Below, one piece after another: positions 1-64,000 of a stretch of DNA of 64,000 nucleotides. Location of the stretch: positions 3,139,026 to 3,203,025 of the forward strand of contig NZ_CP113797.1 of assembly GCF_026802175.1 (NCBI RefSeq), given 5' to 3'. Every line of letters starts with the position of its first letter. Position 1 is the first letter of the stretch. The notes under the pieces are model-generated. The model worked only from the letters and a program-made list of their open reading frames with translations, did no database searches and was not told the origin of the DNA. The translations under genes and the position numbers were made by a program. This DNA comes from Thermocoleostomius sinensis A174. GTDB taxonomy: Bacteria > Cyanobacteriota > Cyanobacteriia > Elainellales > Elainellaceae.

Positions 1-53
1 CAATTTAGCTGCTTTGCTTAGTTGATTTGAGTGGATTACTTTACAGTTCCGAT

Positions 54-449
54 TTAGTCGTCCTTAAGATCATACGTAACCCGTAGAAAGGCTCTAATTC
101 TAGCTAGTAGCTCATCAAAATCAAACGGCTTCCGAATAAAATCATTTGCCCCAATATCTAAACCGTGAATAGCATCCACAGTAGCATGGGCTGTAACTAG
201 CAGAATTGGAATAAAAGAAATGTTTGGATTTTGTCGAATTTGTCTTGTTACTTCATACCCATCTATATCAGGCATCATGACATCGAGCAAGATCAAATCC
301 GGAGGAATAACTTGAATTTTTTCGAGTGCAACAGCGCCACCATTAGCCGTTTCCACTTCATATCCCTCTGCTTCTAAAATGGTTTGAAGTAAGATGAGAT
401 TATCGACAAAATCATCTACCACCAAGATGCGATAGGTGTGGGGAGACAC
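54..449 (-). CDS. Single-domain response regulator (CheY-like)
   Basis: A 131-residue protein that is entirely a receiver domain, acting as a phosphorylation switch or phosphate shuttle in a two-component pathway. The acidic pair D12-D13, the phospho-acceptor D56 in LLDVMMP, T86 and K107 before P-F are all present, so it should be phosphorylatable. There is no output domain. The start is GTG with no clear ribosome site, so the exact N-terminus is uncertain, but the next residues (YRILVVDD) are the conserved beginning of the fold. No histidine kinase lies beside it in the window; its partner may be beyond the left edge or elsewhere. Confidence 0.9.
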   Translation of the reverse strand: MSPHTYRILVVDDFVDNLILLQTILEAEGYEVETANGGAVALEKIQVIPPDLILLDVMMPDIDGYEVTRQIRQNPNISFIPILLVTAHATVDAIHGLDIGANDFIRKPFDFDELLARIRAFLRVTYDLKDD

Positions 450-603
450 TACTATTACAATACCTCATCAACAACAACCAAATTTGTAAAATTGAACGGT
501 GGCTTTCAAGATAATTTACTCTATATTTGCCGCACTACAGACAAAAATATATCCTTCTTTAGATAGAGGTTTTGGAGCTATAAGCTAAGTAGTGGCAAAA
601 TCT

Positions 604-1575
604 CTAAGGTGCGTCTTTATCCTTCACCTTCACTTCCAAATTCGGTAGATTCTCCAATTTTTCGTCTGGTGGTTGTTCGCGCGTCGTAGGCGCAAAAATG
701 ATTAAGCCTTGAGGGACACACTCCACCTCGATCGGCGTTTTACCAATTATTTCTCCATCTAATACAATCTTTTGTGGTGGATCGGTAGCAATAACCACTC
801 GCTTCGATCGCAAATAGCCAATATCATCCCGTTCGGCTGGATTGCCTTGAAGGGCTGTGTGCAACAAATTATAGGCGGCTGCAATGGCACCAACCAAATT
901 TCGGGGGGAAATGATGGTGACATTAAGTAATCCATCATCTGCAATGATGCCAGCGGGACCTTGAGCCAACACAGACGTAGGAGGAGCCACGTTTGCGACG
1001 GTAATTGCTGCTGCCGAGACCTTAATTTCCTTGTCATCCGTTTCGATCGTGGCATCAAAGTGCTTGAGGTTGCGTAACTGCTTCAACCCAGACACTACAT
1101 AAGCAAAAATACCAAGGTTATTTTTCGCCTCGCGATCGGCCAATTCGACCGTTTCTGCTTCAAAGCCTATCCCTGCTAGCAACAGCATAGGCTTCTGGTT
1201 GCAATAGGCAACATCGAGCGTGCGAGTTTCGCCATTGAGAATAGCTCGACACGCTTCTTCTAAATTAGTAGGCAAATTGAGGGCATTTGCAAAAGCATTG
1301 GCTGTTCCCGTAGAAATAATTCCCAATGGTGTCTTCGTTCCGATGAGTGCACCTGCCGCTTGGGAAATGGTTCCATCGCCACCTGATGCAATCACCATCT
1401 CAACCCCTCGATCGATTGCCGCTTTCGCTAATTGCTCAGGTGTAATCTCTTCGCTAGTCAAACAGACATCCAATTCAAGTTCAGATTCCAAGATGGAGCG
1501 AATTACATCTAACTGTTGCTGTGGATCACCTTGACCCGCAACTGGATTAAAAATCAAACAAGCAGACCGAGTCAT
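604..1575 (-). CDS. YegS/BmrU-type diacylglycerol kinase family protein
   Basis: A 323-residue lipid kinase of the diacylglycerol kinase catalytic superfamily, expected to phosphorylate diacylglycerol or a related lipid at the membrane. NPVAGQG at 10-16 and the nucleotide-binding GGDGT at 65-69 are present, followed by STGTANAFA, which is typical of the YegS/BmrU group. A C-terminal LDGE motif matches the second lobe of the fold. The length is usual for the family, with a short charged tail (KVKDKDAP) added. The true lipid substrate cannot be told from sequence. It is followed after about 30 bases on the same strand's upstream side by the flavoenzyme gene, so the two may be co-transcribed. 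Confidence 0.88.
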   Translation of the reverse strand: MTRSACLIFNPVAGQGDPQQQLDVIRSILESELELDVCLTSEEITPEQLAKAAIDRGVEMVIASGGDGTISQAAGALIGTKTPLGIISTGTANAFANALNLPTNLEEACRAILNGETRTLDVAYCNQKPMLLLAGIGFEAETVELADREAKNNLGIFAYVVSGLKQLRNLKHFDATIETDDKEIKVSAAAITVANVAPPTSVLAQGPAGIIADDGLLNVTIISPRNLVGAIAAAYNLLHTALQGNPAERDDIGYLRSKRVVIATDPPQKIVLDGEIIGKTPIEVECVPQGLIIFAPTTREQPPDEKLENLPNLEVKVKDKDAP

Positions 1576-1604
1576 ATCTAACCATCTTTCAATCGCGATT
1601 AGTT

Positions 1605-2567
1605 TTAAGTTAAGGCAGGAAGCACCTTCGCCCCAAAATCTTCAATGAACTGCTCTTGATTGCGATTCACATTATGGAGCATCAGTTCATCAAATCCCAA
1701 TTCAATATCTTGCTGAAGCCACTCAATGTGTTGCTGTAGATGCGAAGAAATACGAACTTGTTGCTCCATTTCATCGGGGTTAACGTACTGAGCCGCTGCC
1801 TCAAATTGAGCCGGAAGTTTGAGATCAGACAATAAAACACTCTGGAAAATATTAGTACTCCACTGATCAAATGCCCCAGAGCGAGCCGCTGCCTCATCTC
1901 GGTCGTAAGAAAGCTGTACCTTCAAAATCATTGGTTTACCTTCTCCACCGCCTCGGCGAAAGGCATCTACCACTTTCTTTAGTTGCTCAGGAGGACGAGA
2001 AGTTGTAATCAATCCATCAGCCCACCCTCCCAGCCATTCAGCCGTTTCAGCAGTAATAGCGGCTCCAATAATAAGTGGAGCAACATCCGGGCGGCTATAT
2101 AGTGTTGCTTCCTCTACACAAACTAAACCTCGATGATTTACTGTTTCGCCTGCCCACAACCCTCGCATAATATCTACACACTCTTTCAACCGGGTGTTGC
2201 GATCGGCTTTACAGGGCCATTTTTCCCCTGTAATCGATTCATTGAGCGCTTGCCCGCTGCCTACAGTAATCCAAAAGCGATCGGGAAACATTTCAGCTAG
2301 TGTAGCGGCCGCTTGAGCAATGATAGCTGGATGATATCGCTGTCCTGGTGCACAGACCACCCGATAGGACAAACTTGGTGTAGTACACATCGCTGCTCCT
2401 AGCCAAGACCAAGCAAACCCACTTTGTCCCTGTCGCTCATTCCAAGGATGAAAATGGTCAGATGAAAGGGCTAATGTAAAACCAGCTTGCTCTGCCATTT
2501 TCACGTACCTAAGAAGTTCACTTGGCTTGAACTGCTCGTGGGAAGCATGATAGCCGATTTTCACCAT
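1605..2567 (-). CDS. Luciferase-like flavin-dependent oxidoreductase (TIGR03885-like)
   Basis: A member of the bacterial luciferase-like monooxygenase fold that binds flavin in a TIM barrel; the substrate is unknown. The ATG at 2567 was chosen because the protein then begins MVKIGYHASHEQF, which matches the conserved N-terminus of the non-F420 flavinoid oxidoreductase subfamily; an upstream in-frame start would add ten non-conserved residues. Inside are SSDHFHPW and ITVGSGQALNE, both characteristic of luciferase-like barrels. The size (320 residues) fits. The assignment to this exact subfamily is from memory of its motif and should be taken as likely rather than certain. Confidence 0.82.
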   Translation of the reverse strand: MVKIGYHASHEQFKPSELLRYVKMAEQAGFTLALSSDHFHPWNERQGQSGFAWSWLGAAMCTTPSLSYRVVCAPGQRYHPAIIAQAAATLAEMFPDRFWITVGSGQALNESITGEKWPCKADRNTRLKECVDIMRGLWAGETVNHRGLVCVEEATLYSRPDVAPLIIGAAITAETAEWLGGWADGLITTSRPPEQLKKVVDAFRRGGGEGKPMILKVQLSYDRDEAAARSGAFDQWSTNIFQSVLLSDLKLPAQFEAAAQYVNPDEMEQQVRISSHLQQHIEWLQQDIELGFDELMLHNVNRNQEQFIEDFGAKVLPALT

Positions 2568-2895
2568 AAGAGATGTACGGGATTGGGTGATAGGCAATGG
2601 ATTCTCTATCTAAGATTCTAGACGAAGTTTGGATGGAACCGCTTCCACCTTAAGGTATAGACGAATCCAACAACCTCAGCCTACTGTCCAGGTGCTATGA
2701 CACTCAATTTCATCGTTGCATGAATCCACACACTGTTACGTAATAGTGGTTCTCACCGTAGGTAGGTCATCTTCAAACAGGGTCTTGCTAGGCTGAAAAC
2801 AATGAAATGCTGAGATCGATGATCGTTCCTAGCTTTGAAATAAAGGTAGAAACGATCATAGATTTCATCATCTAGTAACAAATAGCACCAAATTT
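2568..2895. other. Intergenic region, divergent promoters
   Basis: About 330 bases between the divergent flavoenzyme and SDR genes. It must carry both promoters. No repeat, RNA or clear operator was recognised. Confidence 0.4.
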
Positions 2896-3771
2896 ATGAC
2901 CCAGGCTCAATCTCAATCGGATCAACTACAACCAGCCCAGCAGCAAAATCAACGTCCGGGCATTGAAAAAGAAATGGCTCCTAAGCCGAACACTCGTAAG
3001 ATCAAGTATAAAGGCAGTGACAAGTTACAAGATAAAGTTGCTCTAATAACTGGAGGAGACAGCGGCATTGGGCGATCGGTCGCCATTCTGTATGCCCGTG
3101 AAGGGGCAGATGTTGCGATTGTTTATCTCCTCAATGAGGAAACCGATGCAATGGAAACCAAGAAGTTGGTAGAGTTAGAAGGACGAAAGTGTTTAACCAT
3201 TGCTGGAGACATCGGCGACGAACAGTTCTGTAAACAAGCCGTAGAAGAAACAATTAATACATTTGGACATTTAGACATTCTCATCAATAATGCAGCAGAG
3301 CAACACCCCCAAGAAAGCATTGAAGATATCAGTGCGGAGCAATTAGAGCGCACTTTCCGCACCAATATCTTCGGAATGTTTTTTATGACAAAAGCAGCTT
3401 TACCGCACCTTAAAGAGGGTAGCACTATTATCAATACAACGTCAGTGACAGCCTATAAGGGCAGTCCGCAACTGTTGGACTATTCTGCAACCAAGGGCGC
3501 AATTGTAGCCTTCACTCGCTCGCTATCCCAAGGGCTTGTTGATAAAGGAATTCGCGTCAATGGCGTTGCCCCCGGTCCCATTTGGACACCATTAATCCCT
3601 TCTACCTTTCCTGCTGAAAAAGTAGAAAGTTTTGGGGCACAGGTTCCAATGCAACGAGCTGGACAGCCAGAAGAAGTGGCTCCTAGTTATGTATTTTTAG
3701 CTTCAGATGATTCAAGTTATATGACTGGACAAATTCTCCATCCCAATGGGGGTAGTGTGATTAATGGATAA
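2896..3771 (+). CDS. SDR family oxidoreductase, stress-type (YghA/GSP39-like)
   Basis: A classical short-chain dehydrogenase with an extra polar N-terminal extension of about 40 residues (Gln-rich, then KPNTRKIKYKGSDKL), the layout of the YghA/general-stress-protein-39 group. The NAD(P)-binding TGGDSGIG motif is at residues 52-59, INNAAEQ is the structural NNAG-like motif, and YSATK carries the catalytic Tyr and Lys with Ser in NTTSVTA. PGPIWTPLIPS follows, as is typical for this group. Members reduce aldehydes or other small carbonyls, but the substrate is not defined here. A terminator hairpin follows at 3835. The gene stands alone between divergent and convergent neighbours. Confidence 0.92.
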   Translation: MTQAQSQSDQLQPAQQQNQRPGIEKEMAPKPNTRKIKYKGSDKLQDKVALITGGDSGIGRSVAILYAREGADVAIVYLLNEETDAMETKKLVELEGRKCLTIAGDIGDEQFCKQAVEETINTFGHLDILINNAAEQHPQESIEDISAEQLERTFRTNIFGMFFMTKAALPHLKEGSTIINTTSVTAYKGSPQLLDYSATKGAIVAFTRSLSQGLVDKGIRVNGVAPGPIWTPLIPSTFPAEKVESFGAQVPMQRAGQPEEVAPSYVFLASDDSSYMTGQILHPNGGSVING

Positions 3772-3834
3772 TTTGCCTAAGTCTATTCTGCATCGATATC
3801 GCCATGGCTAGCACCTGAATTTAAGACATATATT

Positions 3835-3866
3835 ATGGAGGCGTTTCGACCAACGTCTCCATTTTG
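3835..3866 (+). terminator. Terminator hairpin after the SDR gene
   Basis: ATGGAGGCGTT pairs with AACGTCTCCAT across a six-base loop, with one G-U pair, followed by a TTTTG run. It lies 64 bases past the SDR stop codon. Confidence 0.65.
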
Positions 3867-3916
3867 CATATTTTGCTAAATTCGGTGTAACTCTGCTGAT
3901 TTGAAGAATCAGGAAT

Positions 3917-4012
3917 TTAGTGAAAATCGATCGTAGGCTGCAATAGAAGCATGATTAAACCAACCATAACGAACGAAAGTGTTACCCAAAAGATGATTAG
4001 ATTTGGTTTCAT
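3917..4012 (-). CDS. Possible 31-residue single-pass membrane protein
   Basis: A short reading frame from an ATG at 4012 preceded by an AAGGTG ribosome-site-like stretch. It encodes a polar start (MKPN), one strongly hydrophobic segment of about 20 residues ending in MLLLQ, and a short polar tail. A longer frame upstream (to 4174) has no membrane-protein character and no good start, so the short form is preferred. I do not recognise the protein; its hydrophobic pattern and ribosome site are the only support. Confidence 0.3.
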   Translation of the reverse strand: MKPNLIIFWVTLSFVMVGLIMLLLQPTIDFH

Positions 4013-4295
4013 GGCACCTTGTTGTTTAAATGTATGAATACTAGACAACACCTTAACATGACCATGACTAATACAAAACATAGCGTTAGATAGAATCATT
4101 GAATCTCTCAGTTGTTGATTGTCTATTGTAGTTTTTAAAACCGTATTCTTTATCACATTATTGATATCAGTCAAAAGTTATTGACTTAAACTGCTAGACA
4201 ACTCCTATAGTCAGAGGGCGATCGCCTTTCATCATTGCTAAGTTGTAGCCACTACAAAATTACCTGTTGTTGAGTTACAAAAAACAGGAGAAACG

Positions 4296-4850
4296 ATGAT
4301 AGATCTTTCAAATTTGCGCGTTGCCGTCATTGCCACAGATGGCTTTGAGGAGTCGGAATTGACTGAGCCTGTAAATGCATTGAAGGAAGCAGGTGCAGCT
4401 GTTGAAATCCTTTCGCTCAAGCTGGATGACATTCAAGCGTTTCGGCACCACGACAAAAGTATTACAGTCAGGGTTGACCGAGCAATTGATGACGTGCAGC
4501 CCGACTCTTATCAGGCGTTGTTACTACCAGGTGGTGCGTTAAATACTGATACTCTACGGGTCGAACCCTCAGTAAAATCATTTTTACAGCAATTTCAAAA
4601 GGCAGGAAAACCAATCGCTGCCATTTGTCATGCTCCGTGGCTATTAATATCAGCAGACCTAGTTCGCGGGCGTACGTTAACTGGATATCATACTATCCAA
4701 GACGATATTCTCAATGCTGGTGGTAATTGGGTCGATCGCGAAGTCGTAAGTGATGAAAATTGGGTAACAAGTCGTCAACCCAGCGATATTCCAGTGTTTA
4801 ATCGAGAAATGCTAAAGCTATTTTCTCAACAAGTCAAAGTTACTTCTTGA
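4296..4850 (+). CDS. DJ-1/PfpI family protein (protease I-like)
   Basis: A 184-residue member of the DJ-1/PfpI glutamine-amidotransferase-like fold. Relatives act as protein or nucleotide deglycases, glyoxalases or chaperones during carbonyl and oxidative stress; which applies here is not visible. The nucleophile elbow AAICHAPW places the catalytic cysteine at C111 with H112 next to it, and an acidic residue in the GFEESEL segment is well placed to tune it. The start has a good AGGAG ribosome site. It is followed closely by the small membrane protein at 4939, suggesting a two-gene transcription unit. Confidence 0.9.
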   Translation: MIDLSNLRVAVIATDGFEESELTEPVNALKEAGAAVEILSLKLDDIQAFRHHDKSITVRVDRAIDDVQPDSYQALLLPGGALNTDTLRVEPSVKSFLQQFQKAGKPIAAICHAPWLLISADLVRGRTLTGYHTIQDDILNAGGNWVDREVVSDENWVTSRQPSDIPVFNREMLKLFSQQVKVTS

Positions 4851-4938
4851 TAATATGACTTTGGCTAGAGGAATTCTGCACAGTTCAATCGCTACTCTTA
4901 TTCTCGTAACCATTCGTTTTTATTGCGTGGAGCAGGTC

Positions 4939-5325
4939 ATGAAAAATACAGTTTTTGCTGCTATCTCTGAGATGTTTTCTAGCATTAAGAGAACTCAGGT
5001 CAATCAAGTTCTGTCGATCGTTCTAGTGGGCTTTCTCTTTCTAACCACTAATATGGGATTAAACCAGTCCGATCAATCGCTTGGTGAAAGAATGCGCGAG
5101 CGCATCCAGCAAGTAGAGCAAAATACCGAGCGCCCTAAAACCACCGGAGAATGGCTAGATGAAGTAGAAGGAGACGTTCCGTTTGGTGAGCGGGTACAAA
5201 ACACAATTCGAGATTCTAAGGAAGCTTTTAGTCAGTTTGGCAAAGAATATTCGATCGGAGCACAGGAAAGTGTTCGGAATATCCAAGAGAACGCTAGCAA
5301 TGCAGTCGATGATCTTACCAATTAA
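4939..5325 (+). CDS. Small membrane-anchored protein, stress-associated family (member A)
   Basis: A 128-residue protein of unknown function. The ATG at 4939 was chosen over an earlier start at 4855 because GGAGCAGGTC precedes it and the protein then begins with a conventional membrane segment (about residues 24-42). The remainder is hydrophilic and probably helical. The block TTGEWLDEVEGDVPFGERV, then NTIRDSKEA and a later GAQESVRNIQENA, parallels the lipoprotein at 47561-48160, pointing to a paralogous pair. It follows the DJ-1 gene on the same strand. Signal peptide versus anchor cannot be settled. Confidence 0.7.
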   Translation: MKNTVFAAISEMFSSIKRTQVNQVLSIVLVGFLFLTTNMGLNQSDQSLGERMRERIQQVEQNTERPKTTGEWLDEVEGDVPFGERVQNTIRDSKEAFSQFGKEYSIGAQESVRNIQENASNAVDDLTN

Positions 5326-5380
5326 AATTGACCATTGACCAAAGTTGACGCTTCCCGGTAGCGGCACGAACTATCTAGGA

Positions 5381-5498
5381 GCCTGTCACGTCGCTCTCAC
5401 TCTTGCTCCCTCTCTTCAAGGACGAGGGACTTTGACCCGCTTCTCCTTGTTTGAGAGAAGGGATTGGGGGATAAGGGTTAGACTTGCGAACGTGATAT
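5381..5498. repeat. Degenerate intergenic element with inverted ends
   Basis: It begins GCCTGTCACGTCGC and ends GCGAACGTGATATG, which are imperfect inverted copies. The inside is rich in CCCTCTC and GAGAAGGG stretches able to pair. Related elements lie at 47140-47210 and 50301-50406. The rest of the gap to 5649 holds nothing else I recognise. Confidence 0.5.
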
Positions 5499-5649
5499 GC
5501 TCTCTTCTCTTTATTGTTACCCTGCTCTTCTTCTAATTGGGAAGGGTTTGTGCATTTATGATTTACTCCTATTTTTATTCCTATTGTGTGGTAAGGTCTA
5601 TACGAATCCAGTTATCGTAGCCCTCCCCTTCCACCTTAATTGCTCGATT

Positions 5650-6225
5650 ATGGCTTCATCTGCATCCTTGATAACTTTGACCAAGTGGTTAGTAGGTGAG
5701 TTTGACAACCAAGCACAAGCGCTAGAACAGCCCGCTTGGTTTGTGCACTTACGATTGTGGCATCGTCTTTTGCCGTTTTCGATCGAGGGAAACCCATCTT
5801 TGTTTGCAGAGCAAGCAAATTACTTGTACCCCGAAAACGCTTACCGGCAGCGAGTTGTAGTGCTGAGTTCGCTTGCCGATTCAGAACACTTGCAAGCGCA
5901 ATATTATGCCTTTAAGCAGCCCGATCGCTTCAAAGGCTCAGGTGCACATCCCGATCGTCTTACCTCACTAAGCCAAGCAGACTTAGACCTGCTACCAGGC
6001 TGTAAACTGCTCATCACTCCACAACTAACCAGATTCAAAGCAGACCCCGCACCCAACAGCACATGCTGCTTTTTATACCAAGGTGAGATGCGGCAAGTAA
6101 TCTTGGGATTTGAAGTCAGTGCTAATACGTTCATTAGCTACGATCGAGGCGTTGAGCCTAAGACCGGAAAAGTTCTCTGGGGAGCCATGATGGGGCCGTA
6201 CCAATTTCACAAACGGCATGGCTAA
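5650..6225 (+). CDS. CpcT/CpeT family phycobiliprotein chromophore lyase
   Basis: A 191-residue protein of the CpcT/CpeT (DUF1001) family, which attaches phycocyanobilin or a related bilin to cysteines of phycobiliprotein beta subunits, or acts as a chaperone in that step. The ATG at 5650 gives the usual N-terminus (LTKWLVGEFDNQAQA) and usual family length; a longer frame reaches further upstream but adds only non-conserved hydrophobic residues. Conserved features include NYLYPENAYRQRV, a central LLPGCKLLI region and SYDRGVEPKTGKVLWG near the end. No phycobiliprotein genes lie nearby, so its target is not indicated by context. Confidence 0.88.
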   Translation: MASSASLITLTKWLVGEFDNQAQALEQPAWFVHLRLWHRLLPFSIEGNPSLFAEQANYLYPENAYRQRVVVLSSLADSEHLQAQYYAFKQPDRFKGSGAHPDRLTSLSQADLDLLPGCKLLITPQLTRFKADPAPNSTCCFLYQGEMRQVILGFEVSANTFISYDRGVEPKTGKVLWGAMMGPYQFHKRHG

Positions 6226-6359
6226 AACACCAACCGCAATTGAAATGGATGAAATAGAAACATGCTATTTGGAATCCTCGTTGATAGTGCTGGCAACAAA
6301 AATCCCTTAAAATCACTTAACTGAAACCTGTCATCACTCGAAGTAAAAATAGATAGCTT

Positions 6360-7169
6360 ATGCCACTCAATCAGCCACAGGGACAGTTAGTGATCATTGG
6401 TGGAGCCGAGGATACAGTGGGAGACTGCCAGATTTTGAGAGAATTTGTGCGGCGATCGGGTGGAACGAAGGCCCGAATTATCATTTTGACAGCGGCATCT
6501 AGTTTGCCAGATGAGGTGGGCGAAGAATATATCGAGATTTTTAAGCGCTTAGGAGTTGAGGAAGTTGGAGTAATAGACACCCGCCATGCTGACGATGCCA
6601 ATCATCCCAATGCGGTGAAACAAGTGGCACAAGCTACGGGAATTTTCTTCACAGGTGGCGATCAAGCTCGGATTATTCGATCGATCAAAGGCACGATTTT
6701 GGAAGATGTGCTGCACAAACGTTATGCTGATGGGGCGGTAATTGCAGGCACTAGTGCTGGAGCGGCTGTAATGCCAGAGCAGATGATCGTCGAAGGTGAA
6801 TCTGACACCAATCCTCGGTTAGATGCCGTTGAAATGGGCCCGGGCATGGGATTTTTGTCGCGAGTTGTTGTCGATCAGCACTTTGCACAGCGAGGACGAT
6901 TGGGACGGTTGCTTTCGGCGATCTTGCTCGAACCCAGCGTTCTAGGGCTAGGCATCGATGAAAACACTGCTGTGATTGTTAGTGGCAACGAGTTTGAAGT
7001 GATTGGTGAAGGAGCCGTGACGATCGTCGATGAATCGGAAAAGACCTACAACAATGTCGATCATGTATTAAAAGATGAACCCGTTGCTGTATTCGGGATC
7101 AAGCTGCACATTTTGCCCCAGGGCTGCCGCTACAATTTCATTACTCACCAACCGATCGCCCCTCAGTAA
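6360..7169 (+). CDS. cphB: Cyanophycinase (peptidase S51)
   Basis: A 269-residue serine exopeptidase that degrades the cytosolic nitrogen store cyanophycin (multi-L-arginyl-poly-L-aspartate) to beta-Asp-Arg dipeptides. The nucleophile elbow GTSAGAA places the catalytic serine at S132, the same number as in the characterised Synechocystis enzyme. FFTGGDQ and LGIDENTA are further family motifs, and the length is standard. The cyanophycin synthetase gene, often adjacent, is not in the window. The gene lies between convergent sbtA and the CpcT/CpeT lyase and probably has its own promoter. Confidence 0.94.
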   Translation: MPLNQPQGQLVIIGGAEDTVGDCQILREFVRRSGGTKARIIILTAASSLPDEVGEEYIEIFKRLGVEEVGVIDTRHADDANHPNAVKQVAQATGIFFTGGDQARIIRSIKGTILEDVLHKRYADGAVIAGTSAGAAVMPEQMIVEGESDTNPRLDAVEMGPGMGFLSRVVVDQHFAQRGRLGRLLSAILLEPSVLGLGIDENTAVIVSGNEFEVIGEGAVTIVDESEKTYNNVDHVLKDEPVAVFGIKLHILPQGCRYNFITHQPIAPQ

Positions 7170-7228
7170 ATCTGCCCTTCCGCGATCGACCAATGCCCAA
7201 AACCGCTAGGCGAGAAAGCTGAGAGCAT

Positions 7229-7336
7229 TTAGATCTTAATACCATCGAAACCGGACGACGGATACAATTCAGCAATCATTGTTTTGGCTTCAGCCGATAA
7301 TAAAGGTAAATTGGCCCAAACCTGTGGGCCGTACAG
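7229..7336 (-). pseudogene. Possible C-terminal remnant of an unidentified gene
   Basis: Reading the minus strand gives an open, protein-like stretch of 35 codons (LYGPQVWANLPLL, then AEAKTMIAELYPSSGFD) ending in a stop, but preceded directly by two in-frame stop codons. The composition is more protein-like than its surroundings. I do not recognise the family. It could be the tail of a decayed gene downstream of sbtA, or chance. Confidence 0.2.
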
Positions 7337-7440
7337 CTACTATATTAAAGATAACATTAAAAGACAGCACAGATCTCAGTGTAACCTCTGTGTAGGTCGC
7401 CGGGACAAGACAGCACCGGCAGACCGCGATTCGTCTGGGG

Positions 7441-8688
7441 CTAGCTCCCCATCAGTGCCTGAGCGAGACCAATATAAAGGGGGATTCCTAAGCCAATCGC
7501 AACTGGTGTACCGATGGCTGTAGACGCGCCTATGTAGGCAGAGGGATTGGCCGACGGGATACCAGCGCGTAATGTGGGCGGACCTGAAATGTCGGAACTG
7601 GAGCAGGCAATCACAGCCAGAATCACGACGCCACCAAGGCTAAATCCTGTAGTATAGTGGGCAATCATCCCGAGACCGAAGGCAATGAACCCATGCAGTA
7701 ACGGTGCCACTACGGCATATACAGCATACCATTGGGCCACCTTGCGTAACTCGCCAAGCCTTGACCAGGCCTCCATACCCATTACCAGCATCAGAATCGA
7801 AAGTAGTCCGCGGAAGAGGGGATCGTAGAAGCTTTCATAGACGCTTTCTGGCTTCGTTAGCAGACCGAGAGCAAGTCCGAGCAACAGTGCCGATAGAGCA
7901 GGTCCTTCAAGGCTTTCCTTCACAATAGGCCATATTTTGACGCGATTACCTGCGGTAGAACGCTGTGCACTGGGATAGCCGCTTGCGGTAATGCGCTGCT
8001 TATTAGGATACTCGCTAGTGCTGGAATACTCACCTGCAGTGCTGAAAGACGTACTTGTGGTACCGGCATACTCGCTGGCGCTGGAATACTCACCTGCAGT
8101 GCTGAAAGCCGCACCTGCAGTGCTGAAAGCCGCACCTGCGGTGCTGAAAGACTCGTCCGTAGCGCTGAAAGACTCCTCTGCGGTACGGCGGCGGCGATAC
8201 TCTTTCCTTTTGGTGTAGATACTGGCTACGACGATCGCAGTCACAAGCGCTGGGATGTCCATGAAGGGATAGAGTGCAGCAGCCCAAGCCTCATATTCAA
8301 TGCCTTGCGCTTCAAGTAGTGTCAAGGCAGCAGCAAGGGTAGAGCCACTGACAGCACCAAATAAGCCCGCAGTTGCGATGGCATCCACGGTTCTGACCTT
8401 GGGCAACTTGGCCAACGTGAAGCGCCCAATGAATACAATCAGAATTCCCATCACCGAGGCAAACAGCGCAGGCAACAGCATCTCCGCCAGGTTAGCACTG
8501 CGGATCGCGATACCGCCGCTCAGTCCGACTTTGATGAGTAGCATGAAGACGATAAACTTATAGATTGCATCTGGAATTTCCAGTCGGCTACCAAGGGCGG
8601 CAATGACCATACCACCAATCAGAAAGCCGAGAGTGGGGGACTGCAACTGTGCCAAGAAGTCCATTAAGAAATTGGACAAGAAATCCAC
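7441..8688 (-). CDS. sbtA: SbtA-type sodium-dependent bicarbonate transporter with repeat-expanded loop
   Basis: A 415-residue inner-membrane Na+/HCO3- symporter of the carbon-concentrating mechanism. Two membrane halves are clear: residues 1-160 (SPTLGFLIGGMVIAALGSRLEIP, then FGAVSGSTLAAALTL) and about 250-415. Known SbtA proteins are near 370 residues; the excess lies in the loop between the halves, about residues 165-248, made of repeated units such as FSTAGAA and GEYSSxSEY. At DNA level this is an imperfect 24-bp and 60-bp tandem repeat. The start has a strong GGAGG ribosome site. No sbtB gene, the usual PII-like partner, follows or occurs in the window. Confidence 0.9.
   Translation of the reverse strand: MDFLSNFLMDFLAQLQSPTLGFLIGGMVIAALGSRLEIPDAIYKFIVFMLLIKVGLSGGIAIRSANLAEMLLPALFASVMGILIVFIGRFTLAKLPKVRTVDAIATAGLFGAVSGSTLAAALTLLEAQGIEYEAWAAALYPFMDIPALVTAIVVASIYTKRKEYRRRRTAEESFSATDESFSTAGAAFSTAGAAFSTAGEYSSASEYAGTTSTSFSTAGEYSSTSEYPNKQRITASGYPSAQRSTAGNRVKIWPIVKESLEGPALSALLLGLALGLLTKPESVYESFYDPLFRGLLSILMLVMGMEAWSRLGELRKVAQWYAVYAVVAPLLHGFIAFGLGMIAHYTTGFSLGGVVILAVIACSSSDISGPPTLRAGIPSANPSAYIGASTAIGTPVAIGLGIPLYIGLAQALMGS
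7940..8190. repeat. Tandem repeats inside sbtA
   Basis: A unit containing GTGCTGAAAGCCGCACCTGC recurs with a 24-bp period near 8100-8170, and a 41-bp stretch at 8008-8048 recurs at 8068-8108 (60-bp period) with one difference. All units keep the reading frame. Confidence 0.85.
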
Positions 8689-8825
8689 AAATACCTCCTT
8701 CGGCTCCTCTAACGAGAAGTGACTATTTTGATAAGTGAACCTTTAAAGAGTTGGAGAACGTGAAGGTAAAACGCTTTACCCTCTAAGCGGGGCTGGAAGG
8801 TGATAGCTGTTCTGCACTACCCTCC

Positions 8826-8841
8826 ATAGATTCCAATCTAT
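8826..8841. promoter_or_regulatory. 16-bp inverted repeat, candidate operator of sbtA
   Basis: ATAGATT-CC-AATCTAT is a perfect inverted repeat 138 bases upstream of the sbtA start. It has the form of a dimeric-regulator site; the regulator is unknown. Confidence 0.35.
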
Positions 8842-8905
8842 CAAGGTTAGAATCTCTATTTGCTTAAGTCTATATCTAAATTGCACAAAATTTTGCACTT
8901 GTTGA

Positions 8906-8936
8906 TTTGAATTTGAAAAGCAATATCAAATTCAAA
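8906..8936. promoter_or_regulatory. 11-bp-arm inverted repeat upstream of sbtA
   Basis: TTTGAATTTGA and TCAAATTCAAA are perfect inverted arms around a nine-base loop. It could be a LysR-type (CcmR/NdhR-like) operator region or a hairpin. Position upstream of a carbon-uptake gene is the only contextual support. Confidence 0.35.
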
Positions 8937-9200
8937 CCATAAGTTTTTCTTTTATTTTTAGGAACCCGTATATTTCTGGTCAATGTGAATTGCGATCGTA
9001 GAGGGGTCTCACTGCAACATGCTCTCTATCAAAGAGTCAAGGGGCGGCCATTCCCCTTGTCGTCCTCTTCTCTTCAAGGTAGGTAACGCCAAGACAAGGA
9101 GCATCGACGTTTAATTGCTGCAAAGCGTGTCAAAAGGCAGAAGCGTTAATTCTCAATTTGGTGCATGATTTTCATAATCATTTGACAAACATGACGAAAA

Positions 9201-10430
9201 GTGACATCAACTACTATTAGTTCATCACCTCGCCTACCAAATCAGCCCTCCCCTTTATCCATCCCTGAAGTGCTCGATCGAGCTTCAGAAATTGCTGACT
9301 TTTGCGCCACTAATGCGGCTGCCATTGACTATAACGGCGCTTTTCCTGTCCAGGAATTTGAATTGATTGCCAAGGCAGGTTTACTAGCCGCTCCCCTACA
9401 ACCTGAACTTGGTGGACTTGGTTTGGGAATTCAGGCAAATGTAACGTGGGAACTGCTGCTGCTGCTGAAACACATCGGACGCGGAAATTTAGCCGTTGGA
9501 CGCATCTATGAAGGGCATGTGAACGCGCTACAGATTATCCAAACCTTTGGAACCCCAGAACAAATAAATACCTATGCCGCTGATGCCCGCGATCGGCACA
9601 GAATCTTTGGTGTTTGGAATGCTGAGGCAGAAGATGGTGTCAAGGTCTATCCTCTTTCCAACGGACGCTATCGCCTAGCAGGCTCGAAAACATTCTGTTC
9701 CGGTTGTGGTTTTGTCGATCGACCGTTTGTGAACGGAGCATTGCCAGATGGCAGTTGGCAGATGTGCATTGTACCGATGGAAGACGTGGTAACCGTGAGT
9801 GATCCAACGTGGTGGCAGCCTTCGGGAATGCGAGCGACAGCGAGCTTCAAGGTAGATTTTAGCGGCGTAGAACTGAAGTCCAGTGCTTTGATCGGGCAGC
9901 CGGGTGACTATTTCCGGCAACCGTGGTTAACCGCAGGCGTAATCCGCTTTGCAGCCGTGCAACTAGGAGGAGCCGAAGCGTTATTTAATGCAACCCGGCA
10001 GTATCTACAAGCATTGAACCGCACTAGTGATGCTTATCAACAGGAGCGGTTAGGGCGAATGGCGATCGCGATCGAAAGCGGCAATCTTTGGTTGCGCGGA
10101 GCTGCCGATCTTGTGCAAGGCTATCACACTTTGTTTGCAGGCGATCCGCATCAACCTAGTGATTCGGCGGATCAGGCAAGTCAGTTGGTTGCCTATGCCA
10201 ATATGGTGCGAACCGCCATTGAACAAATTTGTATGGATGTAATTCAACTTTGTCAGCGATCGGTAGGAACTCGCGGCTTGCTACCGCCACATCCTATGGA
10301 GCGCATCATTCGAGATTTGTCGCTGTATTTGCGTCAACCTGTCTTTGATGCATCACTGGCGGCTGTTGGTCAATATGCTCTATCCCAACCTAAACCTGCT
10401 GATGTACTGTGGTTTCAACGTTCACCGTAA
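9201..10430 (+). CDS. Acyl-CoA dehydrogenase family protein
   Basis: A 409-residue flavoprotein with the acyl-CoA dehydrogenase fold: an N-terminal helical domain (residues 20-130), a beta domain with VKVYPLSNGRYRLAGSKTFCSG near 150-175, and a C-terminal helical domain. The GTG at 9201 is used because the nearby ATG at 9191 runs into a stop. It heads a run with the PIG-L deacetylase (85 bases downstream) and methyltransferase genes. That association recurs in other bacteria and argues against a simple role in fatty-acid degradation; the enzyme may act on a carrier- or sugar-linked acyl group. That last point is inference. Confidence 0.85.
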   Translation: MTSTTISSSPRLPNQPSPLSIPEVLDRASEIADFCATNAAAIDYNGAFPVQEFELIAKAGLLAAPLQPELGGLGLGIQANVTWELLLLLKHIGRGNLAVGRIYEGHVNALQIIQTFGTPEQINTYAADARDRHRIFGVWNAEAEDGVKVYPLSNGRYRLAGSKTFCSGCGFVDRPFVNGALPDGSWQMCIVPMEDVVTVSDPTWWQPSGMRATASFKVDFSGVELKSSALIGQPGDYFRQPWLTAGVIRFAAVQLGGAEALFNATRQYLQALNRTSDAYQQERLGRMAIAIESGNLWLRGAADLVQGYHTLFAGDPHQPSDSADQASQLVAYANMVRTAIEQICMDVIQLCQRSVGTRGLLPPHPMERIIRDLSLYLRQPVFDASLAAVGQYALSQPKPADVLWFQRSP

Positions 10431-10515
10431 GAGCTTCGCTTTAGCTGCTTGATGTATCACAGTAAAACCACAGTATTTTCTTAAATATCACACCTTAAAT
10501 ATTACATTAGCTTTC

Positions 10516-11289
10516 ATGGATTCTGTTACAACTTCATCGCTATTGTATCTATTTTCTCATCCTACTCGATTACCGTTACAGACAGTAGATTTAATTGCAC
10601 CTGAGCCTGAGACTAGCGTTTTAGTTGTAGCTCCCCACCCCGATGACGAAACCTTGGGCTGTGGCGGGGCGATCGCTCTTCTACGAGCATTGGGCTGTTC
10701 TGTACGGGTCTTGGTCATGAGCGATGGCACACTTTCGCATCCCCGATCGCTGAAATACCCGCCCGCCCAGCTACGAGCTTTGCGAGAATCAGAAACGCTA
10801 GAAGCTCTGAACACGTTGAACGTAAATCCTACAGAAACGACCTTCTTGCGGTTGCCCGATGGTTCGGTTCCCACACCCAAATCTCCTGACGCTGAACCTG
10901 TGATTGCTCGATGTCAAGCATATTTGCAAACGGTAAACCCAGCGATCGTCTTCTTGCCGTGGCGATTCGATCCTCACCCTGATCACCGTGCCACTTGGCA
11001 ACTTATGACAGCAACTTTAAGTGCTTTGAACCATTTAGTCCGAATTATTGAGTATCCAATTTGGGATTGGGATATAGAACAAAGAGGAGATTTTTTCGAG
11101 TATAAGCGAATCACAGCGTGGCGACTTGATATTGAAGCTGTTCTTGCAACAAAGCTGAAGGCGATCGCGGCTTATCGTTCCCAAACAACGAATCTGATTG
11201 ACGATGATCCAGATGGCTTTCAACTGACGTCCGATATGCTGAAAAACTTTGCCCGTCCTTGGGAACTATATTTGGAGGAAACTCGATGA
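10516..11289 (+). CDS. PIG-L family N-acetylglucosaminyl-type deacetylase
   Basis: A 257-residue zinc-dependent deacetylase of the PIG-L/MshB/BshB superfamily, which removes acetyl groups from N-acetylglucosamine-type sugars. The zinc and catalytic motif APHPDDETLGCGG is at residues 39-51 (H41, D43, D44), and RFDPHPDHRATW supplies the third ligand region. Length is normal. Its stop codon overlaps the start of the methyltransferase gene as ATGA, which implies translational coupling. With its neighbours it suggests modification of an aminosugar, but the actual substrate is unknown. Confidence 0.9.
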   Translation: MDSVTTSSLLYLFSHPTRLPLQTVDLIAPEPETSVLVVAPHPDDETLGCGGAIALLRALGCSVRVLVMSDGTLSHPRSLKYPPAQLRALRESETLEALNTLNVNPTETTFLRLPDGSVPTPKSPDAEPVIARCQAYLQTVNPAIVFLPWRFDPHPDHRATWQLMTATLSALNHLVRIIEYPIWDWDIEQRGDFFEYKRITAWRLDIEAVLATKLKAIAAYRSQTTNLIDDDPDGFQLTSDMLKNFARPWELYLEETR

Positions 11290-11882
11290 ATTCATCCCGC
11301 CATCAATCCCTTTCCCTAGAATACTTTAATGAACTCTACAGCCAAAATCCTGACCCTTGGAACTTTGAAACAAGCGTGTATGAAGCCAAGAAATATGCAG
11401 CAACATTAGCAGCACTACCCAAACCCCGCTATCGATCGGGCTTTGAGATTGGTGGCTCGATCGGCATATTGACGCAAAAACTGGCTGAACGGTGCGACTC
11501 TCTATTGTCTGTTGATGTATCGGAGTTAGCTCAAGCTCAAGCAATTCATCGGTGTCGTTCGCTTCCCCAAGTTCGTTTTCAACTGATGTCAGTTCCACAC
11601 ACCTATCCGGATGAGCTGTTTGATCTGACAATCCTTTCGGAGGTGGGGTACTACTGGTGTTGGGAAGATTTGCAGCAAGCACAGCAGCTAATAATACAAC
11701 ACCTTGAACCTGGTGGACATTTGTTGCTAGTTCATTGGACGCCTTACGAGGACTACTATGACAATCCTTTGAGTGGCGATCAGGTGCATGATTCTTTTCT
11801 ATCTTTAACCCCATCACAATTGAAACACCTGAAGGGCGATCGAGCAGAAAAGTATCGACTTGATTTATTTGAGCGAGTTTAG
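11286..11882 (+). CDS. NodS-like SAM-dependent methyltransferase
   Basis: A 198-residue class I methyltransferase resembling NodS, which N-methylates the deacetylated aminosugar of Nod factors. The start is the ATG at 11286, overlapping the deacetylase stop by four bases with GGAGG upstream; earlier starts are less likely. SAM-binding motif I appears as FEIGGSIGILTQKLA, followed by the acidic residue in LLSVDVSE, and YFNELYSQNPDPWNF is the family's N-terminal signature. Coupling to a PIG-L deacetylase fits the order deacetylate, then N-methylate. This functional pairing is inference from family knowledge. Confidence 0.87.
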   Translation: MNSSRHQSLSLEYFNELYSQNPDPWNFETSVYEAKKYAATLAALPKPRYRSGFEIGGSIGILTQKLAERCDSLLSVDVSELAQAQAIHRCRSLPQVRFQLMSVPHTYPDELFDLTILSEVGYYWCWEDLQQAQQLIIQHLEPGGHLLLVHWTPYEDYYDNPLSGDQVHDSFLSLTPSQLKHLKGDRAEKYRLDLFERV

Positions 11883-12080
11883 TTAGACAAGAACTAGTTT
11901 TTGTTTTTAGGCAACAGCTATACATTAATACTTTAAATTAGTTCGTTCTTTTGAGGTAGGTATAGCCTTGTCAGGAAGGCTACGATCGATTCATCACTTA
12001 AGCCGTTTCTTGCGCTCAAAGATTGAGAACTAGAGCGCAGAATCGATAGCCGCAGCGATATAGTAGAGAGGAGATTTTCA

Positions 12081-12770
12081 ATGTTTTTCCATAAAAAAGA
12101 GCCGATTCATATCGTAAATGTTGATGAAGCAAACCCACGTTTTGCTCAACTTTTGCTAGAGCAATTTGGTGGGGCAACGGGTGAACTATCTGCTGCTTTA
12201 CAATATTGGGTGCAATCATTTCACGTCGAGAATGCTGGCATCCGAGATATGCTTCAAGACATTGCGATTGAGGAATTTGGACATTTAGAAATGGTGGGAA
12301 AGATGATTGAAGCCCACACTAAAAATGTGGATCAAACCGAGGCTTTCAAAAGTACACTATTTGCTGTACGTGGTGTAGGACCACACTTTCTAGACAGCCA
12401 AGGTAATGCTTGGACAGCTAACTATTTAAATGAAGGTGGTGATGTTGTTCGTGATCTAAGGGCGAATATTGCAGCCGAGGCTGGTGCACGTCAAACCTAT
12501 GAAGAGTTGATCAAATTGTGTCCTGATCAAGGTACTAAAAAGGCACTAGTCCACCTTCTCACTCGTGAGATTTCTCACACTAAAATGTTCATGGAAGCGC
12601 TAAATTCGCTGGGCAAACTCGACGATCCATTTTTTGGAAATATCCAGCCTGATGAGACCGTTGATATTTACTACAACTTGTCTTCTAATGGTAAAGATGA
12701 GCGTGGTCCTTGGAACTCTGAACCAACGTTCCGTTACATTGCAGATCCAGTGAAAGAGCATCAAGCTTAG
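12081..12770 (+). CDS. Manganese catalase
   Basis: A 229-residue non-heme catalase with a dimanganese centre that breaks hydrogen peroxide into water and oxygen. The four-helix bundle ligands are visible: E35 in GELSAALQYW, E65-F-G-H68 in IEEFGHLEM, a Glu in AAEAGARQTYEEL, and Glu/His in REISHTKMF. GAGGAG lies upstream of the ATG. It sits between the methyltransferase and the convergent glycosyltransferase, is likely transcribed on its own, and is followed by a strong hairpin terminator. Confidence 0.94.
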   Translation: MFFHKKEPIHIVNVDEANPRFAQLLLEQFGGATGELSAALQYWVQSFHVENAGIRDMLQDIAIEEFGHLEMVGKMIEAHTKNVDQTEAFKSTLFAVRGVGPHFLDSQGNAWTANYLNEGGDVVRDLRANIAAEAGARQTYEELIKLCPDQGTKKALVHLLTREISHTKMFMEALNSLGKLDDPFFGNIQPDETVDIYYNLSSNGKDERGPWNSEPTFRYIADPVKEHQA

Positions 12771-12805
12771 CGAATCAATTCTGATAATCCATTTATCACA
12801 GAATT

Positions 12806-12830
12806 GAATATAGCGAGTATAGCTATATTC
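12806..12830. repeat. Hairpin after the Mn catalase gene
   Basis: GAATATAGC and GCTATATTC form a perfect nine-base stem with a seven-base loop, 35 bases past the stop codon. There is no T run; it may stabilise the mRNA end. Confidence 0.4.
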
Positions 12831-12844
12831 AGCCATTGAGTACG

Positions 12845-12898
12845 AATTCCCCATTGCATCTAACCATTTTCACTAATGCAATGGGGAATTTATTTATT
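12845..12898 (+). terminator. Strong terminator hairpin
   Basis: AATTCCCCATTGCAT pairs perfectly with ATGCAATGGGGAATT over 15 bases (12845-12859 with 12876-12890), followed by TATTTATT. It terminates the catalase transcript. Confidence 0.65.
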
Positions 12899-12944
12899 GA
12901 TCTTTCTTCTCACACGCAGAGCAAGGGGAATCAAAATGAGCGTG

Positions 12945-13008
12945 GGTTCCAATGTCCCTCTCCTACTCCGGGAGAGGGGTGTAGGGCGAGGGCAGTGCGA
13001 GGTTGCCA
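12945..13008. repeat. Degenerate CCCTCTC/GAGAGGG intergenic palindrome
   Basis: CCCTCTCCTACTCCGGGAGAGGG forms a stem-loop typical of scattered cyanobacterial intergenic palindromes. Similar sequences occur near 17635-17680, 36545-36585 and 36775-36870. Confidence 0.5.
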
Positions 13009-13015
13009 GCCAAAA

Positions 13016-14338
13016 TCAGGGTGTTAAAGGTAGCGGCTGATTGACTGACGGAAGCGATAGACTCTGGTGTAAATAAGGCAGCAACTGACCTGGTGATGGG
13101 TGCTTAGAGTGATTTCGCTGTTGCCGTAAGGGTTCCAGCAATAGTCGCAACTCCCAAATTGCCTGCTCAATTTTAACTAGCTTCCATTGCCGCTGCCAAA
13201 TTCCTTCTGTTTTCTGTTGCTGTTCAATTTGTTCAAACAGCGCACCCAGAGACGTTGCTCGCATCATAGTAGACATCAGCCAATCTCGATCGAGTCCTAA
13301 CCGATCGGCCGGCAATGCTAGAGCTTGGAGCATAGGGGAATATCCCTTCAGATATTGTTGCCACAGTTGCCTCAATTCAGACCGGGCTTGGAAACGAGCT
13401 ACGATTGCAGCGGCTGGCTCTACCAGAAAGGGCTGTTGGTGTTGCCCCATCGCGGTCCAAGCGCTTAACTGATCAGCTAACCCTTTTTGAGCGCGTCCAG
13501 TTTGTCGAGCCGAAGTCGTTACCCGCACCCGAAGACTATGACAAAAGCGTGCATTGATTCGCTTTAACGCTTGGTAAAGTGCTACATCCTCAGACGACCT
13601 CACAGGTGGCAATCCGCCTGCTCGTTGATACATCTTGGCCGTTACAGCTAAGCTAGCACCAAAATGTTGAAAATGTCGAGGCCAGCGATCAAATGGATCA
13701 GGGTCAAGAAAGCTTTCCAATTCAGACACCAAGAAATAGTAGCCAACTTCTCGCAAATGACACGCCCTAGCATAGGGAGACAAAGCCGCTCGATCGGCGC
13801 GATTAGTAATAATCCTTCCACCCACTGCATCCGCTCCAGAAGCAATTTCATACAGGGTGGCGGCAATCCAATCAGGGGCAACTTGCGTATCCCCATCGGT
13901 GGATGCAATCACACCCTGAGAATGCCCTACAGACATCAAGCGATCGCACGCTTCGTCCATTAATAACTTCCGCACCCAACCGATATTGGCTTTAGAGGCA
14001 GGCAACGTGCGCTCAACCACATGCAACACTAAGTCAGGATATTGCTGCGCGAACCGACGAGCAATAGCAGCCGAGTCATCGTTGCAGTTATTGGCAAGCA
14101 GAATAATTTCATAACGAGTTGGGTCAAACGGATGCCCTCGCAAATCAACTTGATGTGCTAATGCGGTCAAGGTATGTTCTAACAATTCAGCTTCATTTTG
14201 TGCAGGTACGATGACACAAACTTGGCACTGAGATCGGGGAGGCGTTTCTACCAAACGCTCAGTTCTTTGATTACTTATTTGATTGTTTAACAGATTAGTG
14301 GAGGGAGGTGTGATCATCTTCACGCAATCACCGTTCAT
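13016..14338 (-). CDS. Family 2 glycosyltransferase
   Basis: A GT-A fold transferase of about 440 residues. CVIVPAQNEAELLEHTL opens the nucleotide-sugar-binding domain and ASTDGDTQVAPDW contains the DxD metal motif; EIILLANNCNDD matches the second strand. The ATG at 14338 is preferred: GGAGAGGTGA sits eight bases upstream, whereas the in-frame GTG at 14347 lies inside that ribosome site. The last 150 residues are Gln/Leu-rich and not recognised. It faces the acyl-CoA dehydrogenase/PIG-L/NodS run, and such a glycosyltransferase is the usual fourth member of that set in other bacteria. Confidence 0.85.
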   Translation of the reverse strand: MNGDCVKMITPPSTNLLNNQISNQRTERLVETPPRSQCQVCVIVPAQNEAELLEHTLTALAHQVDLRGHPFDPTRYEIILLANNCNDDSAAIARRFAQQYPDLVLHVVERTLPASKANIGWVRKLLMDEACDRLMSVGHSQGVIASTDGDTQVAPDWIAATLYEIASGADAVGGRIITNRADRAALSPYARACHLREVGYYFLVSELESFLDPDPFDRWPRHFQHFGASLAVTAKMYQRAGGLPPVRSSEDVALYQALKRINARFCHSLRVRVTTSARQTGRAQKGLADQLSAWTAMGQHQQPFLVEPAAAIVARFQARSELRQLWQQYLKGYSPMLQALALPADRLGLDRDWLMSTMMRATSLGALFEQIEQQQKTEGIWQRQWKLVKIEQAIWELRLLLEPLRQQRNHSKHPSPGQLLPYLHQSLSLPSVNQPLPLTP

Positions 14339-14536
14339 ATCATTCACCTCTCCATCTTTGTAAACAGAGTGTTTGAGTTTGCAGAACCATAAGAGACTCT
14401 ATAGTAATTTGAATAGTGCTTATTATGGACGGTTGTTTTATCGAAAATCTCCCTCTCTTGATGGAATTCTCGACAAAATTCGCCAATTTCAGCAACGATC
14501 GCCCTCAAGATAGAGGTTAATCACGCATGTAAACTC

Positions 14537-15862
14537 TTATTCGGTAACAATCATATCTTTGTGCTGTTCGTCCCAAGGAATGAACCATAGCGTGAACATT
14601 CCTGGCACTGTCAAAAGAAATACAAAAACAAAAAATAATGGATAGCCTAAGGCTTGTTGAATGTAGCCGCTGATCAATCCAGGTAGCATCATGCCCAAAG
14701 CCATAAACCCCGTTGAGATGGCAAAGTGTGAGGTTTTGTAGGCATCCTTGGCAAGGTACATGAAATAAACGCTATAGGCGGCCGTACCTAAACCATAGCC
14801 AAACTGCTCGATCGCCACCAGTGGATAAATCCAAATTACAGGAGGGTGAACGTAGGCAAGATAAATATAAAACAAATGGGGAAGATTCAACGCCAGGGCC
14901 ATCGGTATCATGCTGCGTTGTGCTCCATATCGAGAAACTAGCCACCCGCCCAGCACACCGCCCAAGGTTAATGCCAATGCTCCCATCGTGCCATAAACCA
15001 ACCCAACCTGCGCTGTAGATAACCCTAGACCACCAGCTTCAACAGAATCTAGCAGAAACGGTGGAGCTAGCTTGACCAGCATTGCTTCTCCAATGCGATA
15101 CAAAAAAATGAATGCCAAAATTACCCAAATTTTAGATTGATTGAAGTAGGTGTTGACAGCACTTCGATAGAAATGCAAAAGAGACGGCGAATTTGTTCTA
15201 AGAGAATCATTCAAAGGAACCGGTAAAAACCAGGAGTGAAACCCCCAAAGCACCATAAATAGCCCCGCAGAAATAGCAATGGCGATCGTCCAACTAAGAG
15301 AAACATCCAGCGTTTTTTCTAGTTGTCCTGCCAGAAACACCAATAGCCCGGAGCCGAAAAGCATGGCAATTCGATAAAAGGTCGAGCGGATTCCCACAAA
15401 AAACGCTTGAGCTTCTTTGTCTAAACTCAGTAGATAAAACCCATCAACCGCCGTATCATGCGTAGCAGAGAGCAACGCCACGATCGCCAAAACAACCAGC
15501 GATGGAAAAAAGAAATGAGTCCAATGCAAACAAACAGCCAAGCTAGCGAGCGCAATTGCCAACGCCAATTGGGTATAAAGTATCCAGTTTCGCTTGGTTG
15601 AATAGACATCAACTAGCGGCCCCCACAGCATTTTAATCACCCAAGGCAAATACAACAGGCTTGTCCAGAAGGCAATTTGAGCATTGTCAACGCCCAATTT
15701 CTTATACATCACAATAGACAGGCTGTTGACAATAACGTAGGGCACACCCTCAGCAAAATGCAACGTTGGCACAAAAATCCACGGAGACTGACGATCGAAA
15801 CGGGGCTTCCCGATCTCAGTCTGCTGTTCCAGAGAAATTGACTTTTGCTCCATCAGGTTCAA
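14537..15862 (-). CDS. MFS permease, AmpG-like
   Basis: A 441-residue polytopic inner-membrane protein with about 12 hydrophobic segments, of the AmpG-type (PAT) branch of the major facilitator superfamily. The first helix region, HFAEGVPYVIVNSLSIV, followed by KKLGVDNAQIAFWTSLLYLPWVIKMLWGPLVD, is the typical AmpG-like N-terminal pattern. AmpG imports cell-wall muropeptides in proteobacteria; in cyanobacteria the substrate is unproven. The gene stands between the glycosyltransferase and the Rieske reductase on the same strand; gaps of 42-200 bases leave co-transcription open. Confidence 0.82.
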   Translation of the reverse strand: MNLMEQKSISLEQQTEIGKPRFDRQSPWIFVPTLHFAEGVPYVIVNSLSIVMYKKLGVDNAQIAFWTSLLYLPWVIKMLWGPLVDVYSTKRNWILYTQLALAIALASLAVCLHWTHFFFPSLVVLAIVALLSATHDTAVDGFYLLSLDKEAQAFFVGIRSTFYRIAMLFGSGLLVFLAGQLEKTLDVSLSWTIAIAISAGLFMVLWGFHSWFLPVPLNDSLRTNSPSLLHFYRSAVNTYFNQSKIWVILAFIFLYRIGEAMLVKLAPPFLLDSVEAGGLGLSTAQVGLVYGTMGALALTLGGVLGGWLVSRYGAQRSMIPMALALNLPHLFYIYLAYVHPPVIWIYPLVAIEQFGYGLGTAAYSVYFMYLAKDAYKTSHFAISTGFMALGMMLPGLISGYIQQALGYPLFFVFVFLLTVPGMFTLWFIPWDEQHKDMIVTE

Positions 15863-15903
15863 TCTTACTTAGTAGTGGGTTTACCACCCAACAATCACTT
15901 TGT

Positions 15904-17514
15904 CTATGGATGCAGCAATTTGACTAAATCGAGCGCCGGGTCACGCAGGGCATCCGGGTCAGGCATTTGATTTAATCGCATCAGTTCCACAATGGCGGCT
16001 GTTTCTGTGTCGCGTTGGCTGCTGGCCGCGGCTAGAACTTGCTGATCTTTAATATAGAAGGCAATAAACTGCCTCTGCTGTAAATCGCCATTGATAATGA
16101 GTTCATCCCATTGGTCTGCATGACCGACATAGCGCAGCGGAAACTGAAACTGCATTGTCCAAAAGATAGGAACCGTCCTAAATGTCACCGCCTGTCCTGC
16201 CATGTTATAAGCAGCAATTCGACCCTGTTGAGCCGCGACTCGCCAGTGTTCCACACGGGTTGGTTCATGGGTGCGCCAATCTGGGTAACAAGCAATATCG
16301 CCCGCTGCATATAGACCATCTGCCGCTTTTAAGTAGTCATCGACAAGAACGCTACCGTCGGTAGGATGTAAGTCCACCCCCTCTACAAACTCAGTTGCTG
16401 GCTGTACCCCAATTCCCACAATCACTAAATCTGCTTGCAATCGATCGCCATTCTCTAATATCACTGCTGCTACGGTATCGCGATCGTCCCCTTCTAGCCG
16501 AACCACTTTCTGCCTGAAGCAAAACGTCACACCATTCTCTTCATGCACCTGCTGAAAAATTTCTCCAATCTCCGCACCCAAAATCTTCTCAAAGGGCAAT
16601 CTATCGGGTGAGACTACTGTCACAGGAATGTGATGTTGTGCCAACCCAGCCGCTGCTTCCATGCCAATAAAGCTTGATCCAATTACCACAGCGCGCGATG
16701 CCTGCTGCACGGCCGCCAAGATTTGCTCCATATCCGCCGCACTGCGAAGCGTCAATACATTCTGCAACTCTTGTCCGGGAACATTTAGTTGACGTGGTTT
16801 ACCACCCGTTGCCAACAGCAGCGCATCATAGGTTATCGTCTCACCGCTGGCAAAAGTAATAGACTTGCCGTTCGCATCTACTCGGACGGCTGGTTGATTT
16901 AACCAAATTTCGATGGCGTGAGCGTGGTAAAAATCAGCCGATCGCAGTGGCAACTGATCCGAAGAAACCTGACCAATAAGATAATCTTTGCTGAGCCACG
17001 TGCGGTCATACGGCAACCGATCGTCCTGCGTTGCCATGAGGATGCGCCCCTGATAGCCTGCTACTCTCAGGGTTTCGGCAGCATGGGCCCCAGCAGCCCC
17101 AGCCCCCAAAATGACGAACGTGCGCGAATCGATGTCGGGATTATAGGTGGCCATCGTGGGCGATCGAGCACCAGTCAGCGATGGTGTCTCTGGGGTATCA
17201 GCACCAACGCTAACTTTTACGTGATTTTCTTCAACTGTGACGGCATAACGACACAAAGAATCCAAACCAGGTGGCTCTTGTTGGTCTCCAGTTGTGACAT
17301 CAAAATACGCATGATGCCAGGGACAAATCACCTGCTTTCCACTCAGCACTCCTTCTGCTAGGGGTGCTTGGTAATGTGTACAGTAAGCCCCAACGGCATA
17401 GAATTGTCCGTTCAGTCTTACCAGCAGCACATCGATATCACCCACGCGAACCTGCCGCATTTCGCCCTCTTGCAGATCATCAACCTGCGCCACGATCGCC
17501 TCGATTTGAGTCAT
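15904..17514 (-). CDS. Rieske/FAD-NAD(P)H oxidoreductase fusion (AIF-like)
   Basis: A 536-residue cytosolic electron-transfer enzyme. Residues about 1-105 form a Rieske [2Fe-2S] domain with CTH and CPWHH ligands. Residues 125-450 form a pyridine-nucleotide-disulfide-type reductase with VILGAGAAGAHAAETL for FAD, VIGSSFIGMEAAAGL for NAD(P)H, and YAAGDIACYPDWR near the flavin. The C-terminal 85 residues match the reductase C-terminal domain. This layout resembles ferredoxin reductases and AIFM3. The natural electron acceptor is not indicated. Confidence 0.9.
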   Translation of the reverse strand: MTQIEAIVAQVDDLQEGEMRQVRVGDIDVLLVRLNGQFYAVGAYCTHYQAPLAEGVLSGKQVICPWHHAYFDVTTGDQQEPPGLDSLCRYAVTVEENHVKVSVGADTPETPSLTGARSPTMATYNPDIDSRTFVILGAGAAGAHAAETLRVAGYQGRILMATQDDRLPYDRTWLSKDYLIGQVSSDQLPLRSADFYHAHAIEIWLNQPAVRVDANGKSITFASGETITYDALLLATGGKPRQLNVPGQELQNVLTLRSAADMEQILAAVQQASRAVVIGSSFIGMEAAAGLAQHHIPVTVVSPDRLPFEKILGAEIGEIFQQVHEENGVTFCFRQKVVRLEGDDRDTVAAVILENGDRLQADLVIVGIGVQPATEFVEGVDLHPTDGSVLVDDYLKAADGLYAAGDIACYPDWRTHEPTRVEHWRVAAQQGRIAAYNMAGQAVTFRTVPIFWTMQFQFPLRYVGHADQWDELIINGDLQQRQFIAFYIKDQQVLAAASSQRDTETAAIVELMRLNQMPDPDALRDPALDLVKLLHP

Positions 17515-17959
17515 CTTGTATTTTCTGTTAGATCGCTTTTGAGATTACTTTTAGGATGCTGAACCAGAACTCAAATTGTAGTTAAACAGCACCAAGGGAT
17601 ACCCATTCTTGATCACGCCATATAGAATGCCTCCTACCGCCTGCGGCTCCTCCCTTTCGCAAGGAGAGGTTGGGAGGGATCAGTATACTGGGCAACCTAA
17701 TGGAGAATTGGTAGAAGAATACAAATTCTAAGTATTGGTCGCATAGTTCTGGAGTCATCCGCCTAAATTATCAAAGCAGCACATTCCATTAGGCTTCTAA
17801 CTGAGGAAGGAAATTGTGATGGTTACGTGTTAGGAACGATCGCTGCTAGCATCACTTTCCACCATATCGATTGTTGAAAGGAGTCGAGTACAATCGAGCA
17901 GACCTGTTACTTTGATCGATTTGCTACTTACTTAAAGATTAGACATTTGGGAAGCTTCC
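17515..17959. other. Intergenic region with one palindromic repeat
   Basis: A divergent gap of 445 bases. It contains a CTCCTCCCTTTCGCAAGGAGAGG palindrome near 17645, of the scattered intergenic type. Nothing else is recognised. Confidence 0.4.
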
Positions 17960-19234
17960 ATGCCGCGACCGCGACAGTTTTACCCACCTCAACTCGATCC
18001 CACTTTAGTGTGGTGGTTGCAAAAAATTGCTCCTTGGTTAGCTCGGCTAGTTTATCAGTTAGATGTAATCATCAGTGCTGATCCATCGGTGCAACTGACT
18101 AGCCTCAAGCAAAAACCCTGCATTTTGTTGTGCAATCATCCCAGTTTTGATGATTCGATCGTCTTATTTTTGTTCTCCGCATATTTAGAAGAATCGTTTC
18201 ATTACATGACGGCCTATGAACAGTTTTTGGGGCGTCATGGTTGGCTATATCAACGCCTTGGGGCATACTCGGTGCAGCGGGGGTTGGCCGATCGCGATAG
18301 TGTAGCGCAAACGTTGACGCTATTGAGCAACCCTGATAACAAACTGGTGATTTTTCCAGAAGGTGGCTGCTCGTTTCAAAACGATACCGTGATGCCCTTT
18401 CGTCCGGGGGCAGTGCAAATTGGGTTACAGGCCATGGCCCGCTGCCGCAAACGAGGAGACCCCGTTCCCGATCTCCACCTAGCGCCAATCAGTCTCAAGT
18501 ATCGCTATACCGGACGGATGAAACCTGTGATTGAAAAAACGCTGAGCCAGCTAGAGCAGGCACTGGCGCTCCCTGCCCAAGGCGATTATTATCAAAGACT
18601 GAGACAGGTAGCAGCCCGGGTATTAGACCAATTTGAACAGGAATATGGTGTGGTCTCCGCTGAAGCGGCTGATTGGAACCAACGCATTACAGCCCTTAAA
18701 ACGCAGGTCTTACAGCGTTGTGAACAGAACTTGAACCTAACGTCGTCCCCAGGAGAACCCAATCGAGAGCGGGTCTATCGAATTCGCCACATGCTCGATC
18801 GGCACTACAGTTTATCTTTTCGAGAGCAGCAACAGCAGGTCGATCAGCATTCACCGACTGCAACACGTGCTGCAACACCACTAATACCACCAGATACGCT
18901 AACCCTCGATGCGATGTCAAAAGCCATGACTCGGGTGCTGAATTTTGATGCCATTTATGACGGGTATGTCGCCGAGAAGCCAACCCCTGAGCGATTTTTA
19001 GACACGCTGGTACGGTTTGAGCGGGAAGTGTTTAATATCGATAAACCCCGTCCTAAAGCTCATCGCCAAGCCTTTCTACGTGTGGGACAATTGGTGCGGC
19101 TGCATGACTACCTAGACGCCTACAGCACCGATCGAGCCGGAACCGTCGCTGAACTAGTGCAGCAGCTTCAGCAAACTACCCAACATAACTTAGATGTCCT
19201 CTCAGAAGCTACGGCAAGAGGTATTTCATGGTGA
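17960..19234 (+). CDS. PlsC-domain acyltransferase (1-acylglycerol-3-phosphate type)
   Basis: A 424-residue protein whose first 230 residues form a PlsC-type acyltransferase: CNHPSFDD has the catalytic H-x4-D, VIFPEGGCSFQ matches the acceptor-binding FPEG motif, and RPGAVQIGLQAM follows. It probably transfers an acyl chain to a lysophospholipid. The C-terminal half (about 240-424) is charged, helical and unrecognised, making it much longer than plain PlsC enzymes. Its 3' end overlaps the convergent DUF2141 gene by 26 bases. Confidence 0.82.
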   Translation: MPRPRQFYPPQLDPTLVWWLQKIAPWLARLVYQLDVIISADPSVQLTSLKQKPCILLCNHPSFDDSIVLFLFSAYLEESFHYMTAYEQFLGRHGWLYQRLGAYSVQRGLADRDSVAQTLTLLSNPDNKLVIFPEGGCSFQNDTVMPFRPGAVQIGLQAMARCRKRGDPVPDLHLAPISLKYRYTGRMKPVIEKTLSQLEQALALPAQGDYYQRLRQVAARVLDQFEQEYGVVSAEAADWNQRITALKTQVLQRCEQNLNLTSSPGEPNRERVYRIRHMLDRHYSLSFREQQQQVDQHSPTATRAATPLIPPDTLTLDAMSKAMTRVLNFDAIYDGYVAEKPTPERFLDTLVRFEREVFNIDKPRPKAHRQAFLRVGQLVRLHDYLDAYSTDRAGTVAELVQQLQQTTQHNLDVLSEATARGISW

Positions 19235-19640
19235 TGGAAACGAACGTATTAGAGGGGGTAAATTCAAAGAGGCTGCGCTGAAACGAGGGGGCACCTCTCC
19301 AGATTTTGGGATTGCCCGAAAAGCCAATTCCCTCTTTGGGAATTCCTAAGGCGTTACAGTTGAGGGTGGCATCCATGTTCTCGTCGTGGTGAGCCGAAAT
19401 GGCATAGGAACCAATTGGCAACTCTGAGAACTGAATCATCAACGGTAAAGTGGTAATGGCAAAACTGCCCGAGCGCACAGCTTTACCTGGATCTCCTGGA
19501 AATCCGTCTGCTCCTCTAAAGACGGCTATGTTGATCAGCCCAGTTTGGTTACGTAAGCCCACCACTTCTAGGGTCAATGTCCCTAGCCAATTTTTTTCTA
19601 ATGTTGAAAGTGGGGAATTAGGCGGGTGAGAATATTGCAC
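19209..19640 (-). CDS. DUF2141 domain protein
   Basis: A 143-residue protein matching the DUF2141 fold: GLINIAVFRGADGFP, then ELPIGSYAISAHHDENMDATL with a downstream NPKIWRGAPSF. Most relatives are exported beta-sandwich proteins of unknown function; here no clear signal peptide is seen. The GTG start has GGAGA at good spacing. The last 26 bases overlap the acyltransferase coding end in the convergent orientation, leaving no room for separate terminators. Confidence 0.8.
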   Translation of the reverse strand: MQYSHPPNSPLSTLEKNWLGTLTLEVVGLRNQTGLINIAVFRGADGFPGDPGKAVRSGSFAITTLPLMIQFSELPIGSYAISAHHDENMDATLNCNALGIPKEGIGFSGNPKIWRGAPSFQRSLFEFTPSNTFVSITMKYLLP

Positions 19641-19972
19641 AGGAAATCTCCATTCCTATCAAAACGAACAGGCAACGCGACATAGGATTTAGAGTTCATA
19701 CTATAGCGGTTTTTCGGATCTTTCATGAGATTCCTTGCGGTATCTAGATAAATTTATCGAGTTAGCTAGCTCTAATGCACACCGATCCGCCGCCAACCCA
19801 ACTCTCAAAAGTCCACCATCGGAATCATTGTCTTCTTCTGTTCAATGCAGATAATAAATAATAAGATATCGGCTCTCAGCACAGCGGATGTGCCGCCAAG
19901 CGAGATGATTGAACGCAAGAAGATGTTTTCTGGTGAGCCGAACTGGTTGCAACACAATTAGGGACAACCACC
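19641..19972. other. Intergenic region
   Basis: About 330 bases of divergent promoter region between the DUF2141 gene and the response regulator. No repeat, RNA or operator recognised. Confidence 0.35.
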
Positions 19973-21940
19973 ATGAAGATTTTGCTGGTGGAAGATGATG
20001 AGTCAATGGCAGCCATGCTAGTGTCTGCTCTGATGGCCGATCGCCATACCGTCAATATTGCTACCGATGGGCATATGGGGTTAATGCTGGCCCAAACCTA
20101 CGATTATGACTTGGTTGTGCTAGACGATCTGGTTCCGCACCTGGATGGCATTAGCGTTTGCCGACGTTTGCGATCGCAAGGGCTACAGATGCCCATTCTC
20201 TTGCTGACCGTTAAAGATTCCCAAACCGATAAGATTGTGGGGCTGAATGCTGGGGCTGATGATTATGTGGTCAAACCGTTTGATATGGAAGAACTGCGGG
20301 CGCGAGTGCGGGCCCTGCTGCGCCGTTGTAATACCTCGCTTGCAACCGTGCTCACCTGGGAACAGCTTTGCCTTGACCCCGATGCCAACACAGTCACCTA
20401 TGACAGTGTACCCATTGCGCTGACTCCTAAAGAATTCGGCATTCTAGAATTATTCTTGCGCCATCCCCAACGGGTATTCAGCCGCAGCGCGATTATCGAT
20501 CGCCTTTGGTCCTTAGAAGACTCTCCTGCCGAAAGTGCCGTTACGACTCACATTAAAGATCTACGGCAAAAGTTGAAAGCGGGTGGCATGGCGATCGACT
20601 TAATTGAAACTGTATATGGATTGGGATATCGCCTCAAACCTCCTCCCAATACATCTTCTGCCGCGCCAAGTGTGGACACTAACAAACCAGCTTTGGTGCA
20701 ACGAGTGATGGACAAGTTCAAGGACTCGTTTGTGTCCCAAGTTGCAGTATTGCAGCAGGCAGAAGCCGCCCTCCGCTCTGGCGAGTTGACAGACACGCTG
20801 CAAGCAACAGCCAGGCAGGAAGCTCATAAGCTAGCTGGATCGCTGGGTATTTTTGGTCATCCCGAAGGGTCTGAGTTGGCCCGCGAGGCAGAACAATTGC
20901 TGACCCAAGCAACTAGTTGCCATCACATCTCTGTGTCCGCTTTTTCACAAATAGTCGCAGCCCTGCAAAAAACCATTGTCCAGTTTACCCTTCCTTCAGA
21001 GATTTCGCCTCTTTCCACCGAGAATGCAGCATTTACGGCAAATTCATCCCAAGGTGTGGCGGCGTATGCAGCAACCGATGCCGATTTGAATGCCTCTGTA
21101 ACTTCCAATCCCTCCGTTCTAGACTCTGCTTCCTCACCTGCGCATACTCAGGTGGTGCTGGTGTTAAGTCAAGATTTGGTATTGACAGCCTCGCTGCAAG
21201 CAACGGCAGCGAACTGGCAGCTACAGTTACATCCGATGACGGAACTTGAAGCGGTGTGGACAGCGATCGCCCATACTCAAATAGATGGGGTTCTGCTAGA
21301 TTTAAGCATCACCGATTTGCTCAGCGAAAGCCTATTGTTTCTAGCAGAGTTTACGCATCTCTACCCTGATCTCCCCGTTGTGGTGCTCTCTGAACGGGAT
21401 AGTTTAGGCGATCGTGTTAATGTTTCTCGGTTGGGTAGCAAAGCATTTTTATCGAAACCCATCTCTGCTGAGGAGGTTCTCCAAGTCATTTCTCAAGCAT
21501 TGCCCCAGGTGCAGAATGGCGAATCTAAGGTGTTGATTGTGGATGATGATCCGGCCGTCTTAGTGGCGTTGAAATCACTGCTGCAACCGTGGGGACTGCA
21601 CGTCACTACTCTCAGAGATCCAAAGCAGTTTTGGGAGCAGTTAGTTGCAACTCAGCCTGATCTGGTTGTCGTAGATTTAGAAATGCCAACGTTCAGCGGC
21701 ATTGATCTCTGCCAAGTGGTGCGTCATGATCCGCGTTGGGGCGATCTCCCTATTTTGGTTGTGACGGCTCACACCAATGCCGAGTCCATTCGTCAGGTAT
21801 TCGCGGCTGGAGCCGATGATTTTATTGCCAAACCCGTTGTCGGCCCAGAATTGGTGACACGCATCATTAGCCGACTGGAACGGATTCGATCGCGCCGTCA
21901 TCCCCCTGGAAGCACTGTCCAGTCTGAGGAAACCCCATGA
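19973..21940 (+). CDS. Multi-domain response regulator (REC-wHTH-HPt-REC-REC)
   Basis: A 655-residue regulator. Domain order: receiver (1-120; D8, D9, phospho-acceptor D51, K after VV), OmpR-type winged helix (about 130-225, ending GLGYRLKPP), histidine phosphotransfer domain (about 240-345; H285 in EAHKLAGSLGIFG), a degenerate receiver (about 390-510; D443 kept, but the acidic pair replaced by S-Q-D), and an intact receiver (about 515-645; D568 in VVVDLEMP). It can in principle pass phosphate between domains and bind DNA. No kinase is adjacent. It overlaps the next receiver gene by four bases (ATGA). Confidence 0.9.
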   Translation: MKILLVEDDESMAAMLVSALMADRHTVNIATDGHMGLMLAQTYDYDLVVLDDLVPHLDGISVCRRLRSQGLQMPILLLTVKDSQTDKIVGLNAGADDYVVKPFDMEELRARVRALLRRCNTSLATVLTWEQLCLDPDANTVTYDSVPIALTPKEFGILELFLRHPQRVFSRSAIIDRLWSLEDSPAESAVTTHIKDLRQKLKAGGMAIDLIETVYGLGYRLKPPPNTSSAAPSVDTNKPALVQRVMDKFKDSFVSQVAVLQQAEAALRSGELTDTLQATARQEAHKLAGSLGIFGHPEGSELAREAEQLLTQATSCHHISVSAFSQIVAALQKTIVQFTLPSEISPLSTENAAFTANSSQGVAAYAATDADLNASVTSNPSVLDSASSPAHTQVVLVLSQDLVLTASLQATAANWQLQLHPMTELEAVWTAIAHTQIDGVLLDLSITDLLSESLLFLAEFTHLYPDLPVVVLSERDSLGDRVNVSRLGSKAFLSKPISAEEVLQVISQALPQVQNGESKVLIVDDDPAVLVALKSLLQPWGLHVTTLRDPKQFWEQLVATQPDLVVVDLEMPTFSGIDLCQVVRHDPRWGDLPILVVTAHTNAESIRQVFAAGADDFIAKPVVGPELVTRIISRLERIRSRRHPPGSTVQSEETP

Positions 21941-22320
21941 CGAGGCGAATTTTAGTGATTGATGATGAAGAGCGAATTCGGGTCGTTGTTCAAGTCTGTT
22001 TAGAAGAACTAGCAGGCTGGAACGTGGTTTTGGCAGAATCGGGAGAAGAAGGCATTGCCTACGCCAAAGCGGAAGAAATTGATGCGATTCTACTTGATGT
22101 TTCCATGCCAGACCTAGATGGAGTTGAAGTCTTTCGCCTCCTACAATCTGATGCAACGACGTGCAACATTCCAGTGATTTTGCTAACAGCCAAAACATCC
22201 CGCCACGATCGCGCCAGCTTTATTGCCGTTGGAGTGACAGGCGTTTTAGCCAAACCGTTTGATGCATTGACCTTGCCTCATCAAATTGCTGAGATCTTGG
22301 GGTGGGCACCTATCCCATAA
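21937..22320 (+). CDS. Single-domain response regulator
   Basis: A 127-residue receiver domain with D9-D10 in VIDDEER, a phospho-acceptor Asp in ILLDVSMPD, Thr in ILLTAKT and Lys in LAKPFD. It is translationally coupled to the multi-domain regulator through an ATGA overlap, so the two are made together and probably exchange phosphate through the H285 phosphotransfer domain; this is inference from the pairing. No output domain. Confidence 0.9.
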   Translation: MTRRILVIDDEERIRVVVQVCLEELAGWNVVLAESGEEGIAYAKAEEIDAILLDVSMPDLDGVEVFRLLQSDATTCNIPVILLTAKTSRHDRASFIAVGVTGVLAKPFDALTLPHQIAEILGWAPIP

Positions 22321-22465
22321 CTCCCCATTCATCAACCCATTCATCAACGTGGAGTGTATGGCGGGAAATAGGTATGCGAGTTTTGCTCGGTCAACAATCA
22401 AATACTATGTCTGCCGTTCAATTCGCAAGGTTGAATCTGCTGAGGAAATCTGGTGGCGCCTCATC

Positions 22466-24004
22466 CTATTTGCCGGCTAACCTCTCGTCAACTGGCAATT
22501 CAACAGACTGCCGAGTTCGATCGAGCAGGGCATAAAACGGCTGCCAATCGTCGTCTTGAGCGATCGGCTCCCAAACTGCTTCAATTTCGGGGCGAATGAT
22601 CACCGTCATAGGATTATGTTGCCGTAGGCGTTGAGCCACTGCGTCCATCTCGTCGATCGGCAGATGGTTAAGCACTTGATGGTAGAACTGCCGCCATTGC
22701 TGAAACAACACTGACACTGTTTCGGCTTGGGCTTGCGGTGCGTCTATTTCCGCTTGCGCAAAAATATGAGTTGCATCCTCTCGCCAGTTTGGGGCAAACT
22801 GTTGACGCAAGGCCAAGAAGAAATCGTGATATCCCACTTTGCTTTCCCACAACAGTTTCAGGGTGCGGCGCAATAATTCCTGTCCTACTTCGATCGATAT
22901 TCCTTCTAAACTCACCTCAAATCCCAGCTTGCGCACCATTCGCTCGCAGTAAGTTCTTTCATAATGAACATCAAACTGGGCGAGCACCGTTTCCATTTCG
23001 AATGCTTCGATCAATCCCTTCAGCGGCACTTGCAACATCTGCAAATTCCATAGACAGGCAGTGGGTTGATTGCCATAGCAGTAGCGCCCATAGTAGTCAA
23101 AATAAGCAGCCGTGAACTGTGGATCATACTGCTGAATGAACGCATAGGGGCCATAGTCAAAGCTTTCGGCGGCGATCGACATATTGTCGGTGTTCAGCAC
23201 GGCATGGCAAAACCCTACCGACATCCACTGTGCGGCTAGTTCTGCTACTCGTTGTACCAATTCAGCATAGAAGCGCAGATAAGCATCGGGTTGATCGATT
23301 AAATGGGGGTAGTAAAACTGAATCACATGATTCAACAACGTTTGGGTTAAATCTTGCCGTCCCAAATAGTGCAGCCGCTCAAACGTGCCAAAGCGAATGT
23401 GCGATCGGGCTACGCGCACCATCACCGACGATCGAGTGGGCGAAGGTTCATCTCCCCGCCATAGGGCTTCCCCCGTTTCAATTAAACTCAGACAACGAGA
23501 CGTTCTCACCCCTAAACGGTGTAGCATTTCTGCCGCCAATACCTCGCGCACTCCTCCCTTCAGCGTCAGCCGTCCGTCGGCTCCTCTAGAGTAGGGCGTG
23601 GTTCCTGAGCCTTTCGTGCCCAAATCATACAATTCTCCTTGTACGTCGCGTACCTGTCCATAGAGAAACCCGCGCCCATCGCCCAAGCGAGAGTTATATT
23701 CGCCAAACTGATAGCCGTGATAGCGCATTGCTAAAAACGGCTGTCGTCCCCGAAAGTAGCCAAAAGCGTCGATGAAATCAGCATCAGACACTGTATCCGG
23801 CCGAAGTCCAAACCGTAACAGCAGATCGTCATTGCGAAACCGCAGCGTATGACGCGGAAATTCTGCGGCAGTCACACTATCGTAATAATCATCTCCTAAG
23901 CGTTCAAAGGCAGGCTCATAGGCTAGCTCTGTGAGTGGATTGGAGACATGAAAGCGATCGATCGAGTCAGGTAGCACCATTGATTTGGAAGAAAAGGTAG
24001 ACAA
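22466..24004 (-). CDS. selO: Protein adenylyltransferase SelO (YdiU/UPF0061)
   Basis: A 512-residue pseudokinase that transfers AMP to protein hydroxyls and takes part in redox stress responses in studied bacteria. [22 protein letters not shown] and [25 protein letters not shown] are the family core, including the nucleotide-binding glycine-rich and lysine residues; [11 protein letters not shown] is the catalytic-loop-like segment. The start is uncertain: a TTG at 24004 follows AAGGAGG by only three bases, while the ATG at 23980 lies further from it. Length matches the family. Confidence 0.9.
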
Positions 24005-24068
24005 GAACCTCCTTTCAGTCTATCGACTCCCTCTCGCCCAATCCCTAACTTTCCCAGAAAGTACAAAA

Positions 24069-24158
24069 GGGAGAGCCTTTTGGCAACTCTCCCAACCATC
24101 AGGGTGCATCTACTTAGCACATTATGCCATCTGAGGGGTGGGGGGTGTCACCCCCTAA
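24069..24158. repeat. Structured repeat element, copy 1
   Basis: Bases 24084-24158 are identical to 24304-24378. Each copy starts with a GGGAGAG/CTCTCCC hairpin whose loop differs between copies and ends with a GGGGGTGTCACCCCC hairpin. Between them is a conserved unpaired stretch. It lies between selO and the amidohydrolase gene. Confidence 0.85.
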
Positions 24159-24177
24159 AGGAATTTGTTTACAAAAA

Positions 24178-24280
24178 GTTTAAATAGATGCCTAGCCTCC
24201 ACTCTTAGCGAGCACCCGCTTGTGATCCCTAGGTAGAGCGAGCGGTTGAGCGTACTTTGGGGAGCGCTGATGATTTAAAC
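24178..24280. repeat. Spacer bounded by GTTTAAAT/ATTTAAAC inverted ends
   Basis: The sequence between the two repeat copies is itself flanked by perfect eight-base inverted repeats (24178-24185 and 24273-24280). No reading frame of note is inside. Confidence 0.4.
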
Positions 24281-24290
24281 AAAAATAAAG

Positions 24291-24378
24291 GAGAGTCGTT
24301 GAACAACTCTCCCAACCATCAGGGTGCATCTACTTAGCACATTATGCCATCTGAGGGGTGGGGGGTGTCACCCCCTAA
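24291..24378. repeat. Structured repeat element, copy 2
   Basis: Second copy of the 75-bp identical block, spaced 220 bp from the first. Its leading hairpin is GGAGAGT paired with ACTCTCC with a loop different from copy 1, keeping the stem. The trailing GGGGGTGTCACCCCC hairpin is unchanged and ends 23 bases before the amidohydrolase stop codon. Confidence 0.85.
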
Positions 24379-24400
24379 GCAAAAAAATTTTATGGTAAGG

Positions 24401-25522
24401 CTATAGAAAAGGTTGATAGAGGCGTTGTGCGTTACGCCAGAGAATATCGATGGCTGCCTCTTCAGCTTCTTGGGCGCTCAGATCGCCCGATTGAATGGCA
24501 TCTTCCAAAACTTGGCTCAGTCCGGCTCGTCCCCATTTGGCCCCTAGATAGTACAACTCTGGAATGAGGTGAGCATCCGAAGAATACACAATTTTACTGG
24601 TAGGGCTAAGTTCTAACAGCATCTCCAGACAACGCTTCATTCCTATAACACTGAGAAACGGAACGGCAAGTCCTGTATCAACATACACGTGAGGGTATAC
24701 AGAGGCCAAATAGCCTGCTTCCTGAGTGTAGGGATAGGAGGCATGAAGCAAGACGATCGGCACTTGACGATAGTGTGGATTTTCTAGTAGGGGTCGCAAA
24801 TGCAGAGGATTCGCCAGCCGCAAATCTAGATCTGGATCACCAAATCCTGAGTGAAACTGCACCGGCAGGTGGTATTGTGCCGCGATCGCCAGCGCTTCGT
24901 GGAGCAAAAAATCAATCAAGGCTTTGTCGCTGAGGCGAATTTGCTCTGGATACTGTTCTTTTAGGGCATAGAAGCGATCGGCGGCTAGATCAAGGGGAAT
25001 GGACTGAATATCCAACCCGCTGCGGTAGGCGGCGATGCTCTTCAAGCCTACAACACCTTTCGGTGGCGGATTTAGTTCACTGCGAAACCATTCCAAAAAG
25101 ATCTCAAACCGATCGACTTGGTTCATTAGTTGCTCGGCCAGCCATTCAATGCGCAACAATCGCTGAATCGACGTAAATTGCTGATGCCACTCCCAAGGCA
25201 GAATGGTGTCGGGCAAAAACCCGTCATCGAGATACACAGCTTGCAAATTGGCCGCCTCAAAGCAGCACCGAGTTAAGGCTTCTAGCCCTAGCTGCGATCG
25301 GCGGTCTAAAATGGCGGCTTCTGTGGGGTGACAATCCAGTAATTGGGCGATGTCGCGTAGGCTGCGGCGATAGAACAGCGTCGATCGAGCATGATGATGA
25401 ACCACTTCAGGATCATATCCCTCGGTGAAGGCACAGACATAGGGCGTAGCGGCTGCCACATCCGAGCGCACTAGATTGTGGGCATGTTGATCGATCGCTG
25501 CAATGCCAGATAAATCTATCAT
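24401..25522 (-). CDS. Amidohydrolase family protein (FluG N-terminal-like)
   Basis: A 373-residue metal-dependent hydrolase of the amidohydrolase-2 type. IDQHAHN supplies the HxH metal motif, VQFHSGFGDPD and VLLHASYPY the later histidines, and YSSDAHLIPELYYLGA the catalytic Asp with the pattern seen in the amidohydrolase half of fungal FluG/glutamine-synthetase-like proteins. The start at 25522 gives the canonical MIDLSGIAAIDQHAHN opening; a longer frame would overlap the upstream gene. It follows the AtzH/HpxZ-like gene by seven bases, so the two form an operon. The substrate is unknown. Confidence 0.82.
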   Translation of the reverse strand: MIDLSGIAAIDQHAHNLVRSDVAAATPYVCAFTEGYDPEVVHHHARSTLFYRRSLRDIAQLLDCHPTEAAILDRRSQLGLEALTRCCFEAANLQAVYLDDGFLPDTILPWEWHQQFTSIQRLLRIEWLAEQLMNQVDRFEIFLEWFRSELNPPPKGVVGLKSIAAYRSGLDIQSIPLDLAADRFYALKEQYPEQIRLSDKALIDFLLHEALAIAAQYHLPVQFHSGFGDPDLDLRLANPLHLRPLLENPHYRQVPIVLLHASYPYTQEAGYLASVYPHVYVDTGLAVPFLSVIGMKRCLEMLLELSPTSKIVYSSDAHLIPELYYLGAKWGRAGLSQVLEDAIQSGDLSAQEAEEAAIDILWRNAQRLYQPFL

Positions 25523-25529
25523 GCTACAT

Positions 25530-25925
25530 TCATCCCCCTCCGTGACAAGTGGGGGGAGCAGGCAACAGCGACACGTGGGCACTCACTACCCGCCAGCCAT
25601 CGGGGGTACGCATCCAAGTTTGGCTTTGTCTACCGTGTTGTCTGCCGCGTTGAAACTCAGTATTGGCCGTAGCAAAATCGCGCCCGTAGGTGGTGATGAT
25701 TGTATTTTTCAACGTGCGATCGAGTCCAATGGCCGATCGGGCGGTTCGAAAGGCAGCAATGGCTTCATAGCCATATAAATTCTCGGTAACGCCATAGCGA
25801 ATGGTGTGCGGACTGTGCCAAAACAGTCGATCGAGAACCGGAACTTGATTTTGCACCAAAGCCACTTCGTATTGCTCGAAGGCAGCGGTTACTTCCATCA
25901 CCACATCGGCAAGATTGATTTCCAT
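25530..25925 (-). CDS. AtzH/HpxZ-like small protein (DUF3225)
   Basis: A 131-residue NTF2-like protein similar to HpxZ of oxalurate breakdown and AtzH, the small subunit that stabilises 1-carboxybiuret hydrolase. [20 protein letters not shown] and [17 protein letters not shown] are the family hallmarks. The ATG at 25925 was chosen because MEINLADVV matches the usual beginning; the preceding codons are a repetitive ITM/EIN stretch. It is the first gene of a pair with the amidohydrolase, which suggests a partner or accessory role in cleaving a carboxylated or amide nitrogen compound. Confidence 0.8.
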
Positions 25926-26032
25926 AGTATTGATTTCCATTGTGATATCTATTGTGATATCCACGCAACTTAGGATAATAGAGAAGCATTGAGCAATGGA
26001 CTAGCTAGGGTTGTTGTTGCTGAATTCCCGTC

Positions 26033-26239
26033 ATGAATAGCGAAGAATTAGCGAAGTATCTGGAAACCACTAACAATATCTTTAAACCGTGGTTACTGAT
26101 TCAACTGCGTCTCAAAAAGCTACAAGAGCAAAAGAACGAGCTTTCTGCCCCTGAGTATGAACAAGCTTTGTCTGACATTCACCAAGACTTGATGAATTTG
26201 GGAGAGTGGTGGGTTGGACGCGAAGATGAAGTCTTTTAA
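26033..26239 (+). CDS. Small conserved hypothetical protein
   Basis: A 68-residue soluble helical protein (LETTNNIFKPWLLIQLRLKKLQEQKNELS, broken here by description rather than domain boundary) with a Trp-rich end, LGEWWVGREDE. The composition and clean start argue for a real gene, and such short proteins are common in cyanobacteria. I cannot assign a function. It lies between the divergent AtzH-like gene and the convergent znuB. Confidence 0.6.
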   Translation: MNSEELAKYLETTNNIFKPWLLIQLRLKKLQEQKNELSAPEYEQALSDIHQDLMNLGEWWVGREDEVF

Positions 26240-26306
26240 GTCCAGCGCACAAGACAACACTTTACCGCAATAATTAGTTCACCGTCAGGGGTGTTTAGGC
26301 TTGGCA

Positions 26307-27137
26307 TCAGGAAGTTTGCCTTAACCGAGAAACCAGAATGGCGATCGCAAACAGTCCAAACTGAGCAACGACAATGCTGGGGCCAGACGCCAAATTCCAG
26401 GCCGCAGACATGACAATTCCTAAGATTGCGCTCAATGCTCCTATCCCAATTGCCAGCAACACATACCACGCAAACTGATGGCTGATTAACTTCGCAGTTG
26501 CAGCAGGAATGACCAAAAATGCATTGACCAACAAGACCCCAACAGCTTTGATGGCTACCGCTACCGCTAGCGAAAGCAACACAATGAACCAAGCCTGATG
26601 CTGTTGAACCGCTACCCCTTGTGCTTTGGCCATGCCTTCATGCAGTGTCAATAATACTTGGGCCCGATGGGTTAGCAGCAAAGACACGGCGCTTACGAGG
26701 CAAACCATCGTAGTCAACCACAGATCGATCGATTGGATAGCCAAGATATCACCGAATAGTAAATTCATCAAGTTGCCACGATAGCCTTCAACAAAACTTA
26801 GAGCAAGTATGGCACCTGCCAGAGACACTGAAAAGACAATATTGAGAACAGCGTCACTCCATAAATTGGTTTGAGAGATGAGATAAATTACACCAAGTCC
26901 AAACAATACTGTGAATGGTAACAGCGCCAGTGTTGGATTAAGGTTAAACAACACTGCAAGAACAATGCCCAGTAACGCTGCGTGACCAACAGTGTGACTG
27001 AAGAAAGAAAGCTGGCGTAAAATTGCAAAACTGCCTAAAAGTCCCCCCAATATTCCTGTCAAAATTCCTCCTAGTAGCGCTCGCTGCATGAAGGGAAAGG
27101 ACATTAATTCAGTGATGCGATCGAGGGTGTCTAGCAT
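26307..27137 (-). CDS. znuB: Zinc/manganese ABC transporter permease
   Basis: A 276-residue inner-membrane permease of the ABC-3 family with about eight or nine hydrophobic segments. QRALLGGILTGILGGLLGSFAILRQLSFFSHTVGHAALLGI is the typical N-terminal region (given in two parts: helix one, then the F-SHTVGHAALLG loop). It moves Zn2+ (or Mn2+) across the membrane. It is the last gene of the znuA-znuC-znuB run. Confidence 0.9.
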   Translation of the reverse strand: MLDTLDRITELMSFPFMQRALLGGILTGILGGLLGSFAILRQLSFFSHTVGHAALLGIVLAVLFNLNPTLALLPFTVLFGLGVIYLISQTNLWSDAVLNIVFSVSLAGAILALSFVEGYRGNLMNLLFGDILAIQSIDLWLTTMVCLVSAVSLLLTHRAQVLLTLHEGMAKAQGVAVQQHQAWFIVLLSLAVAVAIKAVGVLLVNAFLVIPAATAKLISHQFAWYVLLAIGIGALSAILGIVMSAAWNLASGPSIVVAQFGLFAIAILVSRLRQTS

Positions 27138-27180
27138 GGCAAAGCGGGTTATATATACAAATGAGTTGGGATCATCCTAT

Positions 27181-27942
27181 CTAGTGTTGATGGCGGTATC
27201 GAGCAAACTGAGGTCCATACGCGGCTATCAGATTTTCGATAGAGAGGGTAACGTCCGGTGTACCTTGGCAAACAATCGATCGATTCAAACAAATTACCTG
27301 GTCGCAGAATCGACTGACCATCTCTAAATCATGAGAAATTTGCAAAATCGTCCAGCCATGGTTCAACTTTAGTTGATTCAACAAGTGATAGAATTCCGCT
27401 TCGGCTTGATAGTCGAGTCCTGCTGGGGCTTCGTCTAGGATGAGCAAACGACGTGGTTGTACCAAGCAATAGGCCAGCAGCACCCGCTTGGTTTCACCAC
27501 CAGATAATCTGCCGATCGACTGGTGAATGAGATGACAGGCATTCACTCGCGTTAGGGCCTGCACCACCGCCCGCTGCCGAGCGATTCGGCTTCGCCACGG
27601 CAAGCTGATTCCAGGACGCCCCCATCCCAACGCTACAAATTCTGCAACCGTCATAGGAATGCCACGATCGAACAAAAAGCTCTGCGGCAAATAGGCAATC
27701 TGAGGACGAACAGACACCGGAATTTTTCCAGCGCGAATCGATCGCCCCAAAAGTGAGACATCACCAGACTGCCAGGGAATAATACCCAACAACGCCTGCA
27801 CCAAGGTGCTTTTTCCTGCCCCGTTTGGGCCAATTAAAGCCGTATCAGTGCCTGCCTCTAACGCAAACGATACATCGTGAACAACTTGATGCGTGCCTCG
27901 ATAAACACTTAGTCGTTCAACCGCCAACACAGTTTCCATCAA
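27181..27942 (-). CDS. znuC: Zinc ABC transporter ATP-binding protein
   Basis: A 253-residue ATPase of the metal ABC-importer type. Walker A is GPNGAGKST, the signature is RLSGGETKRVLLA and Walker B is RLLILDEAPAGLD, with the switch His in QISHD. It powers the permease encoded 43 bases downstream. Metal specificity is inferred from the His-rich substrate protein upstream. Confidence 0.92.
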   Translation of the reverse strand: MMETVLAVERLSVYRGTHQVVHDVSFALEAGTDTALIGPNGAGKSTLVQALLGIIPWQSGDVSLLGRSIRAGKIPVSVRPQIAYLPQSFLFDRGIPMTVAEFVALGWGRPGISLPWRSRIARQRAVVQALTRVNACHLIHQSIGRLSGGETKRVLLAYCLVQPRRLLILDEAPAGLDYQAEAEFYHLLNQLKLNHGWTILQISHDLEMVSRFCDQVICLNRSIVCQGTPDVTLSIENLIAAYGPQFARYRHQH

Positions 27943-27972
27943 TGCGCTGCCCCGCCTGCCATGCTTAGCCTA

Positions 27973-29163
27973 CTATGCGGTAAGGCAATCGAGCAGAGCG
28001 ATCGAACGGGGAAACTGAGCGACCGTCCATCTCAGGGTAGAGGCTTGGGATTGTTCAAAAGCAGACCTGAGGTTTTCAACGTTTTCCCGCATGATTCTTA
28101 GGTAATAGTCTGCGGATAGACTGTCCGACCCACCTGTTTCCATCGGATCAAAACTGCTGACCTGCACATCCAAATCACTTGCCAGGGCCGAAAACTTGCT
28201 GTTGCTGGCTTGAGGTTCCGTCAGTAGAACCTTCAGATTAGCGCTGCCTGCGGTTTCTAATACCCGTTTTACATCATCGGGCGAGGGATTCTCTTCAGGC
28301 AAACCAACTAAATACTCTGCCTCTAAGGCATAGCGTTGGGCAAAGTAAAAAGCAAAGTCGTGATAGGTGACAAACTTCTGCCCCCTATAGGGTTGCAGCA
28401 TTTCAGCAATTTCCGCATCGAGCGTTTCCAACTCCTGAATGTAAGCGGCTGCATTTTCGGTGTAGATGGCTTCACCCTCTGGATCAACAGCAATTAGACC
28501 GTCGCGGATGTTCTCCACTTGTTGAATGGCCTTTTGGGGATCAAGCCAAATATGCGGATCGAACTCACCATGAGCATGGGCATGGGACGTGCCTGTGGTT
28601 GCAGTAGACAGATCTTCCTGATCGTGAGCGTGATCATGATCGTGGGCGTGATCGCCGTGGGCATGAGCTTCATCATGTGCGTGGCTATGTCCGTATGGCT
28701 CTTCGTTTGCAATGGGTACAATGCCTTCGCTGGTGTCGATAACCTGCAAATTTGGATTGTTGGCATTTTCGATCAAGCTGTCGAGAAACGTTTCTAGTTC
28801 TAATCCGTTTTGCACCAACACATCCGCCGCTGCGATCGCGCGCACATCATCGGGTTTAGCTTGAAAATCGTGAGGGCCAACGTTAGGAGGCAACAAATAG
28901 GTTACTTCAGCCCGATCACCTGCCACAGCTTCTGTAAAGTTTGTGACAGGAATGGTCGTCGTGACAATGGTCAACGTTTCGGCATCGGACGTGTCAGCAG
29001 AAGCTACCGGATTCGTGGTATCTGTGCCCGCAGAATCGGTTGCTGTGGGTGTAGATGGTGCACAGCTACCTAGACCGGTCGCAAAGGTAGCGATTGCACT
29101 CAACAGCACCAATTTACGAGAAAGCTTAGGGGGACGGGAAGATAGATTGCTTAACTGAGACAT
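27973..29163 (-). CDS. znuA: Zinc-binding lipoprotein of ABC importer
   Basis: A 396-residue periplasmic substrate-binding protein of the cluster A-I metal family. The start at 29163 gives an N-terminal signal with lipobox LGSC, so the mature protein is lipid-anchored. A long His/Asp-rich loop (HDEAHAHGDHAHDHDHAHD) between GHSH and EFDPHIWLDP marks zinc-specific members; the coordinating histidines include those in GPHDFQ, DPHIW and TYHDFA. The operon runs znuA-znuC-znuB, with Zur-box-like sites 130-190 bases upstream. Confidence 0.92.
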   Translation of the reverse strand: MSQLSNLSSRPPKLSRKLVLLSAIATFATGLGSCAPSTPTATDSAGTDTTNPVASADTSDAETLTIVTTTIPVTNFTEAVAGDRAEVTYLLPPNVGPHDFQAKPDDVRAIAAADVLVQNGLELETFLDSLIENANNPNLQVIDTSEGIVPIANEEPYGHSHAHDEAHAHGDHAHDHDHAHDQEDLSTATTGTSHAHAHGEFDPHIWLDPQKAIQQVENIRDGLIAVDPEGEAIYTENAAAYIQELETLDAEIAEMLQPYRGQKFVTYHDFAFYFAQRYALEAEYLVGLPEENPSPDDVKRVLETAGSANLKVLLTEPQASNSKFSALASDLDVQVSSFDPMETGGSDSLSADYYLRIMRENVENLRSAFEQSQASTLRWTVAQFPRSIALLDCLTA

Positions 29164-29297
29164 GATCTTGTCAGTAAGAACGCAACTACTTAGCAGATGA
29201 TGTCGAAACATTAGAAACCTGCGATCGAACCGGGATTGCTCCAACGGTTCCTGTCAAGAGACAGCCACAACTGGGCCGATCTACTAAACTTCAATAA

Positions 29298-29312
29298 TGA
29301 TAACGATTCTCT
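29298..29312. promoter_or_regulatory. Zur-box-like site 1 of znuA
   Basis: TGATAACGATTCTCT resembles the 7-1-7 Fur/Zur inverted-repeat consensus (TGATAATnATTATCA-like). It lies about 135 bases before the znuA start. Confidence 0.55.
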
Positions 29313-29330
29313 TGCTCAAAAAACTAAAAA

Positions 29331-29346
29331 GATAATAATTCTCATT
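29331..29346. promoter_or_regulatory. Zur-box-like site 2 of znuA
   Basis: GATAATAATTCTCATT is a second near-match to the same consensus, 20 bases beyond site 1. Paired sites at a zinc-uptake operon fit repression by Zur when zinc is sufficient. Confidence 0.6.
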
Positions 29347-29611
29347 GTCTACATCCTCAGAAGGCGATCAAAGGGTGTTCAAGCCAGGGATTTTGAGCAC
29401 TAGCGAAGCCACCTATCATCCCTGCTTCTATCGTTGGTATAGAAGTTTGCATCTTTAAGCAAGTTTTATCTCCACCTTTGGGCCTGGATGAAACGTACCT
29501 TCTGACAGACAAATAGGAAGGGGGGATGGCGATAAGTTGAGTAGTGTTGCTCCTTACAAGTAGCGATTAACTCGAAAAATTTACAACCTACCAGGTATGA
29601 AGGAGATTAGA

Positions 29612-30118
29612 ATGCGTCTAACCAAAAGCGAAAATCTTTTCAAGAAGTTAGCAGTGATTGCTGGACTGGCTGGTGCAAGTGCACTGATGGGCTTACCAGT
29701 GATGGCAATGGAGAGCCTTGTTGCCCAAAGTGGCACCACTAGAAATCCTGTCAACCCAGCAAACCCCGATGCAACGGGTGGTGGCGCGTTTGAACAAGAG
29801 CCTTCGGGTCAGCCCTTGCCTTCCACACCTGGCACCACCGACCAAATGAACCAGGACGGCACCATGATGGACGAAAGCACAGGCGGCGGTGCTGGTGGTG
29901 TTGAGCAAACCAATCCTGTCAACCCTGCAAACCCCGATGCAACAGGTGGCGGCGCGTTTGAACGAGAGCCTTCGGGTCAGCCCTTGCCTTCCACACCTGG
30001 CACCACCGATGATTCTAATGACTTTGGTACTCCTCAAAGCGGTACCACCACTGATGATGCAGTGGGCGGCGGTGCTGGTGGCGCGGCGGGAACTGGAGCA
30101 GTGCGTGCACTATGGTAA
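29612..30118 (+). CDS. Secreted low-complexity protein with two 33-residue repeats
   Basis: A 168-residue protein with a signal peptide (cleavage near PVMAMES) and a Gly/Pro/Thr-rich body. The ATG at 29612 follows AAGGAG at good spacing. Two almost identical units, NPVNPANPDATGGGAFE and EPSGQPLPSTPGTTD in order, occur at about residues 45-77 and 101-133, joined by a GGGAGG segment that recurs at the end. It is likely periplasmic or extracellular and disordered. I do not recognise a family. It stands alone with its own promoter. Confidence 0.75.
   Translation: MRLTKSENLFKKLAVIAGLAGASALMGLPVMAMESLVAQSGTTRNPVNPANPDATGGGAFEQEPSGQPLPSTPGTTDQMNQDGTMMDESTGGGAGGVEQTNPVNPANPDATGGGAFEREPSGQPLPSTPGTTDDSNDFGTPQSGTTTDDAVGGGAGGAAGTGAVRALW
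29744..30010. repeat. 99-bp direct repeat within the secreted protein gene
   Basis: 29744-29842 and 29912-30010 are near-identical at DNA level, implying a recent in-frame duplication. Confidence 0.85.
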
Positions 30119-30279
30119 GGATTTGATTTGATAGTGAAGTTGAGCAATAGTTTCATTTATGTATACGTTGCTCATCCATCCATAATAAGAGCATAACGGC
30201 AACTCCTCCCTTGACCTGTTTATAACCCAACTGGTTGTAACCCGCAGAGTGGAGGAGTTTCACTGTAGACGATCGAAAT

Positions 30280-30945
30280 CTAGTAGGAAGGAAGCGTCTC
30301 CTGAGAAGCGCTATGCTGATGGGGTGGAAACATAGCACCCTGCGTGAGTCCATGCTGTGTGCTTAGATCATAATCAATGTCTCGCTGATTATAGTGCTGC
30401 ACAATTTGTCGCGTGGTTCTACTGATAGCTTCTCTCAATGCAGTACAGGAAGGATAAGCCGGAAACTGATTTAATGTACGGGTAATTTCGGTAGCAGCCG
30501 CAACGCCGTGCGCCATATGTCCGTTTTCATGAAGTTGCAGTGCTCCTACATACTGATTCCAAGCAGCAACCACGGAACCAGACGCCTCTGCTGGAACATT
30601 CCACCACGGTAACGTAAATGTGACATCCACGCTGCTTTCAACCCCAGTCACCGTACAGCCCTCGTTTGTAGTGGCGTAGTTATAAGACCAGCGCACATGC
30701 CAGTGTGTATAGCCGTCGTATGGGCGTTCGGCTAATTCGCCGTGGGGGCCGTATCGCAACATTTCAGCCCGCAAATCCATAGCCGTTGTACCGGAAATAG
30801 GATAGTAATTGTAGTGGACACGCACGATCGGAGTAGGCGTTTTCTCAAGTGTGATGTCAGGAATGGTAGGCGCAGGGGACGGAACACTGGCCGAGGCAAG
30901 AGTGGAAGTAAGCAACCAGGGAACAACAAGTTGAAAATTGAACAC
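30280..30945 (-). CDS. Secreted DUF922 zinc-dependent protease-like protein
   Basis: A 221-residue exported protein with an N-terminal hydrophobic signal (LVVPWLLTSTLASASV) and a DUF922 domain, a family predicted to be zinc peptidases. HENGHMAHGV contains the HExxH metalloprotease signature. VHYNYYPISGTTAMDLRAEM is the typical beginning of the domain and two cysteines (in EGCTVTG and YPSCTAL) may pair. The substrate is unknown. Confidence 0.85.
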   Translation of the reverse strand: MFNFQLVVPWLLTSTLASASVPSPAPTIPDITLEKTPTPIVRVHYNYYPISGTTAMDLRAEMLRYGPHGELAERPYDGYTHWHVRWSYNYATTNEGCTVTGVESSVDVTFTLPWWNVPAEASGSVVAAWNQYVGALQLHENGHMAHGVAAATEITRTLNQFPAYPSCTALREAISRTTRQIVQHYNQRDIDYDLSTQHGLTQGAMFPPHQHSASQETLPSY

Positions 30946-31180
30946 ATCTATGCCTTTAGATAGAGGTCATATTCACAGGATTCCCTACATTTTGTTGTAT
31001 CTCCGTATCGTGCAGCATTATTTAAGATGATTTCAGAAAACTTTATTTTTTTTTGCTTTATTCTGCTAAAGCGCTAGACTTTCAGTCAGAAGTATGGCCT
31101 TGCGTATTTTGAACAAGCGACCTTGCGTCGTTTTAAGCTTTGCGCTTTAAGTTTTGAATTTAAAAAAGAGGATGAAAACA

Positions 31181-31459
31181 ATGGAGCGATCGAAATCAGC
31201 GCAGCCCTCCGATTCAGGTCCTAATTCAGCTAAAACCAACCAACCAAAATCTACTATTGAGGCTTTAAACGAGCTTGATGCAACTATTCACTCAGAGGAA
31301 CAAGGTCTAGACGAAGTTAAGGTAAGCCTAGATGATCTTAATCGCATGGCTGAAGAGGACGATAGGTTTGTTGAAGGGAACACTGAGGATGATTCTGACT
31401 TTGATGCGAATCCTGATGCAAATCAGAATGCCCCTGAATCTTCTAGGTCATTAGATTAG
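31181..31459 (+). CDS. Small acidic hypothetical protein
   Basis: A 92-residue hydrophilic protein rich in Asp, Glu, Asn and Ser, with a central segment STIEALNELDATIHSEEQGL that looks helical, and a disordered tail. The ATG at 31181 lies nine bases after AGAGG, better placed than the ATG at 31172. No family is recognised; it may be a small stress-type disordered protein. A large hairpin follows. Confidence 0.5.
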   Translation: MERSKSAQPSDSGPNSAKTNQPKSTIEALNELDATIHSEEQGLDEVKVSLDDLNRMAEEDDRFVEGNTEDDSDFDANPDANQNAPESSRSLD

Positions 31460-31483
31460 TAACTCATTCAGTAACAAAAGTAA

Positions 31484-31557
31484 ACGAGAGAACTATAAGC
31501 CATCGTTAAAACGCCAAAAGGTCTAATGTCCGTTTGATGGAGCTTCAGTTCTCTCGT
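31484..31557. repeat. Large imperfect hairpin
   Basis: ACGAGAGAACT (31484-31494) pairs with AGTTCTCTCGT (31547-31557); inside, AAGCCATC pairs with GATGG-A-GCTT (one bulge) and AAACG with CGTTT. The 74-base structure follows the acidic protein gene and lacks a T run. Confidence 0.55.
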
Positions 31558-31674
31558 AAATTCAGAGTGCTAGCTAGTAGCGTATTCGGTTTATATTTTT
31601 ATTGCGTCTATCAAAGGATTAACTAGCCATTACACGCACCTGTGCCAATCAGTACAGTTCATACCATCATAGTG

Positions 31675-32016
31675 CTAGTTTTCGTCACGGCCGTGCATCT
31701 CTGCGGGGGGACTGGTTGCTTCGATCGCAGTAAAGGGTTCTAAGATTTTGTAGGTGTGATTTGCGCCAGCCGGAACAACCCAAGAACTGCCCGGCTCAAG
31801 TAAAATCATTTGTCCCTCAATGTACAGTTCAGCAAACCCATCAATTACATATCCAACGGTTTCATAATCTCGCCGTGATTCCGGTTTAGAGTCTCCGGGG
31901 TGTTCTTTCTCCCAAAGCCGCATCGATACCCGTTTGCCAGACGCTAAATATTTTTGCCCCATTTCGCCTATGGGTGAGGATTGAGAGTCAACTTTAGTTA
32001 CACTTGTATCCGTCAT
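31675..32016 (-). CDS. Cupin-domain protein
   Basis: A 113-residue single beta-barrel cupin. GYVIDGFAELYIEGQMILLEPGSSWVVPAGANHTYKILE, described as two motifs, gives the G-x5-G and H-containing second cupin motif (PAGANHTY), though the first motif lacks the usual two histidines. AAGGAGAAAATC precedes the ATG. The metal and substrate are unknown; such small cupins often bind a small ligand. Confidence 0.8.
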   Translation of the reverse strand: MTDTSVTKVDSQSSPIGEMGQKYLASGKRVSMRLWEKEHPGDSKPESRRDYETVGYVIDGFAELYIEGQMILLEPGSSWVVPAGANHTYKILEPFTAIEATSPPAEMHGRDEN

Positions 32017-32371
32017 GATTTTCTCCTTAAAGACTAGCGGCGTTCACGTAGAAGCTGCAATTTGTGGCTATTGCCAGTGTTAAATTTGCGCGTAATTCAG
32101 TTTGCTGATTATCTTGACATATAACAGCGATCGTGTGCTCTACCAATCGTTAGGCTTTTGCTTGAATTGCGCAGAATTAATTCATCAATTGCATGATGTT
32201 ATCTTCTTATCTTTAGCACCCGCACCTGACAAATTTCCTGTCATTTGTATCAGAACTGAGTCCGTTCAGCCCTTTCGCCCCTTGGCTCTCCAGGTTTGGA
32301 AGTAACTGGATTGAAGTTCCCCAAGTGTGGGAGGTTGAAAGGGCAAGTGCGCAAGTCAAGGATGTCTAGGG
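32017..32371. other. Intergenic region
   Basis: About 355 bases between the cupin and the sulfotransferase gene. A 67-codon frame at 32102-32305 shows no family character and was not accepted. Nothing else is seen. Confidence 0.35.
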
Positions 32372-33127
32372 TTAGCTTGGAGTAGAATGCAAAAACTCCG
32401 ACGCAGGGTAGGTATTGTGTGCACACCAGTCTTTCACCCGATCGCCAATGAGGATTGCTTCCTGGCTAGACAAATCATGTCGCCAACGTCCTACTTGTGC
32501 CGAATTAATGTGATTCATGTGCAGTAACGTTTCTTCGTCATGATAATCGACAATTTCGCGATGATCGTTGGGTGCTAGGGGCGTTTGCAGTAAGGTGTTG
32601 GTAAACTGTTGAATTCGCACCTGTTGAATCTCGATGGAGTAATCTGCGGCAATTGCTTGACACTCATTTGGCTTCAAGTTGATGCCGAGATGCTTAGCGA
32701 TTCGATCGACTTCATGGGGAAGATCAGACATGATAGTTTCATAGCGAGAAATCAAAACATTGGGTAATTCAGTCCAGCGCTTGTGGTTTTCCAAACATTG
32801 CTCAATGAATCCTTCCTCCCAAACAGAGTCAAAGGATTTGTTACGTTGTCTCATGCTAGAAACAAAAACATCTCGAATGTCACGAAATGTATAAATTCCG
32901 ATTGCATTCCCTTGCCAAAACTCTGCTGCGATTGGTTCGGTACAGGTATGAACTTTGATCACTTTTAACTCAGGCTCATGAATATATCGATCGCGCACTG
33001 CATTAAACCGCAGGGCATCAATCCAGCCAATTTGCTGACCCAATTGATTGTCTTTGACAAGCCGTGAAGTAATTTGAAACTGTAAGGTAGAAGCAGAGCG
33101 ATACATCCCACAACAGAAGACCCACAT
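32372..33127 (-). CDS. Sulfotransferase family protein
   Basis: A 251-residue PAPS-dependent sulfotransferase-like enzyme. CCGMYRSASTLQ at residues 5-16 matches the 5'-phosphosulfate-binding loop, FRDIRDVFVSSMRQ the central 3'-phosphate-binding R-D-x-S region, and GRWRHDLS near the C-terminus the conserved G-x-W-R motif. It probably sulfates a carbohydrate, lipid or small molecule; no clue to which. It lies downstream of the PPIase and PPC-repeat genes on the same strand and may belong with them. Confidence 0.82.
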   Translation of the reverse strand: MWVFCCGMYRSASTLQFQITSRLVKDNQLGQQIGWIDALRFNAVRDRYIHEPELKVIKVHTCTEPIAAEFWQGNAIGIYTFRDIRDVFVSSMRQRNKSFDSVWEEGFIEQCLENHKRWTELPNVLISRYETIMSDLPHEVDRIAKHLGINLKPNECQAIAADYSIEIQQVRIQQFTNTLLQTPLAPNDHREIVDYHDEETLLHMNHINSAQVGRWRHDLSSQEAILIGDRVKDWCAHNTYPASEFLHSTPS

Positions 33128-33186
33128 ATCATTCCTCTACATCATCTGCAATAACTGCAATAACAATGAGATGATAGTGAGAAAAC

Positions 33187-33912
33187 TCAGGATTGCCAAT
33201 GCAAAGTCCCCTGTGGACAGAGAATGCTGAGGCGGTTATCGAGCCATTTCTCAAATAAGTCATTTAGCAATCGTTGCCGCATTGGTTCATCCAGTTGCGC
33301 TGCTATTCGTTGTTCGACTCGTAAAATGATCCACCATTCGCCCAGTTGCATCGGAGGTTGAAGCTGTCCCAAGGGACTATGGGCAAGAAGTTGTGCAAAC
33401 GCAGGATGATAGCTTCCTATCTCTATAGGCCCAATTAACCCTTCCGTTTGCGCTTCGGTTCCTTGAGAGTAGAGTCGAGCTAGTTCTGCGAAGGACTGTT
33501 CGTTAGAGTTGATGCGGAAATACAATTCATTGAGGAGATCTCGATCATGCGTGCGAATCAATGAATAAATTACTTTTGTGAGTTGGTGTTGCCGCTGTAA
33601 GAAATACAGATCAATTTGATCTCCCCATTTGAGTTGCTTAAATTTCTCAATCTTTAGCCGTCGAATTACTTGCTGGTCTTCCTGTGGCAACTCAATTTGT
33701 AATTCAGTGTCATATTTAGAGGTTAAATTCTCGGTTGCTTGTTTCTCAATTTTGATGGCTGCAAGCTCATCATTGGATATGAGCACTGATTCGATCGCTT
33801 GATCAAGAACCAATTCACGCACTAAATCCAGCAACAGATGATAGCGGATGAGCAGTGGTAGTACCTCGTCTGAGGCGATCGATTGATGATTCACCTGTAA
33901 GACTGTATTCAT
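33187..33912 (-). CDS. Parvulin-type peptidyl-prolyl isomerase
   Basis: A 241-residue protein with an N-terminal SurA/PrsA-like helical part and a C-terminal PpiC domain: RINSNEQSFAELARLYSQG, then GLIGPIEIGSYHPAFAQLL, ending with an LGEWWIILRVEQR strand. There is no signal peptide, so it would act in the cytosol. In cyanobacteria such isomerases often sit beside type I secretion genes or large PPC/RTX proteins. It lies 67 bases downstream of the PPC-repeat protein gene and may help its folding or export. Confidence 0.85.
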   Translation of the reverse strand: MNTVLQVNHQSIASDEVLPLLIRYHLLLDLVRELVLDQAIESVLISNDELAAIKIEKQATENLTSKYDTELQIELPQEDQQVIRRLKIEKFKQLKWGDQIDLYFLQRQHQLTKVIYSLIRTHDRDLLNELYFRINSNEQSFAELARLYSQGTEAQTEGLIGPIEIGSYHPAFAQLLAHSPLGQLQPPMQLGEWWIILRVEQRIAAQLDEPMRQRLLNDLFEKWLDNRLSILCPQGTLHWQS

Positions 33913-33978
33913 GATCCAGACTCACCAGAGAAGGATGCACGTAAACGGGGGCGTTTCCGCCCCCATTCTTGTTAAGGG

Positions 33979-35439
33979 TTATGAGATAGACAATGTGTAA
34001 GGTGTGCTGCCAGTGCTGGGGAAGAGATAAACCTGCGCAAAGTAGTTGTTGCCCGGTGACAAGAACGCTGAGATTTGCTCAGACGACGTACCACCCGCTA
34101 GTGAAGTACTAATGACCTCACCACTATCGACAACGCCATTATTGTTGATATCTCGAATGAGCCGCAGGTCGGCATCAGCTTGCAGCCCCGTTAGCGAAAG
34201 GTTGACAGTTCGAGACGATGAAACGCCAAAGCGGAAAGTGTCGGCTGCATCGTTGGTACTTACAGAGTCAAAATGAGTGGTTGTTCCAGTAAGGACGCCC
34301 ACGTTGGTTTCGGTGGGTAGAAGATTGCTAGGTGAGAAACCAGACGAACCTGTATTCGACATTTTCAGCGTATAGTTCACATTGTTGCCGCTAAACAGGT
34401 AGGTTTGTAGGAAATAGGTGCCTGCCGCCAGATTGCGCACATTAATTGCTTCGTCATTTGTACTCCCTGCCTGCGATCGCACCACTTCATCCCCAACATC
34501 GACAATGCCATTGTTGTTGCTGTCGCGGATCAAGCGCATATCCACATCTCCGCCCGAAATACCAGTCAAAGAGGCGTTAAAGTTGCCCGCACTGCCCATA
34601 GTAAAGCGGTACAAATTCTCCGAATCATTCGTGCTGACAAAGTTTGTTTGAGTGAATGGAGTACTGCTCAACGTGCCAGCATTCACATCGTTCGTCAACA
34701 GATTTCCCGGACGAAAGCCACCATTGGACATTCGCAGCGTATAGTTCGCATTGTTGCCGCTGAACAGGTAGGTTTGTAGGAAATAGGTGCCTGCCGCCAG
34801 ATTGCGCACATTAATGGCCTCATCAAGATTGCTACCGCGTGTTGAAGAAGCAATTACTACATCGCGTCCAGTTAACACCCGATCGCCGTCTACATCTCGA
34901 ATCAGCCGCATGTCCACATCAGTTCCAGCGGTGATATTAGTGAGTGACGCATTGTAGTTGCCGACGCTGCCCATCGTGAAACGAGTGACATCTGCTGTAT
35001 CATTAGTGCCAACGGAATCATTGCGCACATAGGGGGCTGCTCGCAAAACTCCAGCATCAGCTTCAACGGGAAGCAAGTTACTGGGGTTGAAGTTAGACAA
35101 ACTGAGGCGATAGTTCGTATTGCTGCTGCCAAACCGGCGCACCTGAGCAATATAAGAACCGGGTAAACTGACACGCACATTGATGGCGTCATCGGCATTG
35201 CCCCCTGCGCTCGATTGAGAGACGAGTTGATCGCGGAAATCAATGATACCGTTGTTGTTGACGTCTCGATACAGATATAGATCGGCATCTTGAGACATTC
35301 CAGTCAACGCAGCGTTAATATAATTGTTTGAGCCAGTGAGGAAAAAGCGAAAGGTATCTTCAGGATCGACGTTGCCAACAAAATTGTTGAAGCTACGAGT
35401 ACGACCAGACGGAAACAAACCCAATTCAAATTCTGCCAT
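33979..35439 (-). CDS. Four-repeat PPC protein with Ca-binding-like loops
   Basis: A 486-residue acidic protein made of four similar units of about 120 residues, each a bacterial pre-peptidase C-terminal (PPC) beta-sandwich: DTFRF at the start, a D-x-D-L-x-L-I-R-D centre, and a Y-x-L-x-L/M-S end. Each unit has a D-x-N/D-x-N-G-x-x-D loop (for example RDVNNNGIIDFRD) like an EF-hand or dockerin loop, so calcium binding is likely. There is no signal peptide or protease domain. It may leave the cell by type I secretion; this is inference. Confidence 0.85.
   Translation of the reverse strand: MAEFELGLFPSGRTRSFNNFVGNVDPEDTFRFFLTGSNNYINAALTGMSQDADLYLYRDVNNNGIIDFRDQLVSQSSAGGNADDAINVRVSLPGSYIAQVRRFGSSNTNYRLSLSNFNPSNLLPVEADAGVLRAAPYVRNDSVGTNDTADVTRFTMGSVGNYNASLTNITAGTDVDMRLIRDVDGDRVLTGRDVVIASSTRGSNLDEAINVRNLAAGTYFLQTYLFSGNNANYTLRMSNGGFRPGNLLTNDVNAGTLSSTPFTQTNFVSTNDSENLYRFTMGSAGNFNASLTGISGGDVDMRLIRDSNNNGIVDVGDEVVRSQAGSTNDEAINVRNLAAGTYFLQTYLFSGNNVNYTLKMSNTGSSGFSPSNLLPTETNVGVLTGTTTHFDSVSTNDAADTFRFGVSSSRTVNLSLTGLQADADLRLIRDINNNGVVDSGEVISTSLAGGTSSEQISAFLSPGNNYFAQVYLFPSTGSTPYTLSIS
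34381..34814. repeat. 65-bp repeat within the PPC gene
   Basis: 34381-34445 and 34750-34814 differ by a single base, spaced 369 bp (123 codons). This shows recent duplication or gene conversion between repeat units. Confidence 0.85.
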
Positions 35440-35894
35440 GGGTATACCCCCCTGATTTTGATTAAATTAGGAAATAAATGGTTGAATCAATCAGTTAAGC
35501 GAGGAACCAAACAAATAAACCAAACGTATAAATAATAAAGCGGTATTCAGGAGACGCATTGATGAATATCTAGACTTTCTACCATGACAACCAGATTGAC
35601 AATAGGAATGTAAAGACTGGAAGTCAGAAAAAGGTCAGAAAAAGGTCAGAAAAAGGTCAGATGATTTGGACTTTTAAACAGACCGTAGTCCTGAGTAGTC
35701 AATCACTTGATCAACCGATTGAAGATGACGGTAAGTTTTCAATCAATCTACTAGTTCGGCGCAACAAATTGACAACCTTCGTTGAATTATTTGACAAACT
35801 TTAATCTTATCTAAGCGAGAATATTTGTAGGGAGGTTCGCCAATCATTTCAGGTAATCCCGTGATTGCTTGTAGCTAAATCAGCCAACAGGTTT
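35440..35894. other. Intergenic region with 11-bp triplication
   Basis: About 455 bases upstream of the PPC gene. TCAGAAAAAGG is repeated three times in tandem at 35624-35660. Otherwise nothing recognised. Confidence 0.5.
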
Positions 35895-36503
35895 CTAATC
35901 TAGACTGCGCCATAGGTACCAAGACGCGATCGAGCGATAGGGCTGCCATTTTTGCCCAAAGGCTTCTACTAGTTTCTTGTTGGGTAACTGATCTAGACTA
36001 TATAGATTACGAATGCCTACTCGCACACCTAAATCATCCACCGGAAGCACATCTAAGCGATGTAACCGAAAAATTAGCAGCATTTGAGCTGTCCATCGCC
36101 CGATTCCCTTTACCTGCGTCAATGTAGTAATAATTGCTTCATCGTTCAGCCCCTCTAATTCTGCCAACGTTGGCAAACCAGCCAGAATTTTTTGGGCCAG
36201 ATCTTTGATGTAGAGCGCTTTGGCCCGCGACAGCCCCGCCTGACGCAAGACTTCATCCGGCGTGTTAAGAATATCGATCGCCCTCAGTCCAGGTTTGTCT
36301 CTGTAAAGCTGAAGAAACCGACGGTGAATAGTAGCGGCAGCTTTGCCAGAAAGCTGTTGATAAATAATAGACTCGGCAAGGGAATACAGTAAATCTCCGG
36401 TTTGCTGTTGTTGCAATAGGGTGCAATCACCGACCCGATCGATCAGAGTGGCCAAAATCGGATCAGCCTGTTTCAACGTTGTTAGGGCAATTGAGTAGCT
36501 CAT
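35895..36503 (-). CDS. DNA-3-methyladenine glycosylase II (AlkA-type HhH-GPD)
   Basis: A 202-residue base-excision enzyme that removes alkylated bases from DNA. TQVKGIGRWTAQMLLIF is the helix-hairpin-helix, and LPVDDLGVR carries the catalytic aspartate; SIIYQQLSGKAAATIHRRF is the usual N-terminal helix. The ATG at 36503 was chosen; a GTG at 36551 would add 16 residues without conservation. It lacks the N-terminal AlkA mixed domain, as is common for the shorter bacterial form. Confidence 0.87.
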   Translation of the reverse strand: MSYSIALTTLKQADPILATLIDRVGDCTLLQQQQTGDLLYSLAESIIYQQLSGKAAATIHRRFLQLYRDKPGLRAIDILNTPDEVLRQAGLSRAKALYIKDLAQKILAGLPTLAELEGLNDEAIITTLTQVKGIGRWTAQMLLIFRLHRLDVLPVDDLGVRVGIRNLYSLDQLPNKKLVEAFGQKWQPYRSIASWYLWRSLD

Positions 36504-36942
36504 TTCGATTTCAATGATATTCAGGCCTAATTCCCCTGCCGTCTGCGACACCTCATCCTGCTAGGGAGAGGTTAGGAGGGTTTTCATCTACCGCATTCAC
36601 CATTGAAATTGGTATCAATTCGAGGACCGGCAACTTGGTTTGATTTTAGTACAAAAATAGTACTAAACGATCGCTGACAGCATGTGATGATCCTCGGTAA
36701 ATTTGCAACTTTACATAATCAGTCCTTCGGCCAGTTGGTGTGAAAAGGCTGCCCCCCTTACCATGCCGTCCGTTTCAGCCCTCACCCTCAATCCCTCTTC
36801 CCTGTTGAGAGAGGGACTTGATCTGGCTCCCCGTCACCCTGTTTGGGAGCAGGGGCTGGAGAATGAGGGCGGTTCAGGATAAAAGTATTCGGACTATGGA
36901 TCATTCTGATGGTTAGGACTAAATCGTGTTATTCTGGGAAAG
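36504..36942. other. Intergenic region with two palindromic repeats
   Basis: Contains degenerate CCCTCTC/GAGAGGG-type palindromes near 36550-36585 and 36775-36870. The rest probably includes the SRP RNA promoter. Confidence 0.4.
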
Positions 36943-37037
36943 ACTCGGACTCATGCGGTTACAACGCCCAAACCTTGTCAGGACCGGAAGGTAGCAGCAA
37001 TACGGGATGCTTGTAGCAGGCGTGAACTCCGGGTCAC
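36943..37037 (+). ncRNA. ffs: Small signal recognition particle RNA (4.5S-type)
   Basis: The conserved tip of the bacterial SRP RNA is present: GTCAGGACCGGAAGGTAGCAGC, whose GGAA tetraloop and flanking internal loop bind Ffh. The ends GACTCGGA and TCCGGGTC pair fully (with G-U pairs), defining a hairpin of about 95 bases, followed by a run of seven T. It works with Ffh to send membrane proteins to the translocon. Confidence 0.95.
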
Positions 37038-37269
37038 TTTTTTAAGGAGCTAGAAAATAAAGGTGTACGGATTATCTGAAGAGCAAGTGATTTAAGGACA
37101 AGTTAGTCACCCGTGCAATGGAAACTAAGGAACTTGTAGCGCGTCACCACAGGTGTTACAGTATTGCTTCTGGGTCCACTTTGCTTAATTCTTAGATCTG
37201 TGGGCACTTCTCCCCGTTTGCTCCTATCCTAGAAGCTATAGCCTCTGACGCAAAGGAGTTGGCGTTGAA

Positions 37270-37638
37270 ATGGCAGGGTTTGGAGATTTAGTACAAAAGG
37301 CATTCTATCTAGGCGTAGGTGCCGCTTCCTATGCGGCTGAAAAGGCAGGAAGCACCCTATCAGAGTTGCGGGTTCAGGCGCAAAAACTGGCAGATGAGCT
37401 GGTTGCAAAAGGCGAAATTACAGCCGAAGAAGCTAAGCGCATGGTCGATGAAATGGTGATTCGCGCTCAGCAAACGCCCCCGGCTTCCCCTGGAGAGCAG
37501 CCCGCAGAACCTCGACAAATCGAAATTTTAGAAGACGATGAACCGACGCCTGATCCAGATGCCCAAGCGGTAGAAAACTTGCGCCGTCAAATCTCTCAAC
37601 TACAAGACGAACTACAACAACTGAAGCGAAACGAGTAA
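37270..37638 (+). CDS. Phasin-like conserved protein with coiled-coil tail
   Basis: A 122-residue protein. Residues 5-75 are amphipathic helix with Ala-rich stretches (FYLGVGAASYAAEKAGSTLSE) resembling phasin-like and related cyanobacterial proteins; a Pro/Glu-rich linker follows; the end (ENLRRQISQLQDELQQLKR) is a coiled coil. GGAGTTGG precedes the ATG. It is followed after eight bases by the next gene, so they form an operon. Function is unknown; polyhydroxyalkanoate granules are only a possibility. Confidence 0.72.
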   Translation: MAGFGDLVQKAFYLGVGAASYAAEKAGSTLSELRVQAQKLADELVAKGEITAEEAKRMVDEMVIRAQQTPPASPGEQPAEPRQIEILEDDEPTPDPDAQAVENLRRQISQLQDELQQLKRNE

Positions 37639-37646
37639 CGAGACAT

Positions 37647-38099
37647 ATGGAAGACTGGATAAAAGCATTCGAGTCTGTTACAGACGGCATAGAGCAGTTT
37701 TTTCAAGATGTTAGTAAGGATGTGAGCGCGGCGTTCGACGCTTGGCTAGAGTTGACTGATGAGTTTGCCGAAGAACTCGATCGCGCCATTAGTCCCAGAC
37801 TGGCTCAGATGGACGATCAGATTGTCGAGTGGATTGAGCCAATGGTGCTGGCTCTAACTGGACTTGAATCGACGATCGATCAGGCTGTGGAACCCATGAC
37901 CCATACGGTAGAGCCACTGTTGAATCAACATCCTATCTGTGTTGGCTGTCGCCATTATCATGGGCATTCCTACAACGGAGTCATGTTGGTTTGTGCTATG
38001 CATCCCTATGGCATTGTGGATGGCTCCGACGCTTGCCCTGACAAAGAAGCGGCCACTTGGCGACTCCTCTCCGAGTCTCAATTTCCAACTGATCCGTAA
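37647..38099 (+). CDS. Conserved cyanobacterial protein with Cys/His C-terminal motif
   Basis: A 150-residue protein. The first 100 residues are acidic and amphipathic; the end has CVGCRHYHGHSYNG, then CAMHPYG and ACPDKE, a pattern able to bind zinc or another metal. I recognise the C-terminal pattern from other cyanobacterial hypothetical proteins but know no function. Coupled to the phasin-like gene. Confidence 0.72.
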   Translation: MEDWIKAFESVTDGIEQFFQDVSKDVSAAFDAWLELTDEFAEELDRAISPRLAQMDDQIVEWIEPMVLALTGLESTIDQAVEPMTHTVEPLLNQHPICVGCRHYHGHSYNGVMLVCAMHPYGIVDGSDACPDKEAATWRLLSESQFPTDP

Positions 38100-38845
38100 T
38101 TAGACAGTTGGATGAGCCGCAATTGATATTGATACAGCTATTTGAGTCAAATTTTCAGTAAGTTTACATAAAGGTTAGTTGAAGTTGATTCCGTGATTGC
38201 GTAAAGCTTTAACAAACGTACTGAGCGTTGCTGTCGCCCAAGTCAGTCCTAATGTTAGGGTTAAAGAGAATTAGCTGCACTCACAGCTTAGAGGCGCGCA
38301 TGAAAACGCACTGTTAACCAGTGTAGCTCCAGCAGATTTGCTATGTTCTTACGCACTTACATACAATCAACTCTCTTAGCCTTCACTTGCCGAGTGCTGT
38401 TGAAGGGAAAGCTTATCGCGAAAATGAAGTTGATCCTACAGAGAGTGCCTGCCGTCAAAATTCCGGGTGGTTTAACTCCCCCATAACAGCAGCCTCAGCA
38501 TCTTCACCTGTCCAAGTTTTGTTGGTGAAGTTGTCTCATTCACCTAGCCTGATGGAGTGGACGGATGGGTGATAGTGTGTAGCGTTCTAGTTGAGAAGGT
38601 TTAGAACCCGAATGCAACTGTCAAGTCTGCTTGCCCCCGCCTGAGCAGCTTGAGGCATTGACTTACCAATCGACTGACCGTTTGAACCGGATTGGGGTTT
38701 GAATTCCCAGTTTTGCAATGGTGGTGAGTTGAACGATCGGGCTAAGAAAAATGAGTTCCCTGTGTCCCTGTACTGCGTTGACGCAATTTAACTGAGTGTG
38801 CAGGAACTAGCTAAGTATCGGAATGGCAAGGAGAAAGGAGAAAGC
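38100..38845. other. Long intergenic region
   Basis: About 745 bases with no convincing gene. A 61-codon frame at 38387-38572 lacks a ribosome site and protein-like composition. No RNA structure was recognised, although the length would allow one. Confidence 0.35.
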
Positions 38846-39829
38846 ATGATCGACATAGCATCAAACGTAATATACTTGGCGTGTGCAGCAGACGATTTCT
38901 ATGCCATGCCGCTTGGTGTCACAATCTGTTCCGCTGTGTCCAACCTTAGCAAACACTATCGCGTTGTTCTGTATGTGCTAGATGGTGGAATTCATCGAGT
39001 TAACAAACTTAAGCTGATGGAATCCCTTGATCAAGCGCGAGTTGAGATTCACTGGCTACGCCCTTCATCAAGCCAAATAGAGCAAATCTACTATCAATCT
39101 AAAAACTCTTATCCCATCTCTGCCTACTTGCGGTTGCTGTTGCCTGAAATCTTACCCAGACAAGTAGAGAAAGTCATTTACCTAGATACGGATGTCATTG
39201 TCAAAGGAGATTTAAAAGAACTTTGGGAGATTGAGGTTGAAAATTATGCTCTGCTTGCTGTCCAAGACGCGGTACATCGCTTTCTGCATCAGGCGCAACA
39301 TCTAAAGCATCTGGATCTAACTGCCATGGGAATTTCTGCTGAGCACAAATACCTCAACTCTGGTGTATTGGTGATTAATTTGCAGCGGTGGCGGACTGAT
39401 AGAATTGCTAATCAAGTCATCGACTTTTTAGCGCATCATCCAGAATTACCCTATCCTGATCAAGACGGAATTAATCTGATTTTGGCAGGAGAATGGAAGG
39501 AATTGCATCCGCTCTGGAATCAGGTGCATGTGCTTCATCTGTTCTCGGCATGGCACGAAAGTCCTTACTCTCAAGACTGGTTTGATGAAGCCGTCAAGCA
39601 CCCGGCAATTATTCATTTCACGGGGCGTCCCAAACCATGGATATCAAACTGCACGCATCCCCAGAAAGGGGCATTTTTACACTATTTGAGTATGACAGCC
39701 TGGGCGGGAACCACAACTACGAAATGGAACTATCTTGAGCAATTACTTCGCCGCAGCATCCGGCGTCTCATGCGTGGAGTTAAAAACTGGATGTGGCGAT
39801 TCACACAGCTAGCCAACGCAGAACATTAG
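38846..39829 (+). CDS. Family 8 glycosyltransferase
   Basis: A 327-residue retaining glycosyltransferase using a nucleotide sugar. IYLACAADDFYAMPLGVTI opens the fold, IYLDTDVIV contains the DxD metal motif, YLNSGVLVINLQRW and PDQDGINLILAG are family segments, and IIHFTGRPKPW gives the H-x-x-G-x-x-K-P-W end. AAAGGAGAAAGC sits directly before the ATG at 38846, choosing this start over one 16 codons upstream. It resembles LPS- or glycan-modifying enzymes. A strong terminator follows. Confidence 0.9.
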   Translation: MIDIASNVIYLACAADDFYAMPLGVTICSAVSNLSKHYRVVLYVLDGGIHRVNKLKLMESLDQARVEIHWLRPSSSQIEQIYYQSKNSYPISAYLRLLLPEILPRQVEKVIYLDTDVIVKGDLKELWEIEVENYALLAVQDAVHRFLHQAQHLKHLDLTAMGISAEHKYLNSGVLVINLQRWRTDRIANQVIDFLAHHPELPYPDQDGINLILAGEWKELHPLWNQVHVLHLFSAWHESPYSQDWFDEAVKHPAIIHFTGRPKPWISNCTHPQKGAFLHYLSMTAWAGTTTTKWNYLEQLLRRSIRRLMRGVKNWMWRFTQLANAEH

Positions 39830-39854
39830 CCTGGAGATTCATAGTAGACGAAAA

Positions 39855-39897
39855 AGAGAGCTTGAACCGGAGCGAAACCAAGCTCTCTAGCATTTTT
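39855..39897. terminator. Bidirectional terminator
   Basis: AGAGAGCTTG and CAAGCTCTCT form a perfect ten-base stem, with an A run before it and TTTTTA after it. It can end both the glycosyltransferase gene and the convergent HAD gene. Confidence 0.75.
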
Positions 39898-39995
39898 ATC
39901 ACCTCTTTAGCGTAACGGCAGGTACTTTGGATCTCTGTAGGATTTTTACGCACAACAGTCACTTGTAGTTGAATTTTGTAGTTGAATTTTCAACG

Positions 39996-40889
39996 CTAGA
40001 ACTCAGTTCCGATTAGTACAAATTCTGCGATCGCCGCCGCTACACCATCCGCTTCCACATCGGGCGCCACCCAGTCAGCAACGGCCTTGACACCCGCAGG
40101 GGCACCGCCCATGGCCACCCCCAGCCCTGCATATTGCAGCATTTCCAAGTCATTGAAGTTATCGCCGATCGTCATCACGTTTTCTGGCCGCAATCCCAGG
40201 ATCTCTTCCGCTAAGTACTGTACCGCATTCCCCTTATTGACCAGAGGATGAGTAGCTTCCAAGAACGTCGCTACCGATTTTGTTAAGTACAGTTCAGCCG
40301 GAGTATAGCGCTTTTGTAACGAACCAAATAATCGATCAATTAAATCGATCTCCTGACTCAACGCCAATAGCTTAGTAGGTTCAGTGTCCAGTACTTGCCG
40401 TAAATCTCCTACAGCAACTGGCTCTACTTCGCTGCGTTCAGCATAGGCGATCGTTTCAGCATTAATTTCGCGCACATATAGCCGATCGTCAATATATAAA
40501 TGCACCGACACCAAAGACTGCAACTCGGGTGTGCCGAGAAATTCTAACAGTTGCGCCACATAGGAGCGTGGTACAGTTAAGTGTTGATGCACTTGCCCTG
40601 ATGCCGGATCTTTAATTAATGCCCCTTGATAGGTCATCAACGGTGAGGTTAGCTGCAAATCGTTATAGAACCGCAGCGCTGATTGATACATTCGCCCAGT
40701 GGCGATTGCGACTTCTACGCCCTTGTCTCTAGCCGCTTGAATCGCGGCTTTGACGGCCGGACGAATTTGATTCGTTTCACCAACGGTCGTACCATCCAAA
40801 TCAACCACAATCAACCGAATGTCCTGCACATTAGGCGGCTTAACTTCAGCTTGTTTTGTTGCTAGATGGGTAGAAGTGTCCTGCATCAT
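39996..40889 (-). CDS. Cof-type HAD-IIB phosphatase
   Basis: A 297-residue haloacid-dehalogenase-type hydrolase. VVDLDGTTVGETN holds the catalytic Asp pair, ATGRMYQ the second motif, a Lys (NKG) precedes the fourth motif, and TIGDNFNDLEML binds magnesium. The large cap domain between residues 90 and 200 places it in class IIB. Relatives dephosphorylate sugar phosphates or flavin nucleotides; the substrate here is not known. Confidence 0.9.
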   Translation of the reverse strand: MMQDTSTHLATKQAEVKPPNVQDIRLIVVDLDGTTVGETNQIRPAVKAAIQAARDKGVEVAIATGRMYQSALRFYNDLQLTSPLMTYQGALIKDPASGQVHQHLTVPRSYVAQLLEFLGTPELQSLVSVHLYIDDRLYVREINAETIAYAERSEVEPVAVGDLRQVLDTEPTKLLALSQEIDLIDRLFGSLQKRYTPAELYLTKSVATFLEATHPLVNKGNAVQYLAEEILGLRPENVMTIGDNFNDLEMLQYAGLGVAMGGAPAGVKAVADWVAPDVEADGVAAAIAEFVLIGTEF

Positions 40890-40976
40890 AGTGATTGATT
40901 TGATTCAAAATTAACGCCACCCAAATGCTAAGCCATTTTTGTAGAAGGATGAGGGAGTGGGGAGTCGGGAATCGGA

Positions 40977-41004
40977 AGTAGAGAGTAGAGAGTAGAAAGT
41001 GGGG
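40977..41004. repeat. Heptamer repeats upstream of sppA
   Basis: AGTAGAG occurs in tandem (AGTAGAG, AGTAGAG, AGTAGAA, AGTGGGG), a short tandemly repeated heptamer type known in cyanobacteria. Confidence 0.65.
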
Positions 41005-41139
41005 ATGAGAATTCACTGAATTAGCCCATCTGGGCAGAGATAGGGCACACTAGAAATCAGCCCAGTGTTAAGTAAACGACTCTATAGAGCTTGATGGTTT
41101 ACTTGACTTTTATTTACTATCATGGCTGGTTGATTGCAA

Positions 41140-41979
41140 ATGGTTTGGCTTTTTAAGCGTCGGTTTCGCAAACAAATTGCTCGAATTGAAGTCTCAGGGG
41201 CGATCGGTGGATCAACCCGTAAACAGGTTCTAGAAGCGCTGGAAACAGTAGAGGAAAAAAAATATCCGGCGTTGCTGCTGCGCATTGACAGCCCTGGAGG
41301 AACCGTCGGTGATTCTCAGGAAATTTACAGCGCACTGAAGCGGTTGGGTGAGAAGATCAAAATTGTAGCCAGTTTTGGCAACATTGCTGCATCAGGAGGG
41401 GTTTACATTGGCATGGGAGCGCATCATATTGTCGCGAACCCGGGCACCATCACTGGCAGCATTGGCGTCATTCTACGCGGCAATAATCTGGAACGTTTGC
41501 TCGATAAAATTGGGGTTTCCTTTAAGGTAATCAAATCTGGCCCCTACAAAGATATTCTGGCGTTCGATCGCCAACTCACAGAACCCGAACAGCACATTTT
41601 GCAAGAACTGATTGATGTCAGCTACCAACAGTTTGTGCAAACGGTAGCAGACGCCCGCAACCTACCAGTTGAAGCGGTGCGAAACTTTGCCGATGGGCGC
41701 ATCTTCACTGGACAACAAGCGTTGGAGTTGGGGGTGGTCGATCGATTGGGTACTGAAGAAGACGCTCGGCGATGGACCTGTGAACTAGTAGGACTTGATC
41801 CTGAAAAAACTGAATCGTCTACCTTGGGCGATCGTAAAAGCCTAATCAGTCGCGTACTGCCGGGTCGTAACCAACTTGCAGGACTGGAATCTGAACTAAG
41901 TTGGTTGGCAACTGGGGCAGACTGGTTAGAATTTGAACTGACTACTAGTGGATTACCGCTATGGTTGTATCGACCGTGA
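41140..41979 (+). CDS. sppA: Signal peptide peptidase SppA
   Basis: A 279-residue serine protease with a Ser/Lys dyad, of the short SppA type. S85 in NIAASGGVYIG and K137 in KSGPYKDI lie 52 residues apart, the same spacing as the catalytic pair of Bacillus SppA. It degrades leftover signal peptides and also membrane-associated proteins. The ATG at 41140 was used; a TTG two codons earlier is less likely. Between heptamer repeats, upstream of the chorismate mutase gene, not certainly co-transcribed. Confidence 0.92.
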   Translation: MVWLFKRRFRKQIARIEVSGAIGGSTRKQVLEALETVEEKKYPALLLRIDSPGGTVGDSQEIYSALKRLGEKIKIVASFGNIAASGGVYIGMGAHHIVANPGTITGSIGVILRGNNLERLLDKIGVSFKVIKSGPYKDILAFDRQLTEPEQHILQELIDVSYQQFVQTVADARNLPVEAVRNFADGRIFTGQQALELGVVDRLGTEEDARRWTCELVGLDPEKTESSTLGDRKSLISRVLPGRNQLAGLESELSWLATGADWLEFELTTSGLPLWLYRP

Positions 41980-41987
41980 TGGAAAGA

Positions 41988-42062
41988 TAAAAGGTAAAGG
42001 TAAAAGGTAAAGGTAAAAGGTAAATAATCTAGTCATATTTAGCCTTTAGCCTTTAGCCTTTT
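41988..42062. repeat. AAAGGTA and AGCCTTT tandem repeats downstream of sppA
   Basis: A 13-bp compound unit (AAAAGGTAAAGGT) is repeated about two and a half times, followed by AGCCTTT three times. The AAAGG and CCTTT runs could pair. Located between sppA and aroH. Confidence 0.7.
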
Positions 42063-42122
42063 TCTCAATTCTCTTGATCAATAATGAATCACGATTAACC
42101 AATCTCTTTAAAAACGGAGGAT

Positions 42123-42515
42123 ATGAACGTGGGCTGGAAAGTGCGGGCAATTCGTGGGGCAATTACTGTGTCAGAAAATACGATCGATGCCATCCGAGAC
42201 GCAGTTATAGAACTACTCGATGATTTAGAGCGCCACAATGCGATCGACCCCGACGATATTGTCAGCGTCACCTTTTCGGTTACGCGCGATCTCGATGCGG
42301 TGTTTCCAGCCGCCATTGCCCGCCATCGCCCCCATTGGCAAAATGTGCCCTTGCTAGACGTACAACAAATGTATGTGCCGGGTAGCCTAGAACGCTGTAT
42401 CCGCTGTCTAATTCACATCAATGTGCCTGACCCCTTTGTAAAAATTCATCATTCCTATTTGCGCCAAGCGAGAGAACTGCGTCCAGATCTGGTCGGAGTC
42501 AGATTAGGAGAGTAG
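42123..42515 (+). CDS. aroH: Chorismate mutase, AroH type
   Basis: A 130-residue trimeric chorismate mutase of the AroH (Bacillus-type) class, converting chorismate to prephenate for Phe and Tyr synthesis. VRAIRGAITVSEN and the later FSVTRDLDAVFPA and YVPGSLERCIRCLIHI segments contain the family's conserved Arg and Cys residues. ACGGAGG precedes the ATG. It ends 11 bases from the convergent glutamate dehydrogenase stop. Confidence 0.93.
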   Translation: MNVGWKVRAIRGAITVSENTIDAIRDAVIELLDDLERHNAIDPDDIVSVTFSVTRDLDAVFPAAIARHRPHWQNVPLLDVQQMYVPGSLERCIRCLIHINVPDPFVKIHHSYLRQARELRPDLVGVRLGE

Positions 42516-42526
42516 GGATTGAGAGT

Positions 42527-43810
42527 TTAAGCTAGATAGTCATCCCGTGTGCCCTTGGCTTCGATCGCTCCGGACAAGCGTTTCAATGCATGGACATAGG
42601 CAGCAGTGCGCATAGAACAGTTCAATTCTTGAGCGATCGACCAAATCCGCTCGGTTTCTTCGGTCATTTTCTCTTGAAGGCGATGGTTGACTTCTTCAAG
42701 GCTCCAGTAGAATCCACTGCGGTTCTGCACCCACTCAAAGTAACTGACCGTCACACCACCCGCATTCACCAAAATATCAGGAAAGACTTGAATTCCCTGC
42801 GCTTCTAAGATCGCGTCGGCTCCTGATGTGATAGGGCCATTGGCCACTTCAAAAATATAACGGGCGCGAATATTACCCGCATTGGTTTCAGTAATCTGAT
42901 TTTCCAGGGCGGCAGGAATCAAAATATCCACATCGAGTTCTAGCAATTCTGCATTGGTCAGTACTTCATGATCCACTAAACTGCACACACTGCCTTCGCA
43001 ATATACCGCTTGCACTCCGCGAATCGATTCCTTAATTTTGCGAATACTGGGAATATCTAACCCTTGTTGGGCATAAACCGCGCCCTGGGAATCGCTAACT
43101 GCAACCACTTTATATCCTGCACGAAATAAAAGCTCGGCAATGACTGCGCCAGCGTTACCGAACCCCTGCACCGCCACCGTTGTATTTTGAGGGGATCGAT
43201 CGAGTTTGGGCAAAATGGTTTGAATGGTGAAAAAAGCGCCCATCGCGGTGGCTGTTTCGCGTCCCAAACTACCACCCATCGGAATTGGTTTTCCCGTGAC
43301 AACACCTGGCGTGATTTGCCGATGAATAATGTTATATTGATCCATCATCCAACCCATGATCATAGAGTTGGTGTAGACATCCGGAGCCGGAATATCAATA
43401 TTGGGTCCAATGAAATCGGCGATTGCATCAACATAGCCCCGGCTGAGTCGCTCTAGTTCAAACTTAGATAACTCTTTAGGATTAACAGTGATACCCCCTT
43501 TCGCTCCACCGAAGGGAATGTTGAGCGCTGCGCACTTAAACGTCATCCAAAAAGCGAGCGATTGCACTTCATCTAGCGTCACACTGGGGTGAAACCGCAC
43601 ACCGCCCTTCGTAGGGCCACGACTATCATCGTAGCGAACTCGATAGCCCTGAAACACGCGCAATGAGCCGTTGTCCATTCGAACTGGAATTGAAACTGTG
43701 AGGCTGGCTTTCGGATGCTTCAACCGCTCAGCGGCATCTTCGTGAATACTGACATACTGTAACGCCTTCTCTAGGCGACGATTGGCGTCAGACAGCAATG
43801 TATCGGTCAT
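42527..43810 (-). CDS. gdhA: Glutamate dehydrogenase
   Basis: A 427-residue Glu/Leu/Phe/Val dehydrogenase. VPFGGAKGGITVNP-like (here NIPFGGAKGGITV) has the catalytic Lys, GPNIDIPAPDVYTN follows, and AVQGFGNAGA binds the dinucleotide. The ATG at 43810 is preferred because AGGAG lies nine bases before it, while the ATG at 43819 abuts that ribosome site. It links ammonium and 2-oxoglutarate with glutamate. Coenzyme preference cannot be told. Confidence 0.93.
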   Translation of the reverse strand: MTDTLLSDANRRLEKALQYVSIHEDAAERLKHPKASLTVSIPVRMDNGSLRVFQGYRVRYDDSRGPTKGGVRFHPSVTLDEVQSLAFWMTFKCAALNIPFGGAKGGITVNPKELSKFELERLSRGYVDAIADFIGPNIDIPAPDVYTNSMIMGWMMDQYNIIHRQITPGVVTGKPIPMGGSLGRETATAMGAFFTIQTILPKLDRSPQNTTVAVQGFGNAGAVIAELLFRAGYKVVAVSDSQGAVYAQQGLDIPSIRKIKESIRGVQAVYCEGSVCSLVDHEVLTNAELLELDVDILIPAALENQITETNAGNIRARYIFEVANGPITSGADAILEAQGIQVFPDILVNAGGVTVSYFEWVQNRSGFYWSLEEVNHRLQEKMTEETERIWSIAQELNCSMRTAAYVHALKRLSGAIEAKGTRDDYLA

Positions 43811-44355
43811 AAAAATCATCTCCTAAATTTTTCTGAAGCGTCTCCGGCGTCTGTAACGATTCCAACTTTGCGAGGTGAAGCGTGCATGTGCCAATCTCAT
43901 CAACCGAATCCACAAACAGGCATGACGTCGGTTAGAATCTGCCTTTAAGTCAGTTGACAGTGCCTACGCTCTCTCCACATCCATGGCGATCGAAGGCAAC
44001 GATTGGCAGGTATAGAAGCGGGTTATGTGCAGCGAATGGCAACACTTCTCGACGCAGCATAGCTACATCTTCAATTCTTCCGCAAAAGCTGTATCGAAAG
44101 TTACATTTTAATAAAAATTGATAATTAACAGTAGATGGTGGCGTAAGGACATGCTAAAGCTGTGAAGCTTGATGGATGGCAGGTAGTCGCAAACTCAAAC
44201 AATGCCTTCCTCCAGAATTAAGGTTGAACCTGCATAGAAATATCCTGCGAGCCAGTTTTCGCTTGCCAGCACTTCAACGTGTCTAGCAGCGTACTGTCTG
44301 CACAGGATGCTAAAACAAAATCGATAGTTAGAGCGATGCTTTTGAATTGGGTTGC
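43811..44355. other. Intergenic region
   Basis: About 545 bases upstream of gdhA. No gene, repeat or RNA recognised; it should contain the gdhA promoter. Confidence 0.35.
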
Positions 44356-44877
44356 TTAGGGTCGCTCTTTCGGGCCATACCCGATTACCGCAACCTTGTG
44401 CCGATAAATTAGTTCAGCCCCATACCATCCGGTTAAACCAAGCAATGTGGCAACAACCAATGAAAGGAGTAGTCCTATTGGCAGGATTGCTCCTGTAGTA
44501 TTTCCCCAGCGCAATCCTAAATTAACCAACGACAGAACCAGCGCTGCCACATTACCGACCATATGAAACCAGCCAGCATTATGCTGCCGAACGCGATCGA
44601 TCTTCAAAAAGTCTAACATGCCCGTCAGTGCTGCAATCAATCCGGTGACAATTCCTGCTCCAATTAGCCACACCGATGCCCTGGCCCAGAATTCATCATC
44701 TGTAAACCAGTAGGCTAAATCTGTTGCTAGAACGGCCGTCAGAAAGGCGATCGGAAACGTCACTAACAAGGGATGCAAAGGATGACCAGCAATGGCAACA
44801 GTACTGGGTACGCCACTGTCGCGGTATTCTTTCTCATCACTTTCAATCAGGGGAGGAATGTTAGGGGTTTGAGTCAT
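44356..44877 (-). CDS. DUF2231 membrane protein
   Basis: A 173-residue polytopic protein with four hydrophobic segments after a polar N-terminus. AGHPLHPLLVTFPIAFLTA is the family's typical start. AGGAG precedes the ATG. DUF2231 proteins are found across bacteria, often beside stress or redox genes; some relatives bind heme or act near cytochromes, but function here is unknown. It lies downstream of the hemerythrin gene on the same strand, separated by a hairpin. Confidence 0.82.
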   Translation of the reverse strand: MTQTPNIPPLIESDEKEYRDSGVPSTVAIAGHPLHPLLVTFPIAFLTAVLATDLAYWFTDDEFWARASVWLIGAGIVTGLIAALTGMLDFLKIDRVRQHNAGWFHMVGNVAALVLSLVNLGLRWGNTTGAILPIGLLLSLVVATLLGLTGWYGAELIYRHKVAVIGYGPKERP

Positions 44878-45086
44878 TGCAAAATCTCCTCAGGTTTAGT
44901 TCTATGGCTTGGATCGGTTTAATAGAAATCACTTTTTAAGTTTCGATCGTTGTAGATCGCTACTACCAATTCGTTCACAGTCAAAAACTTTACCGTGCAT
45001 CTAGTGCGCAAGTTAAATCAAGAGATAATGTTCAAGATAGAGCAGAGCAACCCGTTTTGGCAGTACTCGCATAGAAGTTTAAAGAG

Positions 45087-45114
45087 TTCCTCCTACCGAA
45101 AACAGTAGGAGGAA
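45087..45114 (-). terminator. Terminator-like hairpin after the hemerythrin gene
   Basis: TTCCTCCTAC and GTAGGAGGAA form a perfect ten-base stem with an eight-base loop, 40 bases past the hemerythrin stop on the minus strand. Confidence 0.6.
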
Positions 45115-45153
45115 TTAGCGATAAACCAACCTTAATCGTTACAGTAGCTTATC

Positions 45154-46197
45154 TTACTTGAGAGATGAAGCTAGCTGTTGCTGTAAGCGATCTTTAGCCG
45201 CTTTGAAGTCAGTTGCCATTTTTTCACTCTGTTCACTAGAGCAATTGTTGCGAATAGCGGCAAACATCGTACTTTCTTCTTGGCGCACGTGATCCATTAC
45301 CATGTCCTTCAATCGATTGACATTGGTTTTGAAGTCAGGAGAAGCAGGGTTCATGGCTCTGATCTGATCGAGTAGCACCTTCATTTCAGCCTGCTCATCG
45401 TATAGTTCTTGAGTATCACCCTCACCGTAGAAAGGACGAACCGCAGGATAAACAACTTGCTCTTCAGCTTCGGCATGAACTGTCAAATCTTTGTAGATTT
45501 GACCAAAGTATTCCTGGATCTTCTGAGGATCATTGCTTTGATTCAATTCCATGAACAGCGTGTTCACCTTTTGATGATCCATGCGAATCACGTCCTGGAT
45601 GTTCATATCGGATTTATCAGAGGACTGAGTGACAACGCTACCAGCTACACCTGATAAAGCGGCAACAGCGTCCTGTACCCGTGCCCACAGGCCTTGATCT
45701 GCTTCTTGCCCCGTTAGTTCCAGAACTCCTAAAATTTCGAGAATGCCTTTTAGTTGCTCTTGATGAGCACGGTTCTCGAAGTTAACTGTGTTCAGCGGGG
45801 TGATGGCAGCTTCCACATCTGCGCCTACTTTTTGGGCTGCCTTATGCACCAACAATCCAGACATAGTTTGTTGATGCTTGAGTAATTCGTGCTGAGCAAC
45901 CTTCTCATAAATAGAAAGCTTAGAACCAGACATCAGTTCTTCCACTTTCTTGGTCATTTCAGTAACGGTTTCCTTAGGTTCCGATCGGACACCATATTGA
46001 ACAATGACAGTATCCAAAACACCTAGATTCTTTTGATCATCTTCTAGCATGTTCTGAAAACGCTCTTTAATTTTTTCATCCGACATTTCAGACAAGAATC
46101 GGCGTTCGTTGCTGATCAATAACTCTTGAATAACACGCATGCTCGCTAGCTTTTCAGCGATCGCCATACGCTTTGTGTCGTCTAGAGTCGTTACCAT
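45154..46197 (-). CDS. Hemerythrin HHE domain protein with N-terminal helical domain
   Basis: A 347-residue protein. About residues 5-170 form a helical bundle of ferritin-like character (MRVIQELLISNERRF, then repeated E/H-rich helices), and residues about 200-330 form a hemerythrin HHE domain (VIRMDHQKVNTLF, VHAEAEEQVVYPAV, VMDHVRQEESTMFAAI) that would hold a di-iron centre. AAGGAG precedes the ATG at 46197, preferred over an upstream start. It probably senses or stores oxygen or protects against iron and oxidants. Confidence 0.85.
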   Translation of the reverse strand: MVTTLDDTKRMAIAEKLASMRVIQELLISNERRFLSEMSDEKIKERFQNMLEDDQKNLGVLDTVIVQYGVRSEPKETVTEMTKKVEELMSGSKLSIYEKVAQHELLKHQQTMSGLLVHKAAQKVGADVEAAITPLNTVNFENRAHQEQLKGILEILGVLELTGQEADQGLWARVQDAVAALSGVAGSVVTQSSDKSDMNIQDVIRMDHQKVNTLFMELNQSNDPQKIQEYFGQIYKDLTVHAEAEEQVVYPAVRPFYGEGDTQELYDEQAEMKVLLDQIRAMNPASPDFKTNVNRLKDMVMDHVRQEESTMFAAIRNNCSSEQSEKMATDFKAAKDRLQQQLASSLK

Positions 46198-46609
46198 GTT
46201 TTGTTCTCCTTCATCAATGCAATTGAACATGCATGTAACGTTAGTGTTGCATTACAACTCTGCACTATTCATCGATCTAACGGTCGAACTCATCTAACAG
46301 GGTTTTGCTACTACAGCTATCAAAACCTTGGTAAAAGGTATTATTGAATTCAATAAAATGTAAAGAAGCTTGAGAAAAATGCTAGTCGCTACTCTCAGCC
46401 TTTAGATAGAGCTTAGAGGTTGCACTTCAATCAGGTTTAACACCAAAGCGCTATGTCATTTATCTTGTTAAAGTACTTAACTAAGCTTAATTAAGCCTTA
46501 ACAAACACAAAAGAAGATGAATTCCCTCATGTGGCAGAGGTGATAACCAAGTGGATCTTCTACAGTAAATTAAACCCAAAGGATTGAATTCATTAAATTT
46601 AGAGAAAGG
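46198..46609. other. Intergenic region
   Basis: About 410 AT-rich bases between divergent genes. It contains promoter sequence for both but no specific element is recognised. Confidence 0.35.
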
Positions 46610-46984
46610 ATGGTCAATGGCTCTATGAATAAGGACTCCATGCATCAATCTAATCAAGAAATCAAGCAGCCCATGGCTCCTGAGGAAGTAGATCCTCAGC
46701 AAAAGCAAGAGCAAAAGGAAGAGCTAGAAGCTCGGGGAAATAACCTTACAATTAATCCTGGCGATCGCATTGACGAATCAAAATCTTTGGAGGAGAAAGC
46801 AAAGCAAGTAGCTGTGGATGCTCCTGATATTACGGGTGATCACATCGTTGTACCAACCTACTTTGTAGTCGATGAACCCGATGGTGAGCAAAAGGCTCTA
46901 CACCACGTCAAAGATGCAGAAGAAATTTCCGATGTCATCCGACAGGCCAGAATGGATGAAAATGGGGAACGGACTTGGCGCTAG
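46610..46984 (+). CDS. Small acidic hypothetical protein
   Basis: A 124-residue hydrophilic protein with a Gln/Glu-rich first half (PQQKQEQKEELEARG) and an ordered second half (DITGDHIVVPTYFVVDEPDGEQK, described in pieces). The start may be 46610 or the ATG at 46625; neither has an ideally spaced ribosome site, with GAGAAAGG abutting the first. I do not know the family. A hairpin terminator follows. Confidence 0.55.
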   Translation: MVNGSMNKDSMHQSNQEIKQPMAPEEVDPQQKQEQKEELEARGNNLTINPGDRIDESKSLEEKAKQVAVDAPDITGDHIVVPTYFVVDEPDGEQKALHHVKDAEEISDVIRQARMDENGERTWR

Positions 46985-47064
46985 AACATTCTCTGAATCT
47001 ATAGCTTTGACACTAGGATTTCTCTATCTGTTGCCGATGCGGATGCCAATAGGCAGAAGTATGG

Positions 47065-47097
47065 AATATCCCCCATCCAATACTGGAGGGGGATATT
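47065..47097 (+). terminator. Terminator-like hairpin
   Basis: AATATCCCCC and GGGGGATATT form a perfect ten-base stem with a 13-base loop, 80 bases past the acidic protein gene. Only a short T stretch follows. Confidence 0.55.
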
Positions 47098-47139
47098 TAG
47101 TTAAAACCTCACCTGCGCGTTAGTTCAGGGCAAAGGGAA

Positions 47140-47210
47140 CCTGTCACGTTTAAAGCTCTCTATGCGAGAAGAAGTTGGGGGATGAAAGTCAATCTAGCAA
47201 ACGTGGCACG
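47140..47210. repeat. Degenerate intergenic element with inverted ends
   Basis: It begins CCTGTCACGTTTA and ends AGCAAACGTGGCACG, imperfect inverted copies, and contains GAGAAGAAGTTGGGGGATGA as in the element at 5381-5498. It lies in a 575-base gap before the lipoprotein gene. Confidence 0.5.
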
Positions 47211-47560
47211 TTTCTATAGCAAACAGCATAAGCAAGAACGCTGAAATCAAAAAGTACATGCAACGATCTGTTTCTTTTGCAATCGGTCTAAAGATAGATA
47301 TTCCACGACTGATTTTGGTTGCTAATGCGACTTTGGCTAGACGAAGAATTTGTTCTGTCTCGTTAACTTTATGAGGTGACTATTTGCTCTTTTTTCCTGC
47401 CTTGCGAGTGAATAGGAGTACAATCTATCTATTAGAGACTTGGATAGATTGGTAGAGAATCCCATGAATAAGTGATCGTGAAGCATTTGATTTTTGTGGT
47501 GGCAGGAGCGTTTTCAAGGTCACTTATTTCTGAAATAACTAAGTGTATTGGAGTTGTACC

Positions 47561-48160
47561 ATGAACAACATGACTCATAAGGTTCTTAGTGGACTAAATA
47601 ACATTGTTTCTGTTTTTAAACAGTTCCGGTTAGAGCGAATTTTTATTGTAGTTGTTGCTGCTTGTTTGGTTCTAGTCACTACCGCTTGCAGCCCTGATTC
47701 TCCTAGAGTTTCGGGATCTGGTTCCTATAATGAGCGGGTAGGACAGCCTAACGGATTGCGCGAGTACACCGATCGGGCTGACAATAAATCTCGCCCAGAC
47801 TTGAGTTCTTACCAAGATGAGACCGCTCGCGATTCTAGCGCAACCCGCGCTAAGGCTAAAGAACTTTCTCAACGCGCCCGTGAAAATGTTAAACAGGTTC
47901 AAACCCCAGGTGAGTTGATTGAGGAAGTTCAAGAAGGGCCATCTTTGGGTGCGCGCACTCGCAATGTATTAGATAACGTTGGCGAAGCCGTAGAGAACTT
48001 TAAGGACGATTTTGCCGAAGGCACCCGTGAGAATGCAGAGCGGTTACAGGCTGGTGCAGATAAGGCAGGGAGAAACGCACAGATGACAGCTAAGCAGATT
48101 CAGCGGAATGCTCAACAGGCGGCTGATGATGTGGCAGATACCGTTCGCGATCGGGCATAA
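47561..48160 (+). CDS. Lipoprotein, stress-associated family (member B)
   Basis: A 199-residue exported protein with a lipobox (LVTTAC) after a hydrophobic segment near residues 25-43, so it should be lipid-anchored. The start at 47561 is supported by TTGGAG eight bases upstream. The mature part is hydrophilic, Arg/Ala/Glu-rich and helical: TPGELIEEVQEGPSLGARTRN and GEAVENFKDDFAEGTREN parallel the protein at 4939-5325. Ends with Ala/Gln-rich helix. Function unknown. The membrane protein gene at 48205 follows after 44 bases. Confidence 0.75.
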   Translation: MNNMTHKVLSGLNNIVSVFKQFRLERIFIVVVAACLVLVTTACSPDSPRVSGSGSYNERVGQPNGLREYTDRADNKSRPDLSSYQDETARDSSATRAKAKELSQRARENVKQVQTPGELIEEVQEGPSLGARTRNVLDNVGEAVENFKDDFAEGTRENAERLQAGADKAGRNAQMTAKQIQRNAQQAADDVADTVRDRA

Positions 48161-48204
48161 TCGCGCATTTGGTGTAAGTTTACGAATGTTTGGAGGAAAC
48201 CAAG

Positions 48205-48852
48205 ATGGCGTATAGCAATGACCCTGTCGAGCGAGTCGTTGTACCTTCTGTCCCTGTAGCAACGGTTGATTACCACGACCGAGTACGCTGGGGCCCAATT
48301 TTGGCAGGACTGTTCGTGGCAATCAGTACTCAGTTAGTTCTAAGCGGAATTGGGGCCGCGATCGGTTTGACGGGTGTTGCCGCATCAGATACGCCGGGGG
48401 CAGATGCACCAACGGTGGGAACGGCTGTTGGAATTTGGGCCATCATTAGTTTGCTGATTGCCTTATTTCTAGGTGGCTGGATTACTGCTCGTGCGTGTGG
48501 GCCAATGAATCGAAGCACTGCGTTGCTAAATGGCGCGATTCTATGGGCAACGACACTTGCGTTAAGTTCATGGTTATTGGCGACGGGTGTAGCGGGTGCG
48601 TTTGGCGCCGTCGCCTCGAATGCAGGAGACATCATTAACCAAGTGCAGCAGGGAGGCACTGCTGTACCTACTGATCCGAACTTGACCGCGCAGCAGGTTC
48701 AGGACGCTGCGGCCAATGCAGCAAAAGCAGGTTGGGCCTTTGCATTTGGCGCGCTGTTGGGATTGATTGCAGCAATGGTTGGTGCCTCGGTCGGTGCACG
48801 ATCGCTGCATACAACGACCGTTGCACGCACTGATCGCCCCTATGTACAGTAG
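48205..48852 (+). CDS. Four-TM conserved membrane protein
   Basis: A 215-residue integral membrane protein with about four hydrophobic segments: the first after VRWGPILAGLFVAISTQLVL, the second near WAIISLLIALFLGGWITARA, the third at ILWATTLALSSWLLATGVAG, and the last at FAFGALLGLIAAMVGASVGA. Small-residue-rich helices suggest tight packing. TTGGAGGAAA precedes the ATG. Similar to YrzE-like or other stress-linked membrane proteins, but no function is assigned. Probably in an operon with the lipoprotein. Confidence 0.7.
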   Translation: MAYSNDPVERVVVPSVPVATVDYHDRVRWGPILAGLFVAISTQLVLSGIGAAIGLTGVAASDTPGADAPTVGTAVGIWAIISLLIALFLGGWITARACGPMNRSTALLNGAILWATTLALSSWLLATGVAGAFGAVASNAGDIINQVQQGGTAVPTDPNLTAQQVQDAAANAAKAGWAFAFGALLGLIAAMVGASVGARSLHTTTVARTDRPYVQ

Positions 48853-48995
48853 TTAAGTGCGATCGTTGCGAGTGGGGCCGCGCATAGTGGGCCTCACGAG
48901 TAAACAAAGGGTGAACAAAGGTAGTCATGCTTAGTTCTTTTGCCTGAATAAACTCACCTAACCCCAGATTTGAATCAACTCGAAACAGATGTTTC

Positions 48996-49026
48996 AGCCT
49001 TTGGTCATTGCCAGAGGCTTTTTTGT
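48996..49026 (+). terminator. Terminator
   Basis: AGCCTTTGG pairs with CCAGAGGCT (one G-U) over a six-base loop, followed by TTTTTT. It ends the lipoprotein/membrane protein transcript. Confidence 0.75.
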
Positions 49027-49273
49027 TGTGGTGTTAAGCACGTTACGATCACAATGCTTCTATTTCTTTAGAATTCTTAAAACTATTGCTGAAGGCAGAC
49101 CGCAATGATGGATCGGATCGCTAGGATCAAAAAACAATACAAAGTTAAAACAATAACCTAAAACACAAGCGGTGCAAGCTCTTCCACGGTTTTGCTGTTG
49201 CTAACTAACCCGCTACACCTGCTCATTTATCATTCAGTTCACCGCTGGTAGTTTTATTTTGGAATAACCCACC

Positions 49274-50251
49274 ATGCAAGAAGCCGTTGCTCCCGTCCAA
49301 TCTTCCACAAACCTAGAAACAAGTCAACCGTCTGTTCCCTCGGCAACGGTCGTTCCATCATCTGACATCAGCCATTTTCACTCAAAAACGATCGACTTCA
49401 AAAAAGGGATATGGCTTTTAGGACTTTCATCTTGGGGAGTGGGTATTTTTAGCAGAACCGTCCTTGCGTTAACTGATGGTTATTTCACAGTTGTTGAACT
49501 GTCACAAGTCCTGCTGAGTTTGTTACTTTTTCTTAGCTGGTTGTGCTTCAAACCAAACAGTTCTGACTCCAGTGCAAGTTGCGATTATAGTATTCTGAAG
49601 CTGAGTGAATATCAGACGAACTTCAACGATCGGCAACGTCAACTATATCTTGATACAACTCAATTGCGAATGGCTGAACTGCGCAATCAGCACATGATTA
49701 CTCAGGAATATGTGTTTCCGTTTCCGTACCTCTGCCAAATTTATCACTTGTTGAATCTTAAGCATTTGGAGGATGTACATAACTTCAGTCTTAGTAATTT
49801 GAAAGTGGTAAAAGTGAGTGAAACTCAATCAACCACGATCGGAGGAACCATGCGCTTTCAAACTATTTTGGATTCTCCTATCAATACTTTGAGAATTTGG
49901 CGGCAATCTCTAGTTGAGGTTGAATTAATTTTGCACACGCCCTATACGATCGAGTTAAACATACCTGCTTATGGAGATAAGCGCATCATTGTCATTTTTA
50001 ACATCGTTCCATTAACACCAGAGGAGCACAAATTGTTCATCGATATCTATAGCAATTTGAGATGGCCAAAACCTATCTTGAAGATGCTGTTACATATTGC
50101 TTCCTCACTCACTGTCTTTGAGGATTTTCCATATTTACGCAAGTTAGCACAGCGTAACTTAACTCGGCTGATGCAACCAAATCGGGTATCAAGTCATGAA
50201 ACAATGTGGTTATTTAGACGATTTGCAGAATTGTATGGAACAGGGTTATAA
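49274..50251 (+). CDS. Hypothetical protein with two TM segments
   Basis: A 325-residue protein. A disordered Ser/Thr/Val-rich N-terminus precedes two hydrophobic segments (about residues 47-65 and 70-93), then a large soluble part of about 220 residues (strand-rich centre, LRIWRQSLVEVELILHTPY, and a helical end). I do not recognise a family. The 420-base gap upstream holds only the terminator of the previous gene. Confidence 0.55.
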   Translation: MQEAVAPVQSSTNLETSQPSVPSATVVPSSDISHFHSKTIDFKKGIWLLGLSSWGVGIFSRTVLALTDGYFTVVELSQVLLSLLLFLSWLCFKPNSSDSSASCDYSILKLSEYQTNFNDRQRQLYLDTTQLRMAELRNQHMITQEYVFPFPYLCQIYHLLNLKHLEDVHNFSLSNLKVVKVSETQSTTIGGTMRFQTILDSPINTLRIWRQSLVEVELILHTPYTIELNIPAYGDKRIIVIFNIVPLTPEEHKLFIDIYSNLRWPKPILKMLLHIASSLTVFEDFPYLRKLAQRNLTRLMQPNRVSSHETMWLFRRFAELYGTGL

Positions 50252-50300
50252 GCTAGTGCAGCCATTGTAGATGCGATTTAGCTAGGCATTTCTAGAAAGG

Positions 50301-50406
50301 AGCCTCCCACGTTTGCAAACGACTGCATTCGCCCTCATTTTTCACTCCCTGTCCTTAAGTTTGAGGGAGAGGAGCAAAACTTCAAAGCCCCGTTGCAAAC
50401 ATGGAA
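50301..50406. repeat. Degenerate intergenic element with inverted ends
   Basis: It starts GCCTCCCACGTTTGCAAAC and ends GTTGCAAACATGGAAAG, imperfect inverted copies matching those at 5381-5498 and 47140-47210. The inside again has CCCT/GAGGGAG stretches that can pair. Confidence 0.5.
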
Positions 50407-50532
50407 AGTAAAATTCGGATAAGGGTATAAATGTGATATACACACCCCAAAAAGGAGATAAGTGTTGCTATCCCTCTTACGTTGCGATCGGTTCTATTAC
50501 AGATAATTGTCTTAATCCAGCACTTCGATAAT

Positions 50533-51693
50533 TTAGTGTTTCAAAATTAAATGATTGTGCGAATCAAACATAATATTTCCTTCTTGTTGCAATTTTCCTA
50601 GTAGTCGAGTAATCGTTACTCTGGTTGTGCAACAAGCGCTGGCAAAATCCTGATGAGTCAGGCGTACACATAAACGAATTCCATTTTCGACAGGTTGTCC
50701 AATTTCTCGCTTCAATAAATCAAGTAGATGATGAAGTCGATCTTCTACTCGAAGCTGTCCATAGATAGACAGAAAACTTTCAGTTTGTCGGAGACGTTGT
50801 GTAATTAGGGGCAATAACACTTGCGCAAGGCGCGGCGACTGGGAAACTTCTGTGAGCGAGATGGAAACAAGCTGCACCTTCGACAGAGCAATCGCTTCGT
50901 AGGTTTGTAGCGCTGTTAAACTAGAACCGAAAACCATAGAGTCTCGCACCAGTCCCATCAGCATTTCTTCCCCCCGATCGGACATTGTAGATAATTTCAC
51001 AACTCCCCGTGATACTAGCCATAATTTACTAGGATCAAGAGGAATGATATCACCTTTACTGTAAAATTGAATCGGGCGATCTTGGCAGGGATCATAGTCT
51101 GCACAATCTAGGGCTGATTCTGCCCGCTTGCGTTCAGTAACATCTCGCAGTATCCACCTAAACCCAGTTTTATTATCGAAAGACTGAGTCGTGCTGACAC
51201 TAACCGATGCACTGAAAAAATCGGCATGATAACGCTGAAAACGAACCGTCAGGTCAACTCGATGGCGCTGTTGAATTTGAGAGAGTTTCGTTTGAAACGC
51301 TGCCCGATCCTCGTTGAATATCAGCGATGGCAATGGCTTGCCAATCAGAAGTTGAGGCTGAGTATTAAACAAAGCAGCAGCAGCACTATTCAACTCTTCA
51401 ATGATGAACGCTGCATCCGTCACAATATATCCATCTAACAACAACTCAGAAAGCTCCTGATATCGTTGATGTTCGCTATCAATATTGGACTGCATGGAGG
51501 CTAGCTTTTCGTTCTGTCGAGCTAGCTCATTCATAACTAACTGCAAAGCTTCAGAAACAATTCCAAGTTCAATTAAAGCGGTTGGCAACAGCTCTGGAGA
51601 AGGGGAGGGAGAAGCGATCGCATGACGATACAATTCCGACAAACGCCCGTGAATTTTTTCGATACGGTGGCTTAGTGGATTCATGTCACTCAT
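50533..51693 (-). CDS. PAS-domain Crp/Fnr-type transcription regulator
   Basis: A 386-residue fusion: N-terminal helices, a PAS domain (about 85-200, with VTDAAFIIEELNSAAAALF and a PAC end GFRWILRDVTERKRAE), a cyclic-nucleotide-binding-like domain (about 215-300), and a Crp-type helix-turn-helix (LTHQDFASACCTTRVTITRLLGKLQ). The CNB domain may or may not bind a nucleotide. Crp/Fnr proteins usually lack a PAS domain; the fusion suggests a sensed signal modulates DNA binding. A 980-base gene-poor stretch lies upstream, between it and the WGxxGxxG gene. Confidence 0.88.
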   Translation of the reverse strand: MSDMNPLSHRIEKIHGRLSELYRHAIASPSPSPELLPTALIELGIVSEALQLVMNELARQNEKLASMQSNIDSEHQRYQELSELLLDGYIVTDAAFIIEELNSAAAALFNTQPQLLIGKPLPSLIFNEDRAAFQTKLSQIQQRHRVDLTVRFQRYHADFFSASVSVSTTQSFDNKTGFRWILRDVTERKRAESALDCADYDPCQDRPIQFYSKGDIIPLDPSKLWLVSRGVVKLSTMSDRGEEMLMGLVRDSMVFGSSLTALQTYEAIALSKVQLVSISLTEVSQSPRLAQVLLPLITQRLRQTESFLSIYGQLRVEDRLHHLLDLLKREIGQPVENGIRLCVRLTHQDFASACCTTRVTITRLLGKLQQEGNIMFDSHNHLILKH

Positions 51694-52673
51694 GGGGTTG
51701 ATTGCGTCTAACGACGTTTAGCTGAAAAAAGTGGCTTTTTTGGTCACGTGTTCAATGACTTGTTCAACGAAGAGACTGACTTCTACTATGCAGGATGTAA
51801 AACCTATTATTCTGTGAGCAGAAGGAACAAAGTTGATAGACAGTTCCCAGAGAAACCACTAGAACAGTTGACTCAGATACCACCATGCGTAGCAATACTT
51901 ACATTTCTAGACTTAACTTATCCTGGTCTTACCGTATTCATCTACACTTTAAATTTAAACTTCCTATAGGCATAGACTAAAGTAATCCCAGAAAGTCTTT
52001 AGGTTTAATTTGCCGCTATCTCTAAACTAAAAAATGATTTTCAAACACTCTTCACCGTCCATGAAGGGGCTGTGTTTTCAAAGACACAATGTTTTTTTAC
52101 AAATGACTAGACTTTCGACAGAGAGCTTAGAAATAAATAGCCAGAGACTTGTTGTAGCAAGGAACATAATACCTTCATCCTTAGCTAGTAGCTGAGCCTG
52201 TATTACTCCTAGACGGCTTTAAAAGGACTTTAGTAAACCAAAGCTTAATCTCAGTATAATTTTAATTTCAGTTGGATGATTTCTAGCGAGCAATTAGTAA
52301 GGCGATCGTCTACCTATAGAGCATTACACTAATTACAATCAGAAACTCTTGAATTCCGTTTTAATAGATTGCTTTCATTCTCAATTTACATAAAAAGTTT
52401 ATTGATATCTCGTCTGTCGGATGACATCGGAAATTTCTTCTACATCATAGGCGCTAAACTTTATTTTCAAATTCTACAAACGACACAAATCAGCGTGTCG
52501 AAAAATACACTTTTTGCAGATATTTCTCATATTTCTCAGCATGAATGACTCTAAAGCTAGATAGAAAATAGACCTAAGTTAAGGCAAATTGATCAGCAAG
52601 GAGAGCGCTAATAACGGAGAGCACTTAAAACATTTTTTGAATCTTCAAACATTACATCTTAGGAGGGTGACTT
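51694..52673. other. Long gene-poor AT-rich region
   Basis: About 980 bases with no convincing gene; a 73-codon frame at 51748-51969 has no ribosome site or family character. The stretch directly before 52674 carries an AGGAGGG ribosome site for the next gene. No RNA family was recognised. Confidence 0.4.
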
Positions 52674-52979
52674 ATGAAATTTTCTGCGTTAGTTAAGACA
52701 ATATTAACGGGTGCCTTGGTTGCAGGTTTAAGTACGATTGCCTTTGAAATACCTGCGTCGGCTCAAGTTGAAACGTCTCCTGGTGTCACTGACGGGACAA
52801 CTGGAACAACAGCTGTTCAAGATCAGGATGACGGATTTGACTGGGGTCTTCTCGGTTTACTGGGGTTACTAGGCTTGGCAGGATTAGCTCGTAAATCAGA
52901 CGATCGGGTGACTACCTATCGTGACCCTCAAACCACGTCCACAACCACGACTCGTTCCGACCCTACTAATTTGCGGTAG
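52674..52979 (+). CDS. WGxxGxxG family small secreted protein
   Basis: A 101-residue protein with a signal peptide (cleavage after SAQ), a short Thr/Gln-rich spacer, the hallmark DWGLLGLLGLLGLAGLARK (WGxxGxxG followed by a basic stop-transfer-like end), and a Thr/Arg-rich tail. This is the cyanobacterial and bacterial WGxxGxxG group, of unknown function; the glycine-rich helix may span the membrane. AGGAGGGTGACTT precedes the ATG. Confidence 0.8.
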   Translation: MKFSALVKTILTGALVAGLSTIAFEIPASAQVETSPGVTDGTTGTTAVQDQDDGFDWGLLGLLGLLGLAGLARKSDDRVTTYRDPQTTSTTTTRSDPTNLR

Positions 52980-53152
52980 TCACTTTGTGGCTATTGAAAC
53001 AAATTGATTCACAGATTGATAAGCTCACTGGTTTATCAGCAAGTTTATCAGCCAGCACAGCGATTTTAGCGAATGCATTCAACTTAACCTATGTTGCAGC
53101 TAGGCAAAATTGCTGTGCTTAAACGTATTACGGGGCAAGGAGAATAACAAGC

Positions 53153-53929
53153 ATGGAACTGACGCCGGACGAGCGCGGCAACCAACGCAATGTACTCCCA
53201 AATCAGCCACCAGAATCTAGTCACCCAAATCTGGACTTTGAGCAGCACAGTTCTGAGCAGATGAGTGAGGTTGAACGCTGGGGGTCTCTACTGACAGGAG
53301 GCGCACTTGTACTAATGGGGTTACAGCAACGATCGCTGCGAGGGGCACTGATGGCCATTGCGGGGGGTGGCTTGGCTTATCATGGTGCAACATCCCAAAA
53401 AGGGATTAAAGAGACTGTGACGGAAGCCGTAGGTTTGGACAATAGCATTCGAGTTGAAAAGTCCGTTACGATTTTCAATCGATCACCAGAAGAACTGTAT
53501 CGCTTCTGGCGTAACTTTGAAAATTTGCCAATGTTCATGAAACATCTCCAATCAGTACAAGTGATTGATCAAACGCGATCGCACTGGGTTGTGGATGCGC
53601 CAGTAGGCAATTCGATCGAGTGGGACGCAGATATTATCAATGAGCAAGAAAATCAATTGATTGCTTGGGCATCGGTTGAAGGAGCGTCTGTCGAGAATTC
53701 TGGTTTTGTACGCTTTAAGACAGCACCTCCGGGGCGCGGCACTGAAGTGAAAGTTGTCATTGAATACAATCCACCGGGCGGGCAAGTCACTGCTAACCTA
53801 GCCAAATTATTTGGAAAAGATGCCAATCAACAAATTGGTGATGAATTGCGCCATTTCAAGATGCTGATGGAAGCTGGTGAAATCGCTACCACTGAGGGAC
53901 AACCGTCTGGTCGCAGAGGAGAGAATTAA
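53153..53929 (+). CDS. SRPBCC-fold protein with N-terminal membrane segment
   Basis: A 258-residue protein. Residues 35-85 form a short glycine-rich hydrophobic region ([32 protein letters not shown]) of the DUF2892/YgaP-like kind, and about 95-235 a START/SRPBCC ligand-binding domain with [27 protein letters not shown] ligand is unknown. Its stop is two bases before the zinc alcohol dehydrogenase start; this pair recurs in stress-related loci of other bacteria. Confidence 0.85.
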
Positions 53930-53931
53930 GC

Positions 53932-55113
53932 ATGAAAGCCGTTTGTTGGCATGGCGCGAAGGATATGCGGGTAGAAACAGTGCCCGATCCCACAATCTTA
54001 AATCCACGAGACGCCATTATCAAAGTCTCCTCCACCGCGATTTGTGGATCAGATGTCCATATTTATGACGGCTTCATTCCCACTATGCAGCCCGGAGATA
54101 TTATTGGGCATGAATTTATGGGAGAGGTCGTTGAAGTTGGCACAGAAGTTAAAACATTGCGCAAGGGCGATCGGGTCGTGGTTCCATTTCCTATCTCTTG
54201 TGGTCACTGCTTCTTTTGTCAACGAGACCTTTGGTCGCTGTGCGATAACTCTAACCCAGATACCAATGCTTGGATGATCGAAAAGCTGTATGGTCACTCC
54301 CCTGCGGCATTATTTGGTTATTCACATTTGTTTGGTGGATATGCTGGTGGGCAAGCAGAATACGTGCGAGTTCCATTCGCAGATGTGGGCCCGATCAAAA
54401 TTCCAGATGGGTTATTAGATGATCAGGTATTATTTCTCAGCGATATTCTGCCTACAGGATACATGGCTGCCGAGAATTGTCAGATTCAACCTGGCGATAC
54501 GGTAGCGGTCTGGGGATGTGGCCCGGTCGGGCTATTTGCTATCAAGAGCGCTTATTTACTGGGGGCGGAACGAGTCATTGCCATCGATCGGGTACCTGAG
54601 CGACTCCAAATGGCGCGAGAATATGGCAAAGCCGAAACTTTAAACTTTGAAGAACTTGATCCGGGTGAAGCTCTCAAAGAAATGACGGGTGGGCGTGGTC
54701 CTGATGCTTGTATTGATGCAGTCGGACTGGAAGCTCACGGTATGGGATTGGAGGGCTTCTACGACAAAGTTAAGCAAGCGGTTCGCTTGGAGACCGATCG
54801 TCCTAATGTATTGCGACAGGCGATCGTTGCGTGTCGTAAAGGCGGCACGGTTTCCCTTGCAGGCGTATATGGTGGATTCTTGGACAAAGTTCCCATGGGT
54901 GCAGCCTTTAATAAAGGATTGACGCTAAAAATGGGTCAAACTCATGTCCATAAATATCTTCGTCCTCTATTAAATCGAATTCAAAGTGGTGAAATTGATG
55001 CATCTGCAATCATTACCCACCGTTTACCCCTAGAAGATGCCTCCTATGGGTATGACATTTTCACAAACAAAAAAGACAACTGTGTCAAAGTTGTGCTTAA
55101 ACCTGGTACGTAA
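53932..55113 (+). CDS. Zinc-dependent alcohol dehydrogenase family protein
   Basis: A 393-residue medium-chain dehydrogenase. CGSDVH and GHEFMGEV supply the catalytic zinc ligands, the [15 protein letters not shown] cluster the structural zinc site, and [16 protein letters not shown] binds NAD. The insert with [28 protein letters not shown] is typical of the glutathione-independent formaldehyde-dehydrogenase-like branch. The substrate is likely a small aldehyde or alcohol. It overlaps no gene and follows the SRPBCC gene by two bases. Confidence 0.9.
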
Positions 55114-55126
55114 TAGGAGATTAGAC

Positions 55127-55693
55127 ATGCATCGTTGGAACAATCCTTTACTCAAGTTGCTACAATGGATGACGGCGTGTTTGTTCAGTTTGGTTTTGAT
55201 TGTTGGCTTATCTTTAAGCCATGGGCTGGTTGCGCAAGCGGCAGTTGATACAACCTCGGCTGCTACTAAAGCTGATGCCAATAATATTAATCAGCGCAAG
55301 GAAGATGCTCCTCATTATCCAAACTGGTATCAAGATCAACGTAGCCTTGAATCTTATATGGATAACGCCGGCATGAATTCGGATCTAGCCGATCGTCCTG
55401 CCACTGAAAGCGATCGGGGTAATTTGATTGAACGTTCACGTAAACAGCTTCAGAATACGGTTGATAATGTGCGTGACACTCTGCAACCTAGTTCAAATGA
55501 TGAGCGATCGAATGCCATCACTGGATACAGTCGCACTGAATACGGACGCAGCGATGATTCCGTTGTTACGTCAGATGACATTCCCGATCGAATCGGGAAT
55601 CGATTGGATCGTGCCAAAGAGACTTTCCAACAGGCAACCGAACGAGCGCTTGAGGAAAACGATACAATCATTACTGGCACATCTAATTCGTAG
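55127..55693 (+). CDS. Small exported protein, stress-associated family (member C, tentative)
   Basis: A 188-residue protein with an N-terminal hydrophobic signal (about residues 12-35; ending VAQAA) and a hydrophilic Asp/Arg/Asn-rich body with helical segments such as RSRKQLQNTVDNVRDTLQ and RIGNRLDRAKETFQQATERA. TAGGAGA precedes the ATG, 13 bases after the dehydrogenase stop, making it the third gene of an operon. It resembles the lipoprotein at 47561 in general build, but sequence similarity is weak. Confidence 0.7.
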   Translation: MHRWNNPLLKLLQWMTACLFSLVLIVGLSLSHGLVAQAAVDTTSAATKADANNINQRKEDAPHYPNWYQDQRSLESYMDNAGMNSDLADRPATESDRGNLIERSRKQLQNTVDNVRDTLQPSSNDERSNAITGYSRTEYGRSDDSVVTSDDIPDRIGNRLDRAKETFQQATERALEENDTIITGTSNS

Positions 55694-55757
55694 TAATAGT
55701 GCTACCCGTTCAAACAATTGCGAGATGATTTGAGATCCAGATAAATTGCGAGATCAC

Positions 55758-55795
55758 AGCGCCCATCAGACACAGATAGTCTCTGGGCGCTTTGT
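55758..55795 (+). terminator. Terminator of the SRPBCC-dehydrogenase operon
   Basis: AGCGCCCA and TGGGCGCT form a perfect eight-base stem around an 18-base loop, followed by TTGT. Confidence 0.6.
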
Positions 55796-55878
55796 ATAAT
55801 ACAGAATACAATGTACCGATTGCAGACAACTTTGCAGCCTTCGACTTGCACCCTTCGACAGCGTCAGGTAGAAAAACT

Positions 55879-56511
55879 ATGAGGTATCCTTCGCCACCGT
55901 GGCGGTTAACAGGATTTGGATTTCAAACCATTCACTTACTAGACATTGAGCGGGTCAGTTCGTTAGTGCCATCTCGGCTAGATATTGTTCCGGTTTTACC
56001 TGGCAAAACCTTAGGAATTGTCTATGCCGCAGCCTACACGGAGGGGTCTACGCTGATCTATAGTGAATTGATTGTTGTAAATGCGATCGTTCATTATGCA
56101 GGCGGAGTAGGAGCTTGGATTTCTCATATCTATGTCGATCATCCTGAGTCGGTTGCCGGAGGACGAGAAATATGGGGGCTACCCAAAGAGCTAGCTCAAT
56201 TTGATTGGAATTTGGGGAATTCTCCTTCTGTTTGCGTTCGTCAAAATGCCGAAGTCGTTTGTACACTTCAGTGCCAGTGGCACACACCTGGTTTAATGTT
56301 GCCATTGGGTGGATCAGTCTTTAGTAGCTTCAATTCTACGTTGATGACGTTCAGGGCACAAGGACAATTGACCTTACATTTGGCAGGAATGGAATTGCAG
56401 GTTCCCCCGGATAGCCCCTTTGCTTGGCTGATTCAAGGACGACCTATCTTGGGTGTTTATCTTGACCCGCTACAGATTGATGTGGAAGCTCCGATCGCCG
56501 TGGTTGCCTAG
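55879..56511 (+). CDS. Acetoacetate decarboxylase family protein
   Basis: A 210-residue protein with the acetoacetate-decarboxylase-like fold. VDHPESVAGGREIWGLPKELAQF matches the segment that carries the catalytic Schiff-base lysine in the true enzyme (here the Lys of LPKELA). The ATG at 55879 was chosen; a TTG 29 codons upstream sits next to a terminator and is unlikely. It could decarboxylate acetoacetate or another keto acid; many relatives are uncharacterised. Confidence 0.82.
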   Translation: MRYPSPPWRLTGFGFQTIHLLDIERVSSLVPSRLDIVPVLPGKTLGIVYAAAYTEGSTLIYSELIVVNAIVHYAGGVGAWISHIYVDHPESVAGGREIWGLPKELAQFDWNLGNSPSVCVRQNAEVVCTLQCQWHTPGLMLPLGGSVFSSFNSTLMTFRAQGQLTLHLAGMELQVPPDSPFAWLIQGRPILGVYLDPLQIDVEAPIAVVA

Positions 56512-56602
56512 AGTTTCAATTTAGGCGTTGCCGATCGGATAGATGAACTCGTAGGGACGTTTCGCAAAACATCCTGAAAGTTGGGATGAAGGTTGGCAAA
56601 TC

Positions 56603-56784
56603 ATGCCCAAATTCAGCAACGCCCTAAAAGATTTGAATATCGAACACCTTCGTCGAGTTAACATCACAACCGTAAGTGAACTTCTGTCCCTTGGTATGGC
56701 GAATTTTATGATAGTCAACGCTCTGAATTGTGGGGTCTTAGAGAACAAATCCCTGCTATTGCAGGATTAATGCGTAGTGGCTAG
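56603..56784 (+). pseudogene. Possible frameshifted gene remnant
   Basis: From an ATG at 56603 a frame reads KDLNIEHLRRVNITTVSELL; the protein-like text then continues in another frame (about 56680-56784: WYGEFYDSQRSELWGLREQ) to a stop. The two fragments look like one decayed gene with a frameshift, though I cannot name it. It could also be chance. Confidence 0.2.
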
Positions 56785-58740
56785 ATCGACTGGTTTCAGA
56801 TCCACTAACTTAAGTGTATTTTGCAACAGATCCTGCCCTTCAGGAAGTTGTCCTGTGCGGAGCCAATGTTGCAGTTCAGCAGGCGGTTGAACCTGTTCTA
56901 AGTGGGATCGCAACGCTTCGCCCTCTAAAATTTCGGTTTGCAGTAACGTCTGAGCCGTTTCTTCAAGGAGACTCCGGTTCGTTTGCAAGACCGATAAGGC
57001 AATATGGTGAGCGCCATCAACAATCTCTTTCACTTCACGATCGATTTCCTCTGCCACTTTGGGACTGACGGAACGGCGTGGGTTCGGATAACCTTCCAAA
57101 AATTGTTGCTGAATTTTTTCAAACGCCACTGGCCCCAAGGTATCGCTCATGCCATAGAGGGTCACGGCACGTTCTGCCAGATCGGTTGCTTTCTGAATAT
57201 CATCACTTGCACCAGTGGAAACTTCACCAAAGATGAGTTCTTCTGCCGATCGCCCCCCCAACAGAGTGGCAATTCGTCCTCGCAATTCACTCTCGACCAT
57301 TAAAAACCGATCTTCTTCAGGCAATTGCAGAGTATAGCCCAAGGCTCCCACACCCCGCGGCACGATTGAGATTTTCTCAACTTTTCCGGCACCTGGCATC
57401 AACGCTCCCACCAGGGCATGACCCACTTCATGGTAGGCAACCGTCTTTTTCTCTAGCTCATTTAAGACCCGCGATCGCTTTTCTAAGCCAGCCACCACTC
57501 GTTCAATCGCTTCATTAAAATCGGCCATAGTCACGGCATCCCGGTTCTGGCGAGCGGCGAGCAGGGCTGCTTCGTTCACCAGGTTCGCTAGGTCGGCTCC
57601 GACAAAGCCGGGCGTGCGGGCAGCAATTTTGTCTAAATCCACATCAGCAGAGAGTTTTACTCGTCTGGCATGAACCTCCAGAATGGCTTCGCGTCCCAAC
57701 TTATCGGGGCGATCGATCGCAATCTGGCGATCGAAACGACCGGGACGACGTAGGGCTGGGTCTAGTACCTCCGGACGATTCGTCGCCGCCAGGATAATGA
57801 CCCCCGTATTGGCATCAAATCCATCCATTTCAGTCAGTAATTGATTGAGGGTTTGTTCCCGTTCATCATTGCCACCTACAAAAGGGCCGCCCGCCGCTCG
57901 CGATTTACCGAGGGCATCGAGTTCGTCAATAAACACAATACAGGGAGCCTGCTGCTTAGCCTGTTCAAATAAGTCACGCACCCGTGCCGCCCCCACTCCG
58001 ACAAACAGTTCAATGAACTCCGAGCCGGAAATGCTGAAGAAAGGAACGCCCGCTTCTCCAGCGATCGCTTTTGCCAGCAGAGTTTTACCAGTTCCCGGTG
58101 GGCCCACCAATAACACGCCCTTGGGAATTTTGGCCCCCAGACGAGCATAGCGATCGGCATGCTTAAGGAAATCAACAATTTCCTGTAGCTCTGCCTTCGC
58201 CTCATCGATCCCTGCCACATCTGCAAAGGTGACTCCCGTATCCCCTTCTGAGTAAATTCGGGCTTTACTCTTACCCACCGTCAGTGCGGCCGGCCCTCCT
58301 TGAGCGCGATTAAACAACCATGCCCAGATGCCGAAGAAGATCAGCGGCGGTAAAACCCAACTCAAGAGAGTACCAATCCAGCCGGTATTGCTAGGAGGCG
58401 GAGCCGCAAATTCCACACCATGTTCCCGCAAAATCTTAGGTAAGTCTAGATCGATTGCCACTGGCGTTGTGACAAAGATACGCGGCTGTTCTGCCTCACC
58501 GGGACTAGACCTCAATTGATACTCAATCCGATTGGGGCTGACAATCGCCCGTTCCACCTGTCCGGCTTCGACCTGCTCAATAAACTCGCTGTAAGGCACT
58601 TCCGGTAGTCGCGGACTCAAGTTAGGGAAAATCAGCAAGTTCAGTAAAAACAGAGTGACCAGAAACAGCAATAAGCTTCCACCCACATCTCTGGGTTTAG
58701 GTTGCTTTTGCGATCGTTGAGTTTCAGTTTCCACTGGCAT
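56767..58740 (-). CDS. ftsH: ATP-dependent zinc metalloprotease FtsH
   Basis: A 657-residue membrane-bound AAA+ protease that removes damaged membrane and soluble proteins. Two N-terminal membrane segments flank a periplasmic part (about 25-130), the AAA domain has GPPGTGKT and FIDELDALG, and H437-E-V-G-H441 binds zinc with a later GASDDIQKA region. The start at 58740 has AAAGGAAG eight bases upstream. It diverges from groES and is likely an extra copy beside the usual photosynthetic FtsH proteins. Confidence 0.94.
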
Positions 58741-59072
58741 AAGCACAACTTCCTTTCGCAATTATCCGGTTCGGAAAACCCTCAAAGGTTCAGAGTATCT
58801 TGGACGGAAAACCCTACTTCTGTGAAGAACCCATCGGAGATTAATTCCTGCATATTTACTGATTAGAGTAGAGCAAACAAATCTGTAGAAAAAATGAGTA
58901 CCGTGAGCGGAACAGTTACCTAGCTAAACCTGTGGATCATTCCTCAGAAAGTCCTCAGATTTGGTTGTCAGTTTATGGGGTGTAAGTCTGATGCCAGCCT
59001 GGATATCTTCAGGTGATGAATTTCAGACACTGACTTTAGACGCTGATTGTTAATTCGGAGGATAGATGCAAT
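58741..59072. other. Divergent promoter region ftsH/groES
   Basis: About 330 bases. No CIRCE element (TTAGCACTC-N9-GAGTGCTAA), typical of cyanobacterial groESL, was found; regulation must differ. Confidence 0.5.
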
Positions 59073-59384
59073 ATGGCAACGGTTAGCTTAAACGTTTCTA
59101 CCGTAAGACCCCTGGGCGATCGCCTATTCATCAAAGTTGCCCAGGCAGAGGAGAAAACCGCTGGAGGAATTTTGCTACCCGACACCGCCAAAGAAAAGCC
59201 TCAGGTTGGTGAAGTGGTGCAGGTTGGGCCGGGTAGACGAGATGAGTCAGGAAATCGCATCCCAATGGAGGTCAGCGTAGGAGACAAGGTTCTTTATTCC
59301 AAATATGCTGGCACAGACGTTAAGTTAGGCAGCGAAGATTACGTCTTGCTGTCAGAAAAAGATGTGCTTGCCGTTGTGGCATAG
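59073..59384 (+). CDS. groES: Co-chaperonin GroES
   Basis: A 103-residue co-chaperonin forming the seven-fold lid on Gro[44 protein letters not shown] gives the standard beta-barrel and mobile loop (described as one region), and [14 protein letters not shown] ends it. GGAGG precedes the ATG. It is directly followed by groEL. Confidence 0.96.
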
Positions 59385-59453
59385 AAACTTCTGCTCAGTG
59401 TGCGTTTTGTCAATCATCTTTACGTTCATCGTGACAGGAGGATAATTGATCCT

Positions 59454-61088
59454 ATGGCAAAGACGATTCTGTATGACGATGTAGCCCGTCGTAGCCTTGA
59501 AAAGGGTATTGATGCTCTGGCAGAAGCAATTGCCGTTACCCTTGGCCCTAAGGGACGCAATGTGGTGCTGGAGAAGAAGTACGGCGCACCGCAGATTATC
59601 AATGATGGTGTGACGATTGCCAAAGAAATTGAGTTAGAGGATCACGTAGAAAACACAGGTGTTTCTCTCCTGCGACAAGCCGCGTCGAAAACGAACGATA
59701 TTGCGGGAGACGGAACCACCACCGCCACCGTCCTAGCCCATGCCATGGTTAAAGAAGGCTTACGTAACGTCGCGGCTGGCGCAAATCCGCTAACACTGAA
59801 GCGAGGCATTGACAAAGCCACCCACTTCATCGTAGATCGAATTCAAGAACACGCCCGTCAGATTGATGACTCAAAATCGATCGCCCAGGTTGCGACGATT
59901 TCTGCGGGCAATGATGCCGAAGTCGGTCAGATGATTGCCGAAGCGATGGAAAAAGTCGGCAAAGAAGGGGTGATTTCCCTAGAGGAAGGGAAGTCCATGC
60001 AAACAGAACTGGAAGTCACAGAAGGGATGCGCTTTGACAAGGGCTACATTTCCCCCTACTTTGTCACAGACACAGAACGCATGGAAGCAATTCTGGAAGA
60101 ACCCTATATCCTGATTACCGACCGTAAGATCACCTTGGTACAGGATCTGGTGCCGATTCTGGAGCAAATGGCACGGGCAGCCAAACCGCTCCTCATCATC
60201 GCTGAAGATATTGAAAAAGAGGCCCTGGCAACTCTGGTGGTCAACAGCATGCGGGGTGTATTGCGAGTCTGTGCCGTCAAAGCACCAGGATTTGGCGATC
60301 GCCGTAAAGCCATGCTAGAAGATATTGCCATTCTCACCAACGGTCAGGTGATCAGCGAAGACAAAGGCTTGAAGCTAGAAAATGCCAAGTTGGAAATGCT
60401 GGGTCAGGCACGTCGTGTCACCATCACCAAAGATGACACCACGATTGTGGCTGATGGTAACGAAAAGGCGGTTAAAGCTCGCTGCGAGCAAATTCGTCGC
60501 CAGATGGAGGAAACCGACTCGTCCTATGACAAAGAAAAACTACAAGAACGACTGGCGAAGCTTGCGGGTGGTGTGGCTGTTATTAAAGTGGGAGCCGCAA
60601 CGGAAACCGAGTTGAAAGACCGCAAACTCCGACTGGAAGATGCCATCAACTCAACTAAAGCTGCTGTGGAAGAAGGGATTGTGCCTGGAGGTGGCACCAC
60701 CTTTGCTCACCTTGCGCCTCAACTCGAAGAATGGGCAAAGAGCAATCTTCAGGATGAACAATTAACCGGAGCGATGATTGTGGCTCGCGCCCTCTATGCA
60801 CCGCTACGTCGAATCGCAGATAACGCTGGCATGAATGGTGCGGTGATTGCTGAACACGTGCGAGGGCTACCCTTTGACGAAGGTTATGATGCTGCCAAAG
60901 ATACGTTTGTGAACATGTTTGAGGCGGGCATCGTTGACCCTGCGAAAGTCGCTCGCAGCGCCCTGCAAAACGCCGCGTCGGTAGCGGGAATGGTCCTAAC
61001 CACTGAATGCATTGTTGTGGATAAACCAGAGCCTAAAGAAAAGACTCCAGCAGGTGCCGGAGCAGGTGGCGGTGACTTTGACTACTAA
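59454..61088 (+). CDS. groEL: Chaperonin GroEL
   Basis: A 544-residue chaperonin subunit. [17 protein letters not shown], the ATP-binding region, and [16 protein letters not shown] are conserved. The start at 59454 (MAKTILYDD) is standard; AGGAGG lies 12 bases upstream. The C-terminus is [13 protein letters not shown] instead of a long GGM repeat. Cyanobacteria usually have two groEL genes; this could be either, but the missing CIRCE and the location suggest an accessory copy. Confidence 0.95.
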
Positions 61089-61102
61089 GACCACAACTGA
61101 CG

Positions 61103-61125
61103 CTGATTAGGTTACAACTAATCAG
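61103..61125 (+). repeat. Hairpin after groEL
   Basis: CTGATTAG and CTAATCAG pair perfectly with a seven-base loop, 15 bases past the groEL stop. Confidence 0.5.
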
Positions 61126-61134
61126 ATTTCATTG

Positions 61135-61179
61135 AGGAGGGGATGTATTGTTGAATTAATCCCCTCCTTAGAAGTTTTT
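61135..61179 (+). terminator. Terminator after groEL
   Basis: AGGAGGGGAT pairs with ATCCCCTCCT, followed after six bases by TTTTT. It separates groEL from the UbiB gene. Confidence 0.75.
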
Positions 61180-61226
61180 GTACCTCAGTCAGCCGATTGC
61201 AATTAATAATTAATAATGCCTCTTTC

Positions 61227-62888
61227 ATGTTTTTACTTGGTGCTAAATCAGCCGCTGCTAGCCAACGTCAAGCCGAAATTATTGAAGTTGTTTTACGCAA
61301 CGGCTGGAATTATTTTCGCAGCCGCATTACCAAAGATGCACGACCTGATGAGCAACCTGCTTTACCTTTGCCGCAGGTTCTGCGACAAATTCTAATTGAG
61401 CTAGGTCCGACCTTTGTCAAGCTGGGACAGTTGCTTAGTACTCGCCCAGACTTACTCAGTCCAGAGTACATTGCAGTCTTAGAAACTTTGCAAAATAATG
61501 TTCCAGCTTTACCCTGGAGCGAGATAGAGCCAATTTTACAAAATGCTTTTGGAGATTCATTTCAATCTGAATTTCTCACGATCGAACCCGTTGCGATCGC
61601 CGCTGGTTCTTTGGCACAGGTGCATCGGGCGGTTCTGAAAAATCATCAAACCGTTGCCATTAAAATTCAACGTCCTGGCATTCGAGAAATTGTCGAGCGG
61701 GATCTGGAGGTTCTAGACTCGCTCGCGAATTGGTTTAGTCGAGATAAGATAGGGCAGGCTTACGATTTACCTGGCTTAGTTGAAGAATTTCGATACAGTC
61801 TGTTGGGCGAACTTGATTTTTATCGAGAAGCTCGTAATACAGAACAACTGCGTCAAAATCTCAAGAATAGCCGTTTCTGGAAACCTGGACAGGTTGTGGT
61901 TCCCAATGTGTATTGGGATTGGACAACGGATCAGATTCTGACGTTGGAATGGATTGAAGGTATCAAGCTCAATCAGGTCGATCTTCCCGAATCCCGCAAA
62001 AAGCAACTGGCAACCTTGGCGGTTCAGGTGGTGATGCAACAAATCTATCTGGATCGGTTTTTTCATGCCGATCCCCATCCTGGTAATTTTTTATATATCG
62101 GTGATGAGACTCAAGATCGGTTAGCCTTACTCGATTGTGGTATGGTTGCTTTGATTGACCCCCGCACGCAGAGCATCCTCACCGATTTACTCATTGGCAT
62201 TGTGTACGAGCGCCCCAAAATCGTCACCCAAGCCATTCGGGAGTTAGGGTTTACACGCTTAGATCTGGATTTGCGGGCGATCGAGTCTGCTTTTGACCGA
62301 TTGCTTAGGAGATTTTATACTCGTCCTTTGACAGACATTAACCTGGCTGAGCTACTCAATGAAGCGCTGCGGATACCGCGAGAAAACAATATTCAAATGC
62401 CAGGAACAATTGGATTATTCGTGAAAACGATCGCCAATGTGGAAGGAATTGCCCGCCAACTCGATCCCCTATTCCCCTTTGTAGAAGTCGCGCGTCCGAT
62501 TGTGGAACAGGCAATTCGTCTACGCTTATTTGGAACTGAGCTATGGCAGGATACTGTGCAGTCGAGTCTCTACTTGTCTCGTTTAACCACCCAATTTCCT
62601 CAACGATTTGAAATTTTACTCGATCGCCTGGAGCGCTCAGAATTGGGAATTAACCTGGGTTGGCGACTGGAGCAAGCGTTTCTACACACTCAGCAACAAG
62701 GGATGAACCGTTTGAGTTTAGCCATCCTGTCGATGGGTTCGCTAATTGCTGGCGCAATTCTACAACACCTAGCAGGGCATGATCCCTTGTCTCTCCCTCT
62801 GATCGGGACTGTTAGTCAAGGCTTACTCCTGTTTGGCATCGGGCTGATGAGTTGGGTCGTTATCGCGCTTTTGCGTCCCTCTCCGTGA
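61227..62888 (+). CDS. UbiB/ABC1 family atypical kinase
   Basis: A 553-residue member of the ABC1/UbiB (AarF, COQ8) family. LGPTFVKLGQLLSTRPDLLS contains the KxGQ motif that blocks protein-kinase action, AAGSLAQVHRA the Ala-rich loop, AIKIQRPG the kinase-like Lys, and FFHADPHPGNF and LLDCGMV the catalytic segments. Two membrane segments lie at the C-terminus. Relatives support isoprenoid quinone synthesis; cyanobacterial copies may serve plastoquinone or lipid turnover. A terminator separates it from groEL. Confidence 0.9.
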   Translation: MFLLGAKSAAASQRQAEIIEVVLRNGWNYFRSRITKDARPDEQPALPLPQVLRQILIELGPTFVKLGQLLSTRPDLLSPEYIAVLETLQNNVPALPWSEIEPILQNAFGDSFQSEFLTIEPVAIAAGSLAQVHRAVLKNHQTVAIKIQRPGIREIVERDLEVLDSLANWFSRDKIGQAYDLPGLVEEFRYSLLGELDFYREARNTEQLRQNLKNSRFWKPGQVVVPNVYWDWTTDQILTLEWIEGIKLNQVDLPESRKKQLATLAVQVVMQQIYLDRFFHADPHPGNFLYIGDETQDRLALLDCGMVALIDPRTQSILTDLLIGIVYERPKIVTQAIRELGFTRLDLDLRAIESAFDRLLRRFYTRPLTDINLAELLNEALRIPRENNIQMPGTIGLFVKTIANVEGIARQLDPLFPFVEVARPIVEQAIRLRLFGTELWQDTVQSSLYLSRLTTQFPQRFEILLDRLERSELGINLGWRLEQAFLHTQQQGMNRLSLAILSMGSLIAGAILQHLAGHDPLSLPLIGTVSQGLLLFGIGLMSWVVIALLRPSP

Positions 62889-62906
62889 CTGCTCTTGTTT
62901 GTGTAT

Positions 62907-63533
62907 TTAAAGCAATGTTTTTTTGATGAGAGCCAAAATTCCATCGATCACATACTCTACTGCCAGTGCCGCGAGCAGTATTCCCAATACTCTGGAAATT
63001 ACATTAATTCCCGTTCGTCCAAGCCATCGAGTCAGGGGTTGGGCGATCGACAAGGAGGCATAGAGCAGCGACAGCACAAACAGGATGACAGCCAAAACGA
63101 TCGCCGTACCGAAGGAATAGATCGCTGCCTCTTGCTGCAAGACCAGAATACTGGCTAACGCACCAGGTCCAGCCATTAACGGAGTCCCCAGTGGAAACAC
63201 ACTGATGTCTGCCCGGGTTTGAGCTTCTGATTCTTCTGCTTTCGTTTCTCGCTGCTGCTGGGCGAACACCATATCAACTGCGATTTTCAGTAACAAAATT
63301 CCAGCGGCGACCTGAAAGGCTTCAACGCTGATTCCCAGATAGCGCAACACCTGATTGCCAAACACGGCAAAAACAAACAAAATTCCCCATGCAACCAAAA
63401 TAGCCTGGCGAATAATGCGCTTTTGCACTTTGGCAGGATACCCGCCTGCTAGGGTGATAAAAATGGGCACTAACCCAATTGGATCTAGAACAACAAAGAG
63501 GGTAAGGAAGGCCCGCAGAATAAAAGAGGTCAT
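62907..63533 (-). CDS. MarC family integral membrane protein
   Basis: A 208-residue inner-membrane protein with six hydrophobic segments. FVVLDPIGLVPIFITLAGG and FPLGTPLMAGPGALASILVL are the family's two signature regions, near the first and fourth segments. The biological role of MarC is not established. It is convergent with the UbiB gene, 18 bases away, and downstream of lon. Confidence 0.9.
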   Translation of the reverse strand: MTSFILRAFLTLFVVLDPIGLVPIFITLAGGYPAKVQKRIIRQAILVAWGILFVFAVFGNQVLRYLGISVEAFQVAAGILLLKIAVDMVFAQQQRETKAEESEAQTRADISVFPLGTPLMAGPGALASILVLQQEAAIYSFGTAIVLAVILFVLSLLYASLSIAQPLTRWLGRTGINVISRVLGILLAALAVEYVIDGILALIKKTLL

Positions 63534-63552
63534 GGGAAGGGAGAATTCAGCG

Positions 63553-64000
63553 TCAAGAACTGGCCGGTGTCAGAGCGGTTTCTAGAACTTCCTCCGCCGC
63601 ACTCACTGGTACAAATTGGAGTTGATGACGAACCTCTTCAGGTACGTCCTCTAGATCTGGTTCATTCCGCTGGGGTAGAATCACCGTCTTAATGCCTGCT
63701 CGATAGGCCGCTAACACTTTTTCCCGAATCCCACCTACGGGCAGAACTTTGCCCCGCAGCGTGATTTCCCCAGTCATAGCCACATCATTGCGAACCAAGC
63801 GACCAGAGGCAACAGAGGCGATCGCCGTCATCATCGTCACCCCAGCGGAAGGACCATCTTTGGGGGTAGCCCCTGCTGGAACATGCACATGCACCACTTT
63901 ACCCACAAACGCTTTAGGATCGATGCCCAATTTTTCTGCATTGGAACGCACATAGGACAGGGCTGCTTGGGCAGACTCTCGCATCACGTCTCCCAGCATT
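63553..64000 (-). CDS. lon: Lon protease, C-terminal part (gene cut by window edge)
   Basis: The last 148 residues of an ATP-dependent Lon protease, comprising the S16 proteolytic domain. [16 protein letters not shown] carries the catalytic Ser, and [14 protein letters not shown] the catalytic Lys; [16 protein letters not shown] is also typical. The AAA domain lies beyond the right edge. Lon is missing from many cyanobacteria, so its presence beside ftsH and groESL is notable. Confidence 0.93.

Follow-up and report, generated by a model that had tools for sequence, protein, structure and literature searches.

What is the nature of a short DNA element that stands twice between two protein genes of Thermocoleostomius sinensis A174? 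The two 75-bp units, located in the window (the whole stretch of 64,000 nucleotides that was analysed), were found by direct sequence comparison to be exactly identical, as the first-pass annotation had reported (Table 1). Both are enclosed in a 92-bp direct repeat (93% identity, 220-bp spacing), which lies between selO (22466-24004) and an amidohydrolase gene (24401-25582), both on the minus strand. The window also contains a bacterial small SRP RNA (RF00169; 36942-37038, plus strand) and consecutive ABC-3 permease, ABC ATPase and ZnuA genes forming a zinc-uptake type operon (26307-29244, minus strand). The repeat had been ascribed either to a tandem small RNA or to a mobile hairpin element. 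The tandem small RNA fits, in the orientation opposite to the one implied. With a probability of about 78%, each repeat would be a stand-alone minus-strand sRNA gene, paralogous to NsiR1 and expressed from a HetR-box promoter by the mechanism proposed below.

Along the minus strand, each copy presents the palindrome GGGGTGACACCCC, the extended -10 element TGGCATAAT, a segment starting with AAGTAGATGCACCCTGATGGTTGGGAGAGTTG, a hairpin and a T-rich tract. This arrangement predicts a small-RNA gene about 52-54 nt long, with an extended -10 promoter, the 5' stretch GUAGAUGCACCCUGAUGGU and an intrinsic terminator. A plus-strand reading was discarded, since both the -10 and the T-tracts of the terminators lie on the minus strand. 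In this orientation, the GAGAG/CTCTC hairpin that was thought to lead each unit is its 3' terminator, and the closing GGGGGTGTCACCCCC hairpin lies upstream of the transcript. The latter is indeed present in both copies and reads more plausibly as a DNA operator near -35 than as an RNA hairpin. The loops of the terminator hairpin differ between copies A and B while both pair, as first noticed. Moreover, pairs 6 and 7 of the stem vary in compensatory fashion among relatives (C-G, U-A, U-G). The inverted ends attributed to the spacer exist as an 8-mer pair, GTTTAAAT/ATTTAAAC (24178 and 24273), and are not significant in such AT-rich DNA, where the repeat search returned no inverted pair of length 12 or more. 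The sequence beyond the terminator of copy A (TTTTGTACTTTCT) is also that of the single copy of a relative (L012), so that copy A is probably the older one and copy B its duplicate. Tandem copies of the HetR-box sRNA, up to four, recur in other genomes (G173:C39:406-1444; G358:C42; L059, L060, L062, L076, L080, L094).

Table 1. Features of the repeat locus, in window coordinates; sRNA starts are inferred.
Feature	Position	Strand	Basis
Copy A, 75-bp identical unit: promoter and sRNA to terminator 5' arm	24084..24158	-	sequence comparison
Copy B, 75-bp identical unit	24304..24378	-	sequence comparison
Copy A, predicted NsiR1-like sRNA, about 52 nt	24063..24114	-	RF02399 24.2 bits, E 0.01
Copy B, predicted NsiR1-like sRNA, about 54 nt	24281..24334	-	RF02399 33.4 bits, E 5e-5
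Copy A, intrinsic terminator hairpin, then TTTTGTACTTTC	24069..24093	-	folding; stem kept with compensatory changes
Copy B, intrinsic terminator hairpin, then TTTATTTTTG	24290..24312	-	folding; stem kept with compensatory changes
Copy A, -10 element CATAAT, TG before it	24121..24126	-	fixed distance in 74 promoters
Copy B, -10 element CATAAT, TG before it (extended -10)	24341..24346	-	fixed distance in 74 promoters
Copy A, GGGGT-N3-ACCCC palindrome, putative HetR box	24142..24154	-	fits GGGnnnnnCCC (PMC4192349); position conserved
Copy B, GGGGT-N3-ACCCC palindrome, putative HetR box, centre about -34	24362..24374	-	fits GGGnnnnnCCC (PMC4192349); position conserved

NsiR1 (RF02399) is a HetR-dependent, heterocyst-specific sRNA of Nostoc, where it represses target mRNAs. 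The covariance-model search recommended by the first-pass annotation matched this family on the minus strand, with an alignment that is gap-free across the first 19 positions in both copies. Neither copy reached the gathering score (39 bits; Table 1), and Rfam at its gathering threshold thus misses the element. The shortfall sits mostly in the terminator part; the NsiR1 5' sequence GUAGAUGCACCCUGAU is identical over 16 nt in both copies. The predicted length and the hairpin followed by a T-rich tract compare with an RNA of about 60 nt ending in an intrinsic terminator for NsiR1. Similar length, the terminator hairpin with its U-tract and tandem copies each with its own promoter are likewise shared with NsiR1 of Nostoc sp. 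PCC 7120. In contrast to the latter, the copies studied here have a HetR-type palindrome instead of DIF1 (TCCGGA) in their promoter and GGGAGAG as terminator stem, stand in tandem between selO and the amidohydrolase gene and not at hetF, and belong to a type that occurs in genera not known to form heterocysts. Since the gathering score, the DIF1 promoter and the hetF locus are all wanting, they are referred to as a HetR-box class of NsiR1-like sRNA and not as NsiR1 proper. Being homologous to NsiR1, this sRNA should work like it.

The host genome also carries five other loci that exceed the RF02399 gathering score and have the same GUAGAUGCACCCUGAU. Four host NsiR1 copies are preceded by TCCGGA. 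These DIF1-type copies share the 16-nt 5' stretch with the repeat-locus copies but differ from them by their promoter, their scattered single occurrence and their higher score. A DIF1-type copy (L004; G000:C1:8089-8147) stands upstream of hetF and in opposite orientation, the arrangement known from Nostoc (PMC8406250). The HetR circuit is represented in the host by hetR (585 bits), a HetP-family gene and hetF, and nifH is present too. A patX-like short ORF ending in RGSGR was seen upstream of hetR (L031, about 556-660, with hetR at 1342); no TCCGGA was seen in the stretch examined before it. The named relatives of the genome with the hetF-linked DIF1-type copy are not known as heterocystous.

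The palindrome upstream of the -10 looks like a direct site for the master regulator HetR, for which binding is predicted. HetR requires GGGnnnnnCCC and binds GAGGGGTCTAACCCCTC at hetP (PMC4192349). The putative box shares with that site the form GGGGT-N3-ACCCC with its GGGnnnnnCCC core and, in relatives, often CCCCTCA on the downstream side; it differs by its central bases and by its location at an sRNA promoter and not at a protein gene. Its position was analysed in 74 non-redundant promoter regions, both repeat-locus copies counted in, that had been gathered with a pattern not comprising GGGN5CCC. This motif was present in 68 of them. In 63 it occupies one and the same position, its centre some 34 nt ahead of the inferred start; the shuffled controls average 0.35. 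The GGGGT and ACCCC arms are conserved in these promoters and the central bases vary. DIF1 is absent from the repeat-locus copies and from all homologues of the HetR-box type (74/74). Genome-wide, GGGGTN3ACCCC occurs in the host at 7 places, with promoter placement only at the two repeat-locus copies. Because the examined upstream stretches of host hetP and hetR contain no GGGN5CCC, the box is without confirmation on a second HetR target in this genome.

Copies were also sought in other genomes. A DNA similarity search recovered related, diverged elements in 47 of the 60 genomes searched, and the 5' stretch GTAGATGCACCCTGATGGT was invariant across 21 aligned sequences from that search. An exact 39-mer scan of the named contig collection gave no match; a shorter core pattern retrieved 68 records. 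This pattern includes the 5' stretch and GGGAG, whose conservation among these records is therefore by construction, and is biased to the HetR-box subtype; the palindrome, the -10 and the terminator 3' arm are independent of it. Besides MAGs, the records include Leptolyngbya, Oculatella, Elainella, Nodosilinea, Halomicronema, Planktothrix, Planktothricoides, Roseofilum, Lyngbya and Oscillatoria. The genera of the named records, all filamentous cyanobacteria, are not known to form heterocysts, and no heterocyst-forming genus name appears among the 68. The neighbouring genes mostly differ, selO being found at 13 and the amidohydrolase gene at 2 of 87 loci; these extend to 8 kb at most, and some are overlapping records from one genome. 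That the neighbourhood is mostly not kept points to the sRNA being an independent gene, usually with one or two HetR-box loci per genome.

The distribution of both promoter types was surveyed in 368 cyanobacterial genomes of the class (completeness floor 85%). The HetR-box type was detected in 150 genomes (1 with a reversed-pattern control), the DIF1 type in 176 (control: 2) and hetR in 184. Box and hetR occurred together in 147 genomes, hetR alone in 37, neither in 181 and the box alone in 3, the last being taken for draft-genome gaps. These genomes are not independent, since the distribution of hetR follows phylogeny; by family, tallied by hand, 20 have both, 3 hetR only, 1 the box only and 20 neither. 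One family (f32), taken for heterocyst formers because of its arrays of DIF1 copies, has DIF1 copies in all of its 25 genomes and the box type in 9, so that other lineages are not alone in having the latter. The standout trait of this family is its DIF1 arrays. In one genus (f13 g55), 6 of 7 genomes have the HetR-box type without a DIF1-type match (G079, G128, G160, G230, G284, G353) and G101 has one.

From these elements the following mechanism can be proposed. A HetR dimer would bind the GGGGT-N3-ACCCC palindrome standing in for a -35 element and would activate RNA polymerase at the extended -10 promoter; blocking of the polymerase is the less probable effect. Transcription would end after about 52-54 nt, where the GGGAGAG hairpin is followed by the T-rich tract. 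Like NsiR1 in Nostoc, the RNA would then repress its targets by pairing, through the unpaired 5' stretch, with the translation-initiation regions of their mRNAs. The two tandem copies may provide a higher dose.

No convincing target was found by complement search in the host genome, duplex energies or orthologue comparison. The 13-nt complement with at most one mismatch has 14 sites in the host genome, 7 of which are known sRNA copies, against 3 for the reversed-pattern control, so that a single-genome match means little. Among known or likely targets, duplex energies did not single out the translation-initiation regions of hetP or hetR (ranks 57/98 and 88/98); the hetF start, with no ATG near its expected position in frame, was left out of this scoring. 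A putative secreted protein gene (G000:C1:4898104) has a 5' UTR complementary to the sRNA 5' stretch (-25 kcal/mol; G000:C1:4898061-4898073, L115), and its orthologue in G001 reaches -31 kcal/mol at another place in the leader (L127, about 1433-1447). Three other orthologues with a start in reach have no such complementarity. The gene is a lead only, because it was the search itself that selected the first site.

Other readings of the locus can be weighed against this evidence. The mobile alternative, a REP/MITE-like repetitive hairpin element, would account for two near-identical copies 220 bp apart. It is highly improbable, as the 5.8-Mb host genome, assembled as one contig, contains the 92-bp element in full nowhere else, genomes usually have one or two loci, and the order from promoter to terminator is conserved in dozens of species. 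Hardly more credible is that GGGGGTGACACCCCC, just downstream of the amidohydrolase stop codon (24401), serves as terminator of that upstream gene and that only the GAGAG hairpin belongs to the RNA. GGGGGTGACACCCCC has no T-tract after it and keeps its distance to the sRNA -10 in relatives, where the neighbour is mostly not an amidohydrolase gene.

A more serious competitor, though unlikely, accepts the NsiR1-like sRNA gene and makes the palindrome either the operator of another regulator or a site through which HetR represses. Indeed, the palindrome overlaps the -35 region, where repressors bind too, some copies have a TGACA reminiscent of part of a -35 hexamer, and ChIP suggests that HetR acts in vegetative cells as well (PMC4192349). 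Nevertheless, about 19 nt separate TGACA from the -10, GGGGT and ACCCC are conserved where the central bases vary, and the box closely co-occurs with hetR. The sRNA gene with direct activation by HetR is preferred.

An NsiR1-like RNA has been annotated in Limnospira (PMC8400943); in the open-access literature searched, no other mention of NsiR1 outside heterocyst formers was found, and priority is not certain. The HetR-box class is probably older than heterocysts. It may further be, with odds slightly short of even, that the HetR circuit of multicellular cyanobacteria included NsiR1 ancestrally, with two original routes of activation side by side, a direct one by HetR at a -35 palindrome and another via DIF1, and that the DIF1 arrays were retained and multiplied in the heterocyst lineage. 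The role of HetR and PatX in filamentous cyanobacteria without heterocysts has been described as a mystery (PMC11298460). An sRNA with a HetR-type box in most sampled hetR-bearing genomes offers a specific candidate for the HetR output in these organisms, and its conservation suggests that the NsiR1 of heterocysts was recruited from an older circuit. If the ancestral-circuit reading is true, HetR would act in good part through an sRNA in species without heterocysts.
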